From: Advenella sp. S44
GTDB lineage: Bacteria; Pseudomonadota; Gammaproteobacteria; Burkholderiales; Burkholderiaceae_B
Length of the DNA stretch: 64,000 bases
Direction: 5' to 3'
NCBI RefSeq assembly: GCF_002810445.1
Contig: NZ_NEXS01000003.1
Location: forward strand, 496,001 to 560,000
Made by a program: the position numbers and the translations under genes. Below, in pieces: positions 1-64,000 of this stretch; position 1 is the stretch's first letter; every line of letters starts with the position of its first letter. The notes under the pieces are model-generated. The model saw only the letters and a list, made by a program, of their open reading frames with translations. It had not been told where the DNA came from and made no database searches.

Positions 1-677
1 AGCAGGCACATCTGGCTTCGGCGCTGGTTTTTGAGCTGTCCAAGGTCGAGACCGAGCATGTGCGCCTGGCAGTCGTCAGTCAACTGCGTACGGTAGACGA
101 GAGTCTGGCAAAACGTGTTGCGGACGGGCTTGGACTCAAATCGTTGCCGGCAGCCGTCAAGCCCGTGGTGCCCGTCCAGGACCTGGCTTTGTCTCCTGCC
201 TTGCGCATTATTGATCGAATGAAAGATACGCTGGAAGGGCGAAGCATCGGAATATTGATTGCCGACGGGTCCAACAACGAGAGCATCAACGCAATGAAGA
301 GCGCGCTGGAGAAGGCAGGTGCGGCGGTGAAACTGGTTGCGCAAAAACGCGGCGTGACGCTCAAGGACGGCAGCTACGTGACAGCCGATGGGCAATTGGC
401 GGGTACGCCATCAATCGTGTTTGATGGGGTGGTCAGTATTTTGCCGATGGCCGAAGCGGAAAAGCTGGTTCATGAGGCGGCCGCAGTAGACTGGTTCCGC
501 GATGCCTTTGGGCATTTGAAAGCCATTGCCGCGTGCAAGGGAACGCACAAGATTCTGGAGGCGGCCGGCATCAAGCCTGATGCGGGGGTGGTCGCACCGG
601 AAGACATCAAGGCGTTTATCAAGCTGGCAAAAACACGGCAGTGGAAGCGGGAACCAACGTTGCGGACATTGGCCTGA
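1..677 (+). CDS. katE: Catalase HPII-type, C-terminal part (5' end outside window)
   Basis: This is the end of a large-subunit heme catalase (2 H2O2 to O2 + 2 H2O, cytoplasmic). Reading in frame from base 3, the first residues (AHLASALVFELSKVET) match the last helix of the catalase core. The remainder (roughly 170 residues from GRSIGILIADGSN) is the flavodoxin/DJ-1-like C-terminal domain found only in large-subunit (HPII) catalases; the segment DAFGHLKAIAACKG aligns with the corresponding HPII segment. The heme-binding and active-site residues lie upstream of the window. It ends at a TGA and converges on the HTH gene on the other strand. The core-plus-DJ-1 layout makes the family call firm. 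Confidence 0.9.
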   Translation, partial: QAHLASALVFELSKVETEHVRLAVVSQLRTVDESLAKRVADGLGLKSLPAAVKPVVPVQDLALSPALRIIDRMKDTLEGRSIGILIADGSNNESINAMKSALEKAGAAVKLVAQKRGVTLKDGSYVTADGQLAGTPSIVFDGVVSILPMAEAEKLVHEAAAVDWFRDAFGHLKAIAACKGTHKILEAAGIKPDAGVVAPEDIKAFIKLAKTRQWKREPTLRTLA

Positions 678-764
678 CTGTTTGACCCGTGCGTAAGAAC
701 AACGAGACCACGGGCCGTGTAACCAGTGGTTTTGCTGTTTGTCAGATGGGATGCCGAACTGGTA

Positions 765-1286
765 TCAGGCCAGGGAGTCCCGGTCAGTGGCCAGCGTTGA
801 ATCCTGGCCTTTTGCCTGCGTGACTGACGTGACGGCGGCTGGGGGCTCCAGCGTTTCCTGCAGGACCCAGCCGCGGTCTGTATGGCGCAGCAGGAAATAC
901 ACATTCTGATCTCTCGCCACTGAGCGCGCTTCAAGGCGTTGTACTCGTTCCGGGCGGTCCAGATGCACGGCATACATAATTCGAATAAAGGTATCGGCAT
1001 GCCGGGGAATCTGCCTGGCCGACTCCCATTCTTGCAATTGTGATTCAGTGAGTACCAGCCGCTTGCAAAGCACTGCAGACGTGATTTGCAGTTCCCTGCA
1101 CAGATAGCGAAATTCGGCGCCGGACAGCGGTACGCTTTTTACGCAGAGCGCACTGCAGATCGTTCTTTTGAGCCCCTGGGGATTATGGACGACGATGTTC
1201 CTGCCATTTCTGGTCTCCTTTATCCGATAACCATTGCTAAGCCAGACGTTTTGCAGGCCGCCTTCAACAAATGGATGCATCATCAA
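765..1286 (-). CDS. HTH (Xre/MqsA-like) transcriptional regulator
   Basis: About 173 residues. The segment GLQNVWLSNGY, followed by SGAEFRYLCRELQIT and WESARQIPR, follows the pattern of antitoxin-like HTH regulators related to the MqsA/YgiT C-terminal domain: a short beta N-terminus, then an Xre-type helix-turn-helix at about residues 55-105. The N-terminal zinc-finger cysteines of MqsA are absent. Three ATG codons lie in a row, so the exact start may move by two codons. No toxin gene is adjacent: katE lies on one side and the AtuA operon diverges on the other. It may control the divergent operon through the AT-rich 1287-1495 gap, which is inference only. Confidence 0.6.
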   Translation of the reverse strand: MMMHPFVEGGLQNVWLSNGYRIKETRNGRNIVVHNPQGLKRTICSALCVKSVPLSGAEFRYLCRELQITSAVLCKRLVLTESQLQEWESARQIPRHADTFIRIMYAVHLDRPERVQRLEARSVARDQNVYFLLRHTDRGWVLQETLEPPAAVTSVTQAKGQDSTLATDRDSLA

Positions 1287-1495
1287 TCCCGATCAGTCGT
1301 TTTTTTGAGTCAGCTTTTAAAAAGTATACAGGAGGTTAACCCTGATATGACAATTGGGCGACAGATAAATGTCATGCTGCCGTAGCCAATTAATACTATT
1401 TTTTTATCAATTTATCAAAATAATTAATTTAAGTTTTCAATCAAAAATCAATAGAATCAATTCATAAATCGTTTCCATTAACATCAGGGGGACAA

Positions 1496-2869
1496 ATGCG
1501 AAGTCTGCTTATAGGCTGTGGCGCCGGATTTTCCGGAGACCGCATCGATGCCGCCCAGGCGGTGGTCAGGACGCTGATTGCGCGTGGCCAACCCGCGGTG
1601 CTTATCTTCGAGATGCTGGCCGAACGGACGCTGGCGCTGGGCCAGTTGGCCAAAAACCAGAATCCCGAGCTGGGATATGAACCGTTGCTACAGGATGTGC
1701 TGGCGCCCATACTGGTGGACTGCGTGGCCCACCATATCCCGATCGTCAGCAATTTTGGGGCAGCCAATCCTGTGGGTGCGGCCAAAGCGATTCAGGCGCT
1801 TGCGCTTGAACAGAATCTGGCCGGTTTGAAAATTGCTGTTGTTGAGGGCGACGATATTCTTGAGAAAGTCGACATCTCGAACCTGCAGATTTGGGAAGGA
1901 GATCGGGAACTGGCTGCGGGCGCCGGCGCGCCGATAGCAGCCAATGTCTATCTTGGCGCAAACGCCATTTCCCAGGCCCTGGCCGATGGCGCGCACATCG
2001 TCATTACCGGCAGGGTGGCTGATCCGGCCCTCACTGTCGGGCCTGCCATGGCCCATTTCAATTGGGATTGGCAGGACTGGGACCAGCTGGCCGCAGCGAC
2101 ACTGGCCGGACATTTGCTGGAATGCGGCTCACAGGTGACAGGCGGATATTTCGCCGATCCGGGCTACAAAGACGTACCGGATGTCGCCAATGTCGGCTTT
2201 CCCATCGCGGAACTTTTTGAAGACGGTCGAATTATTATCGGCAAGGCCGACAGCACGGGCGGCACGGTCAATCTGATGACGGTCAAAGAACAAATGCTTT
2301 ATGAAATTCATGACCCTGCCTGCTATGTGACGCCCGATGTCATTCTTGATATTTCCCAGGTGCTGGTGCGTCAGATTGGGCCCGATCAAGTGGTCGTGAC
2401 CGGTGCGCGTGGCGCACCCAGGCCCGATACGCTCAAGGCGACGGTGTCGTTTATGGGCGACTGGTTCGGCGAAGGAGAGATCTCCTATGCCGGCCCCAAT
2501 GCCGGCGCGCGAGCGCGGCTGGCTGCGGACATACTGGGCGAGCGGGCAAAACTGCTGGATGAACCTTGCCGGTTCCGGCGCGACCTGCTTGGCGTTGTCA
2601 GTGTGCTGGATTCGGACACCGCAGTGTTGCGCGACAGCCTGCCATTGGAGCAGGTCACGGACGTACGCCTGCGGCTGGCAGTCAATGCGCCGGCCCGAGC
2701 GACGGTTGAACGCCTTTTGCATGAAGTCAATGCGCTGTATTGTTGCGGCCCCGCCGGCGGCGGCGGTGTGCGAACCAGTGTCAAAAGCAGTGTGCGCACC
2801 GTGTCGTATCTGGTTCCGCGCGAACTGGTGCAGGAAGGCTGGCGCTACGTTGTGGGAGCTTCGTCATGA
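1496..2869 (+). CDS. Acyclic terpene utilisation AtuA family protein (DUF1446)
   Basis: 457 residues, normal for the AtuA/DUF1446 family. The Gly-rich start MRSLLIGCGAGFSGDRIDAA and the segment GLKIAVVEGDDIL, followed by GAPIAANVYLGANAI and ITGRVADPALTVGPA, are characteristic. Family members occur in citronellol/geraniol catabolism in Pseudomonas (AtuA) and in many acid-degradation operons; the biochemical activity is not well established. The start is an ATG behind a GGGGGA ribosome site. It overlaps the next gene by four bases (ATGA), so the two are translationally coupled. In this operon the substrate is probably the ligand of the Bug receptor two genes downstream (inference). Confidence 0.85.
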   Translation: MRSLLIGCGAGFSGDRIDAAQAVVRTLIARGQPAVLIFEMLAERTLALGQLAKNQNPELGYEPLLQDVLAPILVDCVAHHIPIVSNFGAANPVGAAKAIQALALEQNLAGLKIAVVEGDDILEKVDISNLQIWEGDRELAAGAGAPIAANVYLGANAISQALADGAHIVITGRVADPALTVGPAMAHFNWDWQDWDQLAAATLAGHLLECGSQVTGGYFADPGYKDVPDVANVGFPIAELFEDGRIIIGKADSTGGTVNLMTVKEQMLYEIHDPACYVTPDVILDISQVLVRQIGPDQVVVTGARGAPRPDTLKATVSFMGDWFGEGEISYAGPNAGARARLAADILGERAKLLDEPCRFRRDLLGVVSVLDSDTAVLRDSLPLEQVTDVRLRLAVNAPARATVERLLHEVNALYCCGPAGGGGVRTSVKSSVRTVSYLVPRELVQEGWRYVVGASS

Positions 2870-3204
2870 CACAGTGGGTGAAACTGCATGAGATCGCACA
2901 TGCCAGGGCAGGTGACAAGGGTAACCGCCTCAATATCAGCCTGATCCCGTATGACGACGCGCATTGGCCGCTATTGCTGGAGCAGGTCAGCGCGCAAAAG
3001 GTCAAAGCCTGGTTCGCCCATCGCGGCGCAACGCAAGTTGTGCGCTACGAATTGCCAAACTTGAAAGCACTGAATTTCGTGATCGATAACGTGCTGGAAG
3101 GGGGAGTGAACACCAGCCTGAATCTGGACAAACACGGTAAATCAAATTCGTTCCGACTGCTGGATATGCCTGTGCAGATCGAAACTCATAAAGGAGACAA
3201 TTAA
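2866..3204 (+). CDS. AtuA-associated small ferredoxin-fold-like protein
   Basis: 112 residues beginning at the ATG that overlaps the AtuA stop codon. The pattern KLHEIAHARAGDKGNRLNIS, with a later VLEGGVNTSLNLDKHGKS, is that of the small domain which in many bacteria is fused to the C-terminus of AtuA-like proteins and in others is a separate gene. Here it is separate, so it probably acts as the second subunit of one complex with the preceding protein. Its stop codon shares one base with the start of the Bug receptor gene, so all three genes form one operon. The function of the pair is not known from the sequence. Confidence 0.8.
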   Translation: MTQWVKLHEIAHARAGDKGNRLNISLIPYDDAHWPLLLEQVSAQKVKAWFAHRGATQVVRYELPNLKALNFVIDNVLEGGVNTSLNLDKHGKSNSFRLLDMPVQIETHKGDN

Positions 3205-4178
3205 TGAAGATAAAAAATTTCAAATCCAAATTCGTCCTATCACTCGCAGGTTTTACCCTTGCGGCGGGAAATGCCATGGCGGCCTATCCGGAACACCCGA
3301 TCACATTTGTGGTTCCGTTTGGTGCAGGAAGCGGTACCGACAAGTTGGCCAGGGTGCTGGCAGAGGAAGTATCAAAGCAGGTGGGACAAACGGTTGTCGT
3401 GGAAAACAAAGGCGGAGCCAGTGGCTTTATTGCGGCACAGGACATTGCCCGCGCCAAGCCTGACGGCTATCGCATATTTGTGACATCCAATACCACGCAT
3501 GCCAGCAATTCGGCACTATTCAAAAAACTGCCGTATGATCCGGTCAACGATTTTGCTCCGATTTCCAAATTGGGAAATATTCCACTTGTGCTGGTGGTAA
3601 ATCCGAACAGCATTCCATCCAAAACCGTACCGGAATTCATTGAGCACCTGAAGCAAAATCCCGATAAAGTGTTTTTTGGCAGCGGCAGTACATCCGCAAG
3701 AATCGGCGGGGAGCTGTTCAAAATCCTGACCGATACCAAAATCAGCAACGTGGATTACAAAAGTAACCCGCAGGCAGTCGTGGACACCGTGGGTGGACAA
3801 ATTCAGATGATGATTGCCGATGCCGCCACCACACTGCCCCTGGCGCGTGACGGCAAGTTGCGAGCGCTGGCAGTATCGACTAGCAAGCGTACCGATATTG
3901 CGCCTGACTTGCCGACACTGGCCGAAACTGGTGTGCAAGGCTACGAAATGGTGGCCTGGTTTGCCTCGTATGCGCCTGCGGGAACCCCCGACGATATCAT
4001 CAAAACACTGAATCAGGCGTTTGTCAAAACCTTGAATGATCCGAAAATTGTAAAAAATCTGCAGATTCAGGGCATTGAGGCCGAGGCCAGTACGCCGGAG
4101 GAGCTGGCCCAATTTCAGAAAGCCGAAACCGAAAAGTGGGTAGACATCGTCGCCAAGGCCGGTGTTGAAGTACGATAG
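3204..4178 (+). CDS. Bug/TctC-family periplasmic solute-binding protein
   Basis: 324 residues. It has a Sec signal peptide ending near residue 26 (FTLAAGNAMA-A), then the Bug hallmark YPEHPITFVVPFGAGSGTDKLAR, PDGYRIFV and the usual LPTLAETGVQGYE near residue 235. Bug proteins bind small carboxylates in the periplasm and normally feed TctAB permeases; no permease is adjacent, which is common for the expanded Bug set of Bordetella and relatives. It is the third gene of the AtuA operon and begins one base inside the previous stop codon, behind an AAGGAGACA ribosome site shared with three other Bug genes in this window. The ligand is unknown. Confidence 0.9.
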   Translation: MKIKNFKSKFVLSLAGFTLAAGNAMAAYPEHPITFVVPFGAGSGTDKLARVLAEEVSKQVGQTVVVENKGGASGFIAAQDIARAKPDGYRIFVTSNTTHASNSALFKKLPYDPVNDFAPISKLGNIPLVLVVNPNSIPSKTVPEFIEHLKQNPDKVFFGSGSTSARIGGELFKILTDTKISNVDYKSNPQAVVDTVGGQIQMMIADAATTLPLARDGKLRALAVSTSKRTDIAPDLPTLAETGVQGYEMVAWFASYAPAGTPDDIIKTLNQAFVKTLNDPKIVKNLQIQGIEAEASTPEELAQFQKAETEKWVDIVAKAGVEVR

Positions 4179-4240
4179 CAGTAGTCGGGGTGGCTGCCGC
4201 TGGCGCCACCCACTCAACTACCGGGCTATCCATTACATTT

Positions 4241-5125
4241 GTGAATCTTTCTACCAAACACCTGAAGGCCTTCAAGGCGCTGGCCACTGAAAAGAACTTT
4301 ACCAAGGCGGCAAGCCAGTGTCACCTGACGCAGCCTGCGCTTAGCGTGCTTATTCAGAATCTGGAAGAGCAGGTGGGTGCCAGGCTCTTCGAGCGCAATA
4401 CGCGCAACGTCATGCTGACGCCCGAAGGGTTGCTGTTTGACGCGTTCGCAGACAAACTGCTGGATGACTTCGAGCACGCGCTAAGTGAATTGCGGCAGCA
4501 CGTTTCCAAAAAAGCGGGGCACGTGACGGTAGCGGCATTACCGTCGGTTGCAGTGGGCAGTCTGATTCCGGCTGTGGCGCAATTTAACCGCACCTATCCA
4601 GGTATTGCAGTGGCCTTGATTGATGTGACGGCTGATGAATGCCTGAATCTGGTCAAGGCGCGCAAAGCTGATTTTGCTGTGACATTTGTAGGTGAAAATC
4701 GTCCGGAATTGATTTGCCAGCCCTTATGCTCGGATTCATTTTATGTCGTTTGTTCGGCAGACCATCCGCTAGCGAGCAGAAAAAAACTGCATCAACGCGA
4801 TATGCTGCGTCATCCCATTATTCAGTTTGTGCGCAGCACCAGTATCCGACAGCATCTGGATGCTTCTTTCTATCCCGAGAAGCTGATTACCCATATGGAA
4901 GTATCCAACCTGTCGACGGTAGCGGGACTGGTAGCCAATAATATGGGCATTTCCATCGTGCCGGGCCTGTCCTTGTTCCTCTACACCAAGCCATCAATTG
5001 CCGTTATTCCACTGGAGTTGGAACTGGCTAATCGCATGATTTCACTTGTGCAGTCACGTGACCGAGTGCAGTCAGTGGCAGCGCAGGCGCTGATCTCACA
5101 TTTGAAAGAGACGATTTCAGCCTAG
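4241..5125 (+). CDS. LysR-family transcriptional regulator
   Basis: About 294 residues from the chosen GTG, which gives the typical LysR N-terminus MNLSTKHLKAFKALATEKNF. The winged HTH covers residues 3-62 (AASQCHLTQPALSVLIQNLEEQVGARLFER), followed by an effector-binding domain of the periplasmic-binding-protein fold. An upstream GTG at 4190 would add 17 non-conserved residues. It lies 62 bases after the Bug gene on the same strand, so it may be transcribed with, and regulate, the AtuA-Bug operon, with a carboxylate or CoA ester as effector (inference). A stem-loop with a T run follows the stop codon. Confidence 0.88.
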   Translation: MNLSTKHLKAFKALATEKNFTKAASQCHLTQPALSVLIQNLEEQVGARLFERNTRNVMLTPEGLLFDAFADKLLDDFEHALSELRQHVSKKAGHVTVAALPSVAVGSLIPAVAQFNRTYPGIAVALIDVTADECLNLVKARKADFAVTFVGENRPELICQPLCSDSFYVVCSADHPLASRKKLHQRDMLRHPIIQFVRSTSIRQHLDASFYPEKLITHMEVSNLSTVAGLVANNMGISIVPGLSLFLYTKPSIAVIPLELELANRMISLVQSRDRVQSVAAQALISHLKETISA

Positions 5126-5260
5126 GTCTTCCTCAAGGTGAAGACAGCCTATTGTCGCTCGATATCGTTATTAGTCACAACCTTATATGGTTGAGAAAAG
5201 AAACTATATTCGCCAGAAAGTATTCCATATCTAAAATAACGCAACGGCGACCAGCGCTAA

Positions 5261-5281
5261 CGGCGCTGCCGCAGCGCTTTT
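5261..5281 (+). terminator. Probable rho-independent terminator after the LysR gene
   Basis: Stem GCGCTG (5263-5268), loop CCG and stem CAGCGC (5272-5277), followed directly by TTTT. It stands 138 bases after the LysR stop codon, between that gene and the convergent MarR gene. Confidence 0.5.
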
Positions 5282-5328
5282 ACCTGCTTAGGGAAAAGTC
5301 TGCAAACAGGCTGCGACACCGGTCATGA

Positions 5329-5841
5329 TCACGATTTCGCCTGGCCAAGTGCACCGTTCGTCTGCTTTTTGCGACCGGGTTGCAGATCCATCAAAATCTT
5401 GGTGCGAAAAATCAGCTTTTCGACGATGACGTCAAACTGCTCTTTCTCCTGCTGCGTCAGCACATCAAGGATTTCATTGTTTCGCCGCAGTGCAATGGGA
5501 AATGCTGAGGCATAGAGTTTTTCTCCTTCTTCCGATAGCGACAACTGAATGCTGCGCCCGTCACTATCGCTGCTTTTTCGCTGAATCAGCCCGCGCTCTG
5601 ACAGGCTCGCTACCGCCTTGCTGGCGCGGCTCTTGTCAATATTGGCTTCCTTGGCCAGCGTTTTCAGGGACATGGGGGCAAAAGCGGCCAGCAGACCGAT
5701 AAAGCGCCAGCTCTGCTTGTCCAGGCCGAACAGGTCCTGGTTGATGGATTCGGCCAGCGTGCTGCTTAAAAACGCCAACCGATTCAGGCGATACGAAAAC
5801 AGCTCTTTGATGTTCTCAGGTTGCTTCATGATACTCGTCAT
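5329..5841 (-). CDS. MarR-family transcriptional regulator
   Basis: About 170 residues from the preferred ATG at 5841; an ATG at 5829 and an open frame to 5895 are alternatives. The winged-helix DNA-binding region is clear at about residues 50-110 (MSLKTLAKEANIDKSRASKA, then the wing RKSSDSDGRSIQLSLSEEG). MarR proteins bind short palindromes as dimers and release them on binding phenolic or other small ligands. It is divergent from the flavin monooxygenase-like gene at 6057, and a perfect GTTGAA/TTCAAC palindrome lies between them, so it probably represses itself and the 6057-8983 operon (inference). Confidence 0.85.
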   Translation of the reverse strand: MTSIMKQPENIKELFSYRLNRLAFLSSTLAESINQDLFGLDKQSWRFIGLLAAFAPMSLKTLAKEANIDKSRASKAVASLSERGLIQRKSSDSDGRSIQLSLSEEGEKLYASAFPIALRRNNEILDVLTQQEKEQFDVIVEKLIFRTKILMDLQPGRKKQTNGALGQAKS

Positions 5842-5898
5842 CTTTTGGTTTCCAATGACATGAATCATGCGGGATGTAATAAAAAAAATCAACAAAAA

Positions 5899-5957
5899 TA
5901 GTTGAATAATGAAACTATATGGTTTACGATCTGTTTAATGGTTGAAAAATTCAACTA
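5899..5957. promoter_or_regulatory. Candidate MarR operator region
   Basis: The divergent gap between the MarR gene and the 6057 gene holds a perfect palindrome GTTGAA-AAA-TTCAAC at 5941-5955. A wider inverted pair lies around it, TAGTTGAAT at 5899-5907 and ATTCAACTA at 5949-5957. Size, symmetry and AT richness fit MarR dimer sites. Assignment to this regulator is inference from position. Confidence 0.45.
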
Positions 5958-6056
5958 GTTTGCCGCGTTGTTTTACGTAAGCTCGCTGGACTAAGCGGCA
6001 ATACCAGCAAACATTAATTTTTATTTCGAACACTTTGTTGATCAGGTCGGCACCGC

Positions 6057-7001
6057 ATGAAAACCCGTATTACCCAGATGCTAAATATTGAATATCCGAT
6101 TATCCAGGCGGGCATGAGCTGGGCTTCGTCCTGCGCGGCTTTGCCTATCGCAGTGTCCAACGCGGGTGGACTGGGCACAGTGGCGGCCGGCCCGATGTAT
6201 GAGCAGGATTTCCGCCAAGTGCTGCAAGCGGTGCGCGCCGGCACCGATAAACCCTTCGCGGTCAATATTCCGCTGTACCGGCCAGGGGCTCAGGCTTTCC
6301 TGGACATGGCCTATGAATTTCGGGTACCTGTCATTTTTGCTTCGCAGGGTGGACCCAAAGCCCACCTGTCCCGTTTCCGAGAGATAGGGACAAAGTGGGT
6401 TCATGTCGTGTCTACCTTGGAGCATGCAGGCAAGGCTGCCGCCGCGGGCGTTGACGCCCTTGCTGTGGTGGGAGCAGAGGCTGGCGGGCATCCGCCGGCC
6501 AATGAAGTGAGCTCGCTGGTCATTGTGCGTAAGGCAGCTCGGGATTTTGCGCTGCCGATCGTGGGTGGCGGCGGTGTCGCCGACGGATATGGCATCGCTG
6601 CCATGCTTGCACTGGGTGCGGATGCTGTGCAACTGGGAACCCGCTTTTTGATGACAAAGGAAGCCAATGTCCATGACGCCTACAAGTCCGTGGCGCTGAC
6701 AACGGACGTGGATGGCACCGACCTGGTCGGCCGCAAGGGGTTGCCGGTCAGAATGATTCGCAATGACTTCGCAGCGCATATGCAGCAGGTCGATCTGTCG
6801 GCTTGCGACAAACAAGAATACGAAACCGAATTTCGGAAAAGTACGCTCAGGCAGGCGGCGCTGCACGGCGATGTGGCATGGGGGAAAGTGGAGCTTGGCC
6901 AATCGGCCGGGCTGGTCGACAGCATTGTGCCGGTGCACCAGCTCATGCACCAACTGGTTGCTGAATTGAATGATGCCCGGCGCACGCTGAGTGAAATATG
7001 A
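6057..7001 (+). CDS. Nitronate monooxygenase-like FMN flavoprotein (NMO/FabK family)
   Basis: 314 residues forming an FMN TIM barrel. The N-terminus NIEYPIIQAGMSWAS, the segment GAEAGGHPPANEVSS (about 140-155), PIVGGGGVADGYGIAAMLALGADAVQLGTRF (about 165-205, phosphate-binding loop) and a closing C-terminal helix match 2-nitropropane dioxygenase/NMO proteins. The family includes nitronate monooxygenases, FabK enoyl-ACP reductases and 2,4-dienoyl-type reductases. In catabolic operons with CaiB and enoyl-CoA hydratases, as here, it may well act on a CoA-linked enoate rather than a nitronate (inference). First gene of a plus-strand operon under the MarR region. Confidence 0.8.
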   Translation: MKTRITQMLNIEYPIIQAGMSWASSCAALPIAVSNAGGLGTVAAGPMYEQDFRQVLQAVRAGTDKPFAVNIPLYRPGAQAFLDMAYEFRVPVIFASQGGPKAHLSRFREIGTKWVHVVSTLEHAGKAAAAGVDALAVVGAEAGGHPPANEVSSLVIVRKAARDFALPIVGGGGVADGYGIAAMLALGADAVQLGTRFLMTKEANVHDAYKSVALTTDVDGTDLVGRKGLPVRMIRNDFAAHMQQVDLSACDKQEYETEFRKSTLRQAALHGDVAWGKVELGQSAGLVDSIVPVHQLMHQLVAELNDARRTLSEI

Positions 7002-7049
7002 AATGCAATCTGAAGTGGAATATGAATGTGATGAAAGGAGGGAAACCAT

Positions 7050-7772
7050 ATGTCTGTCTTGCTGACTGAAATTGAAAACAATGTTCTGACCATCAGTTTG
7101 AACCGCCCTGAAAAACATAATGCCCTGAATACGGCGCTAACCCAGGCTTTGCTGGATGCCCTCAGGTCGGCAGAGCGGGATTCGCAGGTCAGGGCGGTTA
7201 TCGTGCATGGCAATGGCAAATCTTTTTGTGCGGGGGCCGACACCGGCGAGTTCAGCAGTCTGACGCCGGATGCGTCAGATCAGGTGCTGGATCGCGCCGA
7301 CTTGACGACTGCATTGCATTTGGCATTTTCCAAAATTGCCAAGCCGATTGTCGCTGCCGTACATGGCAATGCACTGGGCGGCGGGGCAGGGCTCGCGCTG
7401 GCCTGCGATCTGGTCGTGATGGCCGAAGACGCACGGTTTGGCTATCCCGAACTCAAACACGGTATTGTCGCCGCGGTGGTGCTGGCCAATCTGGTACGGC
7501 AGCTGGGACAGAAAAAAGCCTTCGAGCTGGTCGCGATGGCCAAGCCCGTGGACGGTCGGCGTGCCTATGAGCTTAATCTGGTCAACCGGGTGTGTCCGGC
7601 CGACGATGTGCTGGGCGAGGCCCGAGTCTATGCAGAAACCCTCGCCGGCTGGAGTTCCATCGCAATGGCCACCACTAAACGCACTTTTTATCGGGCCGCC
7701 GACCTGGGTCTGGAAGAGGCGCTGGCTGTCGGTCGAGATGCCAATGTCATGATGCGCGGGTTCAGAAACTAA
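7050..7772 (+). CDS. Enoyl-CoA hydratase/isomerase (crotonase family)
   Basis: 240 residues, slightly short for the family. NRPEKHNALNTALTQALL is near residue 20, CAGADTGEF near 60, and the oxyanion-hole region GNALGGGAGLALACDLVVMAEDA near 110, followed by FGYPELKHGIVAAVV, which holds the position of the usual catalytic glutamate. Such enzymes hydrate or isomerise enoyl-CoA esters in the cytoplasm. A strong AAGGAGGG ribosome site precedes the ATG. Its stop codon overlaps an in-frame ATG of the CaiB gene, so the two are co-translated. The acyl substrate cannot be read from sequence. Confidence 0.88.
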   Translation: MSVLLTEIENNVLTISLNRPEKHNALNTALTQALLDALRSAERDSQVRAVIVHGNGKSFCAGADTGEFSSLTPDASDQVLDRADLTTALHLAFSKIAKPIVAAVHGNALGGGAGLALACDLVVMAEDARFGYPELKHGIVAAVVLANLVRQLGQKKAFELVAMAKPVDGRRAYELNLVNRVCPADDVLGEARVYAETLAGWSSIAMATTKRTFYRAADLGLEEALAVGRDANVMMRGFRN

Positions 7773-7786
7773 TGAAGGAAAACAGC

Positions 7787-8983
7787 ATGCGACCACTGGA
7801 AGGCTTGAAAATCCTTGATTTGTCGCGGGTACTGGCGTGTCCGTTTGCGTCTATGATTCTTGCTGAAATGGGTGCGCAAGTGATCAAGGTGGAACAGCCT
7901 GTCACCGGCGATGAAACGCGTCATTTCGAACCACGCGTGGCAGGAGAGCATGGCAGCGAATCGGCCTATTTTTTTGCATTCAACCGAAGCAAGCAATCGA
8001 TTACCGTCAATCTCCGATCGGAAGACGGGCAGAAAATAATCCGTGAACTGGCGGGGCAGGCCGATGTGTTCCTGGAGAATTTTCCGGTCAATACCCTGAA
8101 AAAATACAATTTGCACTACGAAGCCATCAAGGAACGCAACCCGGATATCGTTTATGTCTCGTGCACCGGCTTTGGCATGACCGGACCGTATTCGCCTCGC
8201 AAGGGTTACGACACGGTTTTTCAAGCCATGGGCGGGATCATGAGCCTGACCGGAGAGCGCGGCGGCGGCCCTGTTAAACCCGGTTTGCCGGTAGCAGATC
8301 TGACTTCGGGCTTATGGGTTGTGATTGCGATACTGACGGCGCTCGTTGGTAAAGATCGGAGCCATCACGGCTGTCATGTGGATTTTTCGATGTTCGATGG
8401 CCAGGTTGGATTGCTGTCTCTGGCTGCCGCCCGCTATTTTTCGCTGGGAGAGGTACCGGCCAGGCTGGGTACCGAGCATCCCGGACGGGTACCGTCTGCT
8501 GCATTTGAATGCGCCGACGGTCGTTGGGTACAGATTACCGGCAGCGACCAGCACTGGAGGCCCTTGTGCGAACTGTTGGGATTAGACGAGTGGGCAACGG
8601 ATCCGCTGCTGGCAAAAAATGTCGAGCGAGTTCGGCGTCGCGGCGATGTAATGGCGCAATTGCAGCTGGCGATCGGCAAATTGGACCGCGCGACACTTTG
8701 CGAGCTATGCGACGAACGCGGTGTGCCGGCAGGCCCGATCCTGTCGGTTGATGAAATTTTTGCCGACCCTCATGTGCTTAGCAGGGAACTGGTGCAACGC
8801 TTTACTCACCCGCAGGTGGGCGAGTTCGAAGGGATTTGCGTGCCGTTCAAATTCACGGGCTATGACAACCCGGTGATGGGACGTCCACCCCTGCTGGGCG
8901 AACACACGGACAAAATTCTGATGGAAAAACTGGGATTGACTGAAGCCCAGATTCTGGGCTTGAAGCAACTGAAGGCAATTTAA
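7787..8983 (+). CDS. CaiB/BaiF family CoA-transferase
   Basis: About 398 residues from the ATG with AAGGAA six bases upstream; an earlier ATG at 7772 overlaps the preceding stop codon. The N-terminus MRPLEGLKILDLSRVLACPFASMILAEMG and the segment GYDTVFQAMGG (around residue 150, with the aspartate that carries the acyl intermediate in class III transferases) are diagnostic. These enzymes move CoA between carboxylic acids. With the hydratase and flavoprotein upstream and the Bug receptor downstream, it likely activates the imported acid (inference). Confidence 0.88.
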   Translation: MRPLEGLKILDLSRVLACPFASMILAEMGAQVIKVEQPVTGDETRHFEPRVAGEHGSESAYFFAFNRSKQSITVNLRSEDGQKIIRELAGQADVFLENFPVNTLKKYNLHYEAIKERNPDIVYVSCTGFGMTGPYSPRKGYDTVFQAMGGIMSLTGERGGGPVKPGLPVADLTSGLWVVIAILTALVGKDRSHHGCHVDFSMFDGQVGLLSLAAARYFSLGEVPARLGTEHPGRVPSAAFECADGRWVQITGSDQHWRPLCELLGLDEWATDPLLAKNVERVRRRGDVMAQLQLAIGKLDRATLCELCDERGVPAGPILSVDEIFADPHVLSRELVQRFTHPQVGEFEGICVPFKFTGYDNPVMGRPPLLGEHTDKILMEKLGLTEAQILGLKQLKAI

Positions 8984-9113
8984 CACCGAAAGCAATTGAA
9001 GCAGACGGCAATAGATACCAACGGCATTTGCATATTGCATATTGCTTTTTCGGATAGCCATTACAAGTGTTATTTTTCGAATGATAAAAAAATCAGCAAT
9101 AAAGGAGACAGAC

Positions 9114-10100
9114 ATGTCCAACTATTTTTCTCGTAGCAACCGGTTTATATCCTGCGCCGTAATGCTGCTGGCTGCGGGCGCCATGCAAAGCGCGCAGGCC
9201 GCCGGCTACCCCGACAAGCCCATTACCTTTATCAATCCGTATGCGGCCGGAGGGCCTGCCGATATTCTGGCGCGAATCGTGGCTAAGCAGATGAGCCAGG
9301 TGCTGGGGCAGTCCATTATTATCCAGAGCAAACCGGGAGGCGGCGCCAGTATTGGCGCCGAGTATGTCGCCCGTGCCAAACCTGACGGTTATACCGTGCT
9401 ATTTGGCACAGCCGCTGCCCATATTGTGACGCCTCTGATGCAGACGGTACAGTATGACGGTATCAAGGATTTCACCTTTGTCGGCATGGTTGGCAATATA
9501 CCGAATGTGCTGACGGTTGCGGCCGACTCAGGCTTGAAGTCGGTTGACGAACTCATCAAAGACAGTCAGGAAAATCCGGAAAAATATACCTATGCCTCTG
9601 CGGGCAACGGTAGTTCACCCCATTTGACAGGCGAGAATTTCAAGCAGCAAACGCAAGCCAAATTGCTGCATGTGCCCTATAAGGGAGCTGCGCCGGCATC
9701 GACCGACCTGGCTGGCGGGCTGGTCAAGGTTGGCTTTCTGAATTTGCCGGCGGTGTTACCGTTTATCAATCAAGGAAAATTGCACGCGCTTGCGATTGCC
9801 GCCAATAAGCGTTCTCCTGCCTTGCCGGATGTTCCAACCATGGATGAGCTGGGTTATGACGGATTCAAGGGTTCAAGCTGGTATAGCATGGCGGTGCCTG
9901 CCGGCACACCGAAGGACGTGGTTGATTCGCTTTATGCTGCATTGAAAAAAGTCTCGGAAAATCCTGACACGATCACTATGTACGAGAAGCAGGGCGTTGA
10001 ATCGTTTCTCATGGACAGCAAGGAGGCAGGCCAGTTCGTTGCCCAGGACCGGGAAAGAATACAAAAGCTGCTGAAGGCGGCCAATATTACGAGTAAATAA
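9114..10100 (+). CDS. Bug/TctC-family periplasmic solute-binding protein
   Basis: 328 residues from the ATG preceded by AAAGGAGACA; the open frame extends 24 codons upstream but without a ribosome site. A signal peptide ends near residue 33 (GAMQSAQA-A), followed by GYPDKPITFINPYAAGGPADILARIVA, PDGYTVLFGT and LPDVPTMDELGYDGFKG, all standard Bug landmarks. It binds an unknown carboxylate in the periplasm. It sits between a CaiB gene and an enoyl-CoA hydratase/acyl-CoA ligase pair, so uptake and CoA activation genes of this island are interleaved. No TctAB is nearby. Confidence 0.9.
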   Translation: MSNYFSRSNRFISCAVMLLAAGAMQSAQAAGYPDKPITFINPYAAGGPADILARIVAKQMSQVLGQSIIIQSKPGGGASIGAEYVARAKPDGYTVLFGTAAAHIVTPLMQTVQYDGIKDFTFVGMVGNIPNVLTVAADSGLKSVDELIKDSQENPEKYTYASAGNGSSPHLTGENFKQQTQAKLLHVPYKGAAPASTDLAGGLVKVGFLNLPAVLPFINQGKLHALAIAANKRSPALPDVPTMDELGYDGFKGSSWYSMAVPAGTPKDVVDSLYAALKKVSENPDTITMYEKQGVESFLMDSKEAGQFVAQDRERIQKLLKAANITSK

Positions 10101-10111
10101 GGATACGACAG

Positions 10112-10870
10112 ATGCCATATGAAACGATTGAGCTGACGGTAGAGGAAAACGGTGTCGCCACTGTACTGTTGAATCGTCCGCAAAGCCGAAATGCGCTGAA
10201 TGTAAAGATGTGTGCGGAACTGGTCAGCGTCACTGAACAGATAGAGCAGGACGAGCGCGTACGGGTGGTTGTTTTTCGTGGAGCGGGCCCGGCATTTTGC
10301 GCAGGTGCAGATCTGAAAGAGCGCAAGGATATGACCCTGTCTGATATGACGGCTCGGCGTGTTGCCGGATTTGCGGCCTATGATGCGATCGAAAAACTGT
10401 CGCGCCCGGCTATCGCGCTGGTGCATGGTCCGGCCTTCGGTTCGGGCTGTGAAATCATCGCCGCTTGTGACTTTGCCTGGGCCACGCCCGAAGCCACTTT
10501 TCGCTATCCCGAAGTCAGCTGGGGCACCGTGGGTGCGACGCAGCGCATTAGCCGGATTGCAGGCATCCGTATAGCCAAGGAGCTGCTCTTTAGCGGTCGG
10601 GTTTTCGATGCGAAGCAGGCGCGGGAATACCGACTGATCAACCGGATTGTTCCGCAAGAAGAGATCGAAGAGCAATTGATGCAGATGGCTGCCGATATTG
10701 CAAATGCAAAACCGTTAACGGTAAAGCTGACCAAGCATTCCATAAACGCCGGCGTAGAAACGACGCGCGAGGGCGCCATGGCAATCGAGCTGCTGGCTAT
10801 AGAAAAGAACCTGCGCAATAGCGACTGGAAGGCTGCCATATCCACGTTCGGCAGCGCCAAGGGAGAATGA
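10112..10870 (+). CDS. Enoyl-CoA hydratase/isomerase (crotonase family)
   Basis: 252 residues of normal crotonase length. Landmarks: NRPQSRNALNVKMCAEL near residue 20, CAGADLKERKDM near 65, then HGPAFGSGCEIIAACDFAWATPEATFRYPEVSWG (oxyanion loop and the catalytic-Glu strand). The gene begins 11 bases after the Bug stop codon and overlaps the ligase gene by four bases. It is probably a hydration step on the CoA ester made by that ligase (inference). Closest general groups are short-chain enoyl-CoA and methylglutaconyl-CoA hydratases; the HMG-CoA-lyase homologue two genes downstream makes the latter attractive but unproven. Confidence 0.87.
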   Translation: MPYETIELTVEENGVATVLLNRPQSRNALNVKMCAELVSVTEQIEQDERVRVVVFRGAGPAFCAGADLKERKDMTLSDMTARRVAGFAAYDAIEKLSRPAIALVHGPAFGSGCEIIAACDFAWATPEATFRYPEVSWGTVGATQRISRIAGIRIAKELLFSGRVFDAKQAREYRLINRIVPQEEIEEQLMQMAADIANAKPLTVKLTKHSINAGVETTREGAMAIELLAIEKNLRNSDWKAAISTFGSAKGE

Positions 10871-12504
10871 TGATGCTGCCCAGAGGCAACAATCTGAGCC
10901 AAGTGCTGGCCGAAACCGTGGCCGTTTATCCCGGCAAAGACGCTTTTATCGACAATGAATCGCGGGAAACGTGGCAGTCGCTGTCAGACAAAGCGAATCA
11001 GACGGCGGCTGCATTGTGGAAATTGGGCATTCGAAAAGGCGACCACGTAGCTGTGATGTTGGGCAATAGTGTCCAGTGGCTGCAGACGTTTTTTGCCTGT
11101 GCCCGCATCGGGGCCGTCACGGTGCCCGTCAATACGCGATTCAAGAAAGAAGAGCTGGCTTTTTGCCTCAAGCAGGCCGATATCAAGGCGATTGTCCTGA
11201 CGGAAAAATTCCTGGACATTGATTTCTCTGCATTGCTGGCCGAGGTGGAGCCCGCTGTTTCGGTGGCGCTTCCGGGACAGGTTTTGCCCAATTTGTCGCT
11301 GGCCCTCATGTTTGACAGTACGGCCATACCGGCGGGGGCGATGGATTTTGACGGGTTGATTGCAAATGTGAGCGACGAGGACGTCAACGCTTGCAATACA
11401 CAATGTGACACTGTCAATCCCGACGATATCCTGCTTATTCAATATACCTCTGGCACAACATCATTCCCGAAAGGTGTCATGCTCAGCCACGACAATATGT
11501 TGTCTGATGCCTATGCGGTTTCGCTGCGCATGGGTATCACGCCGGAGGATCGCTATTTCAGCATTCGGCCGTTTTTCCATGTGGCCGGCTCCACCTTGTC
11601 GATACTGGTTTCGGTCAGTACGGGGTGTTGCCTGCTGAGCCTGCCCAGGTTTGATGTTTCCCAGGCCCTGGCCATGCTGGAACAAGAGGAGTGTACGCTG
11701 ACCTCGGGGAATGACACGATTTTTCTCATGCTGATGGGCCATCCGGATTTTGATGCGTCGAAACTGCATCTGCGTGGTGGCTGGGCCGCTGCGGGTCCGG
11801 AAGTGATGCAGAAGATCCATGACCAGATGAAGGTCCCAAACCTGTGCAATGCCTATGGACTATCGGAAGCATCGCCCAATGTGGTCATGTCCTGCTGGGA
11901 CGATCCACTGCCGTTGCGCATGGAAGGCTGGGCATTACCTCACGCAGGCGTCGAAGTACGGATTGCCGATACGAACACAGGTGAAATCATGTTGCCGGGT
12001 GCGCCCGGTGAGATCCAGGTGAAGGGGTGGAGCGTTATGCGCGGTTATTACAATTTGCCTGAAGTGACTGCCCAAACGTTTACCGGGGATGGCTGGCTCA
12101 AGACCGGCGACTTGGGGAAAATGGACGCCGAAGGCCGACTGAAAATGGTGGGACGATTAAAGGATATGTTTCGCGTGGGCGGAGAAAACGTCGCGCCCAC
12201 AGAGGTCGAGGGATTCATTCTCATGCATGAGGCGATTGAACTGGCACAGGTGGTTGGCGTGCCGGATGCACGACTTGGGGAGGTGCCGGCCGCCTTCGTG
12301 ATCCTCAAACAGGGGTATAGCTGCACGCCCGATGAACTCATTGCCTGGTGCAAACCCCGTATTGCCAACTTCAAGGTGCCTCGCTATGTACAGATGGTGG
12401 ATAGTTTTGAAGAAATCGGCATGACAGGCAGTTCAAAAGTACAGAAGAACAAGTTGCGAGCGCATGCCATTGCCTTGCTCGGACTGACGGAGCAAAGTCA
12501 ATGA
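10867..12504 (+). CDS. AMP-dependent acyl-CoA synthetase/ligase
   Basis: 545 residues, ANL superfamily. The P-loop motif QYTSGTTSFPKGVMLSHDN is near residue 195; YGLSEASPN (A5), GWLKTGDLGKMD (A7/A8) and GRLKDMFRVGGENVAPTEVE follow. The conserved late lysine lies near the C-terminus in GSSKVQKNKLR. The reaction is acid + ATP + CoA to acyl-CoA + AMP + PPi in the cytoplasm. Three consecutive ATG codons leave the start uncertain by two codons. It overlaps both neighbours by four bases, so hydratase, ligase and lyase are translated as a unit. The acid is unknown. Confidence 0.9.
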   Translation: MMMLPRGNNLSQVLAETVAVYPGKDAFIDNESRETWQSLSDKANQTAAALWKLGIRKGDHVAVMLGNSVQWLQTFFACARIGAVTVPVNTRFKKEELAFCLKQADIKAIVLTEKFLDIDFSALLAEVEPAVSVALPGQVLPNLSLALMFDSTAIPAGAMDFDGLIANVSDEDVNACNTQCDTVNPDDILLIQYTSGTTSFPKGVMLSHDNMLSDAYAVSLRMGITPEDRYFSIRPFFHVAGSTLSILVSVSTGCCLLSLPRFDVSQALAMLEQEECTLTSGNDTIFLMLMGHPDFDASKLHLRGGWAAAGPEVMQKIHDQMKVPNLCNAYGLSEASPNVVMSCWDDPLPLRMEGWALPHAGVEVRIADTNTGEIMLPGAPGEIQVKGWSVMRGYYNLPEVTAQTFTGDGWLKTGDLGKMDAEGRLKMVGRLKDMFRVGGENVAPTEVEGFILMHEAIELAQVVGVPDARLGEVPAAFVILKQGYSCTPDELIAWCKPRIANFKVPRYVQMVDSFEEIGMTGSSKVQKNKLRAHAIALLGLTEQSQ

Positions 12505-13454
12505 GCGATATTGTCATTTGTGAATGCTTCGCCCGGGATGGCCTGCAACATGAGCCAGTCATGCTGCCCCTGGAAACCAAAATCGCCCTGATCGATCGCT
12601 TTACCGACATGGGGTTGACACGTATCGAAGCGACTTCCTATTCCAATCCGAAAGTGATTCCGCAGTTCGCAGATGCCAGCGAGTTGCTTGCCGGCATACG
12701 TAGACGGCCTGGTGTGTTTTACAAGGCGACATGCGCCAACGTGCGGGCCGTGGAGCGGGCGCTAGTGGACACGGACACAGGCATCGGCGCGAACGAGATC
12801 AGCCTGCTGGTCTCGGCAACGGACAGTCATTCGCTGAAAAACCTGAAGCGCACGCGCGAGGAACAATGGAAAAATATTGCAGATATGGTTCGCGCTGCCA
12901 GCGGGCAATATCGTCTGGTGGGAACCATATCCATGGCGTTTGGCTGTCCGTTCGAGGGGCTGGTTAGCGAGTCTGACGTGCTAAGGGATGTGGAAACATT
13001 CAGCGAAGCCGGTGTCCAGCTCGTTGCTCTGGGAGATACCACGGGCGTGGCAGTGCCGGCGGCAACGCAGCGGCTGTTTAGTGCAGTTATGAGAGAATTT
13101 CCGCAAGTTATACCGGTAGCCCATTTTCATGATTCGCGAGGAACGGGCATGGTCAATTACCTTGCGGCCTATGAAAGCGGCGTGCGATATTTTGACTGTT
13201 CCATGGGCGGCGTCGGCGGACATCCGACCAAAGTGAAATACGGCGGCGGCTTTACCGGGAATGTCTGTACCGAAGACTGGGTTAACCTGCTCGAGTCCAT
13301 GGGCGTTCGCACCGGCGTTGACCTGCAGGGCATGCTGGACGCATCGGCCTATTGCGAGTCTGTGCTGGGCCGGACCCTGCACTCGAAAGTGGCCCTGAGC
13401 GGGCTCAATCCCTTGCTGCCTTTGAAGGCACAGCAGCCGTCTGACTCAAGGTGA
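12501..13454 (+). CDS. Hydroxymethylglutaryl-CoA lyase family protein (DRE-TIM), atypical
   Basis: 317 residues, usual length for bacterial HMG-CoA lyases. The first strand carries ARDGLQ (divalent metal and substrate Asp), and VAHFHDSRGTGMVNYL near residue 210 provides metal histidines. The signature loop, which in HMG-CoA lyase reads G-x-G-G-C-P-Y with a catalytic cysteine, reads GGVGGHPTKVKYGGG here: the cysteine is replaced by histidine (codon CAT at 13222-13224). It may thus cleave a related 3-hydroxyacyl-CoA or act by a modified mechanism. Last gene of the 9114-13454 operon, converging on the minus-strand operon that ends at 13512. Confidence 0.8.
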   Translation: MSDIVICECFARDGLQHEPVMLPLETKIALIDRFTDMGLTRIEATSYSNPKVIPQFADASELLAGIRRRPGVFYKATCANVRAVERALVDTDTGIGANEISLLVSATDSHSLKNLKRTREEQWKNIADMVRAASGQYRLVGTISMAFGCPFEGLVSESDVLRDVETFSEAGVQLVALGDTTGVAVPAATQRLFSAVMREFPQVIPVAHFHDSRGTGMVNYLAAYESGVRYFDCSMGGVGGHPTKVKYGGGFTGNVCTEDWVNLLESMGVRTGVDLQGMLDASAYCESVLGRTLHSKVALSGLNPLLPLKAQQPSDSR

Positions 13455-13511
13455 ACACCTGATGGAGGCGGGCGCCAGCGCGACAGGCAGCCGCCTTTCT
13501 GGTTGAAAAGG

Positions 13512-14288
13512 TTAACGCCCCTTGAATACAGGCTTGCGTTTCTCCAGGAATGCTGCACGGGCTTCGTGCGCGTCTTCTGTTTTCGCTATGGCAGCTGTCA
13601 TATCCTGTTCATAGCGATAGCCGTCACGCAAGCTCATGTCTTCAATCGCATTGGCAGTTTGTATCAAAAGCTGAATGGACAGTGGACTCTTCTCGGCAAT
13701 CATCCGGGCGATGTCCATTGCCGTCTGAAGCAACGTGTCATCTGGTACGCAGGCTTCGACGACGCCGAGCCGGTACAGTTCGTCGCCGCTTACACGCATG
13801 CCAGTGAGCATCATCCGACGAAGGCGGGAGTGGCCAAACAGACGTTGTGCATGACGAACCCCACCCAGCAGACCGACGTCGACTTCAGGCAGGCCCAGCT
13901 TTGCCGATTGGCCGGCAACCAGGATGTCGCTGGATGCTACGATGCCTAGACCGGCGCCCAGAGCTGCTCCGTTTATCGCACTGATGACCGGTTTCGAGCA
14001 TTCCCGGATTGCATGGAATGCTTCGCGCGTACGACGCGAGTGTTGGTGCAAACCACCCGGGTTGGCGGTAATCTCACCGCGGTTCTTCAAATCTGCACCG
14101 GCGCAGAAGACTTTGCCTTTACCGGTCAAGACGACGGCGCGCACGTCATCGTTGTCTGAGAATTGGTCCATGGCCAGTGCCAGGCTATTGAGCATGGATG
14201 TGTTGACTGCATTGACCGGGGGGTTGTCCAGATAAACAAGTGCGATGTAATCTTTTATCTGGATATCGAGGCATTCCAGTTGGTTCAT
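13512..14288 (-). CDS. Enoyl-CoA hydratase/isomerase (crotonase family)
   Basis: 258 residues. DNPPVNAVNTSMLNSLAL near residue 20, FCAGADLKNRGEI near 60, NGAALGAGLGIVASSDILVAGQSAKLGLPEVDVGLLGG at about 105-140 and the terminal AFLEKRKPVFKGR are typical of the crotonase family. Last gene of a five-gene minus-strand operon (Bug, LysR, Bug, CaiB, hydratase), 17 bases after the CaiB stop codon with an AAGGACA ribosome site. It likely hydrates the unsaturated CoA ester produced from the acid activated by the CaiB enzyme (inference). Confidence 0.88.
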   Translation of the reverse strand: MNQLECLDIQIKDYIALVYLDNPPVNAVNTSMLNSLALAMDQFSDNDDVRAVVLTGKGKVFCAGADLKNRGEITANPGGLHQHSRRTREAFHAIRECSKPVISAINGAALGAGLGIVASSDILVAGQSAKLGLPEVDVGLLGGVRHAQRLFGHSRLRRMMLTGMRVSGDELYRLGVVEACVPDDTLLQTAMDIARMIAEKSPLSIQLLIQTANAIEDMSLRDGYRYEQDMTAAIAKTEDAHEARAAFLEKRKPVFKGR

Positions 14289-14305
14289 AGTGTGTCCTTG
14301 TTTGG

Positions 14306-15526
14306 TTAAATAACAGACTGTTCTTTTAATCGGGCAATGTCGCCATCCGTGTAGCCCAGGGCGGATAGTACTTCCAGATTGTGCTGCCCGAGCATGGGGG
14401 GCGCCTGATCAAGCTTGAGATCGGTATTGCGAAATCGGAAGGGGTTGACCACTTGTGGAATATCTTCGCCCAGCGGATGCGGGAACTTTTTGAGAAGCCC
14501 GCGATGCTCAACTTGCGGATCCCTGAATACTTCAGCAATATTGTTGATGGGCCCCGATGGTACACCGGCCACCTCCAGGGCCTTGAGCAGTGCATCCTTG
14601 TCCTGTACGGCCAGTGCCTGATCCAGAAACAGATCCAGTTCAGGCAAATTGATGACACGTGCGGCATTCGTTTTAAACTTTTCTGACTCGGCTATCTCCG
14701 GATGGTCGAGGATCTGGCAAAGCTTGGCAAATTGACTATCGCTTCCAACAGCCAGGATGATTTGCCCGTCTTTGCATGTGTACACCCGCTGTGGTTGGAT
14801 ATTGGGGTGGTTATTGCCGCGTCGTACCGGAATCTGATCGGTAAGAAGGTAGTTCATTGCCTGATTGGCTAGCAGGGAAACCTGAACGTCCAGCATAGCC
14901 ATATCGATATACTCGCCCTGTCCGGTTTCGTTCCGATGAACCAGTGCAGACAGGATCGCCGACGAAGCGTATACGCCGGTAATAAGATCAATCAGGGGAA
15001 TGCCGATTTTTTGCGGACCGCCGCCGGGCTTATGATCGGCCTCGCCGGTCACACTCATGATGCCGCCCATGGCCTGAATCATGAAGTCGTAAGCGCCCTG
15101 GGATTTTCTTGGTCCAGATTGTCCGAAGCCTGTTATTGAACAATAGACGAGGCGTGGATTGATTTTTTGCAAATCATCGTAGCCCAGGCCCAGCTTTTCC
15201 AGTGTGCCAACCTTGAAGTTTTCCAGGACAACATCGGCCTGTTTGGCAAGTGTCTTGATGATTTTCTGGCCCTCAGCTGACTTTATGTCAACTGAAATAG
15301 ATTTCTTTCCCCGGTTGGCAATCAGATAGTAGCCCGACTCGCGGGTGTTGTTTCCCTGTCCATCCTGCAAAAACGGCGGGCCCCAGGCACGGGTATCGTC
15401 GCCAGCGCCCGGACGTTCAACTTTGATGACATTGGCGCCCAGGTCGGCCAGGATCTGGCTGGCCCAAGGGCCGGCCAGCACTCGGCTCAAGTCCAGTACG
15501 GTGATATGGGAAAGCGGGTTTGACAA
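14306..15526 (-). CDS. CaiB/BaiF family CoA-transferase
   Basis: 406 residues, full length. ITVLDLSRVLAGPWASQILADLGANVIKVERPGAGDDTR at the start and the central GAYDFMIQAMGGIMSVTGE, with the catalytic aspartate, identify a class III CoA-transferase of the formyl-/succinyl-CoA transferase type. The start is a TTG (15526) behind CAGGAGTAA; no nearer ATG fits the conserved N-terminus. It lies between a Bug receptor gene upstream and an enoyl-CoA hydratase downstream. It probably transfers CoA from a donor such as succinyl-CoA to the acid taken up by the operon's receptors (inference). Confidence 0.9.
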   Translation of the reverse strand: MSNPLSHITVLDLSRVLAGPWASQILADLGANVIKVERPGAGDDTRAWGPPFLQDGQGNNTRESGYYLIANRGKKSISVDIKSAEGQKIIKTLAKQADVVLENFKVGTLEKLGLGYDDLQKINPRLVYCSITGFGQSGPRKSQGAYDFMIQAMGGIMSVTGEADHKPGGGPQKIGIPLIDLITGVYASSAILSALVHRNETGQGEYIDMAMLDVQVSLLANQAMNYLLTDQIPVRRGNNHPNIQPQRVYTCKDGQIILAVGSDSQFAKLCQILDHPEIAESEKFKTNAARVINLPELDLFLDQALAVQDKDALLKALEVAGVPSGPINNIAEVFRDPQVEHRGLLKKFPHPLGEDIPQVVNPFRFRNTDLKLDQAPPMLGQHNLEVLSALGYTDGDIARLKEQSVI

Positions 15527-15576
15527 CGTTATTACTCCTGTTAATTGCTCGAGTTCAGACTAAAGAAAGGGAGAGA

Positions 15577-16548
15577 CTACTTGGGCGACAGGTCGGCACC
15601 GTCAATGACTTTTTGCCATTTGACCTGTTCTTTGCCAATCAGTGCCTCTATTTCCTGCTGGCTGCTTCCCTCGGCAAGAATCCCCTGTTGGAGCAGCTTG
15701 TCTTTGACGTCCGGCTCCTGAATGGCCGCGTTGACGGCTTTGTTCAGAATGCTGACGATGTCGTCGGGCGTGTTTGCCGGAACCGACAGGTAGTTCATCG
15801 GCGACGCGTCATATCCGGGAAGTGATTTGCCGATTGGTTCGATACCGGGAAGCAGGGATATTTCTTTGGGAGTAGTTACACCCAGCGGCGTCAGTTTGCC
15901 GGCTTTGATATATGGCATATACACGGCCAGTGTGTCGATTGCCATGTCTGTATTACCACCGACAATATCCTTGAGCGCCTCTCCGGTTCCCTTATACGGG
16001 ATATGTTGCAACTTGATATCTGCCATGGTCTGCAATAGCTCGCCGTTCAGGTGACTGCTTGCGCCAATGCCTGCGCTGGCATAGCGGATCTCGCCTGGTT
16101 TCTTCTTGGCAAGCAAAATCAATTCGTCCACCGATTTGACCGGCAGATTACTGTTAATGACCAGCACGCTTGGAGCAATGGACACCTTGGAGACCGGCCG
16201 CAGATCCGAAGGCTCGTAGGGCAGGGATTTCATCAGATGAGGATTGGTAATCTGCGGACCGGGCGTCGTGTACAGGATCGTGTATCCATCGGGGGCGGAT
16301 CTTGCAACGTAAGCGGCTCCAATTGTGGCTCCGGCGCCGGCCTTGTTTTCAACAATGACAGGCTGTCCAAGTTTTTTTGCCAGCGTTTCGCTGATGATTC
16401 TCGCGGTCATATCCGCCCCGCCGCCAGGAGCAAACGGCACGACCATTCGTAGCGGTTTATTGGGAAATTTCCGGGTGTCGGCTGCCTGTGCGCCAGTGCA
16501 CAGCAGTAACGCTGTTATGACAGAAGAGATGGAAAGCACTGTTTTCAT
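15577..16548 (-). CDS. Bug/TctC-family periplasmic solute-binding protein
   Basis: 323 residues. The signal peptide MKTVLSISSVITALLLCTG-AQA is cut near residue 22; then FPNKPLRMVVPFAPGGGADMTARIISE, PDGYTILYTTPG and YASAGIGASSHLNGELL mark the Bug fold. The leader reads AAGGAGACAAT directly before ATG, the same ribosome site as the other orphan Bug genes here. It lies downstream of the LysR gene and upstream of CaiB in the minus-strand operon. A cysteine precedes the likely cleavage site, but the context is not a clean lipobox, so I call it soluble periplasmic. Confidence 0.9.
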   Translation of the reverse strand: MKTVLSISSVITALLLCTGAQAADTRKFPNKPLRMVVPFAPGGGADMTARIISETLAKKLGQPVIVENKAGAGATIGAAYVARSAPDGYTILYTTPGPQITNPHLMKSLPYEPSDLRPVSKVSIAPSVLVINSNLPVKSVDELILLAKKKPGEIRYASAGIGASSHLNGELLQTMADIKLQHIPYKGTGEALKDIVGGNTDMAIDTLAVYMPYIKAGKLTPLGVTTPKEISLLPGIEPIGKSLPGYDASPMNYLSVPANTPDDIVSILNKAVNAAIQEPDVKDKLLQQGILAEGSSQQEIEALIGKEQVKWQKVIDGADLSPK

Positions 16549-16569
16549 ATTGTCTCCTTGGGAGGCGGT

Positions 16570-17523
16570 TTACTGGTGGATACGACTTTTATCAAACAGA
16601 GAGCGTATGATTCGGCTCACTGTCCGGGTCGCTTTCGATGGATTGTTGTTCACCACAATCGAAATATTTCGCGAAATTTCCGGCTCGACGATACGTGTAG
16701 CCTGAATTTGCCGATTCTCGACTTCTTCCTTAATAGCGTGCCAGGGCAAAACGGTGTAGCCTCCCTGTTGTTCGGAAATGCACTTTTGCATCAGGCCAGA
16801 ATCGGCATCAAGGACGACATTCAGGTGTATCTTTTCTCTTCTGGCCAGTTCGTCCAGTTTCATCCGAACTGCACTGGGCTTACTTGGCAAAATCAAGGGG
16901 ATTTGGTGCATTTTTTTAAATGCGACGGTGGCACCTCTGGTAAGCCTGTCGCCAACCGGGCCAACCAGGTAAGACTGCATTTGAATAATAGATTCGTCGG
17001 CATACTGGCTTTCATTATTATTTCGATAGGGCAGGCCAATATCAATTTGCTGGGTCAAAAGCCAGTTGTCAATTTGGCCGCCAGAGCCTTCCTGAATTTT
17101 CAGGCGCACACCGGGGAACTCTTTTTGCATCAGAAAAAACAGCGGCACGAATATGTCTCTTGACAGTGAAGGCAGCGTACCGATGCGAACCAGTCCGCTG
17201 AGTCTTTCTGCTTCTTCGCGGACGATTTCCGAAAGCTCGCCCAGATCCTCCAGTATCTTTTCCACAAGCGGATAGATGCGCTGCCCCAATTCGGAAAGGG
17301 ATACACCTCTGCCGTGTCTCTGAAACAGGTAACCGCCTGCCCGCTTTTCCAGATTCGACAGATACCGGCTGATCGCTGACTGCGACATCCCCAGCTCGAC
17401 GCCCGCTTTGGTGAGATTGCCTACGCGCGCTACAAGAATAAAAATCCGCAACGATTTAATGTCCCAATTGACAGGGCTGTCGCCGGTTTTTGCGGTGGAA
17501 TTTTCACTCATGATCGTCTTCAT
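16570..17523 (-). CDS. LysR-family transcriptional regulator
   Basis: 317 residues. The HTH is at about residues 20-80 (NWDIKSLRIFILVARVGNLT, ELGMSQSAISRYLSNLEKRAGGYLFQRHGRGVSLSELG), followed by the effector domain. The start may be the ATG at 17523 or at 17511. The gene is sandwiched between two Bug receptor genes on the same strand, only one base after the first, so regulator and receptors are almost certainly co-transcribed. This suggests autoregulation by the operon's ligand (inference). The probable target is the 18482-18651 divergent promoter region. Confidence 0.88.
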   Translation of the reverse strand: MKTIMSENSTAKTGDSPVNWDIKSLRIFILVARVGNLTKAGVELGMSQSAISRYLSNLEKRAGGYLFQRHGRGVSLSELGQRIYPLVEKILEDLGELSEIVREEAERLSGLVRIGTLPSLSRDIFVPLFFLMQKEFPGVRLKIQEGSGGQIDNWLLTQQIDIGLPYRNNNESQYADESIIQMQSYLVGPVGDRLTRGATVAFKKMHQIPLILPSKPSAVRMKLDELARREKIHLNVVLDADSGLMQKCISEQQGGYTVLPWHAIKEEVENRQIQATRIVEPEISRNISIVVNNNPSKATRTVSRIIRSLFDKSRIHQ

Positions 17524-17524
17524 G

Positions 17525-18481
17525 CTAACTGCCGGCGATATTCAGGCGTTTGATAAGACTGCCCCAGCGTTGCGTTTCCTGATCAAGAAATTGTTTGAAC
17601 TGCTGCCGATCGCGAACCTGAATGACGGTGCCCAGACCTTCGATCTTGTTGCGGGTTTGCGAATCCTGCATCGCATCTGCGATGGCGCGGCTGATTTCTG
17701 CCTTAATGGTTTCAGGGGTTTTGGCGGGAATGAATACGCCGAACCAGCTGCCGGCCAGAACATCCGGGATGCCCGACTCGGCCATGGTCGGGACTTCTGG
17801 ATGACTGGGCACACGTTTTTGCGCGGCCACGCCCAGGACTGTCAGTTTCCCCTGTCTCACATAGGGCATCGACTGCATGGTGTCAAAGTACGCGTCTACC
17901 TGTCCGCCCAGAAAATCGGCAATTGCAGCCGAGGTGCCGCGGTATGGGACGTCGGTGGCGCTAATTTTCGCTTTGTCCTGGAAAAGCGCAGCTGCAAGAT
18001 GCGGGCTGGAACCAATCCCGGCGTTGGCAAAGGTGAGCTTGCCGGGATTTTTCCTGGCGTACTCAACCAGCTCGCTGACAGATGTGACGGGCAACGACGA
18101 TCTGGCGTACAGAACATTCGGCGCTTCGGAGATCTGCAGTAACGGTTCCAGGTCTTCTGGCTTATACGGAAGGGATTTGAGCATGAACTGATTGGTAACC
18201 ATGCCCACGCTTCCAATCAGCAACTGATAGCCATCCGCTTTGCCATTGGCCACTGCCGCAGTGCCGATGGCTGCGCCGGCACCGGGTTTGTTCTCCACGA
18301 CCACAGGCTGCTTCCATGTCTGGCCCAGTTTGTTGGCCAGTATGCGCCCGATCTGGTCTGTGATACCGCCAGCGGAATAAGGAACGATGATTGTTACTGG
18401 TTTCTCGGGAAAAGCGGCTGCATGCACCGAAGCTGCAGGAATAATGGCAAGCATCGCGGCAAGGCAAGCGGCTTGTTTCAT
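17525..18481 (-). CDS. Bug/TctC-family periplasmic solute-binding protein
   Basis: 318 residues. A signal peptide ends about residue 21 (IIPAASVHA-A), then FPEKPVTIIVPYSAGGITDQIGRILANKLG, ADGYQLLIGS, ANAGIGSSPHLAAALF and HPEVPTMAESGIPDV: clear Bug features. An AGGAGACA ribosome site precedes the ATG. It is the first gene of the minus-strand operon, divergent from the double acyl-CoA dehydrogenase. Two Bug genes in one operon may widen ligand range or reflect duplication; they are clearly diverged from each other, so any duplication is old. Confidence 0.9.
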   Translation of the reverse strand: MKQAACLAAMLAIIPAASVHAAAFPEKPVTIIVPYSAGGITDQIGRILANKLGQTWKQPVVVENKPGAGAAIGTAAVANGKADGYQLLIGSVGMVTNQFMLKSLPYKPEDLEPLLQISEAPNVLYARSSLPVTSVSELVEYARKNPGKLTFANAGIGSSPHLAAALFQDKAKISATDVPYRGTSAAIADFLGGQVDAYFDTMQSMPYVRQGKLTVLGVAAQKRVPSHPEVPTMAESGIPDVLAGSWFGVFIPAKTPETIKAEISRAIADAMQDSQTRNKIEGLGTVIQVRDRQQFKQFLDQETQRWGSLIKRLNIAGS

Positions 18482-18651
18482 GTTTGTCTCCTGTTCGTTG
18501 TTTTTATCGATTCTATTTCAGGTACAGCTGTTTTGATATGTCAAATATGTGATATCTGAATAATGCATTGTGTTATATCTCGCGCAATTGAATCGATTTA
18601 TGATGAATGGGCACAAACAAAATCATCTGAAGCTTACGGAGGCATCTATTC
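18482..18651. promoter_or_regulatory. Divergent promoter region between Bug-LysR operon and fused dehydrogenase
   Basis: AT-rich gap between head-to-head genes. It holds an inverted pair ATCGATTC (18506-18513) / GAATCGAT (18590-18597) and an imperfect dyad GATAT...ATATC near 18534-18556, in line with LysR-type sites. The LysR protein at 16570-17523 is the likely ligand (inference); no clear -35/-10 pair could be assigned. Confidence 0.35.
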
Positions 18652-20976
18652 ATGGCATTTGAAATCAATGAGCTAATCGCAGAGTCGAACCGGGAATTCG
18701 CCGAAAGCGCGCGTCGTCTGATTCAAAGTGAATCGTCCCTGACCAGATTGCGACGCATGAGAGATAACGCCCCGGGTTTTGAAAAGCTGATGTGGAGCAA
18801 GCTTGCCGATGCAGGCTGGATCTCGGCCATCATTCCCGAGCAAAGAGGGGGGCTCGGGCTGGGGCTTGATGCAAGCGCGGCTATTGCAACCGTTATTGGC
18901 GAGACGCCGATTCCCGAGCCGTATGCCGCCGCCGCTGTCATTCCAGTGCTCGCCCTGCTTGAGATTGCGCCCTCCGATTCTGTAGATGACCTCTTGAGGC
19001 GCATTGCGCAGGGAGAGCTGATTTGCGGCTTGGCTTGGCAGGAAAAAGCCGGCGAGCTGAATGTAAGCGATGTGGCCACACGGCTGACGCCAGAAGATTC
19101 GCTGTTTCGCCTAAGAGGACGAAAAAAATGGGTCAGCCCTGGCAATGGCGCAGATGGATGGCTGGTCCCGTGCTCACAAGACGGGGAAGATATTCTGGTG
19201 TGGGTCGATCGTAACGACGAAGGCGTCAAAGTGCAGAGCGTGCGTCGGATTGACGGTTCGTTCATGGCCCATCTGACGTTTGATGTTGTGGTCTCCAGGG
19301 AACGTATTCTTGCAAGCGGCAGTACCGTCAGACTCGCGCTGGACAAGGCGCTTGATGCGGGCCGATTTGTTGTCAGTCATGAATTGCTGGGTGTTTCCGC
19401 ACGTGTGTTCAATATTACGCTTGAATATCTGAAAACCCGGGAGCAATTTGGCAGGCCGATTGGAGCGAACCAGGCATTACAGCATCGGATGGTTGATGCC
19501 TATATGCATATTCTGCTGTTGTCGGCGTCCCTGAAGGAAACCTGGACTGCCTATTACAAAGGCGATATCACGCTCTCGGCCATGGCCAGTTTGGTCAAGG
19601 CACGCGCCAATCAGGTTGCAGTGTCCGTCTCCAGTCTTGCCGTCCAGCTGCATGGCGCGATCGGCTATACAGATGAACTCGATGTTGGTATTTACCTGAA
19701 ACGCGCCCTTAATCTGTCTGCGTGGCTGGGTAATGAGGACAGCCATCGTCTTCGCTATATCAGTGGCCAGCTCAATGTCCAAAGCCATGACAGCGAAACA
19801 GCGGATGTCGCTCCAGCAGATCATAACGGGGATCTGAATGCGATGACCGACAGGCAGTTTGCGTCCATGGTACGCCAATTTCTGGCGGATAATTATCCGC
19901 CGTCTTTGCGGCATGTTGCACGCAGGCTGTACTGGTCTGAAGTCAGAGACTGGTATCGTTTGCTGTCTGACAAGGGCTGGCTGGCGCCCGCCTGGCCCAA
20001 GGATTTCGGAGGAATGGGACTGACGCCCGAGAAGCAGCTTATTTTTTTCGAGGAAATGGAAAATTATGGTGTGGCCCGGCTGCCCGACCAGGGCATCATC
20101 AATCTGGGACCTGTCCTGATCAAGCACGGCACAGCAGAGCAACAGCAGACATATCTGCCTAAAATCTTGTCAGGAGAGCATATCTGGTGTCAGGGCTATT
20201 CTGAGCCGAACGCCGGATCGGATCTGGCTTCTCTGAAAACCGAGGCCGTGGCCGACGGTGATGATTTCATTGTCAATGGACAGAAAATCTGGACAACCCT
20301 GGCCCACAATGCAACACATATCTTTGCCCTGGTACGAACAGACAAGACAGTCAAGAAGCAGGCGGGCATCAGTTTTCTTCTGATTGATTTGTCCTCTCCC
20401 GGCATTACTGTGTCGCCCATTACCAATTTGCTGGGGGATCAGGAGTTTTGCGAGGTGTTTTTCGATGAGGTCAGAGTGCCGCAGGCAAATCTTGTCGGCC
20501 GGCTCAATGAAGGATGGACCATCGCTAAAGCCTTGCTTGGATTTGAACGTATTTTTGCAGGAAGCCCGCAGCAGTCACAACATGCGTTTTCCATACTGAC
20601 TACGCTTGCCAGGCAGGAAAATCTGTTTGAAAGTGAACATTTCCTGCAACGCTATGCACAATTGCGTATGGACATTGCAGATCTGGAAAGTCTGTTTTCA
20701 ATGTTTGCCGGATACGTCAAAAACGGCATTGACCTGCCGCCGTCGATATCGCTGCTTAAAATCTGGGCGACGGAAACCTATATGCGAATCGGCCTGGCGC
20801 TGGCCAGCGTGGCGCATGAGCACGGGGGCGAGTTTGACGACACGCGCTATGAAGATGATACGGTGATCAATAGCCTGGCTCCATTCACCCACTCCATGGT
20901 GACAACCATTTATGGTGGTACAAATGAAATACAGCGCAATATTGTTGCCAGACATGTGCTGAACTTGCCAGTCTAA
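18652..20976 (+). CDS. Fused double-domain acyl-CoA dehydrogenase
   Basis: 774 residues, twice the normal dehydrogenase length. Domain 1 (about 1-380) keeps the fold, including KTREQFGRPIGANQALQHRM, but where active enzymes have a TEP-x-AGSD-type flavin loop it reads WQEKAGELNVSDVAT, and it lacks the terminal GGTNEIQR-type motif. Domain 2 (about 396-774) has CQGYSEPNAGSDLASLKT and ends IYGGTNEIQRNIVARH. The arrangement resembles a fusion of the small and large subunits of heterodimeric FAD dehydrogenases (PimC/PimD, FadE pairs) acting on bulky or dicarboxylic acyl-CoAs. GGAGG precedes the ATG. It is divergent from the Bug-LysR-Bug-CaiB-hydratase operon and probably supplies that operon's dehydrogenation step (inference). 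Confidence 0.88.
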   Translation: MAFEINELIAESNREFAESARRLIQSESSLTRLRRMRDNAPGFEKLMWSKLADAGWISAIIPEQRGGLGLGLDASAAIATVIGETPIPEPYAAAAVIPVLALLEIAPSDSVDDLLRRIAQGELICGLAWQEKAGELNVSDVATRLTPEDSLFRLRGRKKWVSPGNGADGWLVPCSQDGEDILVWVDRNDEGVKVQSVRRIDGSFMAHLTFDVVVSRERILASGSTVRLALDKALDAGRFVVSHELLGVSARVFNITLEYLKTREQFGRPIGANQALQHRMVDAYMHILLLSASLKETWTAYYKGDITLSAMASLVKARANQVAVSVSSLAVQLHGAIGYTDELDVGIYLKRALNLSAWLGNEDSHRLRYISGQLNVQSHDSETADVAPADHNGDLNAMTDRQFASMVRQFLADNYPPSLRHVARRLYWSEVRDWYRLLSDKGWLAPAWPKDFGGMGLTPEKQLIFFEEMENYGVARLPDQGIINLGPVLIKHGTAEQQQTYLPKILSGEHIWCQGYSEPNAGSDLASLKTEAVADGDDFIVNGQKIWTTLAHNATHIFALVRTDKTVKKQAGISFLLIDLSSPGITVSPITNLLGDQEFCEVFFDEVRVPQANLVGRLNEGWTIAKALLGFERIFAGSPQQSQHAFSILTTLARQENLFESEHFLQRYAQLRMDIADLESLFSMFAGYVKNGIDLPPSISLLKIWATETYMRIGLALASVAHEHGGEFDDTRYEDDTVINSLAPFTHSMVTTIYGGTNEIQRNIVARHVLNLPV

Positions 20977-20984
20977 TCGAGCGC

Positions 20985-21117
20985 AGCAATGAAACGTGAC
21001 AAGCGTCGCGGTCCAGCAAGACGACAGAAAGACTTTTTTGCTCAGAAAGCAGGTAGCGGCAACGCCACGGATACCACCGCCGACAATGACCATGTCACTT
21101 TGGCAGTGATAACTCAT
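20985..21117 (-). pseudogene. Truncated, frameshifted FAD-dependent oxidoreductase 5' remnant
   Basis: An ATG 21 bases after the RidA stop codon opens a short frame reading MVIVGGGIRGVAATCFLSKK, a perfect start of a FAD-binding beta-alpha-beta unit (GxGxxG). At a run of six A bases near 21032-21037 the frame is lost; the next frame continues SLSVVLLDRDACHVS, the expected second beta strand ending in the acidic ribose-binding residue. The homology stops at the 3' end of the acyl-CoA dehydrogenase gene. I read this as the first 45 or so codons of a deleted amino-acid-oxidase-type gene of the RidA operon. Confidence 0.6.
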
Positions 21118-21137
21118 ACGTTGCCTTTTTCGTCAGT

Positions 21138-21491
21138 TTATACGGCTGCCGAGACGATGATCTCAACCAGCAGCTTGGGCGAGGCCAGTTTGGATTCACC
21201 GGTGGCGCGTGTCGGTGCGGCGCCTTCGGGAAGCCAGCTGTCCCAGACTTCGTTCATGCCGGCGAAATCCTTGTCAATATCCTTGAGCCAGATTTGGGCG
21301 GTCAGCAGTTTGTCTTTGGATGAGCCGTGCGCTTCCAGATATTTTTCAATTTTTGCCAGAATGCTGCGTGTCTGGCCCTGTACGTCCTCGTCAGGATTAT
21401 CGGCTGTCAGGCCACTCAGAAACAGAGTGCCGTTGTATTTGACGACGCGGCTCATGCGCTTGTTGGTTTCGAAACGTTCTATAGATGACAT
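21138..21491 (-). CDS. RidA (YjgF/YER057c) family deaminase-like protein
   Basis: 117 residues. SSIERFETNKRMSRVVKYNGTLFLSG near the start and LLTAQIWLKDIDKDFAGMNEVWDSWL mark the family; the C-terminal APTRATGESKLASPKLLVEIIVSAAV has the substrate-binding Arg and Glu (usual form R-x-x-V ... VEIE, here VEI). RidA hydrolyses reactive enamine/imine intermediates released by PLP enzymes or amine oxidases. It follows the three dehydrogenase genes on the same strand, where it would clear the imine product. AGGAG precedes the ATG. Strong family call; partner assignment is inference. Confidence 0.85.
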   Translation of the reverse strand: MSSIERFETNKRMSRVVKYNGTLFLSGLTADNPDEDVQGQTRSILAKIEKYLEAHGSSKDKLLTAQIWLKDIDKDFAGMNEVWDSWLPEGAAPTRATGESKLASPKLLVEIIVSAAV

Positions 21492-21511
21492 CGTTTACTC
21501 CTGTGAAAAAA

Positions 21512-22903
21512 TCAGAATTCAGAATTGGTGGCACAAGCCAGTTCGGATAGTGTAACCGGCTTAAGCGGTGCGCGTATCCGGTAATAGCCTACCTGAGAGT
21601 GCGTAACCTTCAATTGGTCGGCAATCACTTCGGTCACCGTGAGCCCGCACATGCGACCCTGGCAAGGCCCCATCCCGCAGCGGCTGAATGACTTGGCCTG
21701 GTTCGGCCCCATACAGCCTTGTTTAACAAACTCGCGGATTTGCCCGGCAGTCACTTCTTCGCAGCGGCAAACAATCGTGTCGTCCCGGGGGATCCGGTTC
21801 TCGCGTTTGGGCTGGTAGGCGGTATCCAGAAATGGGCGCAGCGCCATATCCTTATTCAGTTGTGATAGCAATGCTGTGCTGCGGCTCTCAACAGACGCCG
21901 ATTGCGTCGGGTTTAATTGGGCGTCTACGGCCAGTGCAGCAAGCTGGCTGCGGGTAACGGCAGCCTGGGCGCCGGCAATGCCCTGGCCGTCACCGGCAAG
22001 ATAAATACCGTCAAGGTCTTGCAGGCGGCCCCAGGCATCCGCTTTGGGGATCCAGCATGCGCCTGTTTCGGACCAGTCGTGGGCGGCGCGCAACAGCCAG
22101 GTAAACTGCGTATTGGGAACGACGCCCTGGTGCAGCAGAACCAGGTTGGTACCTAGCTCATGGGTTTGCCCCCTGTGTTCAAATGTGATTGAACGCACGC
22201 TGGCCTTACCCAGCACGCGCAGTTTTTGCACGCCACGGTAAAAGGGAATCTTTTTTTTCTTAATGGCGTTGATCAGGGACAGGCCCTTGCGGATGTCACC
22301 GAATGCAGCAAGCCCCTTGAGCAACGCCGGACTCGCCTGAAAAATATCCCGGCCCGAGCTGGTGTCCAATACAGCGGTAATCTGCACATTGGCCCGCAAG
22401 TACTGCCAGCAAATCAGATAGAGCAGGGGGCCACAGCCGGCAATCACAACGGGTGTGGCCGGCACCGTGCCGGACCCCTTGAGCAATACCTGTGCGGCGC
22501 CGGCGCCCATGACGCCAGGCAGGGTCCAGCCGGGAATGGGGAAGGGGCGTTCCATGGCTCCTGTCGCCAGAATCACTGCATCGGCCGTTAGCGTATGCGT
22601 TTGCCCCTCGTGCAAATAATGAAGCTGACGCTCGCGTGTCAGGTTCCATACAGAGGCGCCACGCAAATGTTGTGCACTGCTGGCAGCAAACTGCGCGGCT
22701 ACGGTGGCGCCCGCCGCATAATCGGGCCCCAAAATGCCGGCAAGTGCGGTTGATGAATTCATGATGTTGCGCCAGATCTGGCCGCCGACTTGTGCCTGTT
22801 CATCCAGAACGATGACCGAGTAATTCCAGTTTGCCAGTTGGGCGGCTGCAGTCATACCGGCAGGTCCCGCGCCGATGATGGCGACATTGGTATGAGTACT
22901 CAT
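21512..22903 (-). CDS. FAD/NAD(P)-binding oxidoreductase, alpha subunit with BFD-type [2Fe-2S] domain
   Basis: 463 residues. N-terminal FAD motif VAIIGAGPAGMTAAAQLANWNYSVIVLDEQ, a central second dinucleotide fold (VVIAGCGPLLYLICWQYL), then DGIYLAGDGQGIAGAQAAVTRSQLAAL. At about residues 375-430 a bacterioferritin-associated-ferredoxin-like cluster domain carries CRCEEV...CMG...FSRCGMGPCQGRMC (four cysteines for [2Fe-2S]). This layout is shared by HcnB, octopine/nopaline oxidase subunit A and D-hydroxyproline dehydrogenase alpha. Its start overlaps the [2Fe-2S] subunit stop codon (ATGA). The substrate is probably an amino acid, opine or secondary amine; which one cannot be told. Confidence 0.85.
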   Translation of the reverse strand: MSTHTNVAIIGAGPAGMTAAAQLANWNYSVIVLDEQAQVGGQIWRNIMNSSTALAGILGPDYAAGATVAAQFAASSAQHLRGASVWNLTRERQLHYLHEGQTHTLTADAVILATGAMERPFPIPGWTLPGVMGAGAAQVLLKGSGTVPATPVVIAGCGPLLYLICWQYLRANVQITAVLDTSSGRDIFQASPALLKGLAAFGDIRKGLSLINAIKKKKIPFYRGVQKLRVLGKASVRSITFEHRGQTHELGTNLVLLHQGVVPNTQFTWLLRAAHDWSETGACWIPKADAWGRLQDLDGIYLAGDGQGIAGAQAAVTRSQLAALAVDAQLNPTQSASVESRSTALLSQLNKDMALRPFLDTAYQPKRENRIPRDDTIVCRCEEVTAGQIREFVKQGCMGPNQAKSFSRCGMGPCQGRMCGLTVTEVIADQLKVTHSQVGYYRIRAPLKPVTLSELACATNSEF

Positions 22904-23241
22904 TGTTCTTCACCTGCCTGGATCACCGTAAACGCGGTCTGGCCCTGCTGCATCCGGATAACCATGCCGTCTTCGATGGTTGTCATGCAGCTTTGCCGGT
23001 TTTGCACGCCATTGATCTGCACCAGACATTCGAAGCAGACACCCATCTGGCAGTAAGGCGCTCGGGGCTGCCCGCTGACCGGCGAGTTGCGAAAATGCAG
23101 AACCTGGTTTTGCATGAGTGCCGCGGCTACGGTGATGCCTTTGGGTGCGCTCAGTTGTCGGCCTTCGAAATCAAAGGAAACGGTCTGGGCAGATGCCTCG
23201 CCTCTATTGGTATGTACGGTTCTGAAAAGTAACCTGTTCAT
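22900..23241 (-). CDS. [2Fe-2S]-binding subunit (HcnA/hydroxyproline dehydrogenase gamma type)
   Basis: 113 residues from the ATG that overlaps the preceding stop codon by four bases. A plant-type ferredoxin fold with cysteines in APYCQMGVCFECLVQINGVQNRQSCM (pattern C-x4-C-x2-C-xn-C, about residues 67-86). Such small subunits pass electrons between the two flavoproteins of HcnABC- or LhpBEF-like dehydrogenases. It sits precisely between the DadA-like subunit and the FAD/BFD subunit with ATGA overlaps on both sides, a strong sign of a stoichiometric three-subunit complex. Confidence 0.85.
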   Translation of the reverse strand: MNRLLFRTVHTNRGEASAQTVSFDFEGRQLSAPKGITVAAALMQNQVLHFRNSPVSGQPRAPYCQMGVCFECLVQINGVQNRQSCMTTIEDGMVIRMQQGQTAFTVIQAGEEQ

Positions 23242-24359
23242 GATTGATCTCTGTTCAAATTGCAGAAGCGCTGATTGGAGAATGGGGCGATGGTTTGGGC
23301 AGCGGCGCCGCGCAGAATCCAGTCGGGAATTGTGAATACATGATTGGCCGCCAGTGTAATGCCGCTGTGACAGGTCACCACGTAGGCGCCGGGCATGTCG
23401 GACGATTCCTGATAGATCGGCATGCCGTCGGGCGACATGATCCGCAGCGCCGCCCAGCATCGGATGATGCGCATGTCGGCTAGCGCAGGAAAATAATCGA
23501 TGGCCCGCCGGGCGATGTCTTGCTGTAATGACAATCGTGTTGTGTCGTCATATCCCACGTCTTCCATCGAATCGCCGATCTGTATCGTGCCTTCATTCGT
23601 CTGCCGCACATGCATGGTCGGATAGGCCAGGAAAGGGGCACAGCGCTCGCCGATCATGACCTGCCCCTGATTCGGTTCTACCGGAACGTGCAGGCCGACA
23701 AACTGGCCCAGTCGCTTGTTGCCCAGGCCGGCACAGAGTACAATTTTCTGTGCCGAATACTTGTCGCCGCTGCCAGTGGTGACGATAAAGCGGCCCGCTT
23801 GATGGCCAATCTGCTCGACATGGCTGTTGTATCGGTAATCAACGCCCAGCTGGCGTGCCGCCTGCTGCAATGCCGGCAGCAGTTTGAGCGGATTGACATG
23901 GCCGTCCATGGACGTATAACAGGCACCGATCACTTTGGGGCCGATTGCAGGAATGTACTTGCGCACTTCTGACGGCGACATGAATGTGTAGTCATACTTC
24001 TCGTCTACCGAGGCCTTGATGCTGTGCATCAGTTGCCGCTGGGCGTCCATGTCGGCCTGGTTGGTAAATAAGACGAAGCCCCCCGGTTGCTGCAGATACG
24101 CATCGATTCCCGTGCGTTGCGTCAGTTCGCTGGCCAGGCTTGGCCAGTCGCGGGCCGATTGCAGGGTCCAGCGGGTATACGCAGAAAAGCCGTAGCCTTT
24201 TCCCTGCACCCACACCAATCCGAAATTGCCGCGCGATGCGCGAAAGGCGGTGTCGCCTTCGTCCAGCATGATGACTTTGGCATTGCGACGGGCCAGCCCG
24301 AAAGCCACGCTTGCGCCGACGATACCGCCGCCAATAACAATTATTTCTGTGTTGTGCAT
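23238..24359 (-). CDS. DadA-like FAD-dependent oxidoreductase, beta subunit
   Basis: About 373 residues from the ATG at 24359 (GGTGGAA just upstream); the frame can be read five codons further to a TTG. EIIVIGGGIVGASVAFGLARRNAKVIMLDEG is the FAD fold, FRASRGNFGLVWVQGKG follows, and GAYVVTCHSGITLAANHVF is the closing flavin segment typical of glycine oxidase/D-amino-acid dehydrogenases. It likely carries the amine-oxidising site of the three-subunit enzyme encoded with the next two genes. It lies 34 bases after a decayed ABC permease gene, so its original promoter may have been lost or replaced by read-through from TctCBA (inference). Confidence 0.85.
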   Translation of the reverse strand: MHNTEIIVIGGGIVGASVAFGLARRNAKVIMLDEGDTAFRASRGNFGLVWVQGKGYGFSAYTRWTLQSARDWPSLASELTQRTGIDAYLQQPGGFVLFTNQADMDAQRQLMHSIKASVDEKYDYTFMSPSEVRKYIPAIGPKVIGACYTSMDGHVNPLKLLPALQQAARQLGVDYRYNSHVEQIGHQAGRFIVTTGSGDKYSAQKIVLCAGLGNKRLGQFVGLHVPVEPNQGQVMIGERCAPFLAYPTMHVRQTNEGTIQIGDSMEDVGYDDTTRLSLQQDIARRAIDYFPALADMRIIRCWAALRIMSPDGMPIYQESSDMPGAYVVTCHSGITLAANHVFTIPDWILRGAAAQTIAPFSNQRFCNLNRDQS

Positions 24360-24392
24360 TTCCACCGTTCCCAATCAGCACGCTATCCAAAC

Positions 24393-24824
24393 CTACCAGA
24401 CGGACCGCGAGATCATCATAATTACGGTCGCAATAATCAATATTGCCGACACTGATGTGGCTAGGGGGTCTATGGTTTGCGCAATAAGCTTGTACATTCA
24501 GACCGGCAGTGTCGTTGTGCCAGGTGTTGTAACGAAGACCGACATGGTGAGTTCATCGCAGGACTGAATAAATAATAGCAGCCAGCCGCCGGTAAGACCC
24601 GGCAGCGCCGATAGCGATATGATACGACGAATATGCTTGCGGTTTCCCGGCGCCAGGCCATCACGTTGCCATTTCAAAGAAACCCGCTTCAGGGTAACCT
24701 TGCGAATCCATGCCGGCCGATGAAGCCAGAACAAAGCGCAGGGAATCGGGAGAAAGGCAATGACAATGATATGTCTCATTGTCAGCCAGAATACCAAACA
24801 TGCAAACGCAGCGATCTCATCCAA
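24393..24824 (-). pseudogene. Decayed ABC transporter inner-membrane permease (C-terminal remnant)
   Basis: The minus strand reads LSALPGLTGGWLLLFIQSCDELTMSVFVTTPGTTTLPV, then an in-frame TGA (24498-24500), then MYKLIAQTIDPLATSV and a final hydrophobic helix to a TAG. ALxPGLxxGWLLxFIxSxxELTxSVxLxxPGTxTLPV is the conserved end of PotB/AfuB/PhnV-type permeases, where the residue after PV is usually Arg, so the TGA probably came from CGA. The N-terminal two thirds of a permease are missing. It lies between TctA and the FAD operon, same strand. Confidence 0.65.
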
Positions 24825-24837
24825 TAACGGCGTTGCT

Positions 24838-26328
24838 TTATGCTGCCTTGCGCAGTTTCCTCAGGACGATTGGCACCAGCAAAAACAGCACCGCTACGGT
24901 CAGAATGACAATTGAAATGGGCGTTTCGACTAGCACGGCCGGGTTGCCCTGTGCTGCTGCCAGCGCGGTTCTGAGCTGATTCTCGGCCATAGGGCCCAGA
25001 ATCAGGCCGATCAGGATCGGCGCAATGGGAAAGTCATAAACACGCATGACATATCCCATCAGGCCGATGGCGACCATGCAGGCCAGGTCAAAACTTGACC
25101 CCGATACGCCCCAGATGCCGATCATGGCAAATACCAGAATCCCGGCGTATAGTTGCGGCTTGGGGATAAGTAGCAGTTTGACCCACATGCCCACCAGCGG
25201 CAGGTTCAGGATCAGCAGCATCACGTTGCCGACATACAGCGAGGCGATCAGCCCCCAAATGAGTTCGGGGTTGGAGGTAAACAAAAACGGACCCGGCTGC
25301 AGTCCGAAGTTCTGGAACGCTGCCAGCAAAATTGCCGCGGTGGCAGAGGTAGGCAGCCCCAGCGTAAGCAAAGGCACCAGCACCCCGGCTGCCGCTGCGT
25401 TGTTGGCCGCTTCGGGGCCGGCCACGCCTTCAATGGCGCCTACGGTACCAAATTCCTCTTTCTTTTTGCACAGTTTTTTCTCCAGCGTATAGGACAGCAT
25501 GGTCGGAATTTCGGAGCCGCCGCCGGGCAACGCGCCCATCGGAAAGCCAATGGCGGTGCCGCGTAGCCAGGGCATGTAAGAACGCTTCCATTCTTCCTTT
25601 GTCATCCAGATTCCGCCCTTGATTGGCAGGACCTTGTCGTGTTGATGCCGGTAGCGGCTGGCAACGTAAATAATCTCGCCAATCGCAAACAGAGACACCA
25701 GCACGACAGTCAGTTCCATCCCGTCCAGTAATGCGCTGGCGCCGAATGTCATGCGTGGTTGTCCGGTCATTTTGTCGATACCGATCACTCCCAGCGCCAG
25801 GCCGATGAACAGGGAGATAAAGCCGCGCACCCTTGAGGCGCCCATCACGACAGCTACAGAAGTAAAGGCTAGAAAGGTCAGGGCAAAATAGTCTGCGGGC
25901 TTGAAGTAAAAGGCGATTTCGGCAATGGAGGGGGCCGCAAATGTCAGCAGCATGGTGGCAATGGTGCCTGCCACGAAAGAGCCGACGGCGGCCGTGGCCA
26001 GGGCGGCAGCGCCACGCCCGGAGCGCGCCATTTTGTTGCCCTCTAGCGCAGTCATCATGGAGCCGGACTCGCCCGGCGTATTGATCAGGATTGATGTGGT
26101 GGAGCCGCCATACATGGCGCCGTAAAGCACGCCGGCGAACATGATGAAAGCCGAGACGGGCCCGACCGATACGGTGACCGGCAGCAGCAGGGCGATGGTC
26201 AGGGCCGGGCCGATGCCAGGCAGGATGCCAATGGCGGTGCCCAGCATCGAACCGACCAGTGCCCAGAAAAGGTTCATGGGTTGCAGGGCAATGTCAAAGC
26301 CTTGCAGCAATAAGCCGAGGGTGTCCAT
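24838..26328 (-). CDS. tctA: Tripartite tricarboxylate transporter, large permease TctA
   Basis: 496 residues with about a dozen hydrophobic segments. The family start [47 protein letters not shown], the segment [15 protein letters not shown] and the later [21 protein letters not shown] are the most conserved TctA features. It forms the ion-coupled inner-membrane channel with TctB, fed by the periplasmic TctC. The ATG directly follows the TctB stop codon, so B and A are coupled. This is the only complete TTT permease in the window and might also serve the orphan Bug receptors, which is inference. Confidence 0.93.
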
Positions 26329-26859
26329 TCAGAAGCCTGCCAGGGGAAGAAAGCCGCCGAGCTGCAAACCCAGGCGTGAAAAAAGAAACCAGCATACTGA
26401 ACCGAGAATGGCGCCGGTAATCAAGTCCATGATGATTTTTTTCGAACCGAAAGCGCGGGCCACCAGCATGAATGACAACATGGCGGTAACGGGCAGGCCA
26501 AGCACTTGCATAGTCAGCGCGGGCACGATGGTTGCAGCCAGCGCAGTAAAAAAAGCCCGCTTGTCCATGGGCAGATGGCCGCTCGCATTTTCCGTATCCT
26601 GCGCCTCGAAGCGCTCGCCGCGCGCGATCTGAATCAGTAGCAGGATACCAAGCAGAAGCAGGCCGCCGCCGGCGACGGTGACAAACATGCCTGGGCCGAT
26701 GGCGGCGTACTGCGCTGTCGCTGGCAAGGTGGTGGTGGCATACAGGCAGACGCAGCCTAACAGGACCACGGCGATGCCCAGCCACCAGGGCCGGGCACCC
26801 CCACCTACAGGCGTTGCCGCCGTTTCGTTTTCTGGCGACTGCGATTGCTTATTGTGCAA
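26329..26859 (-). CDS. tctB: Tripartite tricarboxylate transporter, small permease TctB
   Basis: 176 residues with four predicted membrane helices: around residues 25-45 (WWLGIAVVLLGCVCLYATTT), 55-78, 100-135 and near 150-170. TctB proteins are poorly conserved in sequence but share this length, topology and position between TctC and TctA. The best start is a TTG at 26859 behind GAAGGACG, overlapping the end of TctC by 11 bases; no ATG lies before the first helix. It presumably assembles with TctA. Confidence 0.85.
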   Translation of the reverse strand: MHNKQSQSPENETAATPVGGGARPWWLGIAVVLLGCVCLYATTTLPATAQYAAIGPGMFVTVAGGGLLLLGILLLIQIARGERFEAQDTENASGHLPMDKRAFFTALAATIVPALTMQVLGLPVTAMLSFMLVARAFGSKKIIMDLITGAILGSVCWFLFSRLGLQLGGFLPLAGF

Positions 26860-27802
26860 GGCCGGCGTCCTTCAGGATTTTGTTGATGCGGTCATTTTCT
26901 TCTTTGATAAAGTCGCCGAAATCAGGACCCGCCAGGAAGAATTGATCCCAGCCCTGTGTTGCCATTGTCTGCTTCCAGTCGTCGCTTTCGTTCAGCTGGG
27001 TAAAACGGTCGACCCACAGTTTGTAATTATCTTCAGGCATATCGACGGAACCGAGCACGCCACGCCAGTTCGCCAGTTCCACATCGTAGCCGGCTTCCTT
27101 GAAGGTGGGAGCGTCCAGTCCTTCCATGCGTTCTGCGGAGGTAATGCCCAGTATTTTGACTCGACCAGCCTTGGCAAATTGCTGAAATTCGGAAATGCCC
27201 GAAATGCCAGCCTTGAGCGTGCCATTGACAATGCCCGTAACCGTATCGGCGCCGCCGGCCTGCGGAATGTAATTGAGTTTGTTGACTGGTGTATCGCTGG
27301 CCTGCGCAAACAGGGCCAGGGCAATATGGTCAACTCCCCCTGCCGAACCCCCGCCTACCGGCGTGCCGCCGGGATTTTCCTTAAGGGCCTTGGCAAAATC
27401 GGCCAGCGTTTTGTATGGGGAATCGGGGCGTACTGCAAGCACCAGGTATTCGGCCGTCAGGCGCGCCACCGGCTTGAACTTGGACAGATCAATCGGCGAT
27501 TTGTTAAGGGTGATCGCACCCACGGTAATGGCACCAAATATCGCCAGATTATCCGGTTTGCCGGCCGTGCCATTCTGGAATTCGGCCAGGCCGATGGTGC
27601 CGCCTGCACCGCCTTTGTTGGTGAAGTTGACGCTGCCGGTATAAATGCCGGCTTTGCTCATGGCCGAGAAGGCCTGCCTGCCGGTGCCATCCCAGCCGCC
27701 GCCAGGATTGGCTGGCAGCATGACGCTGACCTGCGCGCTGGCTGTTGCGGCAAAGAATGTGGTGGCCGCAATGCACGACCGTAGAATGCCTGATAGTTTC
27801 AT
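26849..27802 (-). CDS. tctC: Tripartite tricarboxylate transporter receptor TctC
   Basis: 317 residues from the ATG at 27802 with GGAGCGG upstream; an in-frame upstream ATG at 27835 has no ribosome site. The signal peptide ends near residue 24 (FFAATASA-Q). QVSVMLPANPGGGWDGTGRQAFSAMSKAG matches the citrate-type TctC group rather than the orphan Bug group (which reads YPxKPI). It binds a di- or tricarboxylate in the periplasm and delivers it to TctAB encoded next. The 27803-27998 gap upstream is likely to carry the operon promoter; I cannot assign exact boxes. Confidence 0.9.
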   Translation of the reverse strand: MKLSGILRSCIAATTFFAATASAQVSVMLPANPGGGWDGTGRQAFSAMSKAGIYTGSVNFTNKGGAGGTIGLAEFQNGTAGKPDNLAIFGAITVGAITLNKSPIDLSKFKPVARLTAEYLVLAVRPDSPYKTLADFAKALKENPGGTPVGGGSAGGVDHIALALFAQASDTPVNKLNYIPQAGGADTVTGIVNGTLKAGISGISEFQQFAKAGRVKILGITSAERMEGLDAPTFKEAGYDVELANWRGVLGSVDMPEDNYKLWVDRFTQLNESDDWKQTMATQGWDQFFLAGPDFGDFIKEENDRINKILKDAGLAQ

Positions 27803-27998
27803 GTCCGCTCCGAAGGGTTTTGTTGTAATTGACAATTATTCGGGAAGAATAGGTTGGATCAGGATGTATTGTCAATAAGGGAAATGGAGCGGGCAGCCAG
27901 CACCGGCGTCAATGCGTGGCAAGGAACCGCGCAAGGCACTGTCGGTTTTTACACGCAGTGCCGTCCAGCGGCGGCATTCGTTTGCTTTATCGTGGTGC

Positions 27999-28385
27999 TC
28001 AGCCGGCGTTTCTGGCCTTGAATGCCCTGGCGCTCAGTCCTTCCTGGACACCCATGTGTTCCGGCGCGACATCGATCACAAGTGTACGAATACAGGTATC
28101 CGGTACGTTCAGGGTGGTGGCGGCTGTCTTGTTGATTGCTTCCATGAAATTGGCCTTGAGCTCATCGTTCCTTCCTGCCAGCAGGAAAGCTTCGATATTG
28201 ACAAAGTCTGCCCCGATCTGGCCGGCAACAATCGAATCCTGCTGTTCAATTTCCTGCAGGGATATACGGATGCTGGGCAAGGCGGCGTTCAGCGTTTGCT
28301 CTATGACTTTGGTGGCATTTTGAAGAAAAGCGGTTTTCTGTTGCTGGCTGCGGCCGGCAGTGACCTGGACTTGAAGAATGGGCAT
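27999..28385 (-). CDS. Tautomerase-superfamily protein, two-repeat form
   Basis: 128 residues, about twice the 4-oxalocrotonate tautomerase monomer. The N-terminus MPILQVQVTAGRSQQQKTAF supplies the catalytic Pro after Met removal; a second, weaker beta-alpha-beta repeat starts near residue 60 (ADFVNIEAFLLAGRNDELKANF). Two-repeat members include malonate semialdehyde decarboxylase and cis-CaaD. The second half does not carry an N-terminal Pro. It is upstream of TctC on the same strand but 196 bases away, so co-transcription is uncertain. The substrate is unknown. Confidence 0.75.
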   Translation of the reverse strand: MPILQVQVTAGRSQQQKTAFLQNATKVIEQTLNAALPSIRISLQEIEQQDSIVAGQIGADFVNIEAFLLAGRNDELKANFMEAINKTAATTLNVPDTCIRTLVIDVAPEHMGVQEGLSARAFKARNAG

Positions 28386-28870
28386 GATAGCTGTGTCTCG
28401 TTATTGAATGAAATGTGGTAATGAAACGGGGACAGGGTTCGAAGCTGCATCTGTCACCTTTTGCGATTGTATCGAAAAGCGGCTCGGATGCCATCCGTTG
28501 ACGAATTTACAGTTTCTTTAAGGTGACGAAAATGAGGGTAGCGCCGCTTCAACAGTGACCGTTGTTGCTGTACCCACGGACCGTCCTGCCTTGATCGCGC
28601 CTGTGAATGCATTGTGCGTATCGGGCCAACTTTTATTTATCGACAACGGCCGAAGGTGCGCCGTTTTATGTCCGAATGTCGCGCCCGACCAATCGAGGCA
28701 GTGTATGTGACACGATCGGTTGGACAATCTGCACGGCGCGCCGCTGCGCTGTGCAGATTCTGCGTTCGCAGATGATCCGGCGCTCGCCGGTTGTGAGCCA
28801 GGAATAAATGCCATAAAGGAAGGGGCGCTGTAAGAGCGCCCCTTCTTTGAATGTCAATAAAGCAAACAGA
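28386..28870. other. 485-base gap with hairpins, no convincing gene
   Basis: Open frames here lack coding signals or family features. The interval holds three adjacent stem-loops between 28726 and about 28790 and a terminator at 28816-28848. Stem one: AATCTGCACGGCGCG (28726-28740), loop CCGC, pairing back through 28745-28759 with two G-T pairs. Stem two: TCTGC/GCAGA at 28759-28772. Stem three: CCGGC/GCCGG just after. The region could encode a small RNA or be a remnant repeat. Confidence 0.4.
28816..28848 (-). terminator. Strong stem-loop terminator after the DUF2817 gene
   Basis: Arms GGGGCGCT (28822-28829) and AGCGCCCC (28835-28842), loop of five, extended outward by six further pairs (one G-T). 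On the minus strand it ends in CCTTCCTTT and lies 23 bases after the stop codon of the 28871 gene. Confidence 0.7.
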
Positions 28871-30010
28871 CTACAGCGGGTTGCGCAGCGCATGAACGGC
28901 CCGCTCCAGGATCTGGCGCGTTCTGAATTGCACCAGCGCCTGCCAGTCGGGATCGACGGGAAAGAAAAAGTCCAGCAATCGTCGTTTGATTTTTTGTCCT
29001 TCGGCGCTGGCCGGATCACCATGCAAATGCAGGAAGTGATCTGCCAGCAAGGCGGGCTGGCCCACTTGCTGACTGTCATAGGTGCCACATTCGACAACCA
29101 GCTGGGTAAACTGGCGGTCACTGAATAGCTTGACCATGGCGGCTGAGGTATAGCCGGTAGCAGCCGCCGAGATGCCGGTATCGCTGGCGTTGTCGGCCCC
29201 CGTAATCACGGTGTATAACCATGGACCGTATATGGATTGGGCTCGCGCGATGCCAGGGTACTGCTGTTCGGCAATGGCCATCAGCATGGGATGGCCGAAC
29301 GGACCCGCTCCGGTGTGCAGGTCAAAGCTGATGATCTCCGTGGCGTGCGTAGGCAGATGATTTTTCAGGACTTTATGCAGGGTCAGATTGGACCAGCTTG
29401 GTTTGTCTCCACCGTAATACAGGCCGTCCCGGTGACGATACTGCCCGGCTTCGACAATGTTCATGAGCGCCGCATAGCCCTTTTCTCGCACCATCTGGTC
29501 CCAGCGCTCGTCCCGTGCCTGCCGTCTGGCAGTGTCGCGAATGTCGGTCGCAAACAGATCATGTACTGCTTCGTATCCGGGATTTGCCGGCAATGGCTGG
29601 TCAAAATCCAGATAGTTGCGGTTCAGATCCATATTGTCTTCATTTACCCGTCGTTTCCACGATGTGCCCCAGGGGTTGATCAGGTGGATAAACAGGATGC
29701 CCACGCCCGCCGCCGGACTGACCTCCTGTTCCAGCAGGAAGCGGGTCTGGCAGATGGAGCCGTAGTAGCCTTCCACGCCATGGGTGCCGGACACCACGAC
29801 CAGCCATTTGTCGGCATTGGGGTCGCCGGCTACCGCGACATCAGTACACAAATTCTCATTTTCCACGCCCTTGAGCGGATGCGGGTAGGAATGCAGCAAG
29901 GCGCCGCGATGATGGGCGGCCTTCAGGAAAGAGGCCCGCAACTGCGAGTAGGTCAGCTGGTCGGGCGCCAGGCGGAAAATAGGCAAATCGGCGGAGTCAA
30001 AGCGGGTCAT
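28871..30010 (-). CDS. DUF2817 (M14-like zinc peptidase family) protein
   Basis: 379 residues from the ATG at 30010; the open frame continues 26 codons upstream without conservation. LVVVSGTHGVEGYYGS near residue 75 gives the His/Glu zinc ligands of M14-type carboxypeptidases, NEDNMDLNRNYLDF near 130 is the Arg/Asn substrate-carboxylate region, and FDLHTGAGPFGHPMLM near 230 supplies the second zinc His. No signal peptide is visible, so it is likely cytoplasmic. Family members are annotated M14 family metallopeptidase/DUF2817 with no firm substrate; a role in trimming small peptides or amides is inference. It is divergent from the HisJ gene. Confidence 0.8.
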   Translation of the reverse strand: MTRFDSADLPIFRLAPDQLTYSQLRASFLKAAHHRGALLHSYPHPLKGVENENLCTDVAVAGDPNADKWLVVVSGTHGVEGYYGSICQTRFLLEQEVSPAAGVGILFIHLINPWGTSWKRRVNEDNMDLNRNYLDFDQPLPANPGYEAVHDLFATDIRDTARRQARDERWDQMVREKGYAALMNIVEAGQYRHRDGLYYGGDKPSWSNLTLHKVLKNHLPTHATEIISFDLHTGAGPFGHPMLMAIAEQQYPGIARAQSIYGPWLYTVITGADNASDTGISAAATGYTSAAMVKLFSDRQFTQLVVECGTYDSQQVGQPALLADHFLHLHGDPASAEGQKIKRRLLDFFFPVDPDWQALVQFRTRQILERAVHALRNPL

Positions 30011-30195
30011 GAGCGAATTTTTTGGCCAAAAGACAAGAAAAACATGGGTTTGGAGCAAAATCAGGGAGCGGGCGGGCAATTTATGCAAAAATCTCGTGTC
30101 CGCGCGTTGTAACCTGCTTGCAATCCCACCGGAGAAACAGGGACAAGGCGTTATACTACTGCAATCATTTTACGATATGTTTCCTGGGGTTAGGA

Positions 30196-30972
30196 ATGAA
30201 GAAACTTTTTGTTGCGGCAGTGCTGGCTGCACTATTGCCCACGGTGGCGTCTGCTGCGCCCGTCAAGCTGCGTCTGGGAATCGATCCCACCTTCGCGCCT
30301 TTTGAATCGGTTAATCCGCAAGGCGAACTGGTGGGTATTGATGTCGATATGGGCAAATCCATTTGTAAACGTATTGAAGCCGACTGCGAGTGGATCCGCA
30401 TGAATTTCGATGGCGTGATTCCGGCCCTCAAGGCCAAGAAAATAGACGGTATTCTGTCAGGTATGACAATTACCAAAGAGCGCGAGAAGCAGGTGCTGTT
30501 TTCAGATGTGATGTACGCTAGTTCCACTCGCCTGATGGTTCCCGCCAACAGTGATGGCCTGGATACGACTGCCGAATCGCTTAAAGGCAAGACCGTGGGC
30601 GTGGTGCAGGGCACTACCCAGGCCGCCTATGCCGATAAGCACTGGACAGGCAAGGGCATTAATCTGGTTTCCTACCAGAATGACGATCTGGCAAAGCAGG
30701 ATCTGGCGCTGGGTCGTGTTGATGCCACGCTGCAGGATGCCGCTGCCGCAACCATCTTCTTCGATAGCCCCGATGGCAAGAATTTCAAGCTCGTCGGAGA
30801 GGCTGTCTCTGACGCTGACGTTTTTGGAAATGGCAACGGTATCGGCCTGCGCAAGGAAGATACGGAACTCAAAAACAAGATCGACAAGGCACTTGCTGAT
30901 ATGAAGCAAGACGGTGAATACGCAAAAATCCTTGACGCTTACAAGAAGTACGGCATCAAGGAACACGAATAA
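30196..30972 (+). CDS. hisJ: Basic amino-acid ABC transporter periplasmic binding protein (HisJ/ArgT type)
   Basis: 258 residues from the ATG at 30196; the frame is open much further upstream but that part is not conserved. The signal peptide MKKLFVAAVLAALLPTVASA is cleaved before APVKLRLGIDPTFAPFES. NPQGELVGIDVDMGKSICKRIEADCEWI carries the two cysteines that form the disulfide in HisJ/LAO proteins, and SGMTITKEREKQVLFSD is the ligand-binding loop. It probably binds histidine, arginine, lysine or ornithine. It heads the transporter operon and is separated from the permeases by a large stem-loop. Confidence 0.88.
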   Translation: MKKLFVAAVLAALLPTVASAAPVKLRLGIDPTFAPFESVNPQGELVGIDVDMGKSICKRIEADCEWIRMNFDGVIPALKAKKIDGILSGMTITKEREKQVLFSDVMYASSTRLMVPANSDGLDTTAESLKGKTVGVVQGTTQAAYADKHWTGKGINLVSYQNDDLAKQDLALGRVDATLQDAAAATIFFDSPDGKNFKLVGEAVSDADVFGNGNGIGLRKEDTELKNKIDKALADMKQDGEYAKILDAYKKYGIKEHE

Positions 30973-30988
30973 GTTTTTCTGACCGGTG

Positions 30989-31025
30989 CTGCGCGGCCAC
31001 CGGCGTTTTGCCGGCAGCCGCGCAG
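30989..31025 (+). terminator. Stem-loop between binding-protein and permease genes
   Basis: Outer arms CTGCGCGGC (30989-30997) and GCCGCGCAG (31017-31025), inner arms CCGGC (31000-31004) and GCCGG (31010-31014), a 2x2 internal loop and a GTTTT loop. In many ABC operons such structures stabilise or partly terminate the message so that the receptor is made in excess over permease; that role is inference here. Confidence 0.6.
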
Positions 31026-31130
31026 TTTGCATTTTTGGGGCAGTCTGGCGCGCCCCGTAATCGATGTCTGGCGGCCGGCGCTTTGTGTCGCGAACGGCAG
31101 CATTATTAATAACGATATTTAAGGAACCCG

Positions 31131-31817
31131 ATGCTGTACGGATATGGACCCCAGATATGGGCCGGTACACTCGCAACCTGTCTGCTGACCCTATTGACGC
31201 TGTTGTTTTCGATCATCATCGGTATGGTCGGGGCTTTGTGCAAGCTGTCTCCCAACCCCGTACTGCGCTGGACATTCACCGGATACACGACGTTGATCCG
31301 CAGCGTTCCCGATCTGGTGATCATGCTGCTGGTTTTTTACAACCTGCAGGAGCTGATCAATTTCATTTGCAATTGGGCCGGCTGGCCGCAATACCAGATG
31401 GATGCGTTTTCAGCAGGCGTCACAACGCTCTCGTTTATCTATGGCGCCTACATGACGGAGACCTTTCGCGGTGCGATTCAGGCTGTGCCCAAAGGACAGC
31501 TTGAAGCCGGCTACGCAACCGGCATGTCGCAACTGACCGTATTTCGCCTGATTCTTCTGCCGCAATTGATTCGCTTTGCCTTGCCGGGGCTGAACAACAA
31601 TCTTCAGGTTATCATCAAGGCAACCGCGCTAGTCTCGATTATCGGTCTGCTTGATATCGTGACGGTCACGCAGCAGGCCGGTCGCAGTACCCAGCAATTG
31701 TTTTTCTTCAACCTGGTGGCGGCGGCCATTTACCTGTGTATGACAGCAGTCAGCCTGATCGTTCTCTCATGGCTGAACCGGCGCTATTCTGCAGGGGTGC
31801 GGGAGGTGCGGCTGTGA
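31131..31817 (+). CDS. hisQ: Amino-acid ABC transporter permease (HisQ type)
   Basis: 228 residues with five or so membrane helices. The N-terminal GYGPQIWAGTLATCLLTLLTLLFSIIIGM, the segment IRSVPDLVIMLLVFYNLQELI and the EAA loop LEAGYATGMSQLTVFRLILLPQLIRFALPG (about residues 125-155), which docks the ATPase, are typical of the polar amino-acid permease family. AAGGAA lies just before the ATG. Its stop codon overlaps the GTG of the partner permease by four bases, as expected for a heterodimeric HisQ/HisM pair. Confidence 0.88.
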   Translation: MLYGYGPQIWAGTLATCLLTLLTLLFSIIIGMVGALCKLSPNPVLRWTFTGYTTLIRSVPDLVIMLLVFYNLQELINFICNWAGWPQYQMDAFSAGVTTLSFIYGAYMTETFRGAIQAVPKGQLEAGYATGMSQLTVFRLILLPQLIRFALPGLNNNLQVIIKATALVSIIGLLDIVTVTQQAGRSTQQLFFFNLVAAAIYLCMTAVSLIVLSWLNRRYSAGVREVRL

Positions 31818-32524
31818 GCGAAATACTGGATCGCTACTGGCAAGTCTACCTGGGCTTTGGCATCCCCATGACGGGGCTGGCCATGACCATCTGGATTTTG
31901 TTGCTGTCCGTGCTGTTTGGCACCGTGCTGGCCATCCCAATGGCGATCTGGCGCAGTTCTTCCAATCGATGGGTCAGCGTGCCGGTACGGGTTTACACCT
32001 TCGTTTTTCGCGGCACGCCGCTTTATGTTCAGTTGCTGCTTATTTACACCGGCCTGTTCAGTCTGAGCGTGGTGCGTGGCACGCCACTGCTCGCGACGTT
32101 CTTTCGCGACGGTTTCAATTGCGTCATTCTGGCATTCACAATCAACACCTGTGCCTATATGACTGAGGTGCTGGCCGGCGCCATCCGCGCCATTCCGCAT
32201 GGCGAGATTGAAGCGGCGCAGGCCTTTGGATTTTCCCGTTTCAGGCTGTACACGAAGATTATTTTGCCCTCGGCCTTCAGGCGAGCGTTGCCGTTTTACA
32301 GCAACGAGGTCATTCTGGTTTTGCATTCTACCTCTCTGGCTTTTACGGCAACCGTGCCGGAACTGCTCAAGGTGGCGCGCGATGTCAATAGCGCCACATT
32401 CAATTCCTTACCTGCCTTCGGTATTGCGGCCATTCTGTACGCCATTCTGGCAATGGTGCTGGTTGCGCTGTTTCGCAAGGCAGAGAAAAAATGGCTCGGG
32501 TTTCTGAAACCCGCCGCTATTTAA
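31814..32524 (+). CDS. hisM: Amino-acid ABC transporter permease (HisM type)
   Basis: 236 residues from a GTG at 31814 that overlaps the HisQ stop codon, with GGGAGG eight or nine bases upstream; an in-frame ATG at 31736 would lie deep in hisQ. It has about five helices, the family motif YTFVFRGTPLYVQLLLIYTGL near residue 60, and the EAA loop IEAAQAFGFSRFRLYTKIILPSAFRRALPF near 135-165. It forms the transmembrane channel with HisQ and couples to the HisP ATPase encoded 12 bases downstream. Confidence 0.88.
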   Translation: MSEILDRYWQVYLGFGIPMTGLAMTIWILLLSVLFGTVLAIPMAIWRSSSNRWVSVPVRVYTFVFRGTPLYVQLLLIYTGLFSLSVVRGTPLLATFFRDGFNCVILAFTINTCAYMTEVLAGAIRAIPHGEIEAAQAFGFSRFRLYTKIILPSAFRRALPFYSNEVILVLHSTSLAFTATVPELLKVARDVNSATFNSLPAFGIAAILYAILAMVLVALFRKAEKKWLGFLKPAAI

Positions 32525-32536
32525 CAGGTCAGCAAC

Positions 32537-33301
32537 ATGGAAAATTTACGCGTCCAGGATATTCACAAACGTTTCGGCAGCAACGAGGTGCTCAAGGGAG
32601 TGTCGCTGCTGGCCAATAAGGGCGATGTCATCAGTATTATCGGCTCCAGCGGCTCGGGCAAAAGCACGCTGCTGCGCTGTATCAATTTTCTAGAAACGCC
32701 CGACTCGGGCAGAATATTTGTTCATGGCCAAGAGCTGCGCACGGTTCAGCGCAAGGGCACTTTGGTGCCGGCTGATCGCCGCCAATTGCAATATATGCGC
32801 ACCCGGCTGTCCATGGTGTTTCAGCATTTCAATCTGTGGTCGCATATGACCGTGCAGGAGAACATCATAGCCGCGCCGGTCAATGTTCTGGGCCTGTCGC
32901 GCCAAGAAGCGCTTGTCAGGGCGCAAAGCAATCTGCTTAAAGTGGGGCTGGGGCTGGATACCTTGAAAAAGTACCCCATGCACCTGTCGGGCGGGCAGCA
33001 GCAACGCGTGGCGATTGCCCGTGCACTGGCGCTGGAGCCCGAGGTAATGCTGTTTGACGAGCCCACGTCAGCTTTGGATCCGGAGCTGGTCGGGGAAGTG
33101 CTGCGTGTCATGCAGAAACTGGCCGAGGAGGGGCGCACCATGATTATGGTGACGCACGAAATGGCGTTTGCTCGCCAGGTGTCCAGTCATGTGATGTTTT
33201 TGCATCAGGGCGTGGTTGAAGAAGAGGGTGCTCCCGGTGATATTCTGAGCAAACCCAGAAGCGCCCGTCTGGCGACCTTTCTGGCAGGTAATCTCAAATA
33301 G
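32537..33301 (+). CDS. hisP: Amino-acid ABC transporter ATP-binding protein (HisP type)
   Basis: 254 residues with all ABC ATPase motifs: Walker [10 protein letters not shown] near residue 38, Q-loop ([18 protein letters not shown]) near 95, signature LSGGQQQR near 153, Walker [13 protein letters not shown] near 175 and the switch VTHEMAFAR near 208. The insertion between Walker A and the Q-loop ([20 protein letters not shown]) is the one seen in HisP/ArtP-like proteins. It energises import through HisQM. Last gene of the operon. Confidence 0.92.
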
Positions 33302-33739
33302 GAAAACGGGTTGTCCGGCTTGATTGGACACGTTTCAAATATCAAAACTGAATGCCGGGGTTTTGGCGGGCGCATCTTAAAGCGCAAACCCGATAGCCTG
33401 GGTAGGGTGGGCGCGTCTCACACGGCCAAATCAATTGTCTGGCTTTGTTGAGTGTGTCTCAATTAGCGACATCGATGGTCCCGCTAGGCTGGACGCGCCC
33501 TGCGGGCCGTCGGCCAGGGCCGGCGAGCACCGGGCTACGTATTATCAACACGCCGTTTTTTTGCCCTAAGCGCAATAAGACGCGAAAACGTCATATTTTT
33601 TTAGAATTGCTGCCGTTACATTGTTTACAGACAACTAGTGTACATTAGTAGGGTTACAGGCCGTTTATAAATATAAATGTAAATCGGAATGGCAGTACGC
33701 GTTCCCCTGAAGTCCTGTTCTCTCTAAGAGAGAGTCTAT
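33302..33739. other. 438-base gap before the glycosyltransferase cluster
   Basis: No gene is visible. The left part is GC-rich with several short dyads. A small hairpin GACG/CGTC at 33579-33592 followed by an AT-rich T run may end the ABC operon transcript. The last 130 bases are markedly AT-rich (two ATAAA tracts near 33666-33680) and should contain the promoter of the cluster; several -10-like boxes exist, but none has a convincing -35 at normal spacing. CTCTCT (33720-33725) pairs with AGAGAG (33727-33732), which includes the likely ribosome site of the next gene. Confidence 0.4.
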
Positions 33740-34675
33740 ATGCAACGTGTCAATATTATTATCCCAACGTTTAACCGTGCCGGGCTAATTGCAGGTGCAG
33801 TGGACGCGGCATTGGGTCAGAGTTACCCGAACAAACAAGTCACGATCATCGATGATGCATCTACCGATGATACCCGTCGGGTACTGCAGCCGTATTTTGA
33901 GCATCCGGACTTTGTCTATGTTCGTCTTGCGCGCAATATGCATACGGCACAGGCCAAAAATGTCGGCATTGCGCTTTCAATGTCAGATGCCATTACCTTT
34001 CATGATTCCGACGATCGGCCCTTGCCTGACAAGGTGCTGATGCAGGCGCGCACCCTTTTCAATACCCGCGTCGTTGCCGACAGTAGCATGAATTGGACGG
34101 CCTTTGACCATGAACCGCAGCAGGGGCTGCCGGTTTCACTGGTGCTCACAGAACACGAATTGATCCGCTGGGACGGATCGCGTCTGATCGCGCAAAATGC
34201 CCTGCGCCTTGTCGACGATTTTTTCCCCAATATTCAGGGGCGATTGGACCAGTCTGGAGACTGGATCCTGGTCAATGCCGGTCTTTTTCGCGCCCAGGTG
34301 TTTAGTCGTTACGGCGGTTTTCGTAATAGTATCGAAGAGGACAGGGATATGCGCAATCGGTTAATAATGGCTGGCGAAGTGGTGCATTTGTTGCCCCAGG
34401 TTCTGCTCCGGAAATTCGAGTATGACGATTCGCTGACGATGGCTCAGGCCTCGGACTATCACAGCGAAGGTCGCCAGTCGGACCGCGCCGCGATCTGGGC
34501 TGATATTGCCGCATGGCGTCGAACCGGGCAGGTGGCCCCCCAGCCCATTGATCTGTCTGAGTTACGAATCGATTTTATTTCCAATCCGGCTTCGGTTGCC
34601 ATTTCTGAGGCGATGATGACCCCTGAGACACGCGAACGACTGCAACAACAATTGCAAGCTGCAGGTGTATTATGA
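33740..34675 (+). CDS. Glycosyltransferase family 2 (GT-A fold)
   Basis: 311 residues, soluble. VNIIIPTFNRAGLIAGAVDA then VTIIDDASTDDTRRVLQ gives the nucleotide-sugar site, and ITFHDSDDRPLPDKV near residue 95 is the DxD-type metal motif. The middle region NIQGRLDQSGDWILVNAGLFRAQVFSRYGGF with EEDRDMRNR contains the likely catalytic-base acidic residues. It is the first gene of a tightly packed cluster and overlaps the next glycosyltransferase by four bases. It transfers a sugar from a nucleotide donor; donor and acceptor are unknown. No membrane helix is visible. Confidence 0.85.
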   Translation: MQRVNIIIPTFNRAGLIAGAVDAALGQSYPNKQVTIIDDASTDDTRRVLQPYFEHPDFVYVRLARNMHTAQAKNVGIALSMSDAITFHDSDDRPLPDKVLMQARTLFNTRVVADSSMNWTAFDHEPQQGLPVSLVLTEHELIRWDGSRLIAQNALRLVDDFFPNIQGRLDQSGDWILVNAGLFRAQVFSRYGGFRNSIEEDRDMRNRLIMAGEVVHLLPQVLLRKFEYDDSLTMAQASDYHSEGRQSDRAAIWADIAAWRRTGQVAPQPIDLSELRIDFISNPASVAISEAMMTPETRERLQQQLQAAGVL

Positions 34676-35766
34676 AGCGCCTGAAGATTGCTATTGTTGA
34701 TGGTTTCTGCCCCCGCCCATACGAAGGGCAGACATGGCAGAACGAGGCTATGGGCGGGACAGAGCTGACAGCCGCCCGAGTGGCAGAAGCACTCGCGGTC
34801 CATCATGATTTGGTGGTAATGCAGCACTGTCGGCAAGAGGCAACATGCAGCGCTGCCGGAGTGCGCTATGAGCCCGGCGCCGATTGGCGCAAGCTGGCAG
34901 GGCAGTGCAGGTTTGATGTTGTCATTATCATCAATTCGCTCAAACTGCTCGCGCTGTGGCACAAGCATGCTTGCGCGCAAACGCGTCTGATTTTATGGCG
35001 ACATAATTTTACGGGCGCAACGCATAAGCATGCCGCGAACGTGTTGGCCGATACGAATGCGCAAATGATTTGCGTCTCGCACAGTCACAGGCGCCATACG
35101 CTGGCCGTGCTTGGTATCACCGAAGATTCGCCGCCATCGGCGAGAATTGGCGTGATCTATAACCCGGTTGTGACCGATCAATCGAAACCCGAAGCCTCGG
35201 CGCAAACTGTGGTGGATACCAATCAGTTGCTGTTTGCCAGTTCTCCGCATAAGGGACTGGAGCAGGTTCTGGACAATTTTGCGAAACTGCGGCAACGACT
35301 GCCGCAACTGTCGCTGCTGGTCTGTAATCCCGGGTATCTTGAGCGATCCGTTCCAGCGTGTGAGGGGGTGCATTTTACCGGTAAGCTCAGGCCAGCCCAG
35401 GTGCACGCGCAAATGCGACGCAGCCTGTGCCTGTTCAATGCGCAAAGCACGTTTGCGGAAACCTTTGGCCTGGTTTTTGCCGAGGCCCACAGCATGGGAA
35501 CACCTGTGGTAGCGCAGCGCGGTCTGGGGGCAGTCGATGAGGTGGTGGGGCGCAGGGACGGGCAGGCGCTGGATGTGAACGACGAGCAGGCAGTATACGA
35601 GTTGGTGGCCAGTTGGCGCGACGGCCGGCGACCGCGCGTGTCAATGAGTCCGACGTTTTCTCTGGCGGTGGTAAAAGCACAATGGCTAAAACTGCTCAAT
35701 CCAGATGCGATCGCTCCTGAGAGCCAGCAGACCGAAACCGGGAGTATTCCATATGCGATATTCTGA
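34672..35766 (+). CDS. Glycosyltransferase (GT-B fold, GT4-like)
   Basis: 364 residues. The N-terminal half opens KIAIVDGFCPRPYEGQTWQ then GGTELTAARVAEALA; the C-terminal nucleotide-binding half has LLFASSPHKGLEQVLDNFAKL near residue 185 and AETFGLVFAEAHSMGTPVVAQ near 260, the E-x7-E motif of retaining GT4 enzymes. It begins at an ATGA overlap with the GT2 gene and its 3' end overlaps the dehydrogenase-like gene by 14 bases. It probably adds a second sugar to the product of its neighbour (inference). Confidence 0.85.
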   Translation: MKRLKIAIVDGFCPRPYEGQTWQNEAMGGTELTAARVAEALAVHHDLVVMQHCRQEATCSAAGVRYEPGADWRKLAGQCRFDVVIIINSLKLLALWHKHACAQTRLILWRHNFTGATHKHAANVLADTNAQMICVSHSHRRHTLAVLGITEDSPPSARIGVIYNPVVTDQSKPEASAQTVVDTNQLLFASSPHKGLEQVLDNFAKLRQRLPQLSLLVCNPGYLERSVPACEGVHFTGKLRPAQVHAQMRRSLCLFNAQSTFAETFGLVFAEAHSMGTPVVAQRGLGAVDEVVGRRDGQALDVNDEQAVYELVASWRDGRRPRVSMSPTFSLAVVKAQWLKLLNPDAIAPESQQTETGSIPYAIF

Positions 35767-36937
35767 GGCACTGAGCCTGAACGATTCCCATGTGGCAAGT
35801 CTGCTTGAGCTTGAACAGTCGCTGTATGCCCGTGCGGCAGATGTGGACGCATTGGGGCTGGATCTGGACGTGGAAATGGCGATGCTGCGCAGCGCCGGCC
35901 TGCTGTCGGCATGTGTGCCTCGTGAGTACGGAGGCCAGGGGCTGGGGTGCGAGCATGATGCGCATTCTGTGCTGACGGCATTTGCGACATTGCGCATGCT
36001 GGGGCGGGCGACGCTTTCGGTGGCGCGTCTTTATGAAGGGCATATGAATGCAGTGAAACTGGTTGCGTTGTACGGCAGCCAGGCGCAGAAAGCCCAGTGG
36101 CTACCGCTAGTCTTGGCGGGCCAGTTGTGGGGGGTGTGGGGCGCAGATGGCGCGACACCATTGAGCGCTACGTTGATGTCAGACGATGCCTCAAAAACAC
36201 GGCATTATGTGCTGCATGGGCAGAAGGCGTTTGCCTCCGGGCTGGGGTTGCTGGACCAGGCGATTGTGACGTTCAACAGAGGGGCACAGGGGGTCGCCCT
36301 GGCATTGGTCAGTGTGAGCGAGAAGCGGCGACAGGACAAGTCTGCCTGGCGGGTTTCCGGAATGAAGGCCACATGGTCGGGTGTCTACGATTTTGAGGGC
36401 GTGCAAATCGAGGAATCTGCGCTAATTGGCAGCCCCGGTGATTATGTCAAAGAGCCTTATTTCGAGGGTGGGATCTGGCGATACTGCGCGGCCCATCACG
36501 GTGCGGCCGAACAGATTGTCCGGCTATGGCGGACTCGATTGGTGCAAAAGGGACGCGCAGAGGATCCGATACAGTTGACGCGGCTGGCACGGGCACGCGC
36601 CCGGCTTGTCGCTGTGTATTCGCTGCTAAGAGATGTCAGTCTGCAGGTAGAGACCTGTCGTGGTTTGCAGGGCCAAAATAACGTGAATGAAGACGATCAG
36701 CGCGCGGCTGTAGAGATGGCGCTGCTGGGTCGGGAAATGACCGAAGAGATGGCAGTAGCATTGATGAATGACGCCAGAAAAGCGCTGGGTGTAGAGGCTC
36801 ATCTGCCGCAATCGGATATGGAAAGAATCTGCCGGGATTTATCAATCTATTTGCGACAGGCAGGCCCCGACGGCAAGTTGCTCAATGCCGGCCGTCTTTA
36901 TTTGGCCCAGGCCGAAGACAGGACGCGCTTATGGTAA
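35753..36937 (+). CDS. Divergent acyl-CoA dehydrogenase-fold flavoprotein
   Basis: 394 residues from the ATG with GGAG ten bases upstream. LGLDLDVEMAMLRSAGLLSACVPREYGGQGLG and LGRATLSVARLYEGHMNAVKLVALYGSQAQK are the N-terminal helical domain, and LHGQKAFASGLGLLDQAIVT the flavin strand. The usual TEP-x-AGSD loop is replaced by VWGADGATPLSATLMSDD, and the C-terminus lacks GGTxEIxR; GMKATWSGVYDFEGV resembles ACAD-fold hydroxylases and nitrososynthases. In a saccharide cluster it could desaturate an acyl group or oxidise an amino sugar (inference). It overlaps both neighbours, so it belongs to the pathway. Confidence 0.72.
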   Translation: MRYSEALSLNDSHVASLLELEQSLYARAADVDALGLDLDVEMAMLRSAGLLSACVPREYGGQGLGCEHDAHSVLTAFATLRMLGRATLSVARLYEGHMNAVKLVALYGSQAQKAQWLPLVLAGQLWGVWGADGATPLSATLMSDDASKTRHYVLHGQKAFASGLGLLDQAIVTFNRGAQGVALALVSVSEKRRQDKSAWRVSGMKATWSGVYDFEGVQIEESALIGSPGDYVKEPYFEGGIWRYCAAHHGAAEQIVRLWRTRLVQKGRAEDPIQLTRLARARARLVAVYSLLRDVSLQVETCRGLQGQNNVNEDDQRAAVEMALLGREMTEEMAVALMNDARKALGVEAHLPQSDMERICRDLSIYLRQAGPDGKLLNAGRLYLAQAEDRTRLW

Positions 36938-38259
36938 CTCCGTTGCATCGCGGGCAGTTGCTGGTTCAGGCGGCACAGGCGCCGGCGGTCTCTGTGCAGG
37001 CGCTGGCTGGCCAAGCAAATGTACTGATTCTGTCTCCCCACCCGGATGATGAAACGCTGGGCTGCGCCCAGGCAATAGCTGCTGCCTGTGATTCGGGCCG
37101 CAAGGTGTTTGTGGTCGTCATCACCAATGGCAACCTGTCGCATCCGGGATCGTTGCGCTATCCCAAAGCCGCGCTGGCTGCGCTGCGACGGCAGGAGTGT
37201 ATGAACGCGCTGGATGTCGTTGGTGGCGTCAACGTTGTACCTGTGTTTATGGACTACGACGACCAGTGTGCGCCAAACACGGTGTCAGAGCAGATAGCCT
37301 GTATTGCACGGCTGGAGCAACTGGTGCGCGAATGCAAGATCACCGCCGTATGGACAAGCTGGGAGCAGGACCCCCATTGTGACCATCAGCGCGTTGCGCG
37401 CCTGGGCGAATTGCTGCTTGCTCGCCAGCCGCAACTGGTGCTGTTCAAGTATCCGATATGGGGTCGCTTCCTGCCGGAGGCACAGGCAGTTGAGGGTACG
37501 TTGTATCAATTTACCGGAACGGGCGATCGTAATCGCAAGGCGCGTGCGCTAGAGTGCTACCGCTCCCAGATGACATCGCTCATTGATGACGATCCGCAAG
37601 GGTTTGTGATGGCGCCCGAGACCCGGGCTCACTTTCTGGACACCCCGGAGCTGTTCATTTCCTATGACATTGCGGCGCGGGCTCTGGAATTTGATGCGCT
37701 TTACATGAACGATTCGGACCCATGGCAGTTTCTGACATCGGAATATGAGAACAGCAAGTATGTGACGACATTGTCTGCTTTGCCCCGGCCGCGCTACCGA
37801 CGCGCGATTGAAGCCGGGTGCTCTATTGGTGTCCTGACCGAAAAACTGTCCGCGCGGTGTGATGAGGTGATCGGGCTGGATATCTCCGGCGTGGCCGTTG
37901 ATCTGGCGCGGGCCCGCAACCGTCATATCCCGCAGATTCAGTTTCGGCAGGCGCCATTGCCCCAGGCGTGGCCGCAAGAATCGGCCGATCTGATTGTGTT
38001 GTCCGAAATTCTTTACTTTCTCGATGTCATGCAGATCGAGCAACTGGCAGGACAAATCGCCCGAACCTGGGAAAAAAATGGCGACTGTATTGTGGTGAAC
38101 TTTTCGGGAGATACATGCCAGGCGCTGCACGGTAAGCAGGCGGCCACGATATTTTGCGAGGCCATCAGACGTTATGCGCAGGTCGACTGTGTCCTGAGTC
38201 AGACTTATGAGAAATATAGTCTGCTGGTTCTGAACCGGATTGGCGACCCGACGGCTTGA
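36931..38259 (+). CDS. Fused PIG-L/LmbE deacetylase and NodS-like SAM methyltransferase
   Basis: 442 residues. The N-terminal domain (about 28-235) has LILSPHPDDETLGCAQAIA and DPHCDHQRVA, the metal-binding motifs of PIG-L zinc deacetylases that remove acetyl from GlcNAc-type sugars. The C-terminal domain (about 255-440) has RAIEAGCSIGVLTEKLSARCDEVIGLDIS (SAM motif I and acidic residue) and ADLIVLSEILYFLD, close to NodS, which N-methylates the deacetylated amine in Nod factors. The fusion implies deacetylation followed by methylation of the same amino sugar (inference). It starts seven bases inside the preceding gene. Confidence 0.85.
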   Translation: MVTPLHRGQLLVQAAQAPAVSVQALAGQANVLILSPHPDDETLGCAQAIAAACDSGRKVFVVVITNGNLSHPGSLRYPKAALAALRRQECMNALDVVGGVNVVPVFMDYDDQCAPNTVSEQIACIARLEQLVRECKITAVWTSWEQDPHCDHQRVARLGELLLARQPQLVLFKYPIWGRFLPEAQAVEGTLYQFTGTGDRNRKARALECYRSQMTSLIDDDPQGFVMAPETRAHFLDTPELFISYDIAARALEFDALYMNDSDPWQFLTSEYENSKYVTTLSALPRPRYRRAIEAGCSIGVLTEKLSARCDEVIGLDISGVAVDLARARNRHIPQIQFRQAPLPQAWPQESADLIVLSEILYFLDVMQIEQLAGQIARTWEKNGDCIVVNFSGDTCQALHGKQAATIFCEAIRRYAQVDCVLSQTYEKYSLLVLNRIGDPTA

Positions 38260-38394
38260 AAAAGGCCTGCAAAGGCCGCAGTGGTTTCGCAGGCAACGGG
38301 CAGGACCGTATCTTGTCCTGAGGCGCGAATGACTTATTGGTTCCGACTGGTAACAGTTGATTTGCGCAATATATTAATAATTATCTGGAAGACT

Positions 38395-39528
38395 ATGATT
38401 ACTACAGAAGATGGCGTGCAGCTGAATGATCACTGCGGTTACGTTGCGCAATTGGCAAACTGCCCATTGTCTTATGTGATTGCTATTCCGGCCAAAAATG
38501 AGCAGGCTACGATCGTTGCCTGCCTGGATGCGTGCTGGCAAAGTATGCAGCTTGCGGTCGGGACGGGCAAGATTTTGCTTGTAATCAACAACACCACCGA
38601 TACTACTCAGGCGCTGGCTGCGGCATGGGCAAGTCAGACAGGCTGTCCGCTTGAAATTGTCAATATTACGGTGGCGGCGCATGCTTGCGAGGCTGGCTAT
38701 GTTCGCAGAATGGCGATGCAATGGGCTGCGCTTTCGGTGCGGCCCGATGGTGTTCTTCTGTGCACCGATGCAGACTCCCGGCCTCATATTGACTGGGTGT
38801 CAGCCAATCTGGCGCAGATTGCTGCCGGCTATGATCTGGTATGCGGCGACATTTTGCTGGATCAATCACACCCGCAATATCAGCAAATTTGCGCCATTCA
38901 TCGGAAGAACGCGTTGGAAGGGCAGTATCGGCAGGCCAGTCTTGAACTGATCCATCAACTGGATCCAGACCCGGATAACGTCTGGCCACATCACAATCAG
39001 GTTTCCGGTGCCAGCCTTGCTATCCGCAGACAGGTGCATGATGAGGTGGGGGGCGTCCCGGCTGTGCCGCTAGCTGAAGACCGGGCTTTGGCGTTGCGGG
39101 TGGCTTTGCATGACTATCGCATCTGTTATTGCGATAGGGCCAGGGTGGTTACCTCCTGTCGCATGGACGGAAGGGCGCAAGGCGGCATGGCGCAGGCCTT
39201 GCGTATCCGGGCAGGCAATGAGGATTTTTTGATTGATGAATCACTGGAGCCTGCGGATCTGGTGCTGCTGCGTGCGGGCACGCGGGCTACAGCACGCCGG
39301 GCGTTGCAGCAGGGACGAAGTCGTCATGATCTGTATGCGTTTCTGAAGATTGAGCCCTCACGTTACGAGACGCTGGACAAAATCAGGCGATTCGGGATGT
39401 TATGGCAACAGCTTGAACTGCATGCGTACTGCCTGCGACCCCAACGCGTACTGTATAGCCAGTTGCCGGTTCAACTGAAAAAAATCGAGGCCATGTTGAT
39501 GCATATGAGTGAGTTTGATATGTCTTGA
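38395..39528 (+). CDS. Glycosyltransferase family 2 (GT-A fold)
   Basis: 377 residues from the ATG at 38395 (GGAAG upstream). YVIAIPAKNEQATIVACLDA opens the GT-A domain, VLLCTDADSRPHIDW near residue 125 is the DxD motif, and GASLAIRRQVHDEVGGVPAVPLAEDRALALRVALHDYRI near 205-240 holds the ED pair expected to act as catalytic base. The C-terminal 100 residues are helical and unassigned. No membrane helix. It lies 135 bases after the deacetylase/methyltransferase, with a small GGCCT/AGGCC hairpin in the gap, so it is probably part of the same transcript. Confidence 0.82.
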   Translation: MITTEDGVQLNDHCGYVAQLANCPLSYVIAIPAKNEQATIVACLDACWQSMQLAVGTGKILLVINNTTDTTQALAAAWASQTGCPLEIVNITVAAHACEAGYVRRMAMQWAALSVRPDGVLLCTDADSRPHIDWVSANLAQIAAGYDLVCGDILLDQSHPQYQQICAIHRKNALEGQYRQASLELIHQLDPDPDNVWPHHNQVSGASLAIRRQVHDEVGGVPAVPLAEDRALALRVALHDYRICYCDRARVVTSCRMDGRAQGGMAQALRIRAGNEDFLIDESLEPADLVLLRAGTRATARRALQQGRSRHDLYAFLKIEPSRYETLDKIRRFGMLWQQLELHAYCLRPQRVLYSQLPVQLKKIEAMLMHMSEFDMS

Positions 39529-39623
39529 TAAAAATGATTGTTTAGTGCGCCTGTTCAGCGTTTACGCAAGCCGAATGTGAACATATTTTGCAGACATTCA
39601 CCGCGCCGATATCAGGAAATATA

Positions 39624-41075
39624 ATGATGAAATGGATTCTGGCTATAAGTATTCTTGCCGTGTACGCGAACACCGTTGTGTTCGTTGTGAGTTGGGGCCT
39701 CAAATGGTCTGTGCTGCTTGTTAACTGGAAAAAGAACAGGCGGCAAGCAATCACAGCGGTAGATGACGGCGCCACCGCAAGATCAGGCCATCCGGCCGCA
39801 TTGACCAGTTATGGTGCAGCGTTTTTTTCTGTACATTTGCCCACGCACAACGAGCCACCCGATATTGTCATTAAAACAATAGATTCCATTCTGGCATCCC
39901 ATTATGATGACTTCGAACTGCTTGTGATCGACAATAATACGAGCGATCCTGATTTATGGACGCCCGTCAGTGAACACTGCCTGCAAATGGGGCCGCGGGT
40001 CCGGTTTTATCATTGCATGAATGTCGCCAATGCCAAGGCTGGCGCACTGGATATCGCACTGGGGTTGCGCAGTTGCAGATCGACCCACGTTGTGATTGTG
40101 GACGCCGATTACACCGTGGACAGAGATTTTCTGAATCGCGCATCCGATTTGCTGGCACACAACGAATACGACTACATCCAGTTTCCACAATCTTATCGGG
40201 GCGAAGGCGCTGCAGGATTGAAATATGAACTGGGCCTGTATTTTGCGACTGTGAGCAGAGCCGCCGATGCGGCCAATACCATGCTGCTGACCGGTACCTT
40301 GTCAGTGATTGCGGTCAATGCGCTCAATACATTGGGCGGATGGAAAACGTCGACCCTGACCGAAGATGCAGAAATCGGACTCCAACTGCATATGCGCGGG
40401 TTCCGTGGGCGCTATATTGGACAGTCGGCAGGGGCAGGTTTGTTACCGTTTACCTTCTTTGATCTGGAAAAGCAAAGGGAGCGCTGGATTCATGGGAATT
40501 TCCAGGTTCTTGCCCGATATTTCACACGAATTATGACCGTGAAAAAAACCTATCTGGTGGCTATTTTATCCCAACTGTCGGCCTGGTTTGCCTTCTTGCT
40601 GATACCGATGGTCTTTATGCTTCTGATTCCGTTGTTTGCCGGGTATCAGCCATTGTCGGGCCAGGCTGCATGGGCGCTGGCAATGGCGGCGGCAACGATT
40701 ATTCTTGATTTTGTGTCCCGGTTTGTCTTTATTCGCCTCTCGGGTTCGAGCACAAAGCTGGCTCAGGTGCTGGATACGTTTGTCGTTTCCTGGGCCCTTG
40801 CCGCCAGAAGTTCCATGGCCACCTTTACAGGCAATTTGCCGGCGTCCCGAATATTTCATCGTACCAACAAGAGTCTTTGCGACGATTCTGGCGTAGTACG
40901 CAGCATCAGCACGACGGTGGTCGCTATCGTTGGCAGCTTGGCGGTTCTCCAGGGCTTATTGATGGCTCAGCCATCGGTTGTGGTGGCGGGAATATTGTTG
41001 GCGCTTATGTTGCCTTTTCAGTGGCTGACCAGTCGGCGATTGCTGCGCTACCGCAATCATTTGCGGGCGCGTTGA
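39624..41075 (+). CDS. Membrane glycosyltransferase family 2 (QxxRW-type, BcsA/NodC-like)
   Basis: 483 residues from the ATG at 39624; a second ATG follows directly. An N-terminal helix (ILAISILAVYANTVVFVVSWG) is followed by a cytoplasmic GT-A domain: FSVHLPTHNEPPDIVIKTIDSI, LLVIDNNTSD, HVVIVDADYTVD, LTEDAEIGLQLHMRG and EKQRERWIHG (D, D, TED and QxxRW motifs of processive beta-glycosyltransferases). Four or so C-terminal helices start near residue 310. Members make cellulose, chitin, hyaluronan or beta-glucans. Its closeness to a deacetylase/NodS-like fusion recalls NodC, but substrate and co-transcription with the upstream cluster are unproven. Confidence 0.85.
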   Translation: MMKWILAISILAVYANTVVFVVSWGLKWSVLLVNWKKNRRQAITAVDDGATARSGHPAALTSYGAAFFSVHLPTHNEPPDIVIKTIDSILASHYDDFELLVIDNNTSDPDLWTPVSEHCLQMGPRVRFYHCMNVANAKAGALDIALGLRSCRSTHVVIVDADYTVDRDFLNRASDLLAHNEYDYIQFPQSYRGEGAAGLKYELGLYFATVSRAADAANTMLLTGTLSVIAVNALNTLGGWKTSTLTEDAEIGLQLHMRGFRGRYIGQSAGAGLLPFTFFDLEKQRERWIHGNFQVLARYFTRIMTVKKTYLVAILSQLSAWFAFLLIPMVFMLLIPLFAGYQPLSGQAAWALAMAAATIILDFVSRFVFIRLSGSSTKLAQVLDTFVVSWALAARSSMATFTGNLPASRIFHRTNKSLCDDSGVVRSISTTVVAIVGSLAVLQGLLMAQPSVVVAGILLALMLPFQWLTSRRLLRYRNHLRAR

Positions 41076-41146
41076 GGTCGCCAGGCGATTGCGTCGGATC
41101 AGCGCGCCGCGCCAGCGCCGCAAAATGGGAGTTGGCGACTGCACGA

Positions 41147-41163
41147 GCCGCTGGGCGGTTTTT
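41147..41163 (+). terminator. Short rho-independent terminator after the glycosyltransferase cluster
   Basis: Stem CCGC (41148-41151), loop TGG, stem GCGG (41155-41158), followed by TTTTT. It stands 72 bases after the membrane glycosyltransferase stop codon. The remainder of the 41076-41373 gap carries no gene; a TCACA-AA-TGTGA dyad at 41278-41289 is the only other symmetric element seen. Confidence 0.55.
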
Positions 41164-41373
41164 GTAAGCATTCATTAACCGCCGCCCCGGGACGGCATGC
41201 AGGCTCGCATCTGATAACAAAATGAACACAAACCGATACCCAAAGCTGTGCCAGTGCCCCGACCAATAATGATATGGTCACAAATGTGATCGCAAGAGAC
41301 GCATTATCGCAGTTGTTATATTGCGTGTGGATGATCACCCGATGTTAATGATTCGAATACAGGAGATTGATCA

Positions 41374-41565
41374 ATGCCAGCAAAATCCCAGGATCAACAG
41401 AAAGCGGCGGGCGCGGCACTGTCTGCCAAGCGCGGAGAAACAAAAGTCAGCAGCCTCAAAGGCGCTTCCAAATCCATGCATGATTCCATGACGGAAAAAG
41501 AACTTGAAGAGTTGGCCTCTACCAAGCGAAAAGGCAAGCCGGAACACGTGAACAAAAAAGACTGA
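41374..41565 (+). CDS. Small basic protein of the DUF3008 family
   Basis: 63 residues: MPAKSQDQQKAAGAALSAKR at the start, then VSSLKGASKSMHDSM, ELEELASTKRKGKPEHV and a Lys-rich end. This conserved small protein, with its K/S/A-rich helix and a TEKELEE segment, is found across proteobacteria; it has been seen as general-stress or nucleoid-like but has no settled function. AGGAG lies seven bases before the ATG. It is flanked by a terminator on each side, so it is monocistronic. Confidence 0.85.
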   Translation: MPAKSQDQQKAAGAALSAKRGETKVSSLKGASKSMHDSMTEKELEELASTKRKGKPEHVNKKD

Positions 41566-41571
41566 GCGAAA

Positions 41572-41596
41572 AATGCAACGCAGTGCGCGTTGCATT
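41572..41596. terminator. Bidirectional stem-loop terminator
   Basis: Perfect ten-base arms AATGCAACGC (41572-41581) and GCGTTGCATT (41587-41596) around a five-base loop. The minus-strand transcript ends in a run of five T bases, fitting termination of the Rieske oxygenase gene that stops at 41609; on the plus strand it follows the DUF3008 stop codon by six bases. Confidence 0.8.
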
Positions 41597-41608
41597 TCGC
41601 AACCGATG

Positions 41609-42706
41609 TTAATCGGGTTGCGCGATAGCGGCTTGCTCAATCGGAATGATGGTAGCCCTGTTTTCTGCCGTTGCAGCAGGTGGGCTGGTTTGTTCCTGTT
41701 CCTGGCTGATCAGGCGATCCAGACCCTTGCGGAACTTGATCGGCCCGCCGTCGAGTTTAAGATTGATGAAGGGCGTGCGGCGATTGTCCATGCCTTTTTG
41801 GACTGCGCTCAGTACGATCCGGTCTTCTTCAAATGCCTTGCGTACGCCTTCGGCGAATTGGCGCGAGACGTCTGCGTCATTGGCACTGAAATTTCTGAGC
41901 TGGAACCAGAAGTAGCGGGTGGTTTTTTCGTCTACCGGCGTCAGAAAGTTATAGGAGTCCATCAGGAACACGTCCGGATGCAGCGGCGCCTGATCGCCTC
42001 CCGTGCCCGCAGGCGTAAAGATGGCTTTGATGATGGCGTGGGAAGGATAACGCACTTCATAGTGCTGCTTGCGGTCGCAGTTGCCGGAAAACTTGACGAA
42101 TTTTGCGTAAAAGGGGGCGACCTCGGTATCGTACATCCAGCGCGATACGATCACGCCGTTGTCCGTAACCGTCGTGGTCAGGGGTTCGTTTGCACAGGCG
42201 CTGTTGCCAAAAGAGCTGCGATGCACCCATGCCACGTGCGAGGGGTCCAGCAGGTTGTCGGTCATGTACAGATAATTGCACTCGACGATCATGGCGTCAC
42301 CCTGGTTGATGCCCCATGCCGGGTCGCCATACTCCGCAATTTGCGGAATCAGCGAGGCGTCGGCCTTTTGCGGATCGCCCATCCATACCCAGACCAGTCC
42401 GTACTTTTCGGCAATGGCAAAACTTCTAACAGTGGCGGCCCGGGGGATTTTTGCGCCGGGCGCGAAAATACAGGCGCCCTGGCCATTGAACGTAAGCCCA
42501 TGATAGCCGCATTCGACGGCATCATCGACCAGACGTCCCATGGATAAAGGCAGTTTGCGGTGCGGACAGGCATCTTCAAGGGCGACGACCTGGCCGTCCT
42601 GCTGGCGATAGAACACCAGATATTCACTGAGCAATTGCAATGGGTAGAGCTCATGGCCGATGTCGTGGCTCCAGGCCGCGACATACCATGCATTCTTCAG
42701 AAACAT
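41609..42706 (-). CDS. Rieske non-heme iron oxygenase (vanillate O-demethylase VanA-like)
   Basis: 365 residues. Rieske ligands C47-P-H49 and C66-x2-H69 (ACPHR ... CGYHG) are followed by the mononuclear iron motif near residue 155 (NLLDPSHVAWVH, two His plus a nearby acidic residue). MFLKNAWYVAAWSHDIG is the typical VanA/toluate-type start. VanA enzymes O-demethylate aromatic methyl ethers using electrons from a VanB-type reductase. No reductase gene is adjacent: gshA lies upstream and a terminator downstream, so the partner must be elsewhere. The substrate is uncertain. Confidence 0.82.
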   Translation of the reverse strand: MFLKNAWYVAAWSHDIGHELYPLQLLSEYLVFYRQQDGQVVALEDACPHRKLPLSMGRLVDDAVECGYHGLTFNGQGACIFAPGAKIPRAATVRSFAIAEKYGLVWVWMGDPQKADASLIPQIAEYGDPAWGINQGDAMIVECNYLYMTDNLLDPSHVAWVHRSSFGNSACANEPLTTTVTDNGVIVSRWMYDTEVAPFYAKFVKFSGNCDRKQHYEVRYPSHAIIKAIFTPAGTGGDQAPLHPDVFLMDSYNFLTPVDEKTTRYFWFQLRNFSANDADVSRQFAEGVRKAFEEDRIVLSAVQKGMDNRRTPFINLKLDGGPIKFRKGLDRLISQEQEQTSPPAATAENRATIIPIEQAAIAQPD

Positions 42707-42718
42707 GGGAATCTCCGT

Positions 42719-44272
42719 TTATTCAGGCCGTTTCAGGGCTGCCATATAACGCTCGACATATTCATCAAAGCTTTCGTTGTCAGACGCTTCTATTGCGGCC
42801 TGTTCTTCAAGCGATTTTTTGACGCTGGCACGCATTTGCTGCTCGGTTTCGGCTGACAGTTCGCCAAAGCGCAGTTCATCTGTCAGACGCTGGCTTTGCA
42901 GTTGGGTATAGTCGGCAAAACTGAGGCCGCTGTCTTTGAGCTCCTGCAATATACGTGCCGAAGGCGTAGCCGATACGTCGTCCAGCTTGTGGCGCTGTTC
43001 CTGGATCGCCGCACTGTACTGCGTTGTGCTAAAGGCAATGTCCAGTTCTTTGGCATACAGCGCGACCTGGTCAAGTAACTGGTTGCCCCAGACTGGGATG
43101 GAAATGTCTTCGCCGTTGCTGCTCAGGCGTAATGCCGGATCGCGCCCGCGATTGACCACATCGGTGAAATTGGCCTGGCTTTCTTCACAGAAGCCGTCAT
43201 AAGGGAAAAGCCGGCTGTCGTGCACGGCACAGAACAGCAGGAACGCGTCCATAAAATGACAGGTGGCATTCGAAATACCAATAGCGCTGAACGGGTCGAT
43301 ATCCAGGCAACGGATTTCAACGTACTCGATACCGCGTTCCATGAGCGCCGTGATGGGCCGCTCGCCGCGCGCCGTTGTCCGTTTGGGCCGGATGGTTGAG
43401 TAGTATTCATTTTCGATCTGCAGCACATTGGTGTTCAGTTGAATCCACTGGCCGTCGCGATGGGTGCCTAGCGCCTGGTATTCGGGCCAGGGTTGCGTGA
43501 CGGCATGATACATTTTTCGCACGAAGGTGGACAGGTCGTTGTAGCACATTCTCAGGCCGGCCTGAGCATCGTTCTGATAGCCCAGGTCGCTCATGCGCAG
43601 GCTGGTGGCATAGGGCAGATATAGCGTGTCGTGATCCAGCTGGCGCAAGGGATTTGGCCGGTCGCCCAAAAATGAGCGCGGCACTGCCGGCGACGCGCCA
43701 AACAGGTACATTAGCAGCCAGTTGTATCGGGTGAAGTTGCGGATCAGACCCATATAGCCGATAGACTGTCGTTCGATTTCGGTTGCGCCGTCCAGGTCCA
43801 ACTGCTGCCACAGCGAGTCGGGCAGCGAAAAATTATAGTGCAGCCCGGCGATACATTGCATGGTGCGACCGTAGCGCTCAGCCAGCCCGCGTCGGTATAC
43901 ATGGCGCAGCGTGCCGCTGTTGGATGTGCCATAGGTGGCAATGGGGATCTGGTCATCGGGCGGCAGAGGGCCCGGCATTGACTGCATCCAGATGCTTTCG
44001 GATGGAAACTGGCGGCTTGCAAAGCGATGTACGTCGGTCAGCTCGTCGAGCAGGGTGTCCACCGACGTGTGGGTTCCGGTAATCAGCTCGATCAGCGATT
44101 CGGAATAGTCGGTGGTAATATTCGGATGAGTCAGGGCCGACCCCAGAAGGGTTGTGTGCGGTGTGGTGGCGAGCGCGCCATCCCGGTCAATCCGTAGCCC
44201 TTCGCGTTCAATTCCGCGTAGAATATGAGTTAGCGAGTCTCGATGCTGCTGTAGTGTGGTCATGCGCTGCAC
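42719..44272 (-). CDS. gshA: Glutamate-cysteine ligase
   Basis: 517 residues, the length of E. coli-type GshA. GIEREGLRIDRDGALATTPHTTLLGSALTHPNITTDYSESLIELIT at the N-terminus is the family signature with the metal and ATP acidic residues; GSSPAV-like FGASPAVPRSFL and YVEIRCLDIDPFSAIGIS follow. It catalyses L-Glu + L-Cys + ATP to gamma-glutamylcysteine, the first glutathione step. The start is taken as GTG 44272 with AGGAC upstream; ATG 44263 is possible. It lies 12 bases upstream of the Rieske oxygenase gene on the same strand, so they may share a transcript. Confidence 0.93.
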   Translation of the reverse strand: MQRMTTLQQHRDSLTHILRGIEREGLRIDRDGALATTPHTTLLGSALTHPNITTDYSESLIELITGTHTSVDTLLDELTDVHRFASRQFPSESIWMQSMPGPLPPDDQIPIATYGTSNSGTLRHVYRRGLAERYGRTMQCIAGLHYNFSLPDSLWQQLDLDGATEIERQSIGYMGLIRNFTRYNWLLMYLFGASPAVPRSFLGDRPNPLRQLDHDTLYLPYATSLRMSDLGYQNDAQAGLRMCYNDLSTFVRKMYHAVTQPWPEYQALGTHRDGQWIQLNTNVLQIENEYYSTIRPKRTTARGERPITALMERGIEYVEIRCLDIDPFSAIGISNATCHFMDAFLLFCAVHDSRLFPYDGFCEESQANFTDVVNRGRDPALRLSSNGEDISIPVWGNQLLDQVALYAKELDIAFSTTQYSAAIQEQRHKLDDVSATPSARILQELKDSGLSFADYTQLQSQRLTDELRFGELSAETEQQMRASVKKSLEEQAAIEASDNESFDEYVERYMAALKRPE

Positions 44273-44381
44273 AAGTCGTCCTGAGATGTCTCTGAAATCA
44301 ATAATTGCTGATTTTAAGGGAGTTCCGCTGCTTTTCAGTTTTAAACGGTTTGTTTCGAATTAATTAATTTGGGTGGTACAG

Positions 44382-44885
44382 GTGATCAAGCGTCTGGCTC
44401 TTGTTTTTTTCATGGTTCTGTTGGCGGGGTGTTCGCCAAAATACGATTGGCGCGAGGTGAAAATTGCAGGCGGGCGCATGCAGGCAATTTTCCCTGACAA
44501 GCCGCGCAGCGAATCGCGAACGACAGAAGTCGAAGGCGTGGAATATCCATTTACCATGGAAATGGCGCTGGTAGACGACCAGGTGTTTGCAGTGGTCTAC
44601 AGCCTGCTGCCAGAGGGCAAACAGGATGAGGCCAGTACGCGCAAGGCCGGCCAGGCGCTGCTGCGCTCGGTATACGCCAGCATGAACGAACCGGTGCCCG
44701 AGTCGCTGCCCGCATTCGGGCAGAAGCTGACCTTCAGGAAAGCGGTGGGTGACGAGAATGCCAGTGTCTATGTCAAGGTGTTTGCCGGCAACGGCGTTAT
44801 CGCCCAGGCCTATGTCGCCGGACAGGACAACACCTTGAATGAGCCGGTTGCCGACGAGTTTCTCAATGGCATGTCGCTCAGATAG
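44382..44885 (+). CDS. Putative lipoprotein, unknown function
   Basis: About 167 residues from GTG 44382; GTG 44373 is possible. The N-terminus IKRLALVFFMVLLAGC is a textbook lipobox, so the mature protein would be lipid-anchored at Cys near residue 16. The rest (MQAIFPDKPRSESRTTEVEGVEYPFTMEM...) is predicted mostly beta with one helix (RKAGQALLRSVYASM) and ends FLNGMSLR, as in small beta/alpha surface or periplasmic proteins found next to metX in relatives. I recognise no catalytic residues. It is divergent from gshA and precedes the SAM-II element. Confidence 0.7.
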   Translation: MIKRLALVFFMVLLAGCSPKYDWREVKIAGGRMQAIFPDKPRSESRTTEVEGVEYPFTMEMALVDDQVFAVVYSLLPEGKQDEASTRKAGQALLRSVYASMNEPVPESLPAFGQKLTFRKAVGDENASVYVKVFAGNGVIAQAYVAGQDNTLNEPVADEFLNGMSLR

Positions 44886-44927
44886 CCGACTCCCGGCTTG
44901 TTTTTAAAATGATACAATGCGATAAAG

Positions 44928-44986
44928 GTCGGCGCCGATTTGTCTGATCCGCTTGCGGGCGCCTCAAAAATCCCGCTAAAAAGGTC
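44928..44986 (+). promoter_or_regulatory. SAM-II riboswitch upstream of metX
   Basis: The leader contains stem P1 GGCGCC (44931-44936) and GGCGCC (44958-44963), the conserved GATTTG just after the first arm, and the hallmark GCTAAAAAGG (44975-44984) which also holds the ribosome site five bases before the metX ATG. GCGG (44955-44958) can pair with CCGC (44973-44976), giving the pseudoknot of the class. Binding of S-adenosylmethionine should hide the ribosome site and shut off metX translation. A TACAAT -10-like box is at 44913-44918. Confidence 0.9.
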
Positions 44987-44989
44987 CGT

Positions 44990-46186
44990 ATGGTTTCTAA
45001 AAATTCAACATCACAGCAATCTGTGGGCGTGGTTACGCCCCAATTTCTTCAGTTCGAACAACCGCTCACACTCAGTAGTGGCCAGGTGCTGCCGTCATAC
45101 ACGCTCGCTGTGGAAACCTATGGCAAGCTCAACGCGCAGCGCAACAACGCCGTGCTTGTCTGTCATGCGCTCAACGCCTCGCATCACGTGGCGGGCGTCT
45201 CGCCCGACAATGAAAAGGATGTGGGGTGGTGGGACAATATGGTCGGGCCGGGAAAGCCGGTAGATACGAATATTTACTTTGTCATCGGTGTCAATAACCT
45301 GGGCTCCTGCTTCGGTTCCACGGGACCGGCTTCTATCGACCCTGCTACCGGCAAGCCCTGGGGCTCCTCTTTCCCGGTTGTGACGGTGGAAGACTGGGTT
45401 CGCGCGCAGGCGCGGGTCGCCGATCACTTCGGCATCGACCGATTTGCCGCAGTCATGGGTGGGTCCCTCGGGGGCATGCAAGCCCTGAGCTGGGCTATCG
45501 AATTGCCCGAACGCATTGCCCATTGTGTTGTTGTTGCCACCACCACCAATTTGTCGGCACAAAACATCGCCTTTAACGAAGTGGCGCGACGCGCGATCAT
45601 CAGTGACCCGGATTTTCATGGTGGTAACTATTACGAGTACGACACCGTGCCTGCCCGTGGCCTGTCTGTTGCGCGCATGGTGGGTCATATTACCTATTTG
45701 TCGGACGATGACATGGCCGAAAAATTCGGCCGTGCCCAGCGTAACCCGGCCGAAGACGGCAAGTTCCGCTTTGGCTATGATGTCGAATTTGAAGTCGAGT
45801 CTTATCTGCGTTATCAGGGCGAAAAATTTTCCAAATATTTCGATGCCAATACTTATTTGCTAATCACGCGTGCGCTAGACTATTTTGATCCGGCAGCCCG
45901 GCATGGGGGCGATCTGACCGAGGCATTGCGCCCGGCGCAAGCGGAATTTCTGACTGTGTCGTTTTCTACTGACTGGCGCTTCCCGCCAGAGCGGTCACGC
46001 GAACTGGTAAAGGCGCTGCTCAAAAACGGGCAGCAGGTGACCTATGCCGAGATCGACGCGCCGCATGGCCACGATGCCTTTTTGCTGGATGACCCGCGCT
46101 ACCACGCTGTGGTGCGGGCGTATTATCATCGCATTGCCGCGAGCCTGGGTCTGAAGGCGGAACAATCTGAGCAGGAGGCAGCATGA
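44990..46186 (+). CDS. metX: Homoserine O-acyltransferase
   Basis: 398 residues, alpha/beta hydrolase fold. The nucleophile elbow GGSLGG puts catalytic Ser at residue 159; [11 protein letters not shown] (Asp) and [12 protein letters not shown] (His) complete the triad. [14 protein letters not shown] and [12 protein letters not shown] are the oxyanion and acyl-CoA regions. It activates homoserine with acetyl- or succinyl-CoA for methionine synthesis; MetX of this clade can use either donor, so I leave the acyl group open. It is controlled by the SAM-II riboswitch just upstream and overlaps metW by four bases. Confidence 0.95.
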
Positions 46187-46800
46187 GCAAAACAGAACCC
46201 AAGAGCGTGCGTGCCGATCTGCTGCGTATCGCGGACTGGATTCGCGATGATTCCCGGGTGCTTGATCTCGGTTGTGGCGACGGCGTGTTGCTTACCCACC
46301 TGCAAAATCGGCGCGGTGTCACGGCAGTCGGCGTGGAAAAGGAAGATGCCCAGGTGATTGCCTGCGTCAATAAAGGCGTGCGTGTCATTCAGCAGAACCT
46401 GGAAGAAGGACTGGCCATGTTCGATGACCAGCAATTCGATACCGTCGTGTTGTCCCAAACTCTGCAGGCGGTGATCAATACCGAGCACATTCTGAAGGAA
46501 ATGGGGCGAGTTGCACGCTATGGCGTTGTGTCGTTCCCGAACTTCGGCCACTGGACCCATGGTCTTTCCATACTGCGCGGGCGGATGCCAGTGACCGGCC
46601 AGATGCCTTACGAATGGTATAACACGCCCAATATTCACCTGTGTACGCTCAAAGACTTCGAAGACCTGGCCAGACGCCTGGGATTTCGCATTCTTGAGCG
46701 CGCCACCTTCCGGGAAGAGTCCGAGATTTCGCTGATGCCAAGTTTGCGCAGTACACTGGCGGTTTATCATTTCGAGACTGACAGAAACGGCGCCGCATGA
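46183..46800 (+). CDS. metW: Methionine biosynthesis protein MetW
   Basis: 205 residues. SAM-type methyltransferase fold with motif [18 protein letters not shown] near residue 25 and ADxLxxxE-type [20 protein letters not shown] near 60; the C-terminal part [50 protein letters not shown] is the MetW signature. MetW works with MetX in proteobacterial methionine synthesis, probably as a stabilising or activating partner. It starts four bases before the metX stop codon and is therefore also under the riboswitch by coupling; it overlaps the MFS gene by four bases. Confidence 0.92.
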
Positions 46801-48074
46801 TGAACATGATCCGTCCGTACCTGAGCCCGCGCGTCTATCCGCTGCTGCTGCTGGGCCTGGCTAGTGGGTTGCCGCTGGCCCTGACGGGTGGAACGCTGCA
46901 GGCCTGGGCTACGGTAGAAGACGTTCCGCTCACGGAAATCGGCTTCCTTACCCTGGTTGGCGCTGCCTATACGTTCAAGTTTCTATGGGCGCCTTTTATT
47001 GATCGCTTTGTGCCGCCGTTTATGGGAAGGCGTCGGGGCTGGATGGCCATGTCACAGATTCTGCTTGGCCTGACCATTTGCGGTATGGGGCTGTTGGATC
47101 CTTCGCGCTCGCTGTTCTGGCTTGCTGCCCTGGCCACCGTGGTGGCTTTTCTGTCGGCCACGCAGGATATCGCGTTTGACGCCTATAGCGCCGATGTGCT
47201 CAGGCACGAGGAGCGTGCCGCGGGCGCGGCGATCCGGACATTGGGCTATCGTATTGGCATGGTGGTGTCGGGCGGGCTGGCAATTTGGCTGGCCGCTGCG
47301 TGGCTGGGCTGGGGCGCCATGTATTTTCTTATGGGCCTGTTGATGTTCGGCGCGGCAGTGCTCACCTGGCTGGCGCCAGAGCCTGAAGCAGCAGGGGCCA
47401 ACGTGGCGCCGCGCACTTTATATGATGCATTTACCGTGCCATTTCAGGAGTTTTTTTCGCGCAAGGGCGCAATCAATTTCCTGGCACTGATTGTGCTGTA
47501 CAAGTTGGGAGACGCCTTTGCCGGCGCGCTATCGACCACCTTTCTGATCCGGGGGGCCGGTTTTTCTCCGGAAGTGGTCGGTACTGTCAATAAAATTCTT
47601 GCCGTGGTGGCCACTATTATTGGTGCGCTCATCGGCGGTGGGATCATGGGCAAACTCGGTCTGTACCGCTCGCTGATGGTTTTTGGCCTGCTGCAGGCGC
47701 TGTCCAATCTGATGTATATGGTCATTGCGCTGTATCCGCAGAATTTGCCGCTGATGGCGCTGGGCGTCGGTTTTGAGAATCTTTGCGGTGGCCTGGGTAC
47801 CGCCGCATTTGTCGCACTGCTGATGGCATTATGTCATGTGCAATTTACCGCCAGTCAGTTCGCACTGCTGTCTGCCCTGTCGGCAGTGGGCCGCGTGTTT
47901 GTGGCAGGGCCGCTGACTCCGCCAATTGTTGAGGCTTATGGCTGGCCGGCGTTTTTTGTATTCACTTTTTTCATTGCTTTGCCGGGATTGCTTGTGCTGT
48001 GGTTTATGCGCAGCGGCATCATGGCGCTGGAAAAAGACCCATCGCCCGCCGGTGAGGCCGGCGCTGTCGATTGA
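46797..48074 (+). CDS. MFS transporter, AmpG-like
   Basis: 425 residues, 12 predicted helices. The start YLSPRVYPLLLLGLASGLPLALTGGTLQAW, then FKFLWAPFIDRFVPPFMGRRRGWMAMSQ with the MFS loop 2-3 motif, and FLSATQDIAFDAYSADVLRHEERAAGAA match AmpG/SLC33-type permeases, which import 1,6-anhydromuropeptides in peptidoglycan recycling. AmpG proteins are usually longer; here a standard 12-helix length is seen. It follows metW by overlap and the cytochrome genes come next, a conserved order I associate with Bordetella relatives. Substrate assignment is moderate. Confidence 0.78.
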   Translation: MMNMIRPYLSPRVYPLLLLGLASGLPLALTGGTLQAWATVEDVPLTEIGFLTLVGAAYTFKFLWAPFIDRFVPPFMGRRRGWMAMSQILLGLTICGMGLLDPSRSLFWLAALATVVAFLSATQDIAFDAYSADVLRHEERAAGAAIRTLGYRIGMVVSGGLAIWLAAAWLGWGAMYFLMGLLMFGAAVLTWLAPEPEAAGANVAPRTLYDAFTVPFQEFFSRKGAINFLALIVLYKLGDAFAGALSTTFLIRGAGFSPEVVGTVNKILAVVATIIGALIGGGIMGKLGLYRSLMVFGLLQALSNLMYMVIALYPQNLPLMALGVGFENLCGGLGTAAFVALLMALCHVQFTASQFALLSALSAVGRVFVAGPLTPPIVEAYGWPAFFVFTFFIALPGLLVLWFMRSGIMALEKDPSPAGEAGAVD

Positions 48075-48086
48075 ACGAGACGAATA

Positions 48087-48980
48087 ATGACTTTGAGATT
48101 AAAGGGCCTGTTTACGGCGGCCGCCACTTTGCCTTGCATATTGATATTGTCTGCCGCAATGGCGCAGACGCCGGCCCAGCCTGAACCGGCCGCTGGCGGG
48201 GAGCCGACCAATAGCGTATCGACAACGCGCGGCAACATGAGTGATCCTGGCCAGGCGCCAGGCGCGCAGGCGCCGGAAAGATCCCCACGGGCAACGCCTG
48301 CGACGCCTGCAAACCCGATCAACGGTGAAAACCGGATTCCGGTGGGCGCCCCGGGCTCGCTGGAAGCGCGACTGGCGGCATGTACCATGTGCCACGGCGC
48401 CACTGGTGTGCAGGGCGCCGATACCTTCTATCCCCGTATTGCCGGCAAGCCCGCGCATTATCTTTATCAGCAGTTGCTGCGCTTTCGCGAAGGCAAACGT
48501 GAATATCTGCCCATGCAGCGCCTTCTTGTGACGCTGTCAGACGAGTATTTGTATGAGATTGCCGTCTGGTTCAGCAAACAACAACCCGACTATGAATCCA
48601 TTACGCCGCCGCGGGTATCACCGCTCATGTTGCGACAGGGGGAGCAGTTGGTTCACCACGGCGCGCCTGAGCGCGACGTTCCGGCCTGTGTCGCCTGTCA
48701 TGGTGATAACCTGAAAGGAATGGAGCCGGGCATTCCGGGGCTCACGGGTCTGACTAACGAATACATTACCGCCCAGATGGGCGCCTGGCAATATGGCATC
48801 CGTCATTCGGTGGATCCCGATTGCATGGGTGATATCGCCAGAAAAATGACCTCGGCCGAGGTGCAGGCCGTCGCGGCGTGGCTATCGAGCCAGGATCCGC
48901 GTCTTGCGGGCGATATCAATGAGCCGGCCAAATTACCGGTGACCTGTGGCATTCAGGAAGTTTCAGGAGCAGGGCAATGA
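48087..48980 (+). CDS. Diheme cytochrome c (c4/c553-like)
   Basis: 297 residues. A signal peptide ends near residue 26 (ILSAAMA-Q) and a Pro/Ala/Gly-rich spacer follows (27-90). There are two heme-binding sites, C99-TM-C102-H103 and C201-VA-C204-H205. After each, helix patterns with Met ligands (GxxPRIAGKPAHYL and GIPGLTGLTNEYI) are seen, as in cytochrome c4. It acts in the periplasm as electron carrier or donor subunit. It overlaps the triheme gene by four bases, so the two probably form one electron-transfer unit. Confidence 0.85.
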   Translation: MTLRLKGLFTAAATLPCILILSAAMAQTPAQPEPAAGGEPTNSVSTTRGNMSDPGQAPGAQAPERSPRATPATPANPINGENRIPVGAPGSLEARLAACTMCHGATGVQGADTFYPRIAGKPAHYLYQQLLRFREGKREYLPMQRLLVTLSDEYLYEIAVWFSKQQPDYESITPPRVSPLMLRQGEQLVHHGAPERDVPACVACHGDNLKGMEPGIPGLTGLTNEYITAQMGAWQYGIRHSVDPDCMGDIARKMTSAEVQAVAAWLSSQDPRLAGDINEPAKLPVTCGIQEVSGAGQ

Positions 48981-50251
48981 AATGGTTGTCAAAAGTCTTT
49001 GCGTCCATTGTGATTGTCGCCCTGCTAGTGGCAGGCACGATGTATTGGCTTGGTTCGCGCGATGGGACGCTGGTGGCTTCCTCTATGCCCGATGGCGACG
49101 CCTCAGATGCGATCATTGCTCGGGGAAAGTACCTGGCCCAGATAGGCAATTGTGTCGGATGTCATACAGCGGTGGATACGCCGGAATTTTCCGGCGGCAG
49201 CGCGCTCAAGACGGAGTTCGGCACATTCTTTGCGCCAAATATCACGCCGGATCCGCAGCACGGCATTGGCCGCTGGACTGCCGACGACTTCTGGCACGCC
49301 CTGCACAATGGCAAGAGGCCCAACGGCGCGTTGCTGTATCCGGCCTTCCCATACCAGAGCTATTCGCATCTGAGCCGCGCCGATACCGATGCCATTTTCA
49401 GTTATTTGAAAACGCTGCCGGCGAGCGACCGGCAGGCGCCGCCGCATGACCTGCAAGCGCCGTTCAATATGCGCTTTTTGCTGGCATTCTGGCGCGCGCT
49501 GTATTTTCGTCCTGCGGATGCCGTGGCTCACACCGAAGAATCAGACGATCCGATAGTACGGGGCAGGCATTTGGTAGAAGGCGTGGCGCACTGCGCCGAA
49601 TGCCATACCCCGCGCGGCAGTCTGGGCGGTATGGATCAAAACCGCCCCTTGCAGGGCGGCAAAATGCCCGACGGGATCTGGTATGCGCCTGCGCTGACCG
49701 GCGATCAAGACGGCGGGCTGGATGCATGGAGCACCCAGGATATTGCCGACTTGCTATTGACCGGTGGGTCTGTCCATGGGTTTGTCGTTGGCCCGATGAG
49801 CGAGGCCTTGCGCGGGGTTCAGTACCTGAACCAAAGGGATGTCTCGGATATTGCGCTTTATCTGAAGTCGCTGCCGGCAGCCGGGCTAAAGACGGAAAGC
49901 AGCGGTAATGTGAATGACACGCTGTATTCCATGGGGCGAGAAATATACGGCCAGTATTGTGCCGCCTGCCATCAAGCGGATGGCAAGGGCGTGCCACAGG
50001 CGTGGCCTGCATTAGACGGAAATAGCCTGGTAAAAGGGCAGGATGTGACCGGTCTGTTGCGGGTGATCATGGACGGAGGATTTACGCCCACCACGGCAAA
50101 AACGCCGCAACCTTACGGTATGCCGCCGTTTCGCCATTTCCTGAACGATATGCAAATTGCTGCGGCGGCCACTTACATTCGTAATACTTGGGGCAACAAG
50201 TCCGGTGGCGTCGATCAGCGTCGTGTCAATCGCGTTCGAAATATCGATTAA
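48977..50251 (+). CDS. Triheme cytochrome c (alcohol-dehydrogenase-subunit-like)
   Basis: 424 residues with an N-terminal signal-anchor (residues 6-25) and three heme sites: C59-VG-C62-H63, C206-AE-C209-H210 and C328-AA-C331-H332. The first unit has FAPNITPDPQHGIGRWTADDFWHALHNG and the second APALTGDQDGGLDAWSTQDIADLLLTG, both typical of membrane-bound cytochrome subunits of quinohemoprotein and molybdo-aldehyde dehydrogenases. No dehydrogenase gene is adjacent, so the donor is not evident. It likely passes electrons from a periplasmic dehydrogenase to quinone or oxidase together with the diheme protein upstream (inference). Confidence 0.85.
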   Translation: MKWLSKVFASIVIVALLVAGTMYWLGSRDGTLVASSMPDGDASDAIIARGKYLAQIGNCVGCHTAVDTPEFSGGSALKTEFGTFFAPNITPDPQHGIGRWTADDFWHALHNGKRPNGALLYPAFPYQSYSHLSRADTDAIFSYLKTLPASDRQAPPHDLQAPFNMRFLLAFWRALYFRPADAVAHTEESDDPIVRGRHLVEGVAHCAECHTPRGSLGGMDQNRPLQGGKMPDGIWYAPALTGDQDGGLDAWSTQDIADLLLTGGSVHGFVVGPMSEALRGVQYLNQRDVSDIALYLKSLPAAGLKTESSGNVNDTLYSMGREIYGQYCAACHQADGKGVPQAWPALDGNSLVKGQDVTGLLRVIMDGGFTPTTAKTPQPYGMPPFRHFLNDMQIAAAATYIRNTWGNKSGGVDQRRVNRVRNID

Positions 50252-50412
50252 GGCCATCGCAGGCGCAGTGGCGGGGGCGGTAGCAGGTCCGCCCTGTGGT
50301 TCGAGCCGTCGCGCATGCGTGTGCGCCTTCCGGTGAAGCGGAAAGCAGGCAGCGCTGCGGGTCCGAAAGGGCAACAGTCGTGGGCCTTTTGCGCTGACTG
50401 CCGGGTTTGTTA

Positions 50413-51216
50413 TCAGGCGCGATTTACCGGTTCCAGATTCCAGTCGTAGTCAATCGTAAGCGGGGCGTGATCAGAGAAGCGCTCATCCTTGTAAATGGAT
50501 GTCGCGATGGCTTTGTCGGCAATGCCGGGCGTGGCGATCTGGTAATCGATACGCCAGCCTACGTTCTTTGCCCAAGCCTGGCCACGATTGCTCCACCAGG
50601 TGTACTGGTCCGGTTCGTTATTGATTTTTCGGAAAACGTCTACGAACCCCCTTCGGTCAAACACATCTGAAATCCAGGCACGCTCTTGCGGCGTAAATCC
50701 GGAGTTCTTCAGGTTGCCCTTCCAGTTTTTCAAGTCAATTTCCTTATGCGCGATATTCCAGTCGCCGCAGATAATGTAATTGTGACCGGTCTTGCGATAG
50801 TCTTCCATCATGGCATCAACCCACGGCCCGAAATGGTCCAGGAAACGGAATTTGGCCGCCTGGCGTTCTTCGCCGCTTGAACCCGAAGGAAGATACGCGC
50901 TAATGATGGTCAGGTCCTTGAAGTCGGCACGCAGGATCCGGCCTTCACGGTCGAATTCGTCGCAAGCCATGCCTGCGTTGACATTGGCATCGTGTCTCAC
51001 ATACAGGCCCACGCCACTGTAACCTTTTTTCTCTGCGTGGCAGAAATAGCCGGTGTAATTGAGCGGATGGCGTAGCTGGTCGATCAGGTCTGCATCCTGG
51101 ATCTTGATTTCCTGCAGGCAAATGACATCTGCATTATGGTGTTCCATCCATTGGGCCAGCCCCTTGCGAAAGGCTGAACGCAGGCCATTGACATTGAGCG
51201 AAGTAACACGAAGCAC
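50413..51216 (-). CDS. xth: Exodeoxyribonuclease III
   Basis: 267 residues. LRVTSLNVNGLRSAFRKGL, CLQEIKIQDADL, YSGVGLYVR, IICGDWNIAHKEIDLKNWKGN, RRGFVDVFR, WRIDYQIATPGI and the terminal FSDHAPLTIDYD contain the metal-binding Asn, Glu, Asp-Asn and Asp-His of the EEP nuclease family. It is an AP endonuclease and 3'-5' exonuclease in base-excision repair. The start is GTG 51216 with AAGGAT upstream. It converges with the cytochrome operon; the 161-base gap 50252-50412 holds nothing recognisable. Confidence 0.93.
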   Translation of the reverse strand: MLRVTSLNVNGLRSAFRKGLAQWMEHHNADVICLQEIKIQDADLIDQLRHPLNYTGYFCHAEKKGYSGVGLYVRHDANVNAGMACDEFDREGRILRADFKDLTIISAYLPSGSSGEERQAAKFRFLDHFGPWVDAMMEDYRKTGHNYIICGDWNIAHKEIDLKNWKGNLKNSGFTPQERAWISDVFDRRGFVDVFRKINNEPDQYTWWSNRGQAWAKNVGWRIDYQIATPGIADKAIATSIYKDERFSDHAPLTIDYDWNLEPVNRA

Positions 51217-51299
51217 GGGGAATCCTTTTTGTTGATGAATCGGCGCAGCACTATTGTAGCGCTTCTGGTAGATATAAAGCTGGCGCTACGATCTGTGAC

Positions 51300-52160
51300 T
51301 TACGCGGTATGCCCGGTCTGTCTTCTGGGCCAGACGGCCGCGACGATAATCAAGATTGCGCCAAGCGTCATTCGCAGTGTGGGCTGCTCGTTGAACAGAA
51401 TCATTGCAAAGGCAATGGCATAGACCGGTTCAAGCGCAATGATCAGACCCGCGCTGCGAGCCGGGATGCTGCGAAGACTGTGGACGAAAAGGAAATGGGA
51501 GAGGGCCGTGCACATAACGCCCAGCACGATCAGCCAGAACAGGCTGGCGCCTGACAGGAGCACCATGCCGCTCATTCCCAGGGGCAGGCAAAGAACCAGT
51601 ACGACCAGATTCTGCCAGAAGGCGACCTGTATGGCATCTAGCCGACCCAGGGTGCGGTTGATCAGCGCAAGGGCGGCAAAGGTGATGGCAGAGATGACGC
51701 CCCAGAACAGGCCGATGGTTCCCGTATTGTTCAGGTCAATGGCTGGCGTCACCAAAACCAGGCCGCTGATTACCAGTACCACCAGGATCCAGTCCAGCAA
51801 ACTGACCGCGTCCTTGAGCACCAGCCTTTCCAGAAGGGTAATGAAGGCCGGAAAGCAAGCGAAACCCAGCGTGGCAATGGCAATGCCGCCGGTTTTTACG
51901 GCCATGAAAAATGTCACCCAGTGTATGGCCAAAGCCAGACCCGAACAGAGCAGCGCTATGCTGCTGCGGCGATCAAGGCCTCGCACAATAGCGGCCTTCA
52001 GGCAAAACGCAACGACTAACAGCGCCGCCACGGCAAACAGCGCTCGACCGAAAGTAATGGTCATGGGGCTTGCGTGGATAACGTGGCCCAGCACGCCGGT
52101 GAGTCCGAAAAAAACGGCGGCAATATGCGCGCTGGTCAGGCCTTTTTGTCGCGGTGTCAT
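51300..52160 (-). CDS. DMT-superfamily (EamA) exporter
   Basis: 286 residues from the ATG at 52160; the open frame runs 81 codons upstream without conservation. About ten membrane helices form two EamA repeats, the first around SAHIAAVFFGLTGVLGHVIHASP and the second from GLFWGVISAITFAALALINRTLG, with the terminal PVYAIAFAMILFNEQPTLRMTLGAILIIVAAV motif. Members export amino acids or other metabolites. No substrate clue is present in the neighbourhood. Confidence 0.85.
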   Translation of the reverse strand: MTPRQKGLTSAHIAAVFFGLTGVLGHVIHASPMTITFGRALFAVAALLVVAFCLKAAIVRGLDRRSSIALLCSGLALAIHWVTFFMAVKTGGIAIATLGFACFPAFITLLERLVLKDAVSLLDWILVVLVISGLVLVTPAIDLNNTGTIGLFWGVISAITFAALALINRTLGRLDAIQVAFWQNLVVLVLCLPLGMSGMVLLSGASLFWLIVLGVMCTALSHFLFVHSLRSIPARSAGLIIALEPVYAIAFAMILFNEQPTLRMTLGAILIIVAAVWPRRQTGHTA

Positions 52161-52240
52161 GTCAGTGGGTTCAATCAGCAAACCCGTATTGTGGAGACAG
52201 GGACCGTATTTAGCAAGCGATAGACGTGGTCGGGATGGGT

Positions 52241-53035
52241 TTAACCGAAGCGAAAACTGGATGCGGTAATGGAACCGAAGGCATGCGTTTCGTGATAGGA
52301 CAGGGTAGCCGGATCCTGCTGCGCGGCGCCGGCGGCAACCATCAGGGGAATCAAGTGGTCTTCGTGCGCATGAGCCAGCCGGGCCGAGGGCGCCTGCTCC
52401 CACTGGATCAGTTTTTGGACGCGTTGCTGTGGACTGCTGTCCACGACAGCGTGTTGCAGCCAGGCGTCAAATTGCGCAGAGGGTTGTGCACCGCGCCGGT
52501 CCAGAAGCCGCAGATTGTGATAGCTCAGGCCGCTGCCGATGATCAGCACGCCTTCTTGTCGTAGTGGGGCCAGCAACTGCCCTAGCCTCAGATGAAATTG
52601 CGGGTCAAAATCTTTGCGGATGGAAAGCTGGACCAGGGGGATATCCGCAGCCGGAAAGGCCACTGCCATGGGGACAAATGCGCCGTGATCAAAGCCGCGC
52701 TTGGCGTCCTGCCTGACGGCAATACTGCCTGTCTGAAGCAGGGATTGCACACGCGCTGCCAGCACAGGGTCTCCGGGCGCAGGGTATTGCACTTGGTACG
52801 TATGTTCTGGAAACCCAGAGTAGTCGTAGAGCATGCCTGGCTGCTCGCCGGTGCTGACGGTGATATCGTCTGTAATCCAATGGGCCGACACCATCAGCAC
52901 GGCCTTGGGTATGGCCGGCAGTTGGTCCGGCAGGCGCTGGAGCGACTCACGCAAGGCAGTGTACATGGCTTGCCATTGAGCGACCCACGGCCAGGGGCCG
53001 CCGCCGTGCGAAATAAAATAAACGGGCATTGTCAT
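52241..53035 (-). CDS. 4,5-DOPA-extradiol-dioxygenase-type (LigB/YgiD) protein
   Basis: 264 residues from ATG 53035 with GGAG upstream; ATG 53029 is an alternative. SHGGGPWPWVAQW supplies the first iron or zinc His, PKAVLMVSAHWITDDITVST the second, and GSGLSYHNLRLL and GFDHGAFVPMAVAFPAADIPLVQLSI the remaining family motifs. Bacterial members cleave extradiol bonds in catecholic compounds, and some use Zn and act as promiscuous dioxygenases. It lies next to DoxX and the exporter but not in an obvious operon. Confidence 0.82.
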   Translation of the reverse strand: MTMPVYFISHGGGPWPWVAQWQAMYTALRESLQRLPDQLPAIPKAVLMVSAHWITDDITVSTGEQPGMLYDYSGFPEHTYQVQYPAPGDPVLAARVQSLLQTGSIAVRQDAKRGFDHGAFVPMAVAFPAADIPLVQLSIRKDFDPQFHLRLGQLLAPLRQEGVLIIGSGLSYHNLRLLDRRGAQPSAQFDAWLQHAVVDSSPQQRVQKLIQWEQAPSARLAHAHEDHLIPLMVAAGAAQQDPATLSYHETHAFGSITASSFRFG

Positions 53036-53409
53036 ATCACGCGCTCCGTAAGGAAGTGGGACGGGCTCAAGTTGGCACACATGGTGGCACCGCGTTATTG
53101 TGGGGCCGGGTATTTACCTCGGACGTATGTGCCTCGCGTATAGGGCCGACGTCTCTGTGTCGCTCGTCTCTGTACTCCGCCATATGTATCTTGCGGCTGT
53201 CCGTCTCGTTAGTTTACGTCTCGCCTGTGCCGATATGGCTGCAAGGGTAGAGGCCTGATCCGAGCGGGCGAAAAAAAATGGCAGTAGCTCACCGCCTGTT
53301 CATGCCGGCAGGGCAGGTGCTGACAATACGACAAGCCGAAGAAAATGACGGGAAGCCTGGCGCGTCCCGGCCAGTGCCGGGCTTGTCCGCGCCGGAATCC
53401 AGATGGGGC
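53036..53409. other. 374-base gap with CGTCTC repeats and a stem-loop
   Basis: No gene seen. Four copies of CGTCTC start at 53150, 53165, 53202 and 53217, in two pairs each exactly 15 bases apart. A compound stem-loop lies at 53359-53393, annotated separately. Confidence 0.35.
53359..53393 (-). terminator. Compound stem-loop downstream of DoxX
   Basis: Outer arms GGCGCG (53359-53364) and CGCGCC (53388-53393), inner arms CCCGGC (53366-53371) and GCCGGG (53376-53381) around CAGT. It starts 17 bases after the DoxX stop codon. No clear T run follows, so termination strength is uncertain; it may instead protect the message end. Confidence 0.5.
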
Positions 53410-53802
53410 TTAGGCCTTGCGGCGCGTATCGATACTGAATGTACCCGGACCTGCTGCTGCAATAAACAGAAAGATGAAGCAGTAAAGCACGACGGTCTCG
53501 CCGCCGTTCATCAGCGGGAACAGGGCGTTGCCCTGGGGAGCATGGGCATAAAAATACGCCACTGCCGTCATGCCCGAAGCGATAAACGCGGCAGGACGAG
53601 TAAATAGGCCCAGAATAAGCAGAATGCCGGCAGTCAGTTCGATCATGCCTGCGATACCGGGCATGGACAGGGCCTGCAAATTATCGAACATGGCAACATG
53701 AGGGATATGCAGGTATTTGGCAGTGCCGTGCAATAACAGCGTATAGCCGGACACAATACGAAGCAGGGCAAGAGCGTAAGGAACCAGATGATCTGTTTTC
53801 AT
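53410..53802 (-). CDS. DoxX-family membrane protein
   Basis: 130 residues with four membrane helices: ALALLRIVSGYTLLLHGTAKYL (10-31), MIELTAGILLILGLFTRPAAFIASGMTAVAYF (51-85) and TVVLYCFIFLFIAAAGPGTFSI near 100-123. The RIVSGYTLLLHG and GLFTRPAAF features are typical of DoxX/SURF4-like proteins, some of which are linked to thiosulfate:quinone oxidoreductase or redox balance. The function here is unknown. It is divergent from the LysR gene with operator-like dyads between them, so the LysR protein may control it (inference). Confidence 0.82.
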   Translation of the reverse strand: MKTDHLVPYALALLRIVSGYTLLLHGTAKYLHIPHVAMFDNLQALSMPGIAGMIELTAGILLILGLFTRPAAFIASGMTAVAYFYAHAPQGNALFPLMNGGETVVLYCFIFLFIAAAGPGTFSIDTRRKA

Positions 53803-54130
53803 GATTAATCCTTAAGTCAGGTGAATAATCGATACGGCGGATGCCTCATGTGACTTTATCGGTAATTGCGAAAAATCACAAATAAACAATGAATCTATAG
53901 GCTGGTGCAGTATCGGATAATGGTTGATACAGTCTAATCGTATTCCCGCAGGAAAGATATACTGATATTATTAACGGACCATTTCCTGACAGGAAATGAT
54001 ATGGGCAGCCGTTGCAACGTGCTTGCAGCATGTTTGTGGCGTATCTGTGACGTTCCGGCCGTATATTTGCCACGTTTATGGCGCCATCGATGGCTAGCCG
54101 ATGCGGATGAGATCAAGAGGAGGGATGTAC
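53803..54130. promoter_or_regulatory. Divergent DoxX-LysR promoter region with a 19-bp palindrome
   Basis: A perfect palindrome CATTTCCTG-A-CAGGAAATG lies at 53980-53998. The sequence CAGGAAA(T)GATAT occurs there and again, in the same orientation with one base missing, at 53949-53960, giving a possible second half-site 41 bases away. GTATC/GATAC arms near 53909-53930 add another weak dyad. The layout fits LysR binding to its own promoter and to that of doxX. No -35/-10 pair is certain. Confidence 0.45.
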
Positions 54131-55012
54131 ATGGATACCCTGGTCAGTATCAAGGTCTTCTGTGAAGTGGTGCGTGTCGGCAGTTTTGTTGGTGCCGCTC
54201 GCCACCTGGGCGTATCCAGTCCCATGGCAAGTAAGCACCTTGTGCATCTTGAGCGACATGTCGGGGCGCGGCTTTTGCATCGTACCAGTCGCAAGCTGAG
54301 TCTGACCGAAGCCGGCCAGTTTTACTATGACAAATGTGTTGATGCGCTGGATGTGCTGGAGCAGGCAGAAGCGGCGCTGGCCGACCGCCAGGGTGAGCCT
54401 GCCGGCGTGCTTCGCGTAACGGCGCCAGTCTGGTTTGCTAATGACCGCATTGCGCGTTTGCTGGCGCAATATCAGAAGCAACATCCCAAGGTGGTGCTTG
54501 ATCTTTATCTGACCAATAGCAAGATTGAACTTGCCCAGGCCGGGATGGATCTGGCCATCCGGGTGACGCACGAGCCGGAACCGCAATTGATTGTACGTAA
54601 GATTGGCACGGTGCAACTGGTGCTGGTTTCCAGTCCGGCTTACATCGGCGCAATGGGTATGCCGCAGTCTGTGCAGGACCTCGAAAAATATGGCGCCGTC
54701 ATCCCTAATTATCGCGATCGCAATGATTATCTATTGCACGGCCCTGATGGCAGGATGAAGTTCCAGCTCAATAGCCTGATGAAGCTGAACGATACCACGT
54801 TGAGTCGTAAGCTGGTGATCGCCGGCATGGGCATTGCCATGCTGCCCGCATGGCTGGTTGAGGAGGACGTGCGCCAGGGGCGTCTGCTGCGCCTACTGCC
54901 AGATCATGACAGCCCGCCGCTGGATATTTTCGCCAGTTATATCAGCCGCCAGTATCAGACGGCCAAAGTGCGCAGCTTTATTGATTTTTTCTCTGCAGCC
55001 ATGGCGCCATAG
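54131..55012 (+). CDS. LysR-family transcriptional regulator
   Basis: 293 residues from the ATG at 54131, chosen because AGGAGGG ends six bases before it; ATGs at 54125 and further upstream are in frame. [19 protein letters not shown] is the usual N-terminus, [34 protein letters not shown] the HTH, followed by the effector domain ([14 protein letters not shown], then [23 protein letters not shown]). It is most like the CrgA/DmlR-type group. It is divergent from doxX and may regulate it (inference). Confidence 0.88.
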
Positions 55013-55070
55013 GGCATGCTTGCTTTATCATTGCGGGGTCAACAACATATCGAATTTCAGCAGGAACACT

Positions 55071-55742
55071 ATGTCTTCTCAGAACCGCCTTGATTTTGTC
55101 CGATTTGCCTCGCAGGAAGGCGTTCTGCGCTTCGGTCAGTTCAAAGTCAAATCCGGCCGTCTCAGCCCCTATTTTTTCAATGCCGGCCTGTTCAATACCG
55201 GCCGATCGGTGGGCGAACTCGGCCGGTTCTATGCGCAGGCGCTGCGCGATTCCGGTGTCGGCTTCGATATGCTGTTTGGTCCCGCCTATAAAGGGATACC
55301 TCTGGCGGCCACCACAGCCATTGCCCTGGCCGGCCAAGGCCCGCAAGCGGCTGATGTGCCATTTGCGTTTAACCGCAAGGAAGCCAAAGCGCACGGGGAG
55401 GGTGGCACACTGGTTGGGGCGCCGTTGCAGGGTCGTGTTGTGATTATTGATGATGTGATTACGGCCGGCACTTCGGTACGCGAATCGGTTGATATTATTC
55501 GTGCGGCAGGCGCTGTGCCGGCGGCCGTGCTGATCGCGCTTGACCGGATGGAGCGCGCCGGCGCCGATGATGCGTTGTCGGCGCATTCTGCAGTACAGGA
55601 TGTACAACAAAAGTACGGTATGCCGGTCATCAGTATCGCGTCGCTCGATGACATCATGCAATTGCTCAATGAAGATGCGACGTTCGCGCAATACCAGGCG
55701 GACGTGGCGGCTTACCGGATTAAATACGGCATTCAGCAATAA
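55071..55742 (+). CDS. pyrE: Orotate phosphoribosyltransferase
   Basis: 223 residues from the ATG at 55071; the open frame begins earlier, inside the LysR gene. [37 protein letters not shown] and [22 protein letters not shown] are followed by [12 protein letters not shown] (flexible catalytic loop with Lys) and the PRPP-binding [18 protein letters not shown] near residue 125. It forms OMP from orotate and PRPP in pyrimidine synthesis. A 16-base near-exact repeat spans its stop codon (55721-55736 and 55740-55755). Confidence 0.94.
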
Positions 55743-55800
55743 ATACGGCATGCAGGGATAAGCGCGCGGCGCATATTTGTCGGTGGTCTTTGCAAGACCG

Positions 55801-55905
55801 GTCGCGGACAAGCACGCCGCAGCCAAATGAGCGGCAGTCAAACGCGACGCAGTCACGCACGGCACGGTCGAACATGCCACAGTCAACCGTGGCACAGTCG
55901 AACAC
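55801..55905. repeat. 15-bp imperfect tandem repeat, seven units
   Basis: Seven consecutive 15-base units share the core GNCRCAGTCRAAC with one to four changes each (for example 55831-55845, 55876-55890 and 55891-55905). They lie between the converging pyrE and gatB genes. Read on the minus strand they give a five-residue period (FDCAT, VDCGM, FDRAV, RDCVA, FDCRS) within a 61-codon open frame; on the plus strand they give a QSNxx-like period. Neither frame looks like an expressed gene, so I call a minisatellite. Confidence 0.75.
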
Positions 55906-55952
55906 CCCGCAATGCCTTTGCCAGGACCCTGCTGCAGCCTGCCTTGAAACGC

Positions 55953-57407
55953 TTAGCCCAGCTTTTCCTTGAGCAACTGGTTGACCTGGGCCGGATTGAC
56001 CTTGCCCTTGCCGGCCTTCATTACCTGACCGACCAGTGAGTTGAAGGCTTTTTGTTTGCCTGCACGGTATTCTTCAACGATTGCCGGATGCGCCGCAAGA
56101 ACCTCGTCGACCAGTGCACCAATGGCGCCGGTGTCGCTGATCTGTTTGAGTCCGCGCGCGTCGATGATGGCGTCGACATTGCGGTCATGTTCGCCGGCCC
56201 ACATGGCAGCAAATACTTCGCGCCCGGTTTTATTGGACAGGGTGCCGTCGGCAATACGCTGGACCAGCTGGGCCAGTCCTTGTGCGGTGACCGGGCTGTC
56301 TGCAATCTCGCGCTCTTCGCGGTTTAGCGAGGCGGTCAGCTCGCCCATGATCCAGTTCGATGCCAGCTTGGCATGCTGGGCAGGCAGACACGCCATGGTC
56401 GCTTCGAAAAAGTCGGAGACGCCGCGTGTGACCGTCAGTTGCGCCGCGTCGTAAGCGGGCAGGCCCAGTTCGGTTTCGTAGCGCTCGCGTCGCAATACTG
56501 GCAACTCGGGCATGTCGGCGCGCACCTGTTCAACCCATTGGCTGCTGATAATCAGCGGCGGCAGGTCCGGATCAGGAAAGTAACGGTAGTCGTGCGCGTC
56601 TTCCTTGGTGCGCATACTGCGCGTTTCATCGTTCACATCGTCGTACAGGCGGGTCTCCTGGATGATGGTGCCGCCGTCTTCCAGAACCTCGATCTGCCTG
56701 CGGGCCTCAAATAATATGGCGCGCTCCAGAAAACGGAAGGAATTGACGTTTTTGATTTCGGTGCGGGTGCCAAATTCCTTTTGTCCGACAGGGCGCACCG
56801 AGACGTTGGCGTCGCAACGGAATGAGCCTTCCTGCATATTGCCGTCGCATATACCCAGCCAGACGACCAGGCCGTGCAGAGTACGCGCATATTCGACCGC
56901 TTCGGCAGCAGAGCGCATTTCGGGCTCGGTGACGATCTCCAGCAGCGGGGTGCCGGTGCGATTCAGGTCAATGCCGGTGGCCGGCTCGCCCTGCGGGCCC
57001 TTGAAGGTGTCGTGCAGCGACTTGCCGGCATCTTCCTCAAGATGCGCGCGCGTCAGGTTCACGGTTTTTTCTTCATTTCCGACAAAAAAGCGGATTTTTC
57101 CGCCTACGACGACTGGAATTTCAAATTGGGTAATTTGATAGTTTTTCGGCAGGTCGGGATAAAAATAGTTTTTGCGCGCGAAGATCGAGCGTGGCGAAAT
57201 GGTGCCGCCCACGGCCAGGCCGAAGCGGATGGCGCGATCGACCGCACCGCGATTCATCACCGGCAGGCTGCCGGGCAGGGCCAGATCGATGCAGTTGGCC
57301 TGTGTGTTGGGTGCGGCACCGAAAGCCGTGCTGCTGCCCGAGAAAATTTTGGATTGGGTAGATAACTGGGTATGGGTTTCCAGTCCGATAACGATTTCCC
57401 ATTTCAT
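55953..57407 (-). CDS. gatB: Asp/Glu-tRNA(Asn/Gln) amidotransferase subunit B
   Basis: 484 residues. [36 protein letters not shown] at the start, [59 protein letters not shown] and the C-terminal YqeY-like tail [29 protein letters not shown] define GatB. With GatA and GatC it converts misacylated Glu-tRNA(Gln) and Asp-tRNA(Asn) to the amide form. The ATG overlaps the GatA stop codon by four bases. Confidence 0.96.
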
Positions 57408-58924
57408 GATTGGATATCCGGTGTACGTGTGTGCCAGTCGGTGTGCTGTTGGAAGCAGTCGGCCACGGCCAGCAGTCGGCCTTCGTCAAAATAGTTGCCA
57501 ATGAGATGTAGTCCGACAGGGCGGGTGCCGTTGCGGCCAAAACCGCAAGGAACTGACATGGCCGGCAGGCCGGCCAGGCTGACGCCCAGCGTGTAGATAT
57601 CGGCCAGCCAGTCGGCTGTCGGGTCTTCGTTGTTGTCGCCAATATTTTTGGCGACATCAGGCGTGACAGGCCCCACGATAATATCGCACTGGCCGTCGAG
57701 CGCCTTGTGGAAATCATCAACAATCAGTCGGCGGATACGTTGCGCTTGCAAATAGTAGGCATCGTAGTAGCCCTGAGACAGTACGTACGAGCCGATAAGG
57801 ATGCGTCGCTGCACTTCGGCGCCAAAGCCCTCTGCACGCGAGCGGCTGATCATTTCGTCAATGTTGCGATAGGCCGTGGCGCGGTGACCATAGCGAACGC
57901 CATCATAGCGCGACAGGTTGCTGGAGGCTTCGGCCGGTGCAATCACGTAATAGGCCGGGATGGCCAGCTCGGTATTCGGCAGCGAAATGTCTACCCGCAA
58001 GGCGCCGAGCTTTTCGAGTTCGACCAGTGCGGCTTCGACGGCAGCGGCGACCTCGCTATTGAGGCCGGCGCCGAAATACTCGCGTGGCACACCAATACGC
58101 AATCCCTGCAGCGGCCGGGCGCCACCTTCGCGGTAACCGGCGCTGGCCTTGTCGAAGGCCTGCTGCACACGGCCGACGACATTGGGCGTGCCCAGGCAAT
58201 CCTGCAGGCTGGTCGAGTCCATGGGGTCGAATCCACTGATGGTATCCAGTACGGTGACCAGGTCTTTGGCGTTGCGGGCCAGGGGTCCGGCCTGGTCCAG
58301 GCTGGAGCCAAAGGCAACCATGCCGAACCGCGACACGGTGCCATAGGTGGGCTTGATACCGCTGACACCGCAAAGTGCAGCGGGCTGGCGCACCGAACCA
58401 CCGGTATCGGTGCCAGTGGCAATGGGTACGATGCCGGCGGCGATCGCTGCGGCCGATCCGCCCGATGAGCCGCCCGGCACTGCCTGCGGATCCCATGGAT
58501 TGCGACATACGCCGAAAGCCGAGTTTTCGTTGCCGGAGCCCATGGCAAATTCATCGCAATTGAGTTTGCCGATATTGACCGCGCCCGCTTCGGCCAGTTG
58601 TGTGACCACGGTGGCATCGAACGGGCTGACGTAATCCTTGAGCATCAGGCTGCCTGCCGTGGTGCGCCATTGGCGCGTAACAAATACGTCTTTGTGGGCG
58701 ATTGGGATGCCGGTCAGGGCGTGTACATCGCCGCGCGCAATGCGCTCGTCTGCGACACGCGCCTGCGCGAGCGTCAGCTCGGGGTCAATGTGTAAAAAGG
58801 CATTGAGGCTGGCGTGCTGGCCGGCGCGATTGAGTGCGGCTTCGGCAAGTTCGACGGCACTGACCTGCTTGCCGTCCAGCGCCTGGCGCAGTCCGGAAAG
58901 ACTGAAACTGGAAATATCGGTCAT
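57404..58924 (-). CDS. gatA: Asp/Glu-tRNA(Asn/Gln) amidotransferase subunit A
   Basis: 506 residues, amidase-signature family. [21 protein letters not shown] carries the catalytic Lys; [45 protein letters not shown] holds the cis-Ser and nucleophile Ser near residue 180. It releases ammonia from glutamine for transamidation. Gene order on the minus strand is gatC, gatA, gatB with overlaps of a few bases or less, as usual in Burkholderiales. Confidence 0.96.
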
Positions 58925-58926
58925 GG

Positions 58927-59235
58927 TTACTCGATTACTTTGGGGACTAGAAACAGGCCGTCTTCCTGGGCCGGGGCGTTTGCCATGAGGCGGGAACGGG
59001 TGGTCTCAGAGGGAGTTTCGGTGACGGCATCTTCACGCAGGCGCAGGGCGATGTCCTGAATGGCCGATAGCGGATGGGCCAGCGGTTCGACACCTTGGGT
59101 GTCTACTGCCTGAAGCCTTTCAATAAGATCAAGAATGCTGTTCAGATCGGTAAGGGCCTGGGTCTGTTCTGCCGGGTCCAGTTCGAGCCGGGAGAGACGG
59201 GCAATGCGGTTCACGTCGTTTTCGGTAAGGGCCAT
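58927..59235 (-). CDS. gatC: Asp/Glu-tRNA(Asn/Gln) amidotransferase subunit C
   Basis: 102 residues from the ATG at 59235; upstream codons in the same frame are not conserved. [55 protein letters not shown] is the GatC pattern of two helices and an extended arm that wraps around GatA. It is the first gene of the gatCAB operon, divergent from mreB across a 224-base AT-rich gap that must hold both promoters. Confidence 0.93.
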
Positions 59236-59453
59236 AAACGCTTGTTTTTCAGAAATTAATTGAGTCGCCGGATGCGTCGCGTGAAAGTTGCCTGGCTGAC
59301 GGCAGTGGTTTGGGAAAAACAGTCTGCAAAAACAATAAATCACGCGAAGGAAAAGTAATTATACGTTATGATTACGTGTTCACTCGTTCAAACCCGTGTG
59401 TTGAGCCCTTTTGCGCTCCGCAAAACCTTCCTCTGACCCTATTTTTAAACTGA

Positions 59454-60503
<1,050 letters not shown>

Positions 60504-60589
60504 ATACGTGTGACGGATGCAGCGCGCCGCGTTGCATGCTTTTGTGCTGTTGTCTTCCTGATCCTTCCGTTCCCGCTTACGGTTGCCCT

Positions 60590-61501
60590 ATGCAGCGAAA
60601 TAGATCATTACGTTTTTTCACTCACGGGCCGGCTGCAGAGGTCAGACTGTTCTTTCTGGCTGTCTTTTGCGTGGGCCTGATGATCGCCGATTCGCAGACT
60701 CACTATCTCGAACCGGTGCGCAAAGTGGTGTCCGTGATGCTTTATCCCTTCCAGAAAACCGCCATGTGGCCGCGCGATGCGGTCACGCAGGTGTACGACT
60801 GGTCCAATGCAATCACGATAGCCAAGCAGGAAAGCGCGGCTGTGCAGCGCCAGCGTATCGAGCTGGCCCAACTGTCGACGCACGCGGCCCAGATGGCTGC
60901 AGAAAACGCACAGCTGCGGCGCCTGCTGGCCGTTAAAACGACGGTGCAGACACCTTCGGTCGCCGTTGAGATTCTGTACACTTCCATTGATCCGCTGAAT
61001 CAAACGCTGGTGCTGACCAAAGGCAGCAACGATGGCATTCGCCCGGGCATGCCGGTGATTGATGAGGGTGGGGTTGTGGGCCAGATTCGTCGCGTGACAC
61101 CCATGACCTCTGAAGCGACCCTGATTACCGACAATAAAATATCGGTCCCGGTCATGGTGTTGCGCAACGGACTGCGGGTAATTGCATTCGGCTCAGGGCA
61201 GACGGGGCGGCTAGACGTACGCTATCTTGGCCTGGGCGCCGATATTCGCCCGGACGATGATCTGGTGACCAGCGGTATCGGTGGTATCTACCCGCAAGGC
61301 TTGTCAGTCGGCAAAATTGCCGCCGTTGATGATAACTCGGCCGAAGGATTCATGCGTGCGCGCGTCGTTCCGTCGGCGCATCCCGAGCGCTACCGCCATT
61401 TCCTGGTGCTGCTGGTGCCGACAGACAACCTGCCGGCCATTCCGGCTTCACTGTCCGACGCTTCTGCACGTAACCGTGCTGTATCGCGCCGGGTGAACTG
61501 A
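60590..61501 (+). CDS. mreC: Rod-shape-determining protein MreC
   Basis: 303 residues from ATG 60590; a longer frame from 60536 lacks conservation. One membrane helix (VRLFFLAVFCVGLMIADSQ, about 18-36), a coiled coil near 65-105 (AKQESAAVQRQRIELAQLSTHAAQMAAENAQLRRLL), then two beta barrels with GIRPGMPVIDEGGVVGQI and DVRYLGLGADIRPDDDLVTSGIGGIYPQGLSVGKI. It is a periplasmic scaffold that links MreB to PBP2. MreD begins one base after its stop codon. Confidence 0.93.
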   Translation: MQRNRSLRFFTHGPAAEVRLFFLAVFCVGLMIADSQTHYLEPVRKVVSVMLYPFQKTAMWPRDAVTQVYDWSNAITIAKQESAAVQRQRIELAQLSTHAAQMAAENAQLRRLLAVKTTVQTPSVAVEILYTSIDPLNQTLVLTKGSNDGIRPGMPVIDEGGVVGQIRRVTPMTSEATLITDNKISVPVMVLRNGLRVIAFGSGQTGRLDVRYLGLGADIRPDDDLVTSGIGGIYPQGLSVGKIAAVDDNSAEGFMRARVVPSAHPERYRHFLVLLVPTDNLPAIPASLSDASARNRAVSRRVN

Positions 61502-61502
61502 T

Positions 61503-62039
61503 ATGGCCAAACGCAGCCTGACCTCGCTCGAGCCACTGCAACGAACCAATTATTTCTATGGTTCGAGCCCGATATACGCCTGGATCACCATTTTGCTGTG
61601 CTGGCTGGCCTCGCTGCTTCCGTGGCGTGAATGGGTTGGCGCGCCCGATATTCTGATTCTGGTGTTGGCCTTCTGGTGCGTGCAACAGGTGCGTGGCGTC
61701 GGCCTGACTAGCGCATTGATTTTCGGCCTGCTGATGGACGTGCACGATGCCAATATTATGGGCGAGCACGCGCTAAGCTATGTGCTGGTGATTTTCGGGG
61801 CGCTGGTGTTCAGGCGCAGGGTGGTGCAGTTTGGGTTTATCAGCCAGATGCTGCAAATGCTGCCGGTGTTTTTTCTGGCACCGTTTCCCGCGCACCTGCT
61901 CAATGCCTGGTTGCAGGGCGCCTGGGGGGGCTGGACCTGGCTGCTTTCCGGACTGATCACGGGCGTGATGTGGGTGGTTGCCGATCTGATCCTGAAGCTG
62001 CCGCTGCGACCGGTAGACGATAACGAAACGCTGAACTGA
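61503..62039 (+). CDS. mreD: Rod-shape-determining protein MreD
   Basis: 178 residues with five to six membrane helices (PIYAWITILLCWLASLLPW, APDILILVLAFWCVQQVRG, TSALIFGLLMDVHDANIMG, LSYVLVIFGALVFRRRVV, MLQMLPVFFLAPFPAHLL and a last one). The PDILILVLAFWCVQ and FGLLMDVHD segments are MreD features. It is an integral membrane partner of MreC in the elongasome. Position in the mreB-mreC-mreD-mrdA order confirms the call. Confidence 0.92.
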   Translation: MAKRSLTSLEPLQRTNYFYGSSPIYAWITILLCWLASLLPWREWVGAPDILILVLAFWCVQQVRGVGLTSALIFGLLMDVHDANIMGEHALSYVLVIFGALVFRRRVVQFGFISQMLQMLPVFFLAPFPAHLLNAWLQGAWGGWTWLLSGLITGVMWVVADLILKLPLRPVDDNETLN

Positions 62040-62052
62040 CGGGAAACGGGCT

Positions 62053-64000
62053 ATGTTCGAATTCCGCAAGCGCTCTACCATACAAAAAAAGAAAATCCGG
62101 CTTCGCGTGCTGATCGCGCTGCTGTTTGTACTGGGTTGTTTCGGCTTGTTGGTTAACCGGCTTTGGGTTCTACAGGTAGAGCGGTACCAGGGGCTATCCG
62201 AACGCGCTGACCGCAACCGTATTGCACTGGTGCCTATCGCGCCGCGGCGTGGCGATATTGTCGATCGCAACGGGCAGGTGCTTGCGCGCAGCTATCGCGA
62301 CTACACGCTTGAAATCGTGCCGGCCCAGATCAAGAATATGGACGAGCTGATCAGCCAGATCAGCACGGTGATTCCCCTGACCCCTCTGGATATCCGGCGC
62401 TTCAAGCGACGCATGGGCCAGACCACCCGCTATGCTTCGGTTATGCTGCGCGGCAACCTGAGCGACGACGAGGCCGCTGTTTTTGCCGCCCATTCCTTTC
62501 GCTTTCCTGATGTCAATCTGCGCGCTCGCTGGGTGCGCGAATATCCGCAGGGCGAGTCGGCGGCTCATGTCGTGGGTTATGTCGGCCGGATATCGGAGAA
62601 AGACCAGGAACGTCTGGAGCAGGACGGCATAGAAGGCAATTATCGCGGCACCGATGTGATCGGCAAAAAAGGCATTGAAGCCAGTTATGAAGCGGTGCTT
62701 CATGGCAAGACGGGCTGGGAAGAGGTTGAAGTGGCCGCTTCGGGAAAACCGGTGCAGGTGCTAAAGCGCATCGATCCCATACCGGGCGACACATTGCACC
62801 TGTCCATTGATATTGGTCTGCAGAAGATGGTCGAGGACCTGTACAACAAGGGATTTGTCAAGGAAGGCGAGCCTGAGCGCGGCGCCCTGGTTGCTATTGA
62901 TCCGCGCAACGGGCAGGTCCTGGCCTATGTGTCAGCCCCTTCCTATGATCCGAACTTGTTTATTGATGGTATTGATGTCGAGAATTGGCGCCGGCTGGCC
63001 GACTCGACCGATCATCCGCTGATTGATCGTCCAGTTTCGGGCACGTTTCCCATTGGGTCGACTTACAAGCCGTTTGTCGCGCTGGCGGCGCTCAAGCTTG
63101 GCGTACGTGATCCGAATGCCCGTATTCCCGATCCCGGTTATTTTGAATACGGCAATCAGCGTTTTCGCAATGCGGGCGGCGCGGTCTATGGGCCGACCAA
63201 TATGCATCGGGCGCTGGTGGTGTCTTCCGATACCTATTTCTTCAGCCTGGGTCCGCTTATCGGCGTAGACGCACTGCATGATTTTTCCCTGATGTTCGGC
63301 TTCGGGCGCAAGACCGGGATTGATCTCAATTATGAGAAAATCGGCATCTTGCCTTCACGAGAATGGAAAAAAAAGGCCTTCAAGGACCCGCGCCAGCAGC
63401 GCTGGATCCCTGGCGAGACGATATCCGTTACGGTGGGGCAGGGGTACAATTCGTTCACGATTATGCAACTGGCTCAGGCAACGTCTACGCTGGCGGCTGA
63501 TGGTAAATATATTCGCCCGCATCTGGTCAGTGAAATGGAGAACACAGTCAGCAAAACACGCACGCCAACGGTCAAGCAGCCCGATTATCAGATAGAGGTC
63601 AGTCAGTCGTCGATCCGGCTGGTCAAGGACGCCCTGGTTGACGTGACCAAGCGGGGCACGGCCAAACGCAGCTTTGCTGGCGCCGCCTATGAGTCGGCTG
63701 GCAAGACCGGGACTGCCCAGGTATTCAGTTTGAAGGGGTCGAAGTACAATTCGCGTACCTTGAAGCGCAGCTTGTGGGATCACGCGCTGTATATGGGCTT
63801 CGCGCCGGCAAATGATCCGAAAATAGCCGTGGCGCTGATTGTGGAAAACGGCGGCTGGGGCGCCAGCATTGCCGCGCCCGTGGCGCGCAAGGTGTTTGAT
63901 TACTGGCTGTCGCCCACGCGATCGGCGCAGGTCAATTCGGTTCCGGTTCTGGAGCTTGACAGTGATGAGCCGCCCGAAGATACGTCGCCCGATGTGATGG
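62053..64000 (+). CDS. mrdA: Penicillin-binding protein 2 (peptidoglycan DD-transpeptidase MrdA), 3' end outside window
   Basis: 649 complete codons without a stop. N-terminal cytoplasmic tail and a membrane helix (IRLRVLIALLFVLGCFGLLVN, about 15-35), the PBP dimerisation domain (PRRGDIVDRNGQVLARSY), and the transpeptidase domain with S336-T-Y-K339 (active Ser), S391-S-D393 and K551-T-G. It cross-links peptidoglycan during elongation with RodA, whose gene would be expected just downstream. The start is the ATG 13 bases after the mreD stop codon. The region after KTG continues at least 95 residues, as in other betaproteobacterial PBP2 proteins with a C-terminal extension. Confidence 0.95.
   Translation, partial: MFEFRKRSTIQKKKIRLRVLIALLFVLGCFGLLVNRLWVLQVERYQGLSERADRNRIALVPIAPRRGDIVDRNGQVLARSYRDYTLEIVPAQIKNMDELISQISTVIPLTPLDIRRFKRRMGQTTRYASVMLRGNLSDDEAAVFAAHSFRFPDVNLRARWVREYPQGESAAHVVGYVGRISEKDQERLEQDGIEGNYRGTDVIGKKGIEASYEAVLHGKTGWEEVEVAASGKPVQVLKRIDPIPGDTLHLSIDIGLQKMVEDLYNKGFVKEGEPERGALVAIDPRNGQVLAYVSAPSYDPNLFIDGIDVENWRRLADSTDHPLIDRPVSGTFPIGSTYKPFVALAALKLGVRDPNARIPDPGYFEYGNQRFRNAGGAVYGPTNMHRALVVSSDTYFFSLGPLIGVDALHDFSLMFGFGRKTGIDLNYEKIGILPSREWKKKAFKDPRQQRWIPGETISVTVGQGYNSFTIMQLAQATSTLAADGKYIRPHLVSEMENTVSKTRTPTVKQPDYQIEVSQSSIRLVKDALVDVTKRGTAKRSFAGAAYESAGKTGTAQVFSLKGSKYNSRTLKRSLWDHALYMGFAPANDPKIAVALIVENGGWGASIAAPVARKVFDYWLSPTRSAQVNSVPVLELDSDEPPEDTSPDVM

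Follow-up and report, generated by a model that had tools for sequence, protein, structure and literature searches.

A widespread deacetylase, methyltransferase and flavoenzyme module, proposed to tailor an amino-sugar glycoconjugate, occurs in a rare enlarged form in Advenella sp. S44

Nod-factor tailoring by NodC, NodB and NodS shares three features, the first two of them predicted here, with a gene cluster in the 64,000-nucleotide stretch of Advenella sp. S44 DNA analysed here (the window): deacetylation of an amino sugar, NodS-like N-methylation, and a synthase-type membrane family-2 glycosyltransferase (GT2). The cluster is nevertheless not a Nod-factor locus. It has a PIG-L protein in place of NodB and an additional flavoenzyme, and none of its six genes encodes a NodA-type acyltransferase domain. 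The NodC model (TIGR04242, cut-off 550) gave 26.3 bits with the membrane GT2 (mGT2) and 27.1 bits with the first GT2 (GT2a); the NodS model (NF041650, cut-off 300) gave 63.7 bits, and the NodB domain PF01522 had no match in the six proteins.

The flavoenzyme has its closest described counterparts in the class D flavin monooxygenases DszC, MsuC and TdsC, which share its ACAD fold, provide its best profile matches and align with its invariant histidine. The amino-sugar nitrososynthases (KijD3, DnmZ and the Micromonospora nitrososynthase) share the fold. Identity to these enzymes is, however, only ∼15–23 percent in structural alignments, and the window cluster contains no gene for a flavin reductase, the source of reduced flavin for class D enzymes. 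In Acinetobacter baumannii, the ACICU_02432-02435 operon and the gene group beside blsA carry in print the same four product names. Both differ from the window in lacking GT2a, GT4 and the membrane GT2, and in having PIG-L and methyltransferase (MT) as separate genes; they are distant in sequence from the window, and the ACICU genes are likened to it by product names. Matches by sequence to the core profiles were found in A. baumannii locus L176 and in a blsA-type neighbourhood, L187.

In the window, six ORFs follow one another on the + strand between 33740 and 41075. Pfam assigns them the domains of the original prediction: GT2, GT4 (Glycos_transf_1), Acyl-CoA_dh_N, PIG-L and NodS in one protein, GT2, and membrane-type GT2.

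33302..33739, + strand: upstream junction, after an ABC-transporter ATPase gene; empty site in congeners G003, G007 and G008
33740..34675, + strand: GT2a, soluble family-2 glycosyltransferase, accessory in the enlarged form (PF00535, 1.8e-22)
34672..35766, + strand: GT4, family-4 glycosyltransferase, accessory in the enlarged form (PF00534, 7.5e-13)
35753..36937 (ATG 35753), + strand: ACAD-fold flavoenzyme, core, probably class D flavin monooxygenase-like (PF02771, 1.7e-11)
36931..37671, + strand: PIG-L de-N-acetylase half of a fusion protein (gene 36931-38259), core (PF02585, 3e-21)
37648..38259, + strand: NodS-like SAM-dependent methyltransferase half of the fusion protein, core (PF05401 NodS, 4.3e-13)
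38395..39528 (ATG 38395), + strand: GT2b, family-2 glycosyltransferase, usual core partner (PF00535, 7.6e-7)
39624..41075 (ATG 39624), + strand: mGT2, membrane GT2, accessory, candidate processive synthase (PF13632, 1.4e-23)

The ORFs as called are 33740-34675, 34672-35766, 35705-36937 (first ATG), 36931-38259, 38281-39528 (first GTG) and 39588-41075 (first TTG). With the ATG starts at 35753, 38395 and 39624 for ORFs 3, 5 and 6, the overlaps of 4, 14 and 7 bases and gaps of 135 and 95 bases originally described are exact. Two congeners carry intact homologues of the whole six-gene set and a third carries four of them; dN/dS against congeners was 0.10-0.18 in 13 of 16 gene comparisons, dS being saturated in the remaining three. 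We therefore regard the cluster as real genes under purifying selection. The terminator-like signals that had been described at both ends were not recovered: the two end regions held no site, positions 33000-42000 held 8 in total against 9.7 expected from shuffles, and RNA folding of the stretches at both ends was no better than in shuffles (z 0.28 each). A weak hairpin followed by a U-run is possible near ∼41140-41166.

The conserved unit is a core of three to four genes, encoding the ACAD-fold flavoenzyme, the PIG-L deacetylase, the NodS-like methyltransferase and usually a GT2. Homologues do co-occur in other genomes, so the outcome that would have refuted the original prediction did not arise, but what is conserved in several phyla is this smaller core and not the ordered six-gene set. 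We scanned 398 sampled Pseudomonadota genomes for the methyltransferase, examining 50 newly fetched loci together with L039 of G060, all remaining matches scoring below 61 bits. Among the 32 matches of at least 139 bits outside the window's own genome, the flavoenzyme lay nearby in 30 and PIG-L also in 25; below 139 bits the flavoenzyme was near 2 of the 19 fetched. The PIG-L linkage, although not the flavoenzyme linkage, is favoured by construction, since the loci behind the methyltransferase profile had themselves been retrieved with the PIG-L/methyltransferase protein. These sampled loci extend only ∼5 kb to the left and right of the methyltransferase, and each ORF is given with its top glycosyltransferase profile alone. 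A further set of 80 loci comprised the best of 422 from one degenerate pattern and is for that reason skewed to alphaproteobacteria; many loci are close relatives and not independent. These best 80 loci came from a methyltransferase-only scan, and 78 of them also have the flavoenzyme. PIG-L was missing in 29 of the 80, mostly from Methylobacterium and with some contigs cut, and also in the sampled loci L126, L127, L136 and L140; it is therefore not always local. GT2b homologues occurred in 59 of the best 80 loci and in 23 of the 31 sampled loci L125-L155. A profile search for the flavoenzyme (E ≤ 1e-40, up to eight candidates scored per genome) gave matches in at least 5 of 229 genomes of the class, its own included.

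The core is also present in records of Deinococcota, Cyanobacteriota and Actinomycetota, and its hosts include A. baumannii, Deinococcus radiodurans and many Methylobacterium, although no identification of its product was found in print. Several core records have few or no polysaccharide genes adjoining. In public records the core is annotated only in pieces, and its product names are listed in two A. baumannii papers. The claim that no characterised pathway has this gene set agrees with our literature search, in which we found neither a characterised locus nor a functional study of the module.

The best reading of the fusion protein is the one originally proposed, that it deacetylates an amino sugar and N-methylates it. 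Its first half belongs to the PIG-L/LmbE family (PF02585, 76.7 bits; gathering score 28.2), with zinc motifs HPDD and HxDH (H37, D39, D40, H149, D151, H152) that are invariant in 24 aligned sequences; its model (pLDDT 94.4) is nearest to diacetylchitobiose deacetylase by both profile and structure. The second half matches PF05401 with 50 bits (cut-off 24). Its profile matches 4isc (1.2e-49) and NodS (3ofj, 2.4e-27), its closest named solved relative, and more weakly phosphoethanolamine N-methyltransferases (1.7e-14) and gentamicin N-methyltransferases (∼4e-7). The two halves are fused in the window's genus, L108 and L153, and GT2b is joined to the flavoenzyme in one ORF in Methylobacterium L027. 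In Rubrobacter, the neighbour of the flavoenzyme and the methyltransferase is a NodB-type (PF01522) deacetylase, and that stretch gave no PIG-L match; this replacement also argues for deacetylation.

The cluster in the window is a rare enlarged form of this small, widespread module, to which GT2a, GT4 and mGT2 are additions. The enlarged version was found in two congeners, on a Paracoccus plasmid and in 6 of the best 80 loci of 422, one of them without a nearby GT4; GT4 itself occurred in 8 of those 80. GT2a accompanies the core and mGT2 in L034, L035, L081, L089, L104, L108, L113, L120 and L185, stands apart from the core in L181 and L186, and was not found in the remaining 397 genomes of the Pseudomonadota sample (E ≤ 1e-30, up to five candidates scored per genome). 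The motifs of mGT2 (D103, D160/D162, T246-E247-D248 and Q284-R285-x-R287-W288) are invariant in seven homologues and follow the D, DxD, TED, QxxRW pattern of processive membrane GT2 enzymes such as cellulose, PgaC or chitin synthases, here as QRxRW. Its closest solved relatives are cellulose synthases (7.9e-30), and it falls below the family cut-offs for PgaC (82.5 of 422.3 bits) and CelA (65.3 of 699.1 bits).

On balance we favour the view that the locus is an enlarged glycoconjugate-tailoring module in which an amino sugar is deacetylated, N-methylated and oxygenated by a flavin enzyme, its product being made chiefly under stress. The genes, their domains and motifs, the conserved neighbourhood, the fusions and the lost dehydrogenase motif are observed, and the enzyme types are well supported; substrate, product, order of reactions, oxygenation at nitrogen, export by mGT2, a protective role and stress use in the window's own species are inferred. 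The glycosyltransferases would assemble a saccharide that includes an N-acetylated amino sugar, and the PIG-L half would strip the N-acetyl group in the cytoplasm. The protein's NodS-like half would then methylate the freed amine using SAM, and the ACAD-fold flavoenzyme, likeliest a class D-type flavin monooxygenase, would oxygenate the same sugar at or beside the amine. In the enlarged form, the processive-type membrane GT2 may lengthen the chain and perhaps export it without a separate flippase. The most likely product is an N-methylated, oxidised amino-sugar glycoconjugate, formed presumably in stationary-phase, oxidative or drying stress. If this is correct, NodB/NodS-type sugar chemistry would be part of a common module rather than a speciality of symbionts, joined here with a flavin oxygenase.

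Module neighbours in some loci, together with an A. baumannii transcriptome, point to stress. An A. ursingii plasmid carries a catalase, a PF14518 protein, the core and otsAB inside ∼14 kb; catalase genes lie near the module in L022, L031, L035, L178 and L185, and Ku/LigD or trehalose genes adjoin the core in some loci. In the random sample, catalase was near only 2 of 31 flavoenzyme-bearing loci, and in the window no catalase, trehalose or other stress gene stands beside the cluster. In A. baumannii, an operon of glycosyltransferase, SAM-methyltransferase, LmbE and ACAD genes, matched to the core by product names rather than sequence, had expression lowered 31- to 62-fold, as did otsA, otsB and a hypothetical-catalase operon in the same comparison (PMC5660220 Table 2). 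This change arose in colistin-dependent mutants, not on drying, and the operon is of the core-only type (PMC5660220). Also weighing against a stress role, a desiccation transcriptome of Acinetobacter sp. Tol 5 describes several acyl-CoA dehydrogenase genes as down, which may or may not include the module's flavoenzyme, and no prominent catalase induction (PMC13130816).

A competing explanation, tentative and clearly less probable, is that of an ordinary accessory island, one that adds an N-methylated sugar to exopolysaccharide or lipopolysaccharide and has no special role in stress. The insertion site is indeed patchy: among the six genomes of the genus with both flanks together, including the window's own, two have the cluster at the site, one has four glycosyltransferases only and three are empty. 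L036, which shares a contig with the G003 copy, holds more glycosyltransferases, a carbamoyltransferase and a UDP-sugar dehydrogenase, and a GT2a homologue in Marinovum lies among sugar-transferase and succinoglycan-type genes from which the core is absent. Yet such an island fits poorly with the reappearance of the core in distant phyla, where several records show few or no polysaccharide genes next to it, with the catalase, Ku/LigD or trehalose genes that adjoin it in some loci, and with the published A. baumannii operon whose expression moves with that of catalase and trehalose genes (PMC5660220). The congener with glycosyltransferases only, G006, has neither flavoenzyme nor PIG-L/methyltransferase at the site, a point against the favoured reading; it offers a natural comparison strain.

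The pairing of a GT4 with a PIG-L protein follows the logic of BshA/BshB and MshA/MshB. Accordingly, the product might be a small soluble redox compound or protectant, a glucosaminide like bacillithiol or mycothiol, made by transfer of GlcNAc to a small acceptor, deacetylation, and methylation and oxidation of the amine. We think this unlikely, although structures close to the PIG-L model include BshB and MshB, the stress neighbourhoods would suit it, and the authors of a study of DtpC offer protective small-molecule synthesis as one option for that protein (PMC13232832). The bacillithiol synthesis cut-offs were not reached (BshA, 22.5 of 273.7 bits; BshB1, 49.2 of 182.5 bits), no cysteine ligase is found among the six genes, GT4 is as scarce in the best 80 loci as noted above, and a membrane GT2, as the enlarged form has, is a misfit.

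The preferred glycoconjugate reading can also be carried further. The module might make a hitherto undescribed stress metabolite that several phyla have in common, namely an amino-sugar glycoconjugate both N-methylated and N-oxygenated (hydroxylamine- or nitrone-like). In starved or dried cells it would shield membranes or proteins against damage by oxygen, and in the window a processive synthase would polymerise it; we consider this version improbable.

The oxygenation step depends on the class of the flavoenzyme, which from its sequence is more probably a monooxygenase than an acyl-modifying dehydrogenase, the original proposal having been a flavoenzyme that modifies an acyl or amino group. 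Its AlphaFold2 model (pLDDT 91.9) matches monooxygenases and dehydrogenases equally (Z 38–40), so the class call rests on sequence profile and motif. The top five PDB profile matches were DszC (three), MsuC and TdsC, from 3.2e-25 (DszC) to 1.3e-21; three putative acyl-CoA dehydrogenases outranked KijD3 (5.8e-19) and the nitrososynthase (5.3e-18). Acyl-CoA dehydrogenases have their catalytic glutamate in a C-terminal YEGT motif. The pattern Y[ED]G[TSA] was found in the last 120 residues of none of 136 flavoenzyme ORFs (the window included, some genes fetched twice), and a D-L-x-x-aromatic-x-R-Q form replaces this segment in 133 of them. Isovaleryl and long-chain acyl-CoA dehydrogenases use an alternative catalytic glutamate; in an alignment within the window family, that region has a near-invariant W242-R243 and no invariant glutamate. 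All 37 aligned sequences have a histidine at H97, which lines up with one in DszC, TdsC and MsuC; the active-site histidines of DszC are His92 and His391. The later histidine of MsuC, in its LHD, aligns with Q369 in the window family. A true acyl-CoA or acyl-ACP dehydrogenase desaturating the amino sugar's N-acyl chain would suit the fold, the Z-scores level with those of short- and medium-chain dehydrogenases and the public annotation of some relatives as such dehydrogenases, but in view of the lost motif and the monooxygenases heading the profile search it is very improbable.

Among the 37 sequences the C-terminal Pfam domains are split, PF00441, a point for the dehydrogenase assignment, being found in 27 and PF08028 in 26. 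An N-terminal extension of the Deinococcus flavoenzyme that looked glycosidase-like by eye gained no support from Pfam or PDB searches (PDB best E 0.16). The D-L-x-x-aromatic-x-R-Q motif was not seen in the Rubrobacter flavoenzyme, and the Rubrobacter version of the module includes a Pyr_redox_2 gene.

The cluster is laid out as follows:

Window 33740-41075, + strand: GT2a, GT4, ACAD-fold flavoenzyme, PIG-L/methyltransferase fusion, GT2b, membrane GT2.

An ORF, Pfam and start-codon check bore out the original prediction of six + strand genes with overlaps of 4, 14 and 7 bases and gaps of 135 and 95 bases. The terminators that it placed at the cluster ends were unsupported by a terminator scan and RNA folding. 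The fusion protein is present in two of the nine congeners searched (G001 and G003, at 80 and 66% identity), both of which carry intact homologues of all six genes. In 16 gene comparisons, made with G001, G003 and four genes of a third congener, G006, dN/dS was 0.10-0.18 in 13, that is, in all those that were unsaturated.

The cluster is flanked by an amino-acid-type ABC-transporter ATPase gene on one side and a Rieske oxygenase gene on the other, and these two genes lie close together in six genomes of the genus, our own included. Where the cluster is present at the site, the flank matches are ∼8.3 kb apart (window) and 7.9 kb apart (G001); in G006 the distance is 5.4 kb. The site is empty in G003, G007 and G008, where the flank matches are 0.04-0.85 kb apart; G003 has its copy of the cluster on a different, 38.7-kb contig, where a long catalase gene lies ∼2.6 kb from it. 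At the G006 site, GT2a, GT4, GT2b and the membrane GT2 are kept at 78-85% identity and the flavoenzyme and fusion genes are absent, with no convincing match to the fusion protein in the rest of that genome (best E 1.1e-4). The glycosyltransferases and the two tailoring genes are therefore separable units. The stretch from the cluster to the Rieske gene contains a small ORF of 63 aa (window 41374-41565); it is part of the flank rather than of the insert, since G007 and G008 show a similar sequence at their empty sites. The glutamate-cysteine ligase gene adjoining the empty G008 site (G008:C1:974947-976368) was matched in two pieces only, one with an in-frame TGA.

Outside the genus, the flavoenzyme, PIG-L and methyltransferase genes recur together as a conserved core. 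The fusion protein matched 180 plasmid records by tblastn, of which 13 were inspected. The three genes were in the same order in all 10 annotated matches (Roseomonas, Sulfitobacter, Bradyrhizobium, two from Deinococcus, Komagataeibacter, Sphingobium, Novosphingobium, Kitasatospora and Jiella), and a profile search found all three in the unannotated ones (Methylobacterium, Nostoc and Streptomyces). When genome contigs were scanned with the methyltransferase alone and the best 80 of 422 loci taken, the flavoenzyme (at least 150 bits) was found in 78, a GT2b homologue in 59 and PIG-L in 51; the 29 with no PIG-L found nearby were mostly Methylobacterium. Among 398 Pseudomonadota genomes, 57, own included, had a methyltransferase-profile match at E≤1e-12. 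The flavoenzyme was nearby for 30 of the 32 non-own matches of at least 139 bits (not for L130 and L150) and PIG-L, at 100 bits or more, for 25; fetched matches below 139 bits had the flavoenzyme in only 2 of 19 (L163 and L171). Four sampled loci that have the flavoenzyme (L126, L127, L136 and L140) showed no PIG-L nearby, and at L148 the PIG-L match was only weak. Taken with the 29 genome-contig loci, this indicates that the deacetylase is not always local. In Cupriavidus basilensis the PIG-L gene is present, displaced beyond a catalase, and in Deinococcus radiodurans an opposite-strand DEAD/DEAH helicase gene (L175:4231-6843) separates the PIG-L and methyltransferase genes. At L156-L162, L164 and L165, NodS-like methyltransferase domains lie within very long open frames (∼750-1220 aa) with no flavoenzyme nearby; several also have weak glycosyltransferase-profile matches, and they may form a separate family of large fusion proteins.

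The module also has an enlarged form: homologues of both GT2a and the membrane GT2, at 200 bits or higher, occurred in the same six of the best 80 of 422 loci, always accompanied by core genes. These are Sinirhodobacter (L081), Paracoccus marinus (L089), Rhodobacteraceae (L104), a Beijerinckiaceae assembly (L108), Pseudooceanicola (L113) and Kandeliimicrobium (L120). A GT4 was found in all but L108, which also encodes the flavoenzyme on the opposite strand. The gene set is largely constant among these loci and gene order varies; a Paracoccus sediminicola plasmid has all seven functions consecutively on a single strand, and a catalase lies upstream of them. Homologues of GT2a and the membrane GT2 were absent among the matches listed for the 31 sampled Pseudomonadota loci L125-L155, and a search of the 397 other sampled genomes for the GT2a subfamily gave no match (E≤1e-30, at most five candidates per genome scored). 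A Marinovum plasmid carries a GT2a homologue without the core.

The PIG-L zinc motifs are invariant in 24 of 24 sequences, and both the PIG-L model (pLDDT 94.4; E 6.7e-13) and the PIG-L profile (E 7.2e-25) come closest to archaeal diacetylchitobiose deacetylase. PIG-L and methyltransferase share a single ORF in the window genus, L108 and L153, as do GT2b and flavoenzyme in Methylobacterium aquaticum (L027). The best hint that PIG-L deacetylates a sugar in the pathway that the methyltransferase serves is a single replacement, seen in Rubrobacter indicoceani. There the gene immediately upstream of the flavoenzyme and methyltransferase encodes a PF01522 (NodB-type) deacetylase, a pyridine-nucleotide oxidoreductase and then a glycosyltransferase follow, and the 18.5 kb stretch has no PIG-L match. 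The best solved relative of the methyltransferase is 4isc, a chain named only methyltransferase; NodS is second, followed by phosphoethanolamine N-methyltransferases, with gentamicin N-methyltransferases among the weaker matches.

For the flavoenzyme model (pLDDT 91.9), Foldseek placed DszC and TdsC at the top, with nitrososynthases and dehydrogenases close behind, and structural Z-scores were tied. Profile ranking put DszC, MsuC and TdsC first, and three putative dehydrogenases ahead of KijD3 and nitrososynthase. None of the 136 flavoenzyme ORFs tested (window included, some genes fetched twice) has the dehydrogenase YEGT motif; 133 have D-L-x-x-aromatic-x-R-Q or a close form at that position, a form not seen in the Rubrobacter relative. 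Two Deinococcus flavoenzymes (L024:7704-8800 and L028:7552-8600) are extended at the N-terminus by several hundred residues; in L024 this extension matches nothing in Pfam and has no significant relative among solved structures.

In our judgement the module would work like NodB plus NodS with a flavin oxygenase added. A Nod-factor locus was rejected because the NodC, NodB and NodS tests were all negative. No description of the module's function was found in open-access papers. The membrane GT2 has processive-synthase motifs, and its nearest relative is bacterial cellulose synthase, at scores far below family cut-offs. Processive synthases are able to export their own chain, and such export by the predicted synthase could explain the absence of an adjacent flippase.

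Stress-gene neighbours were counted at a threshold of at least 60 bits in the best 80 of 422 genome-contig loci, in 31 sampled loci that have the flavoenzyme (29 of at least 139 bits plus L163 and L171) and in 19 sampled loci that lack it. In that order, KatE-type catalase was nearby in 12, 2 and 0, LigD-type genes in 24, 1 and 1, Ku in 6, 2 and 0, and OtsA and OtsB in 0, 3 and 0; these counts are only suggestive of a stress link, because the three sets differ in total length (1455, 350 and 205 kb) and contain many related loci. Among the scanned genes adjoining the cluster in the window, Pfam revealed no catalase or trehalose gene. An Acinetobacter ursingii plasmid carries the core together with catalase, otsA/otsB and a PF14518 protein, which we infer corresponds to DtpC; in A. 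baumannii, DtpC and KatE were shown to protect cells that have been dried (PMC13232832).

In two colistin-dependent A. baumannii mutants, expression of ACICU_02432-02435, listed as one operon, fell 31- to 62-fold alongside a hypothetical-catalase operon and genes of trehalose synthesis (PMC5660220). We matched this operon to the module through product names alone, and read the joint decrease as reflecting a desiccation or stationary-phase regulon; it could instead be a response to envelope change in these mutants. Drying of Acinetobacter sp. Tol 5 counts against the regulon reading: several acyl-CoA dehydrogenase genes, perhaps including the module's, fell in expression and catalases were not prominent (PMC13130816). 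The Tol 5 data, the name-based ACICU match and the 29 of 80 loci with no PIG-L nearby slightly lower our confidence in the main reading.

Module profiles matched both an A. baumannii record (L176) and a public contig with a blsA-type neighbourhood (L187). The latter (CAKLQH020000004.1) is filed under the name 'Acinetobacter phage MD-2021a', but the genes that surround the module are ordinary chromosomal ones (for a YcgF-named signal protein, polyhydroxybutyrate polymerase and transporters), which makes it look like bacterial DNA with a phage label. L176 (NZ_CP104448.1) is filed as a plasmid, and its size of 4.09 Mb suggests that it is a chromosome.
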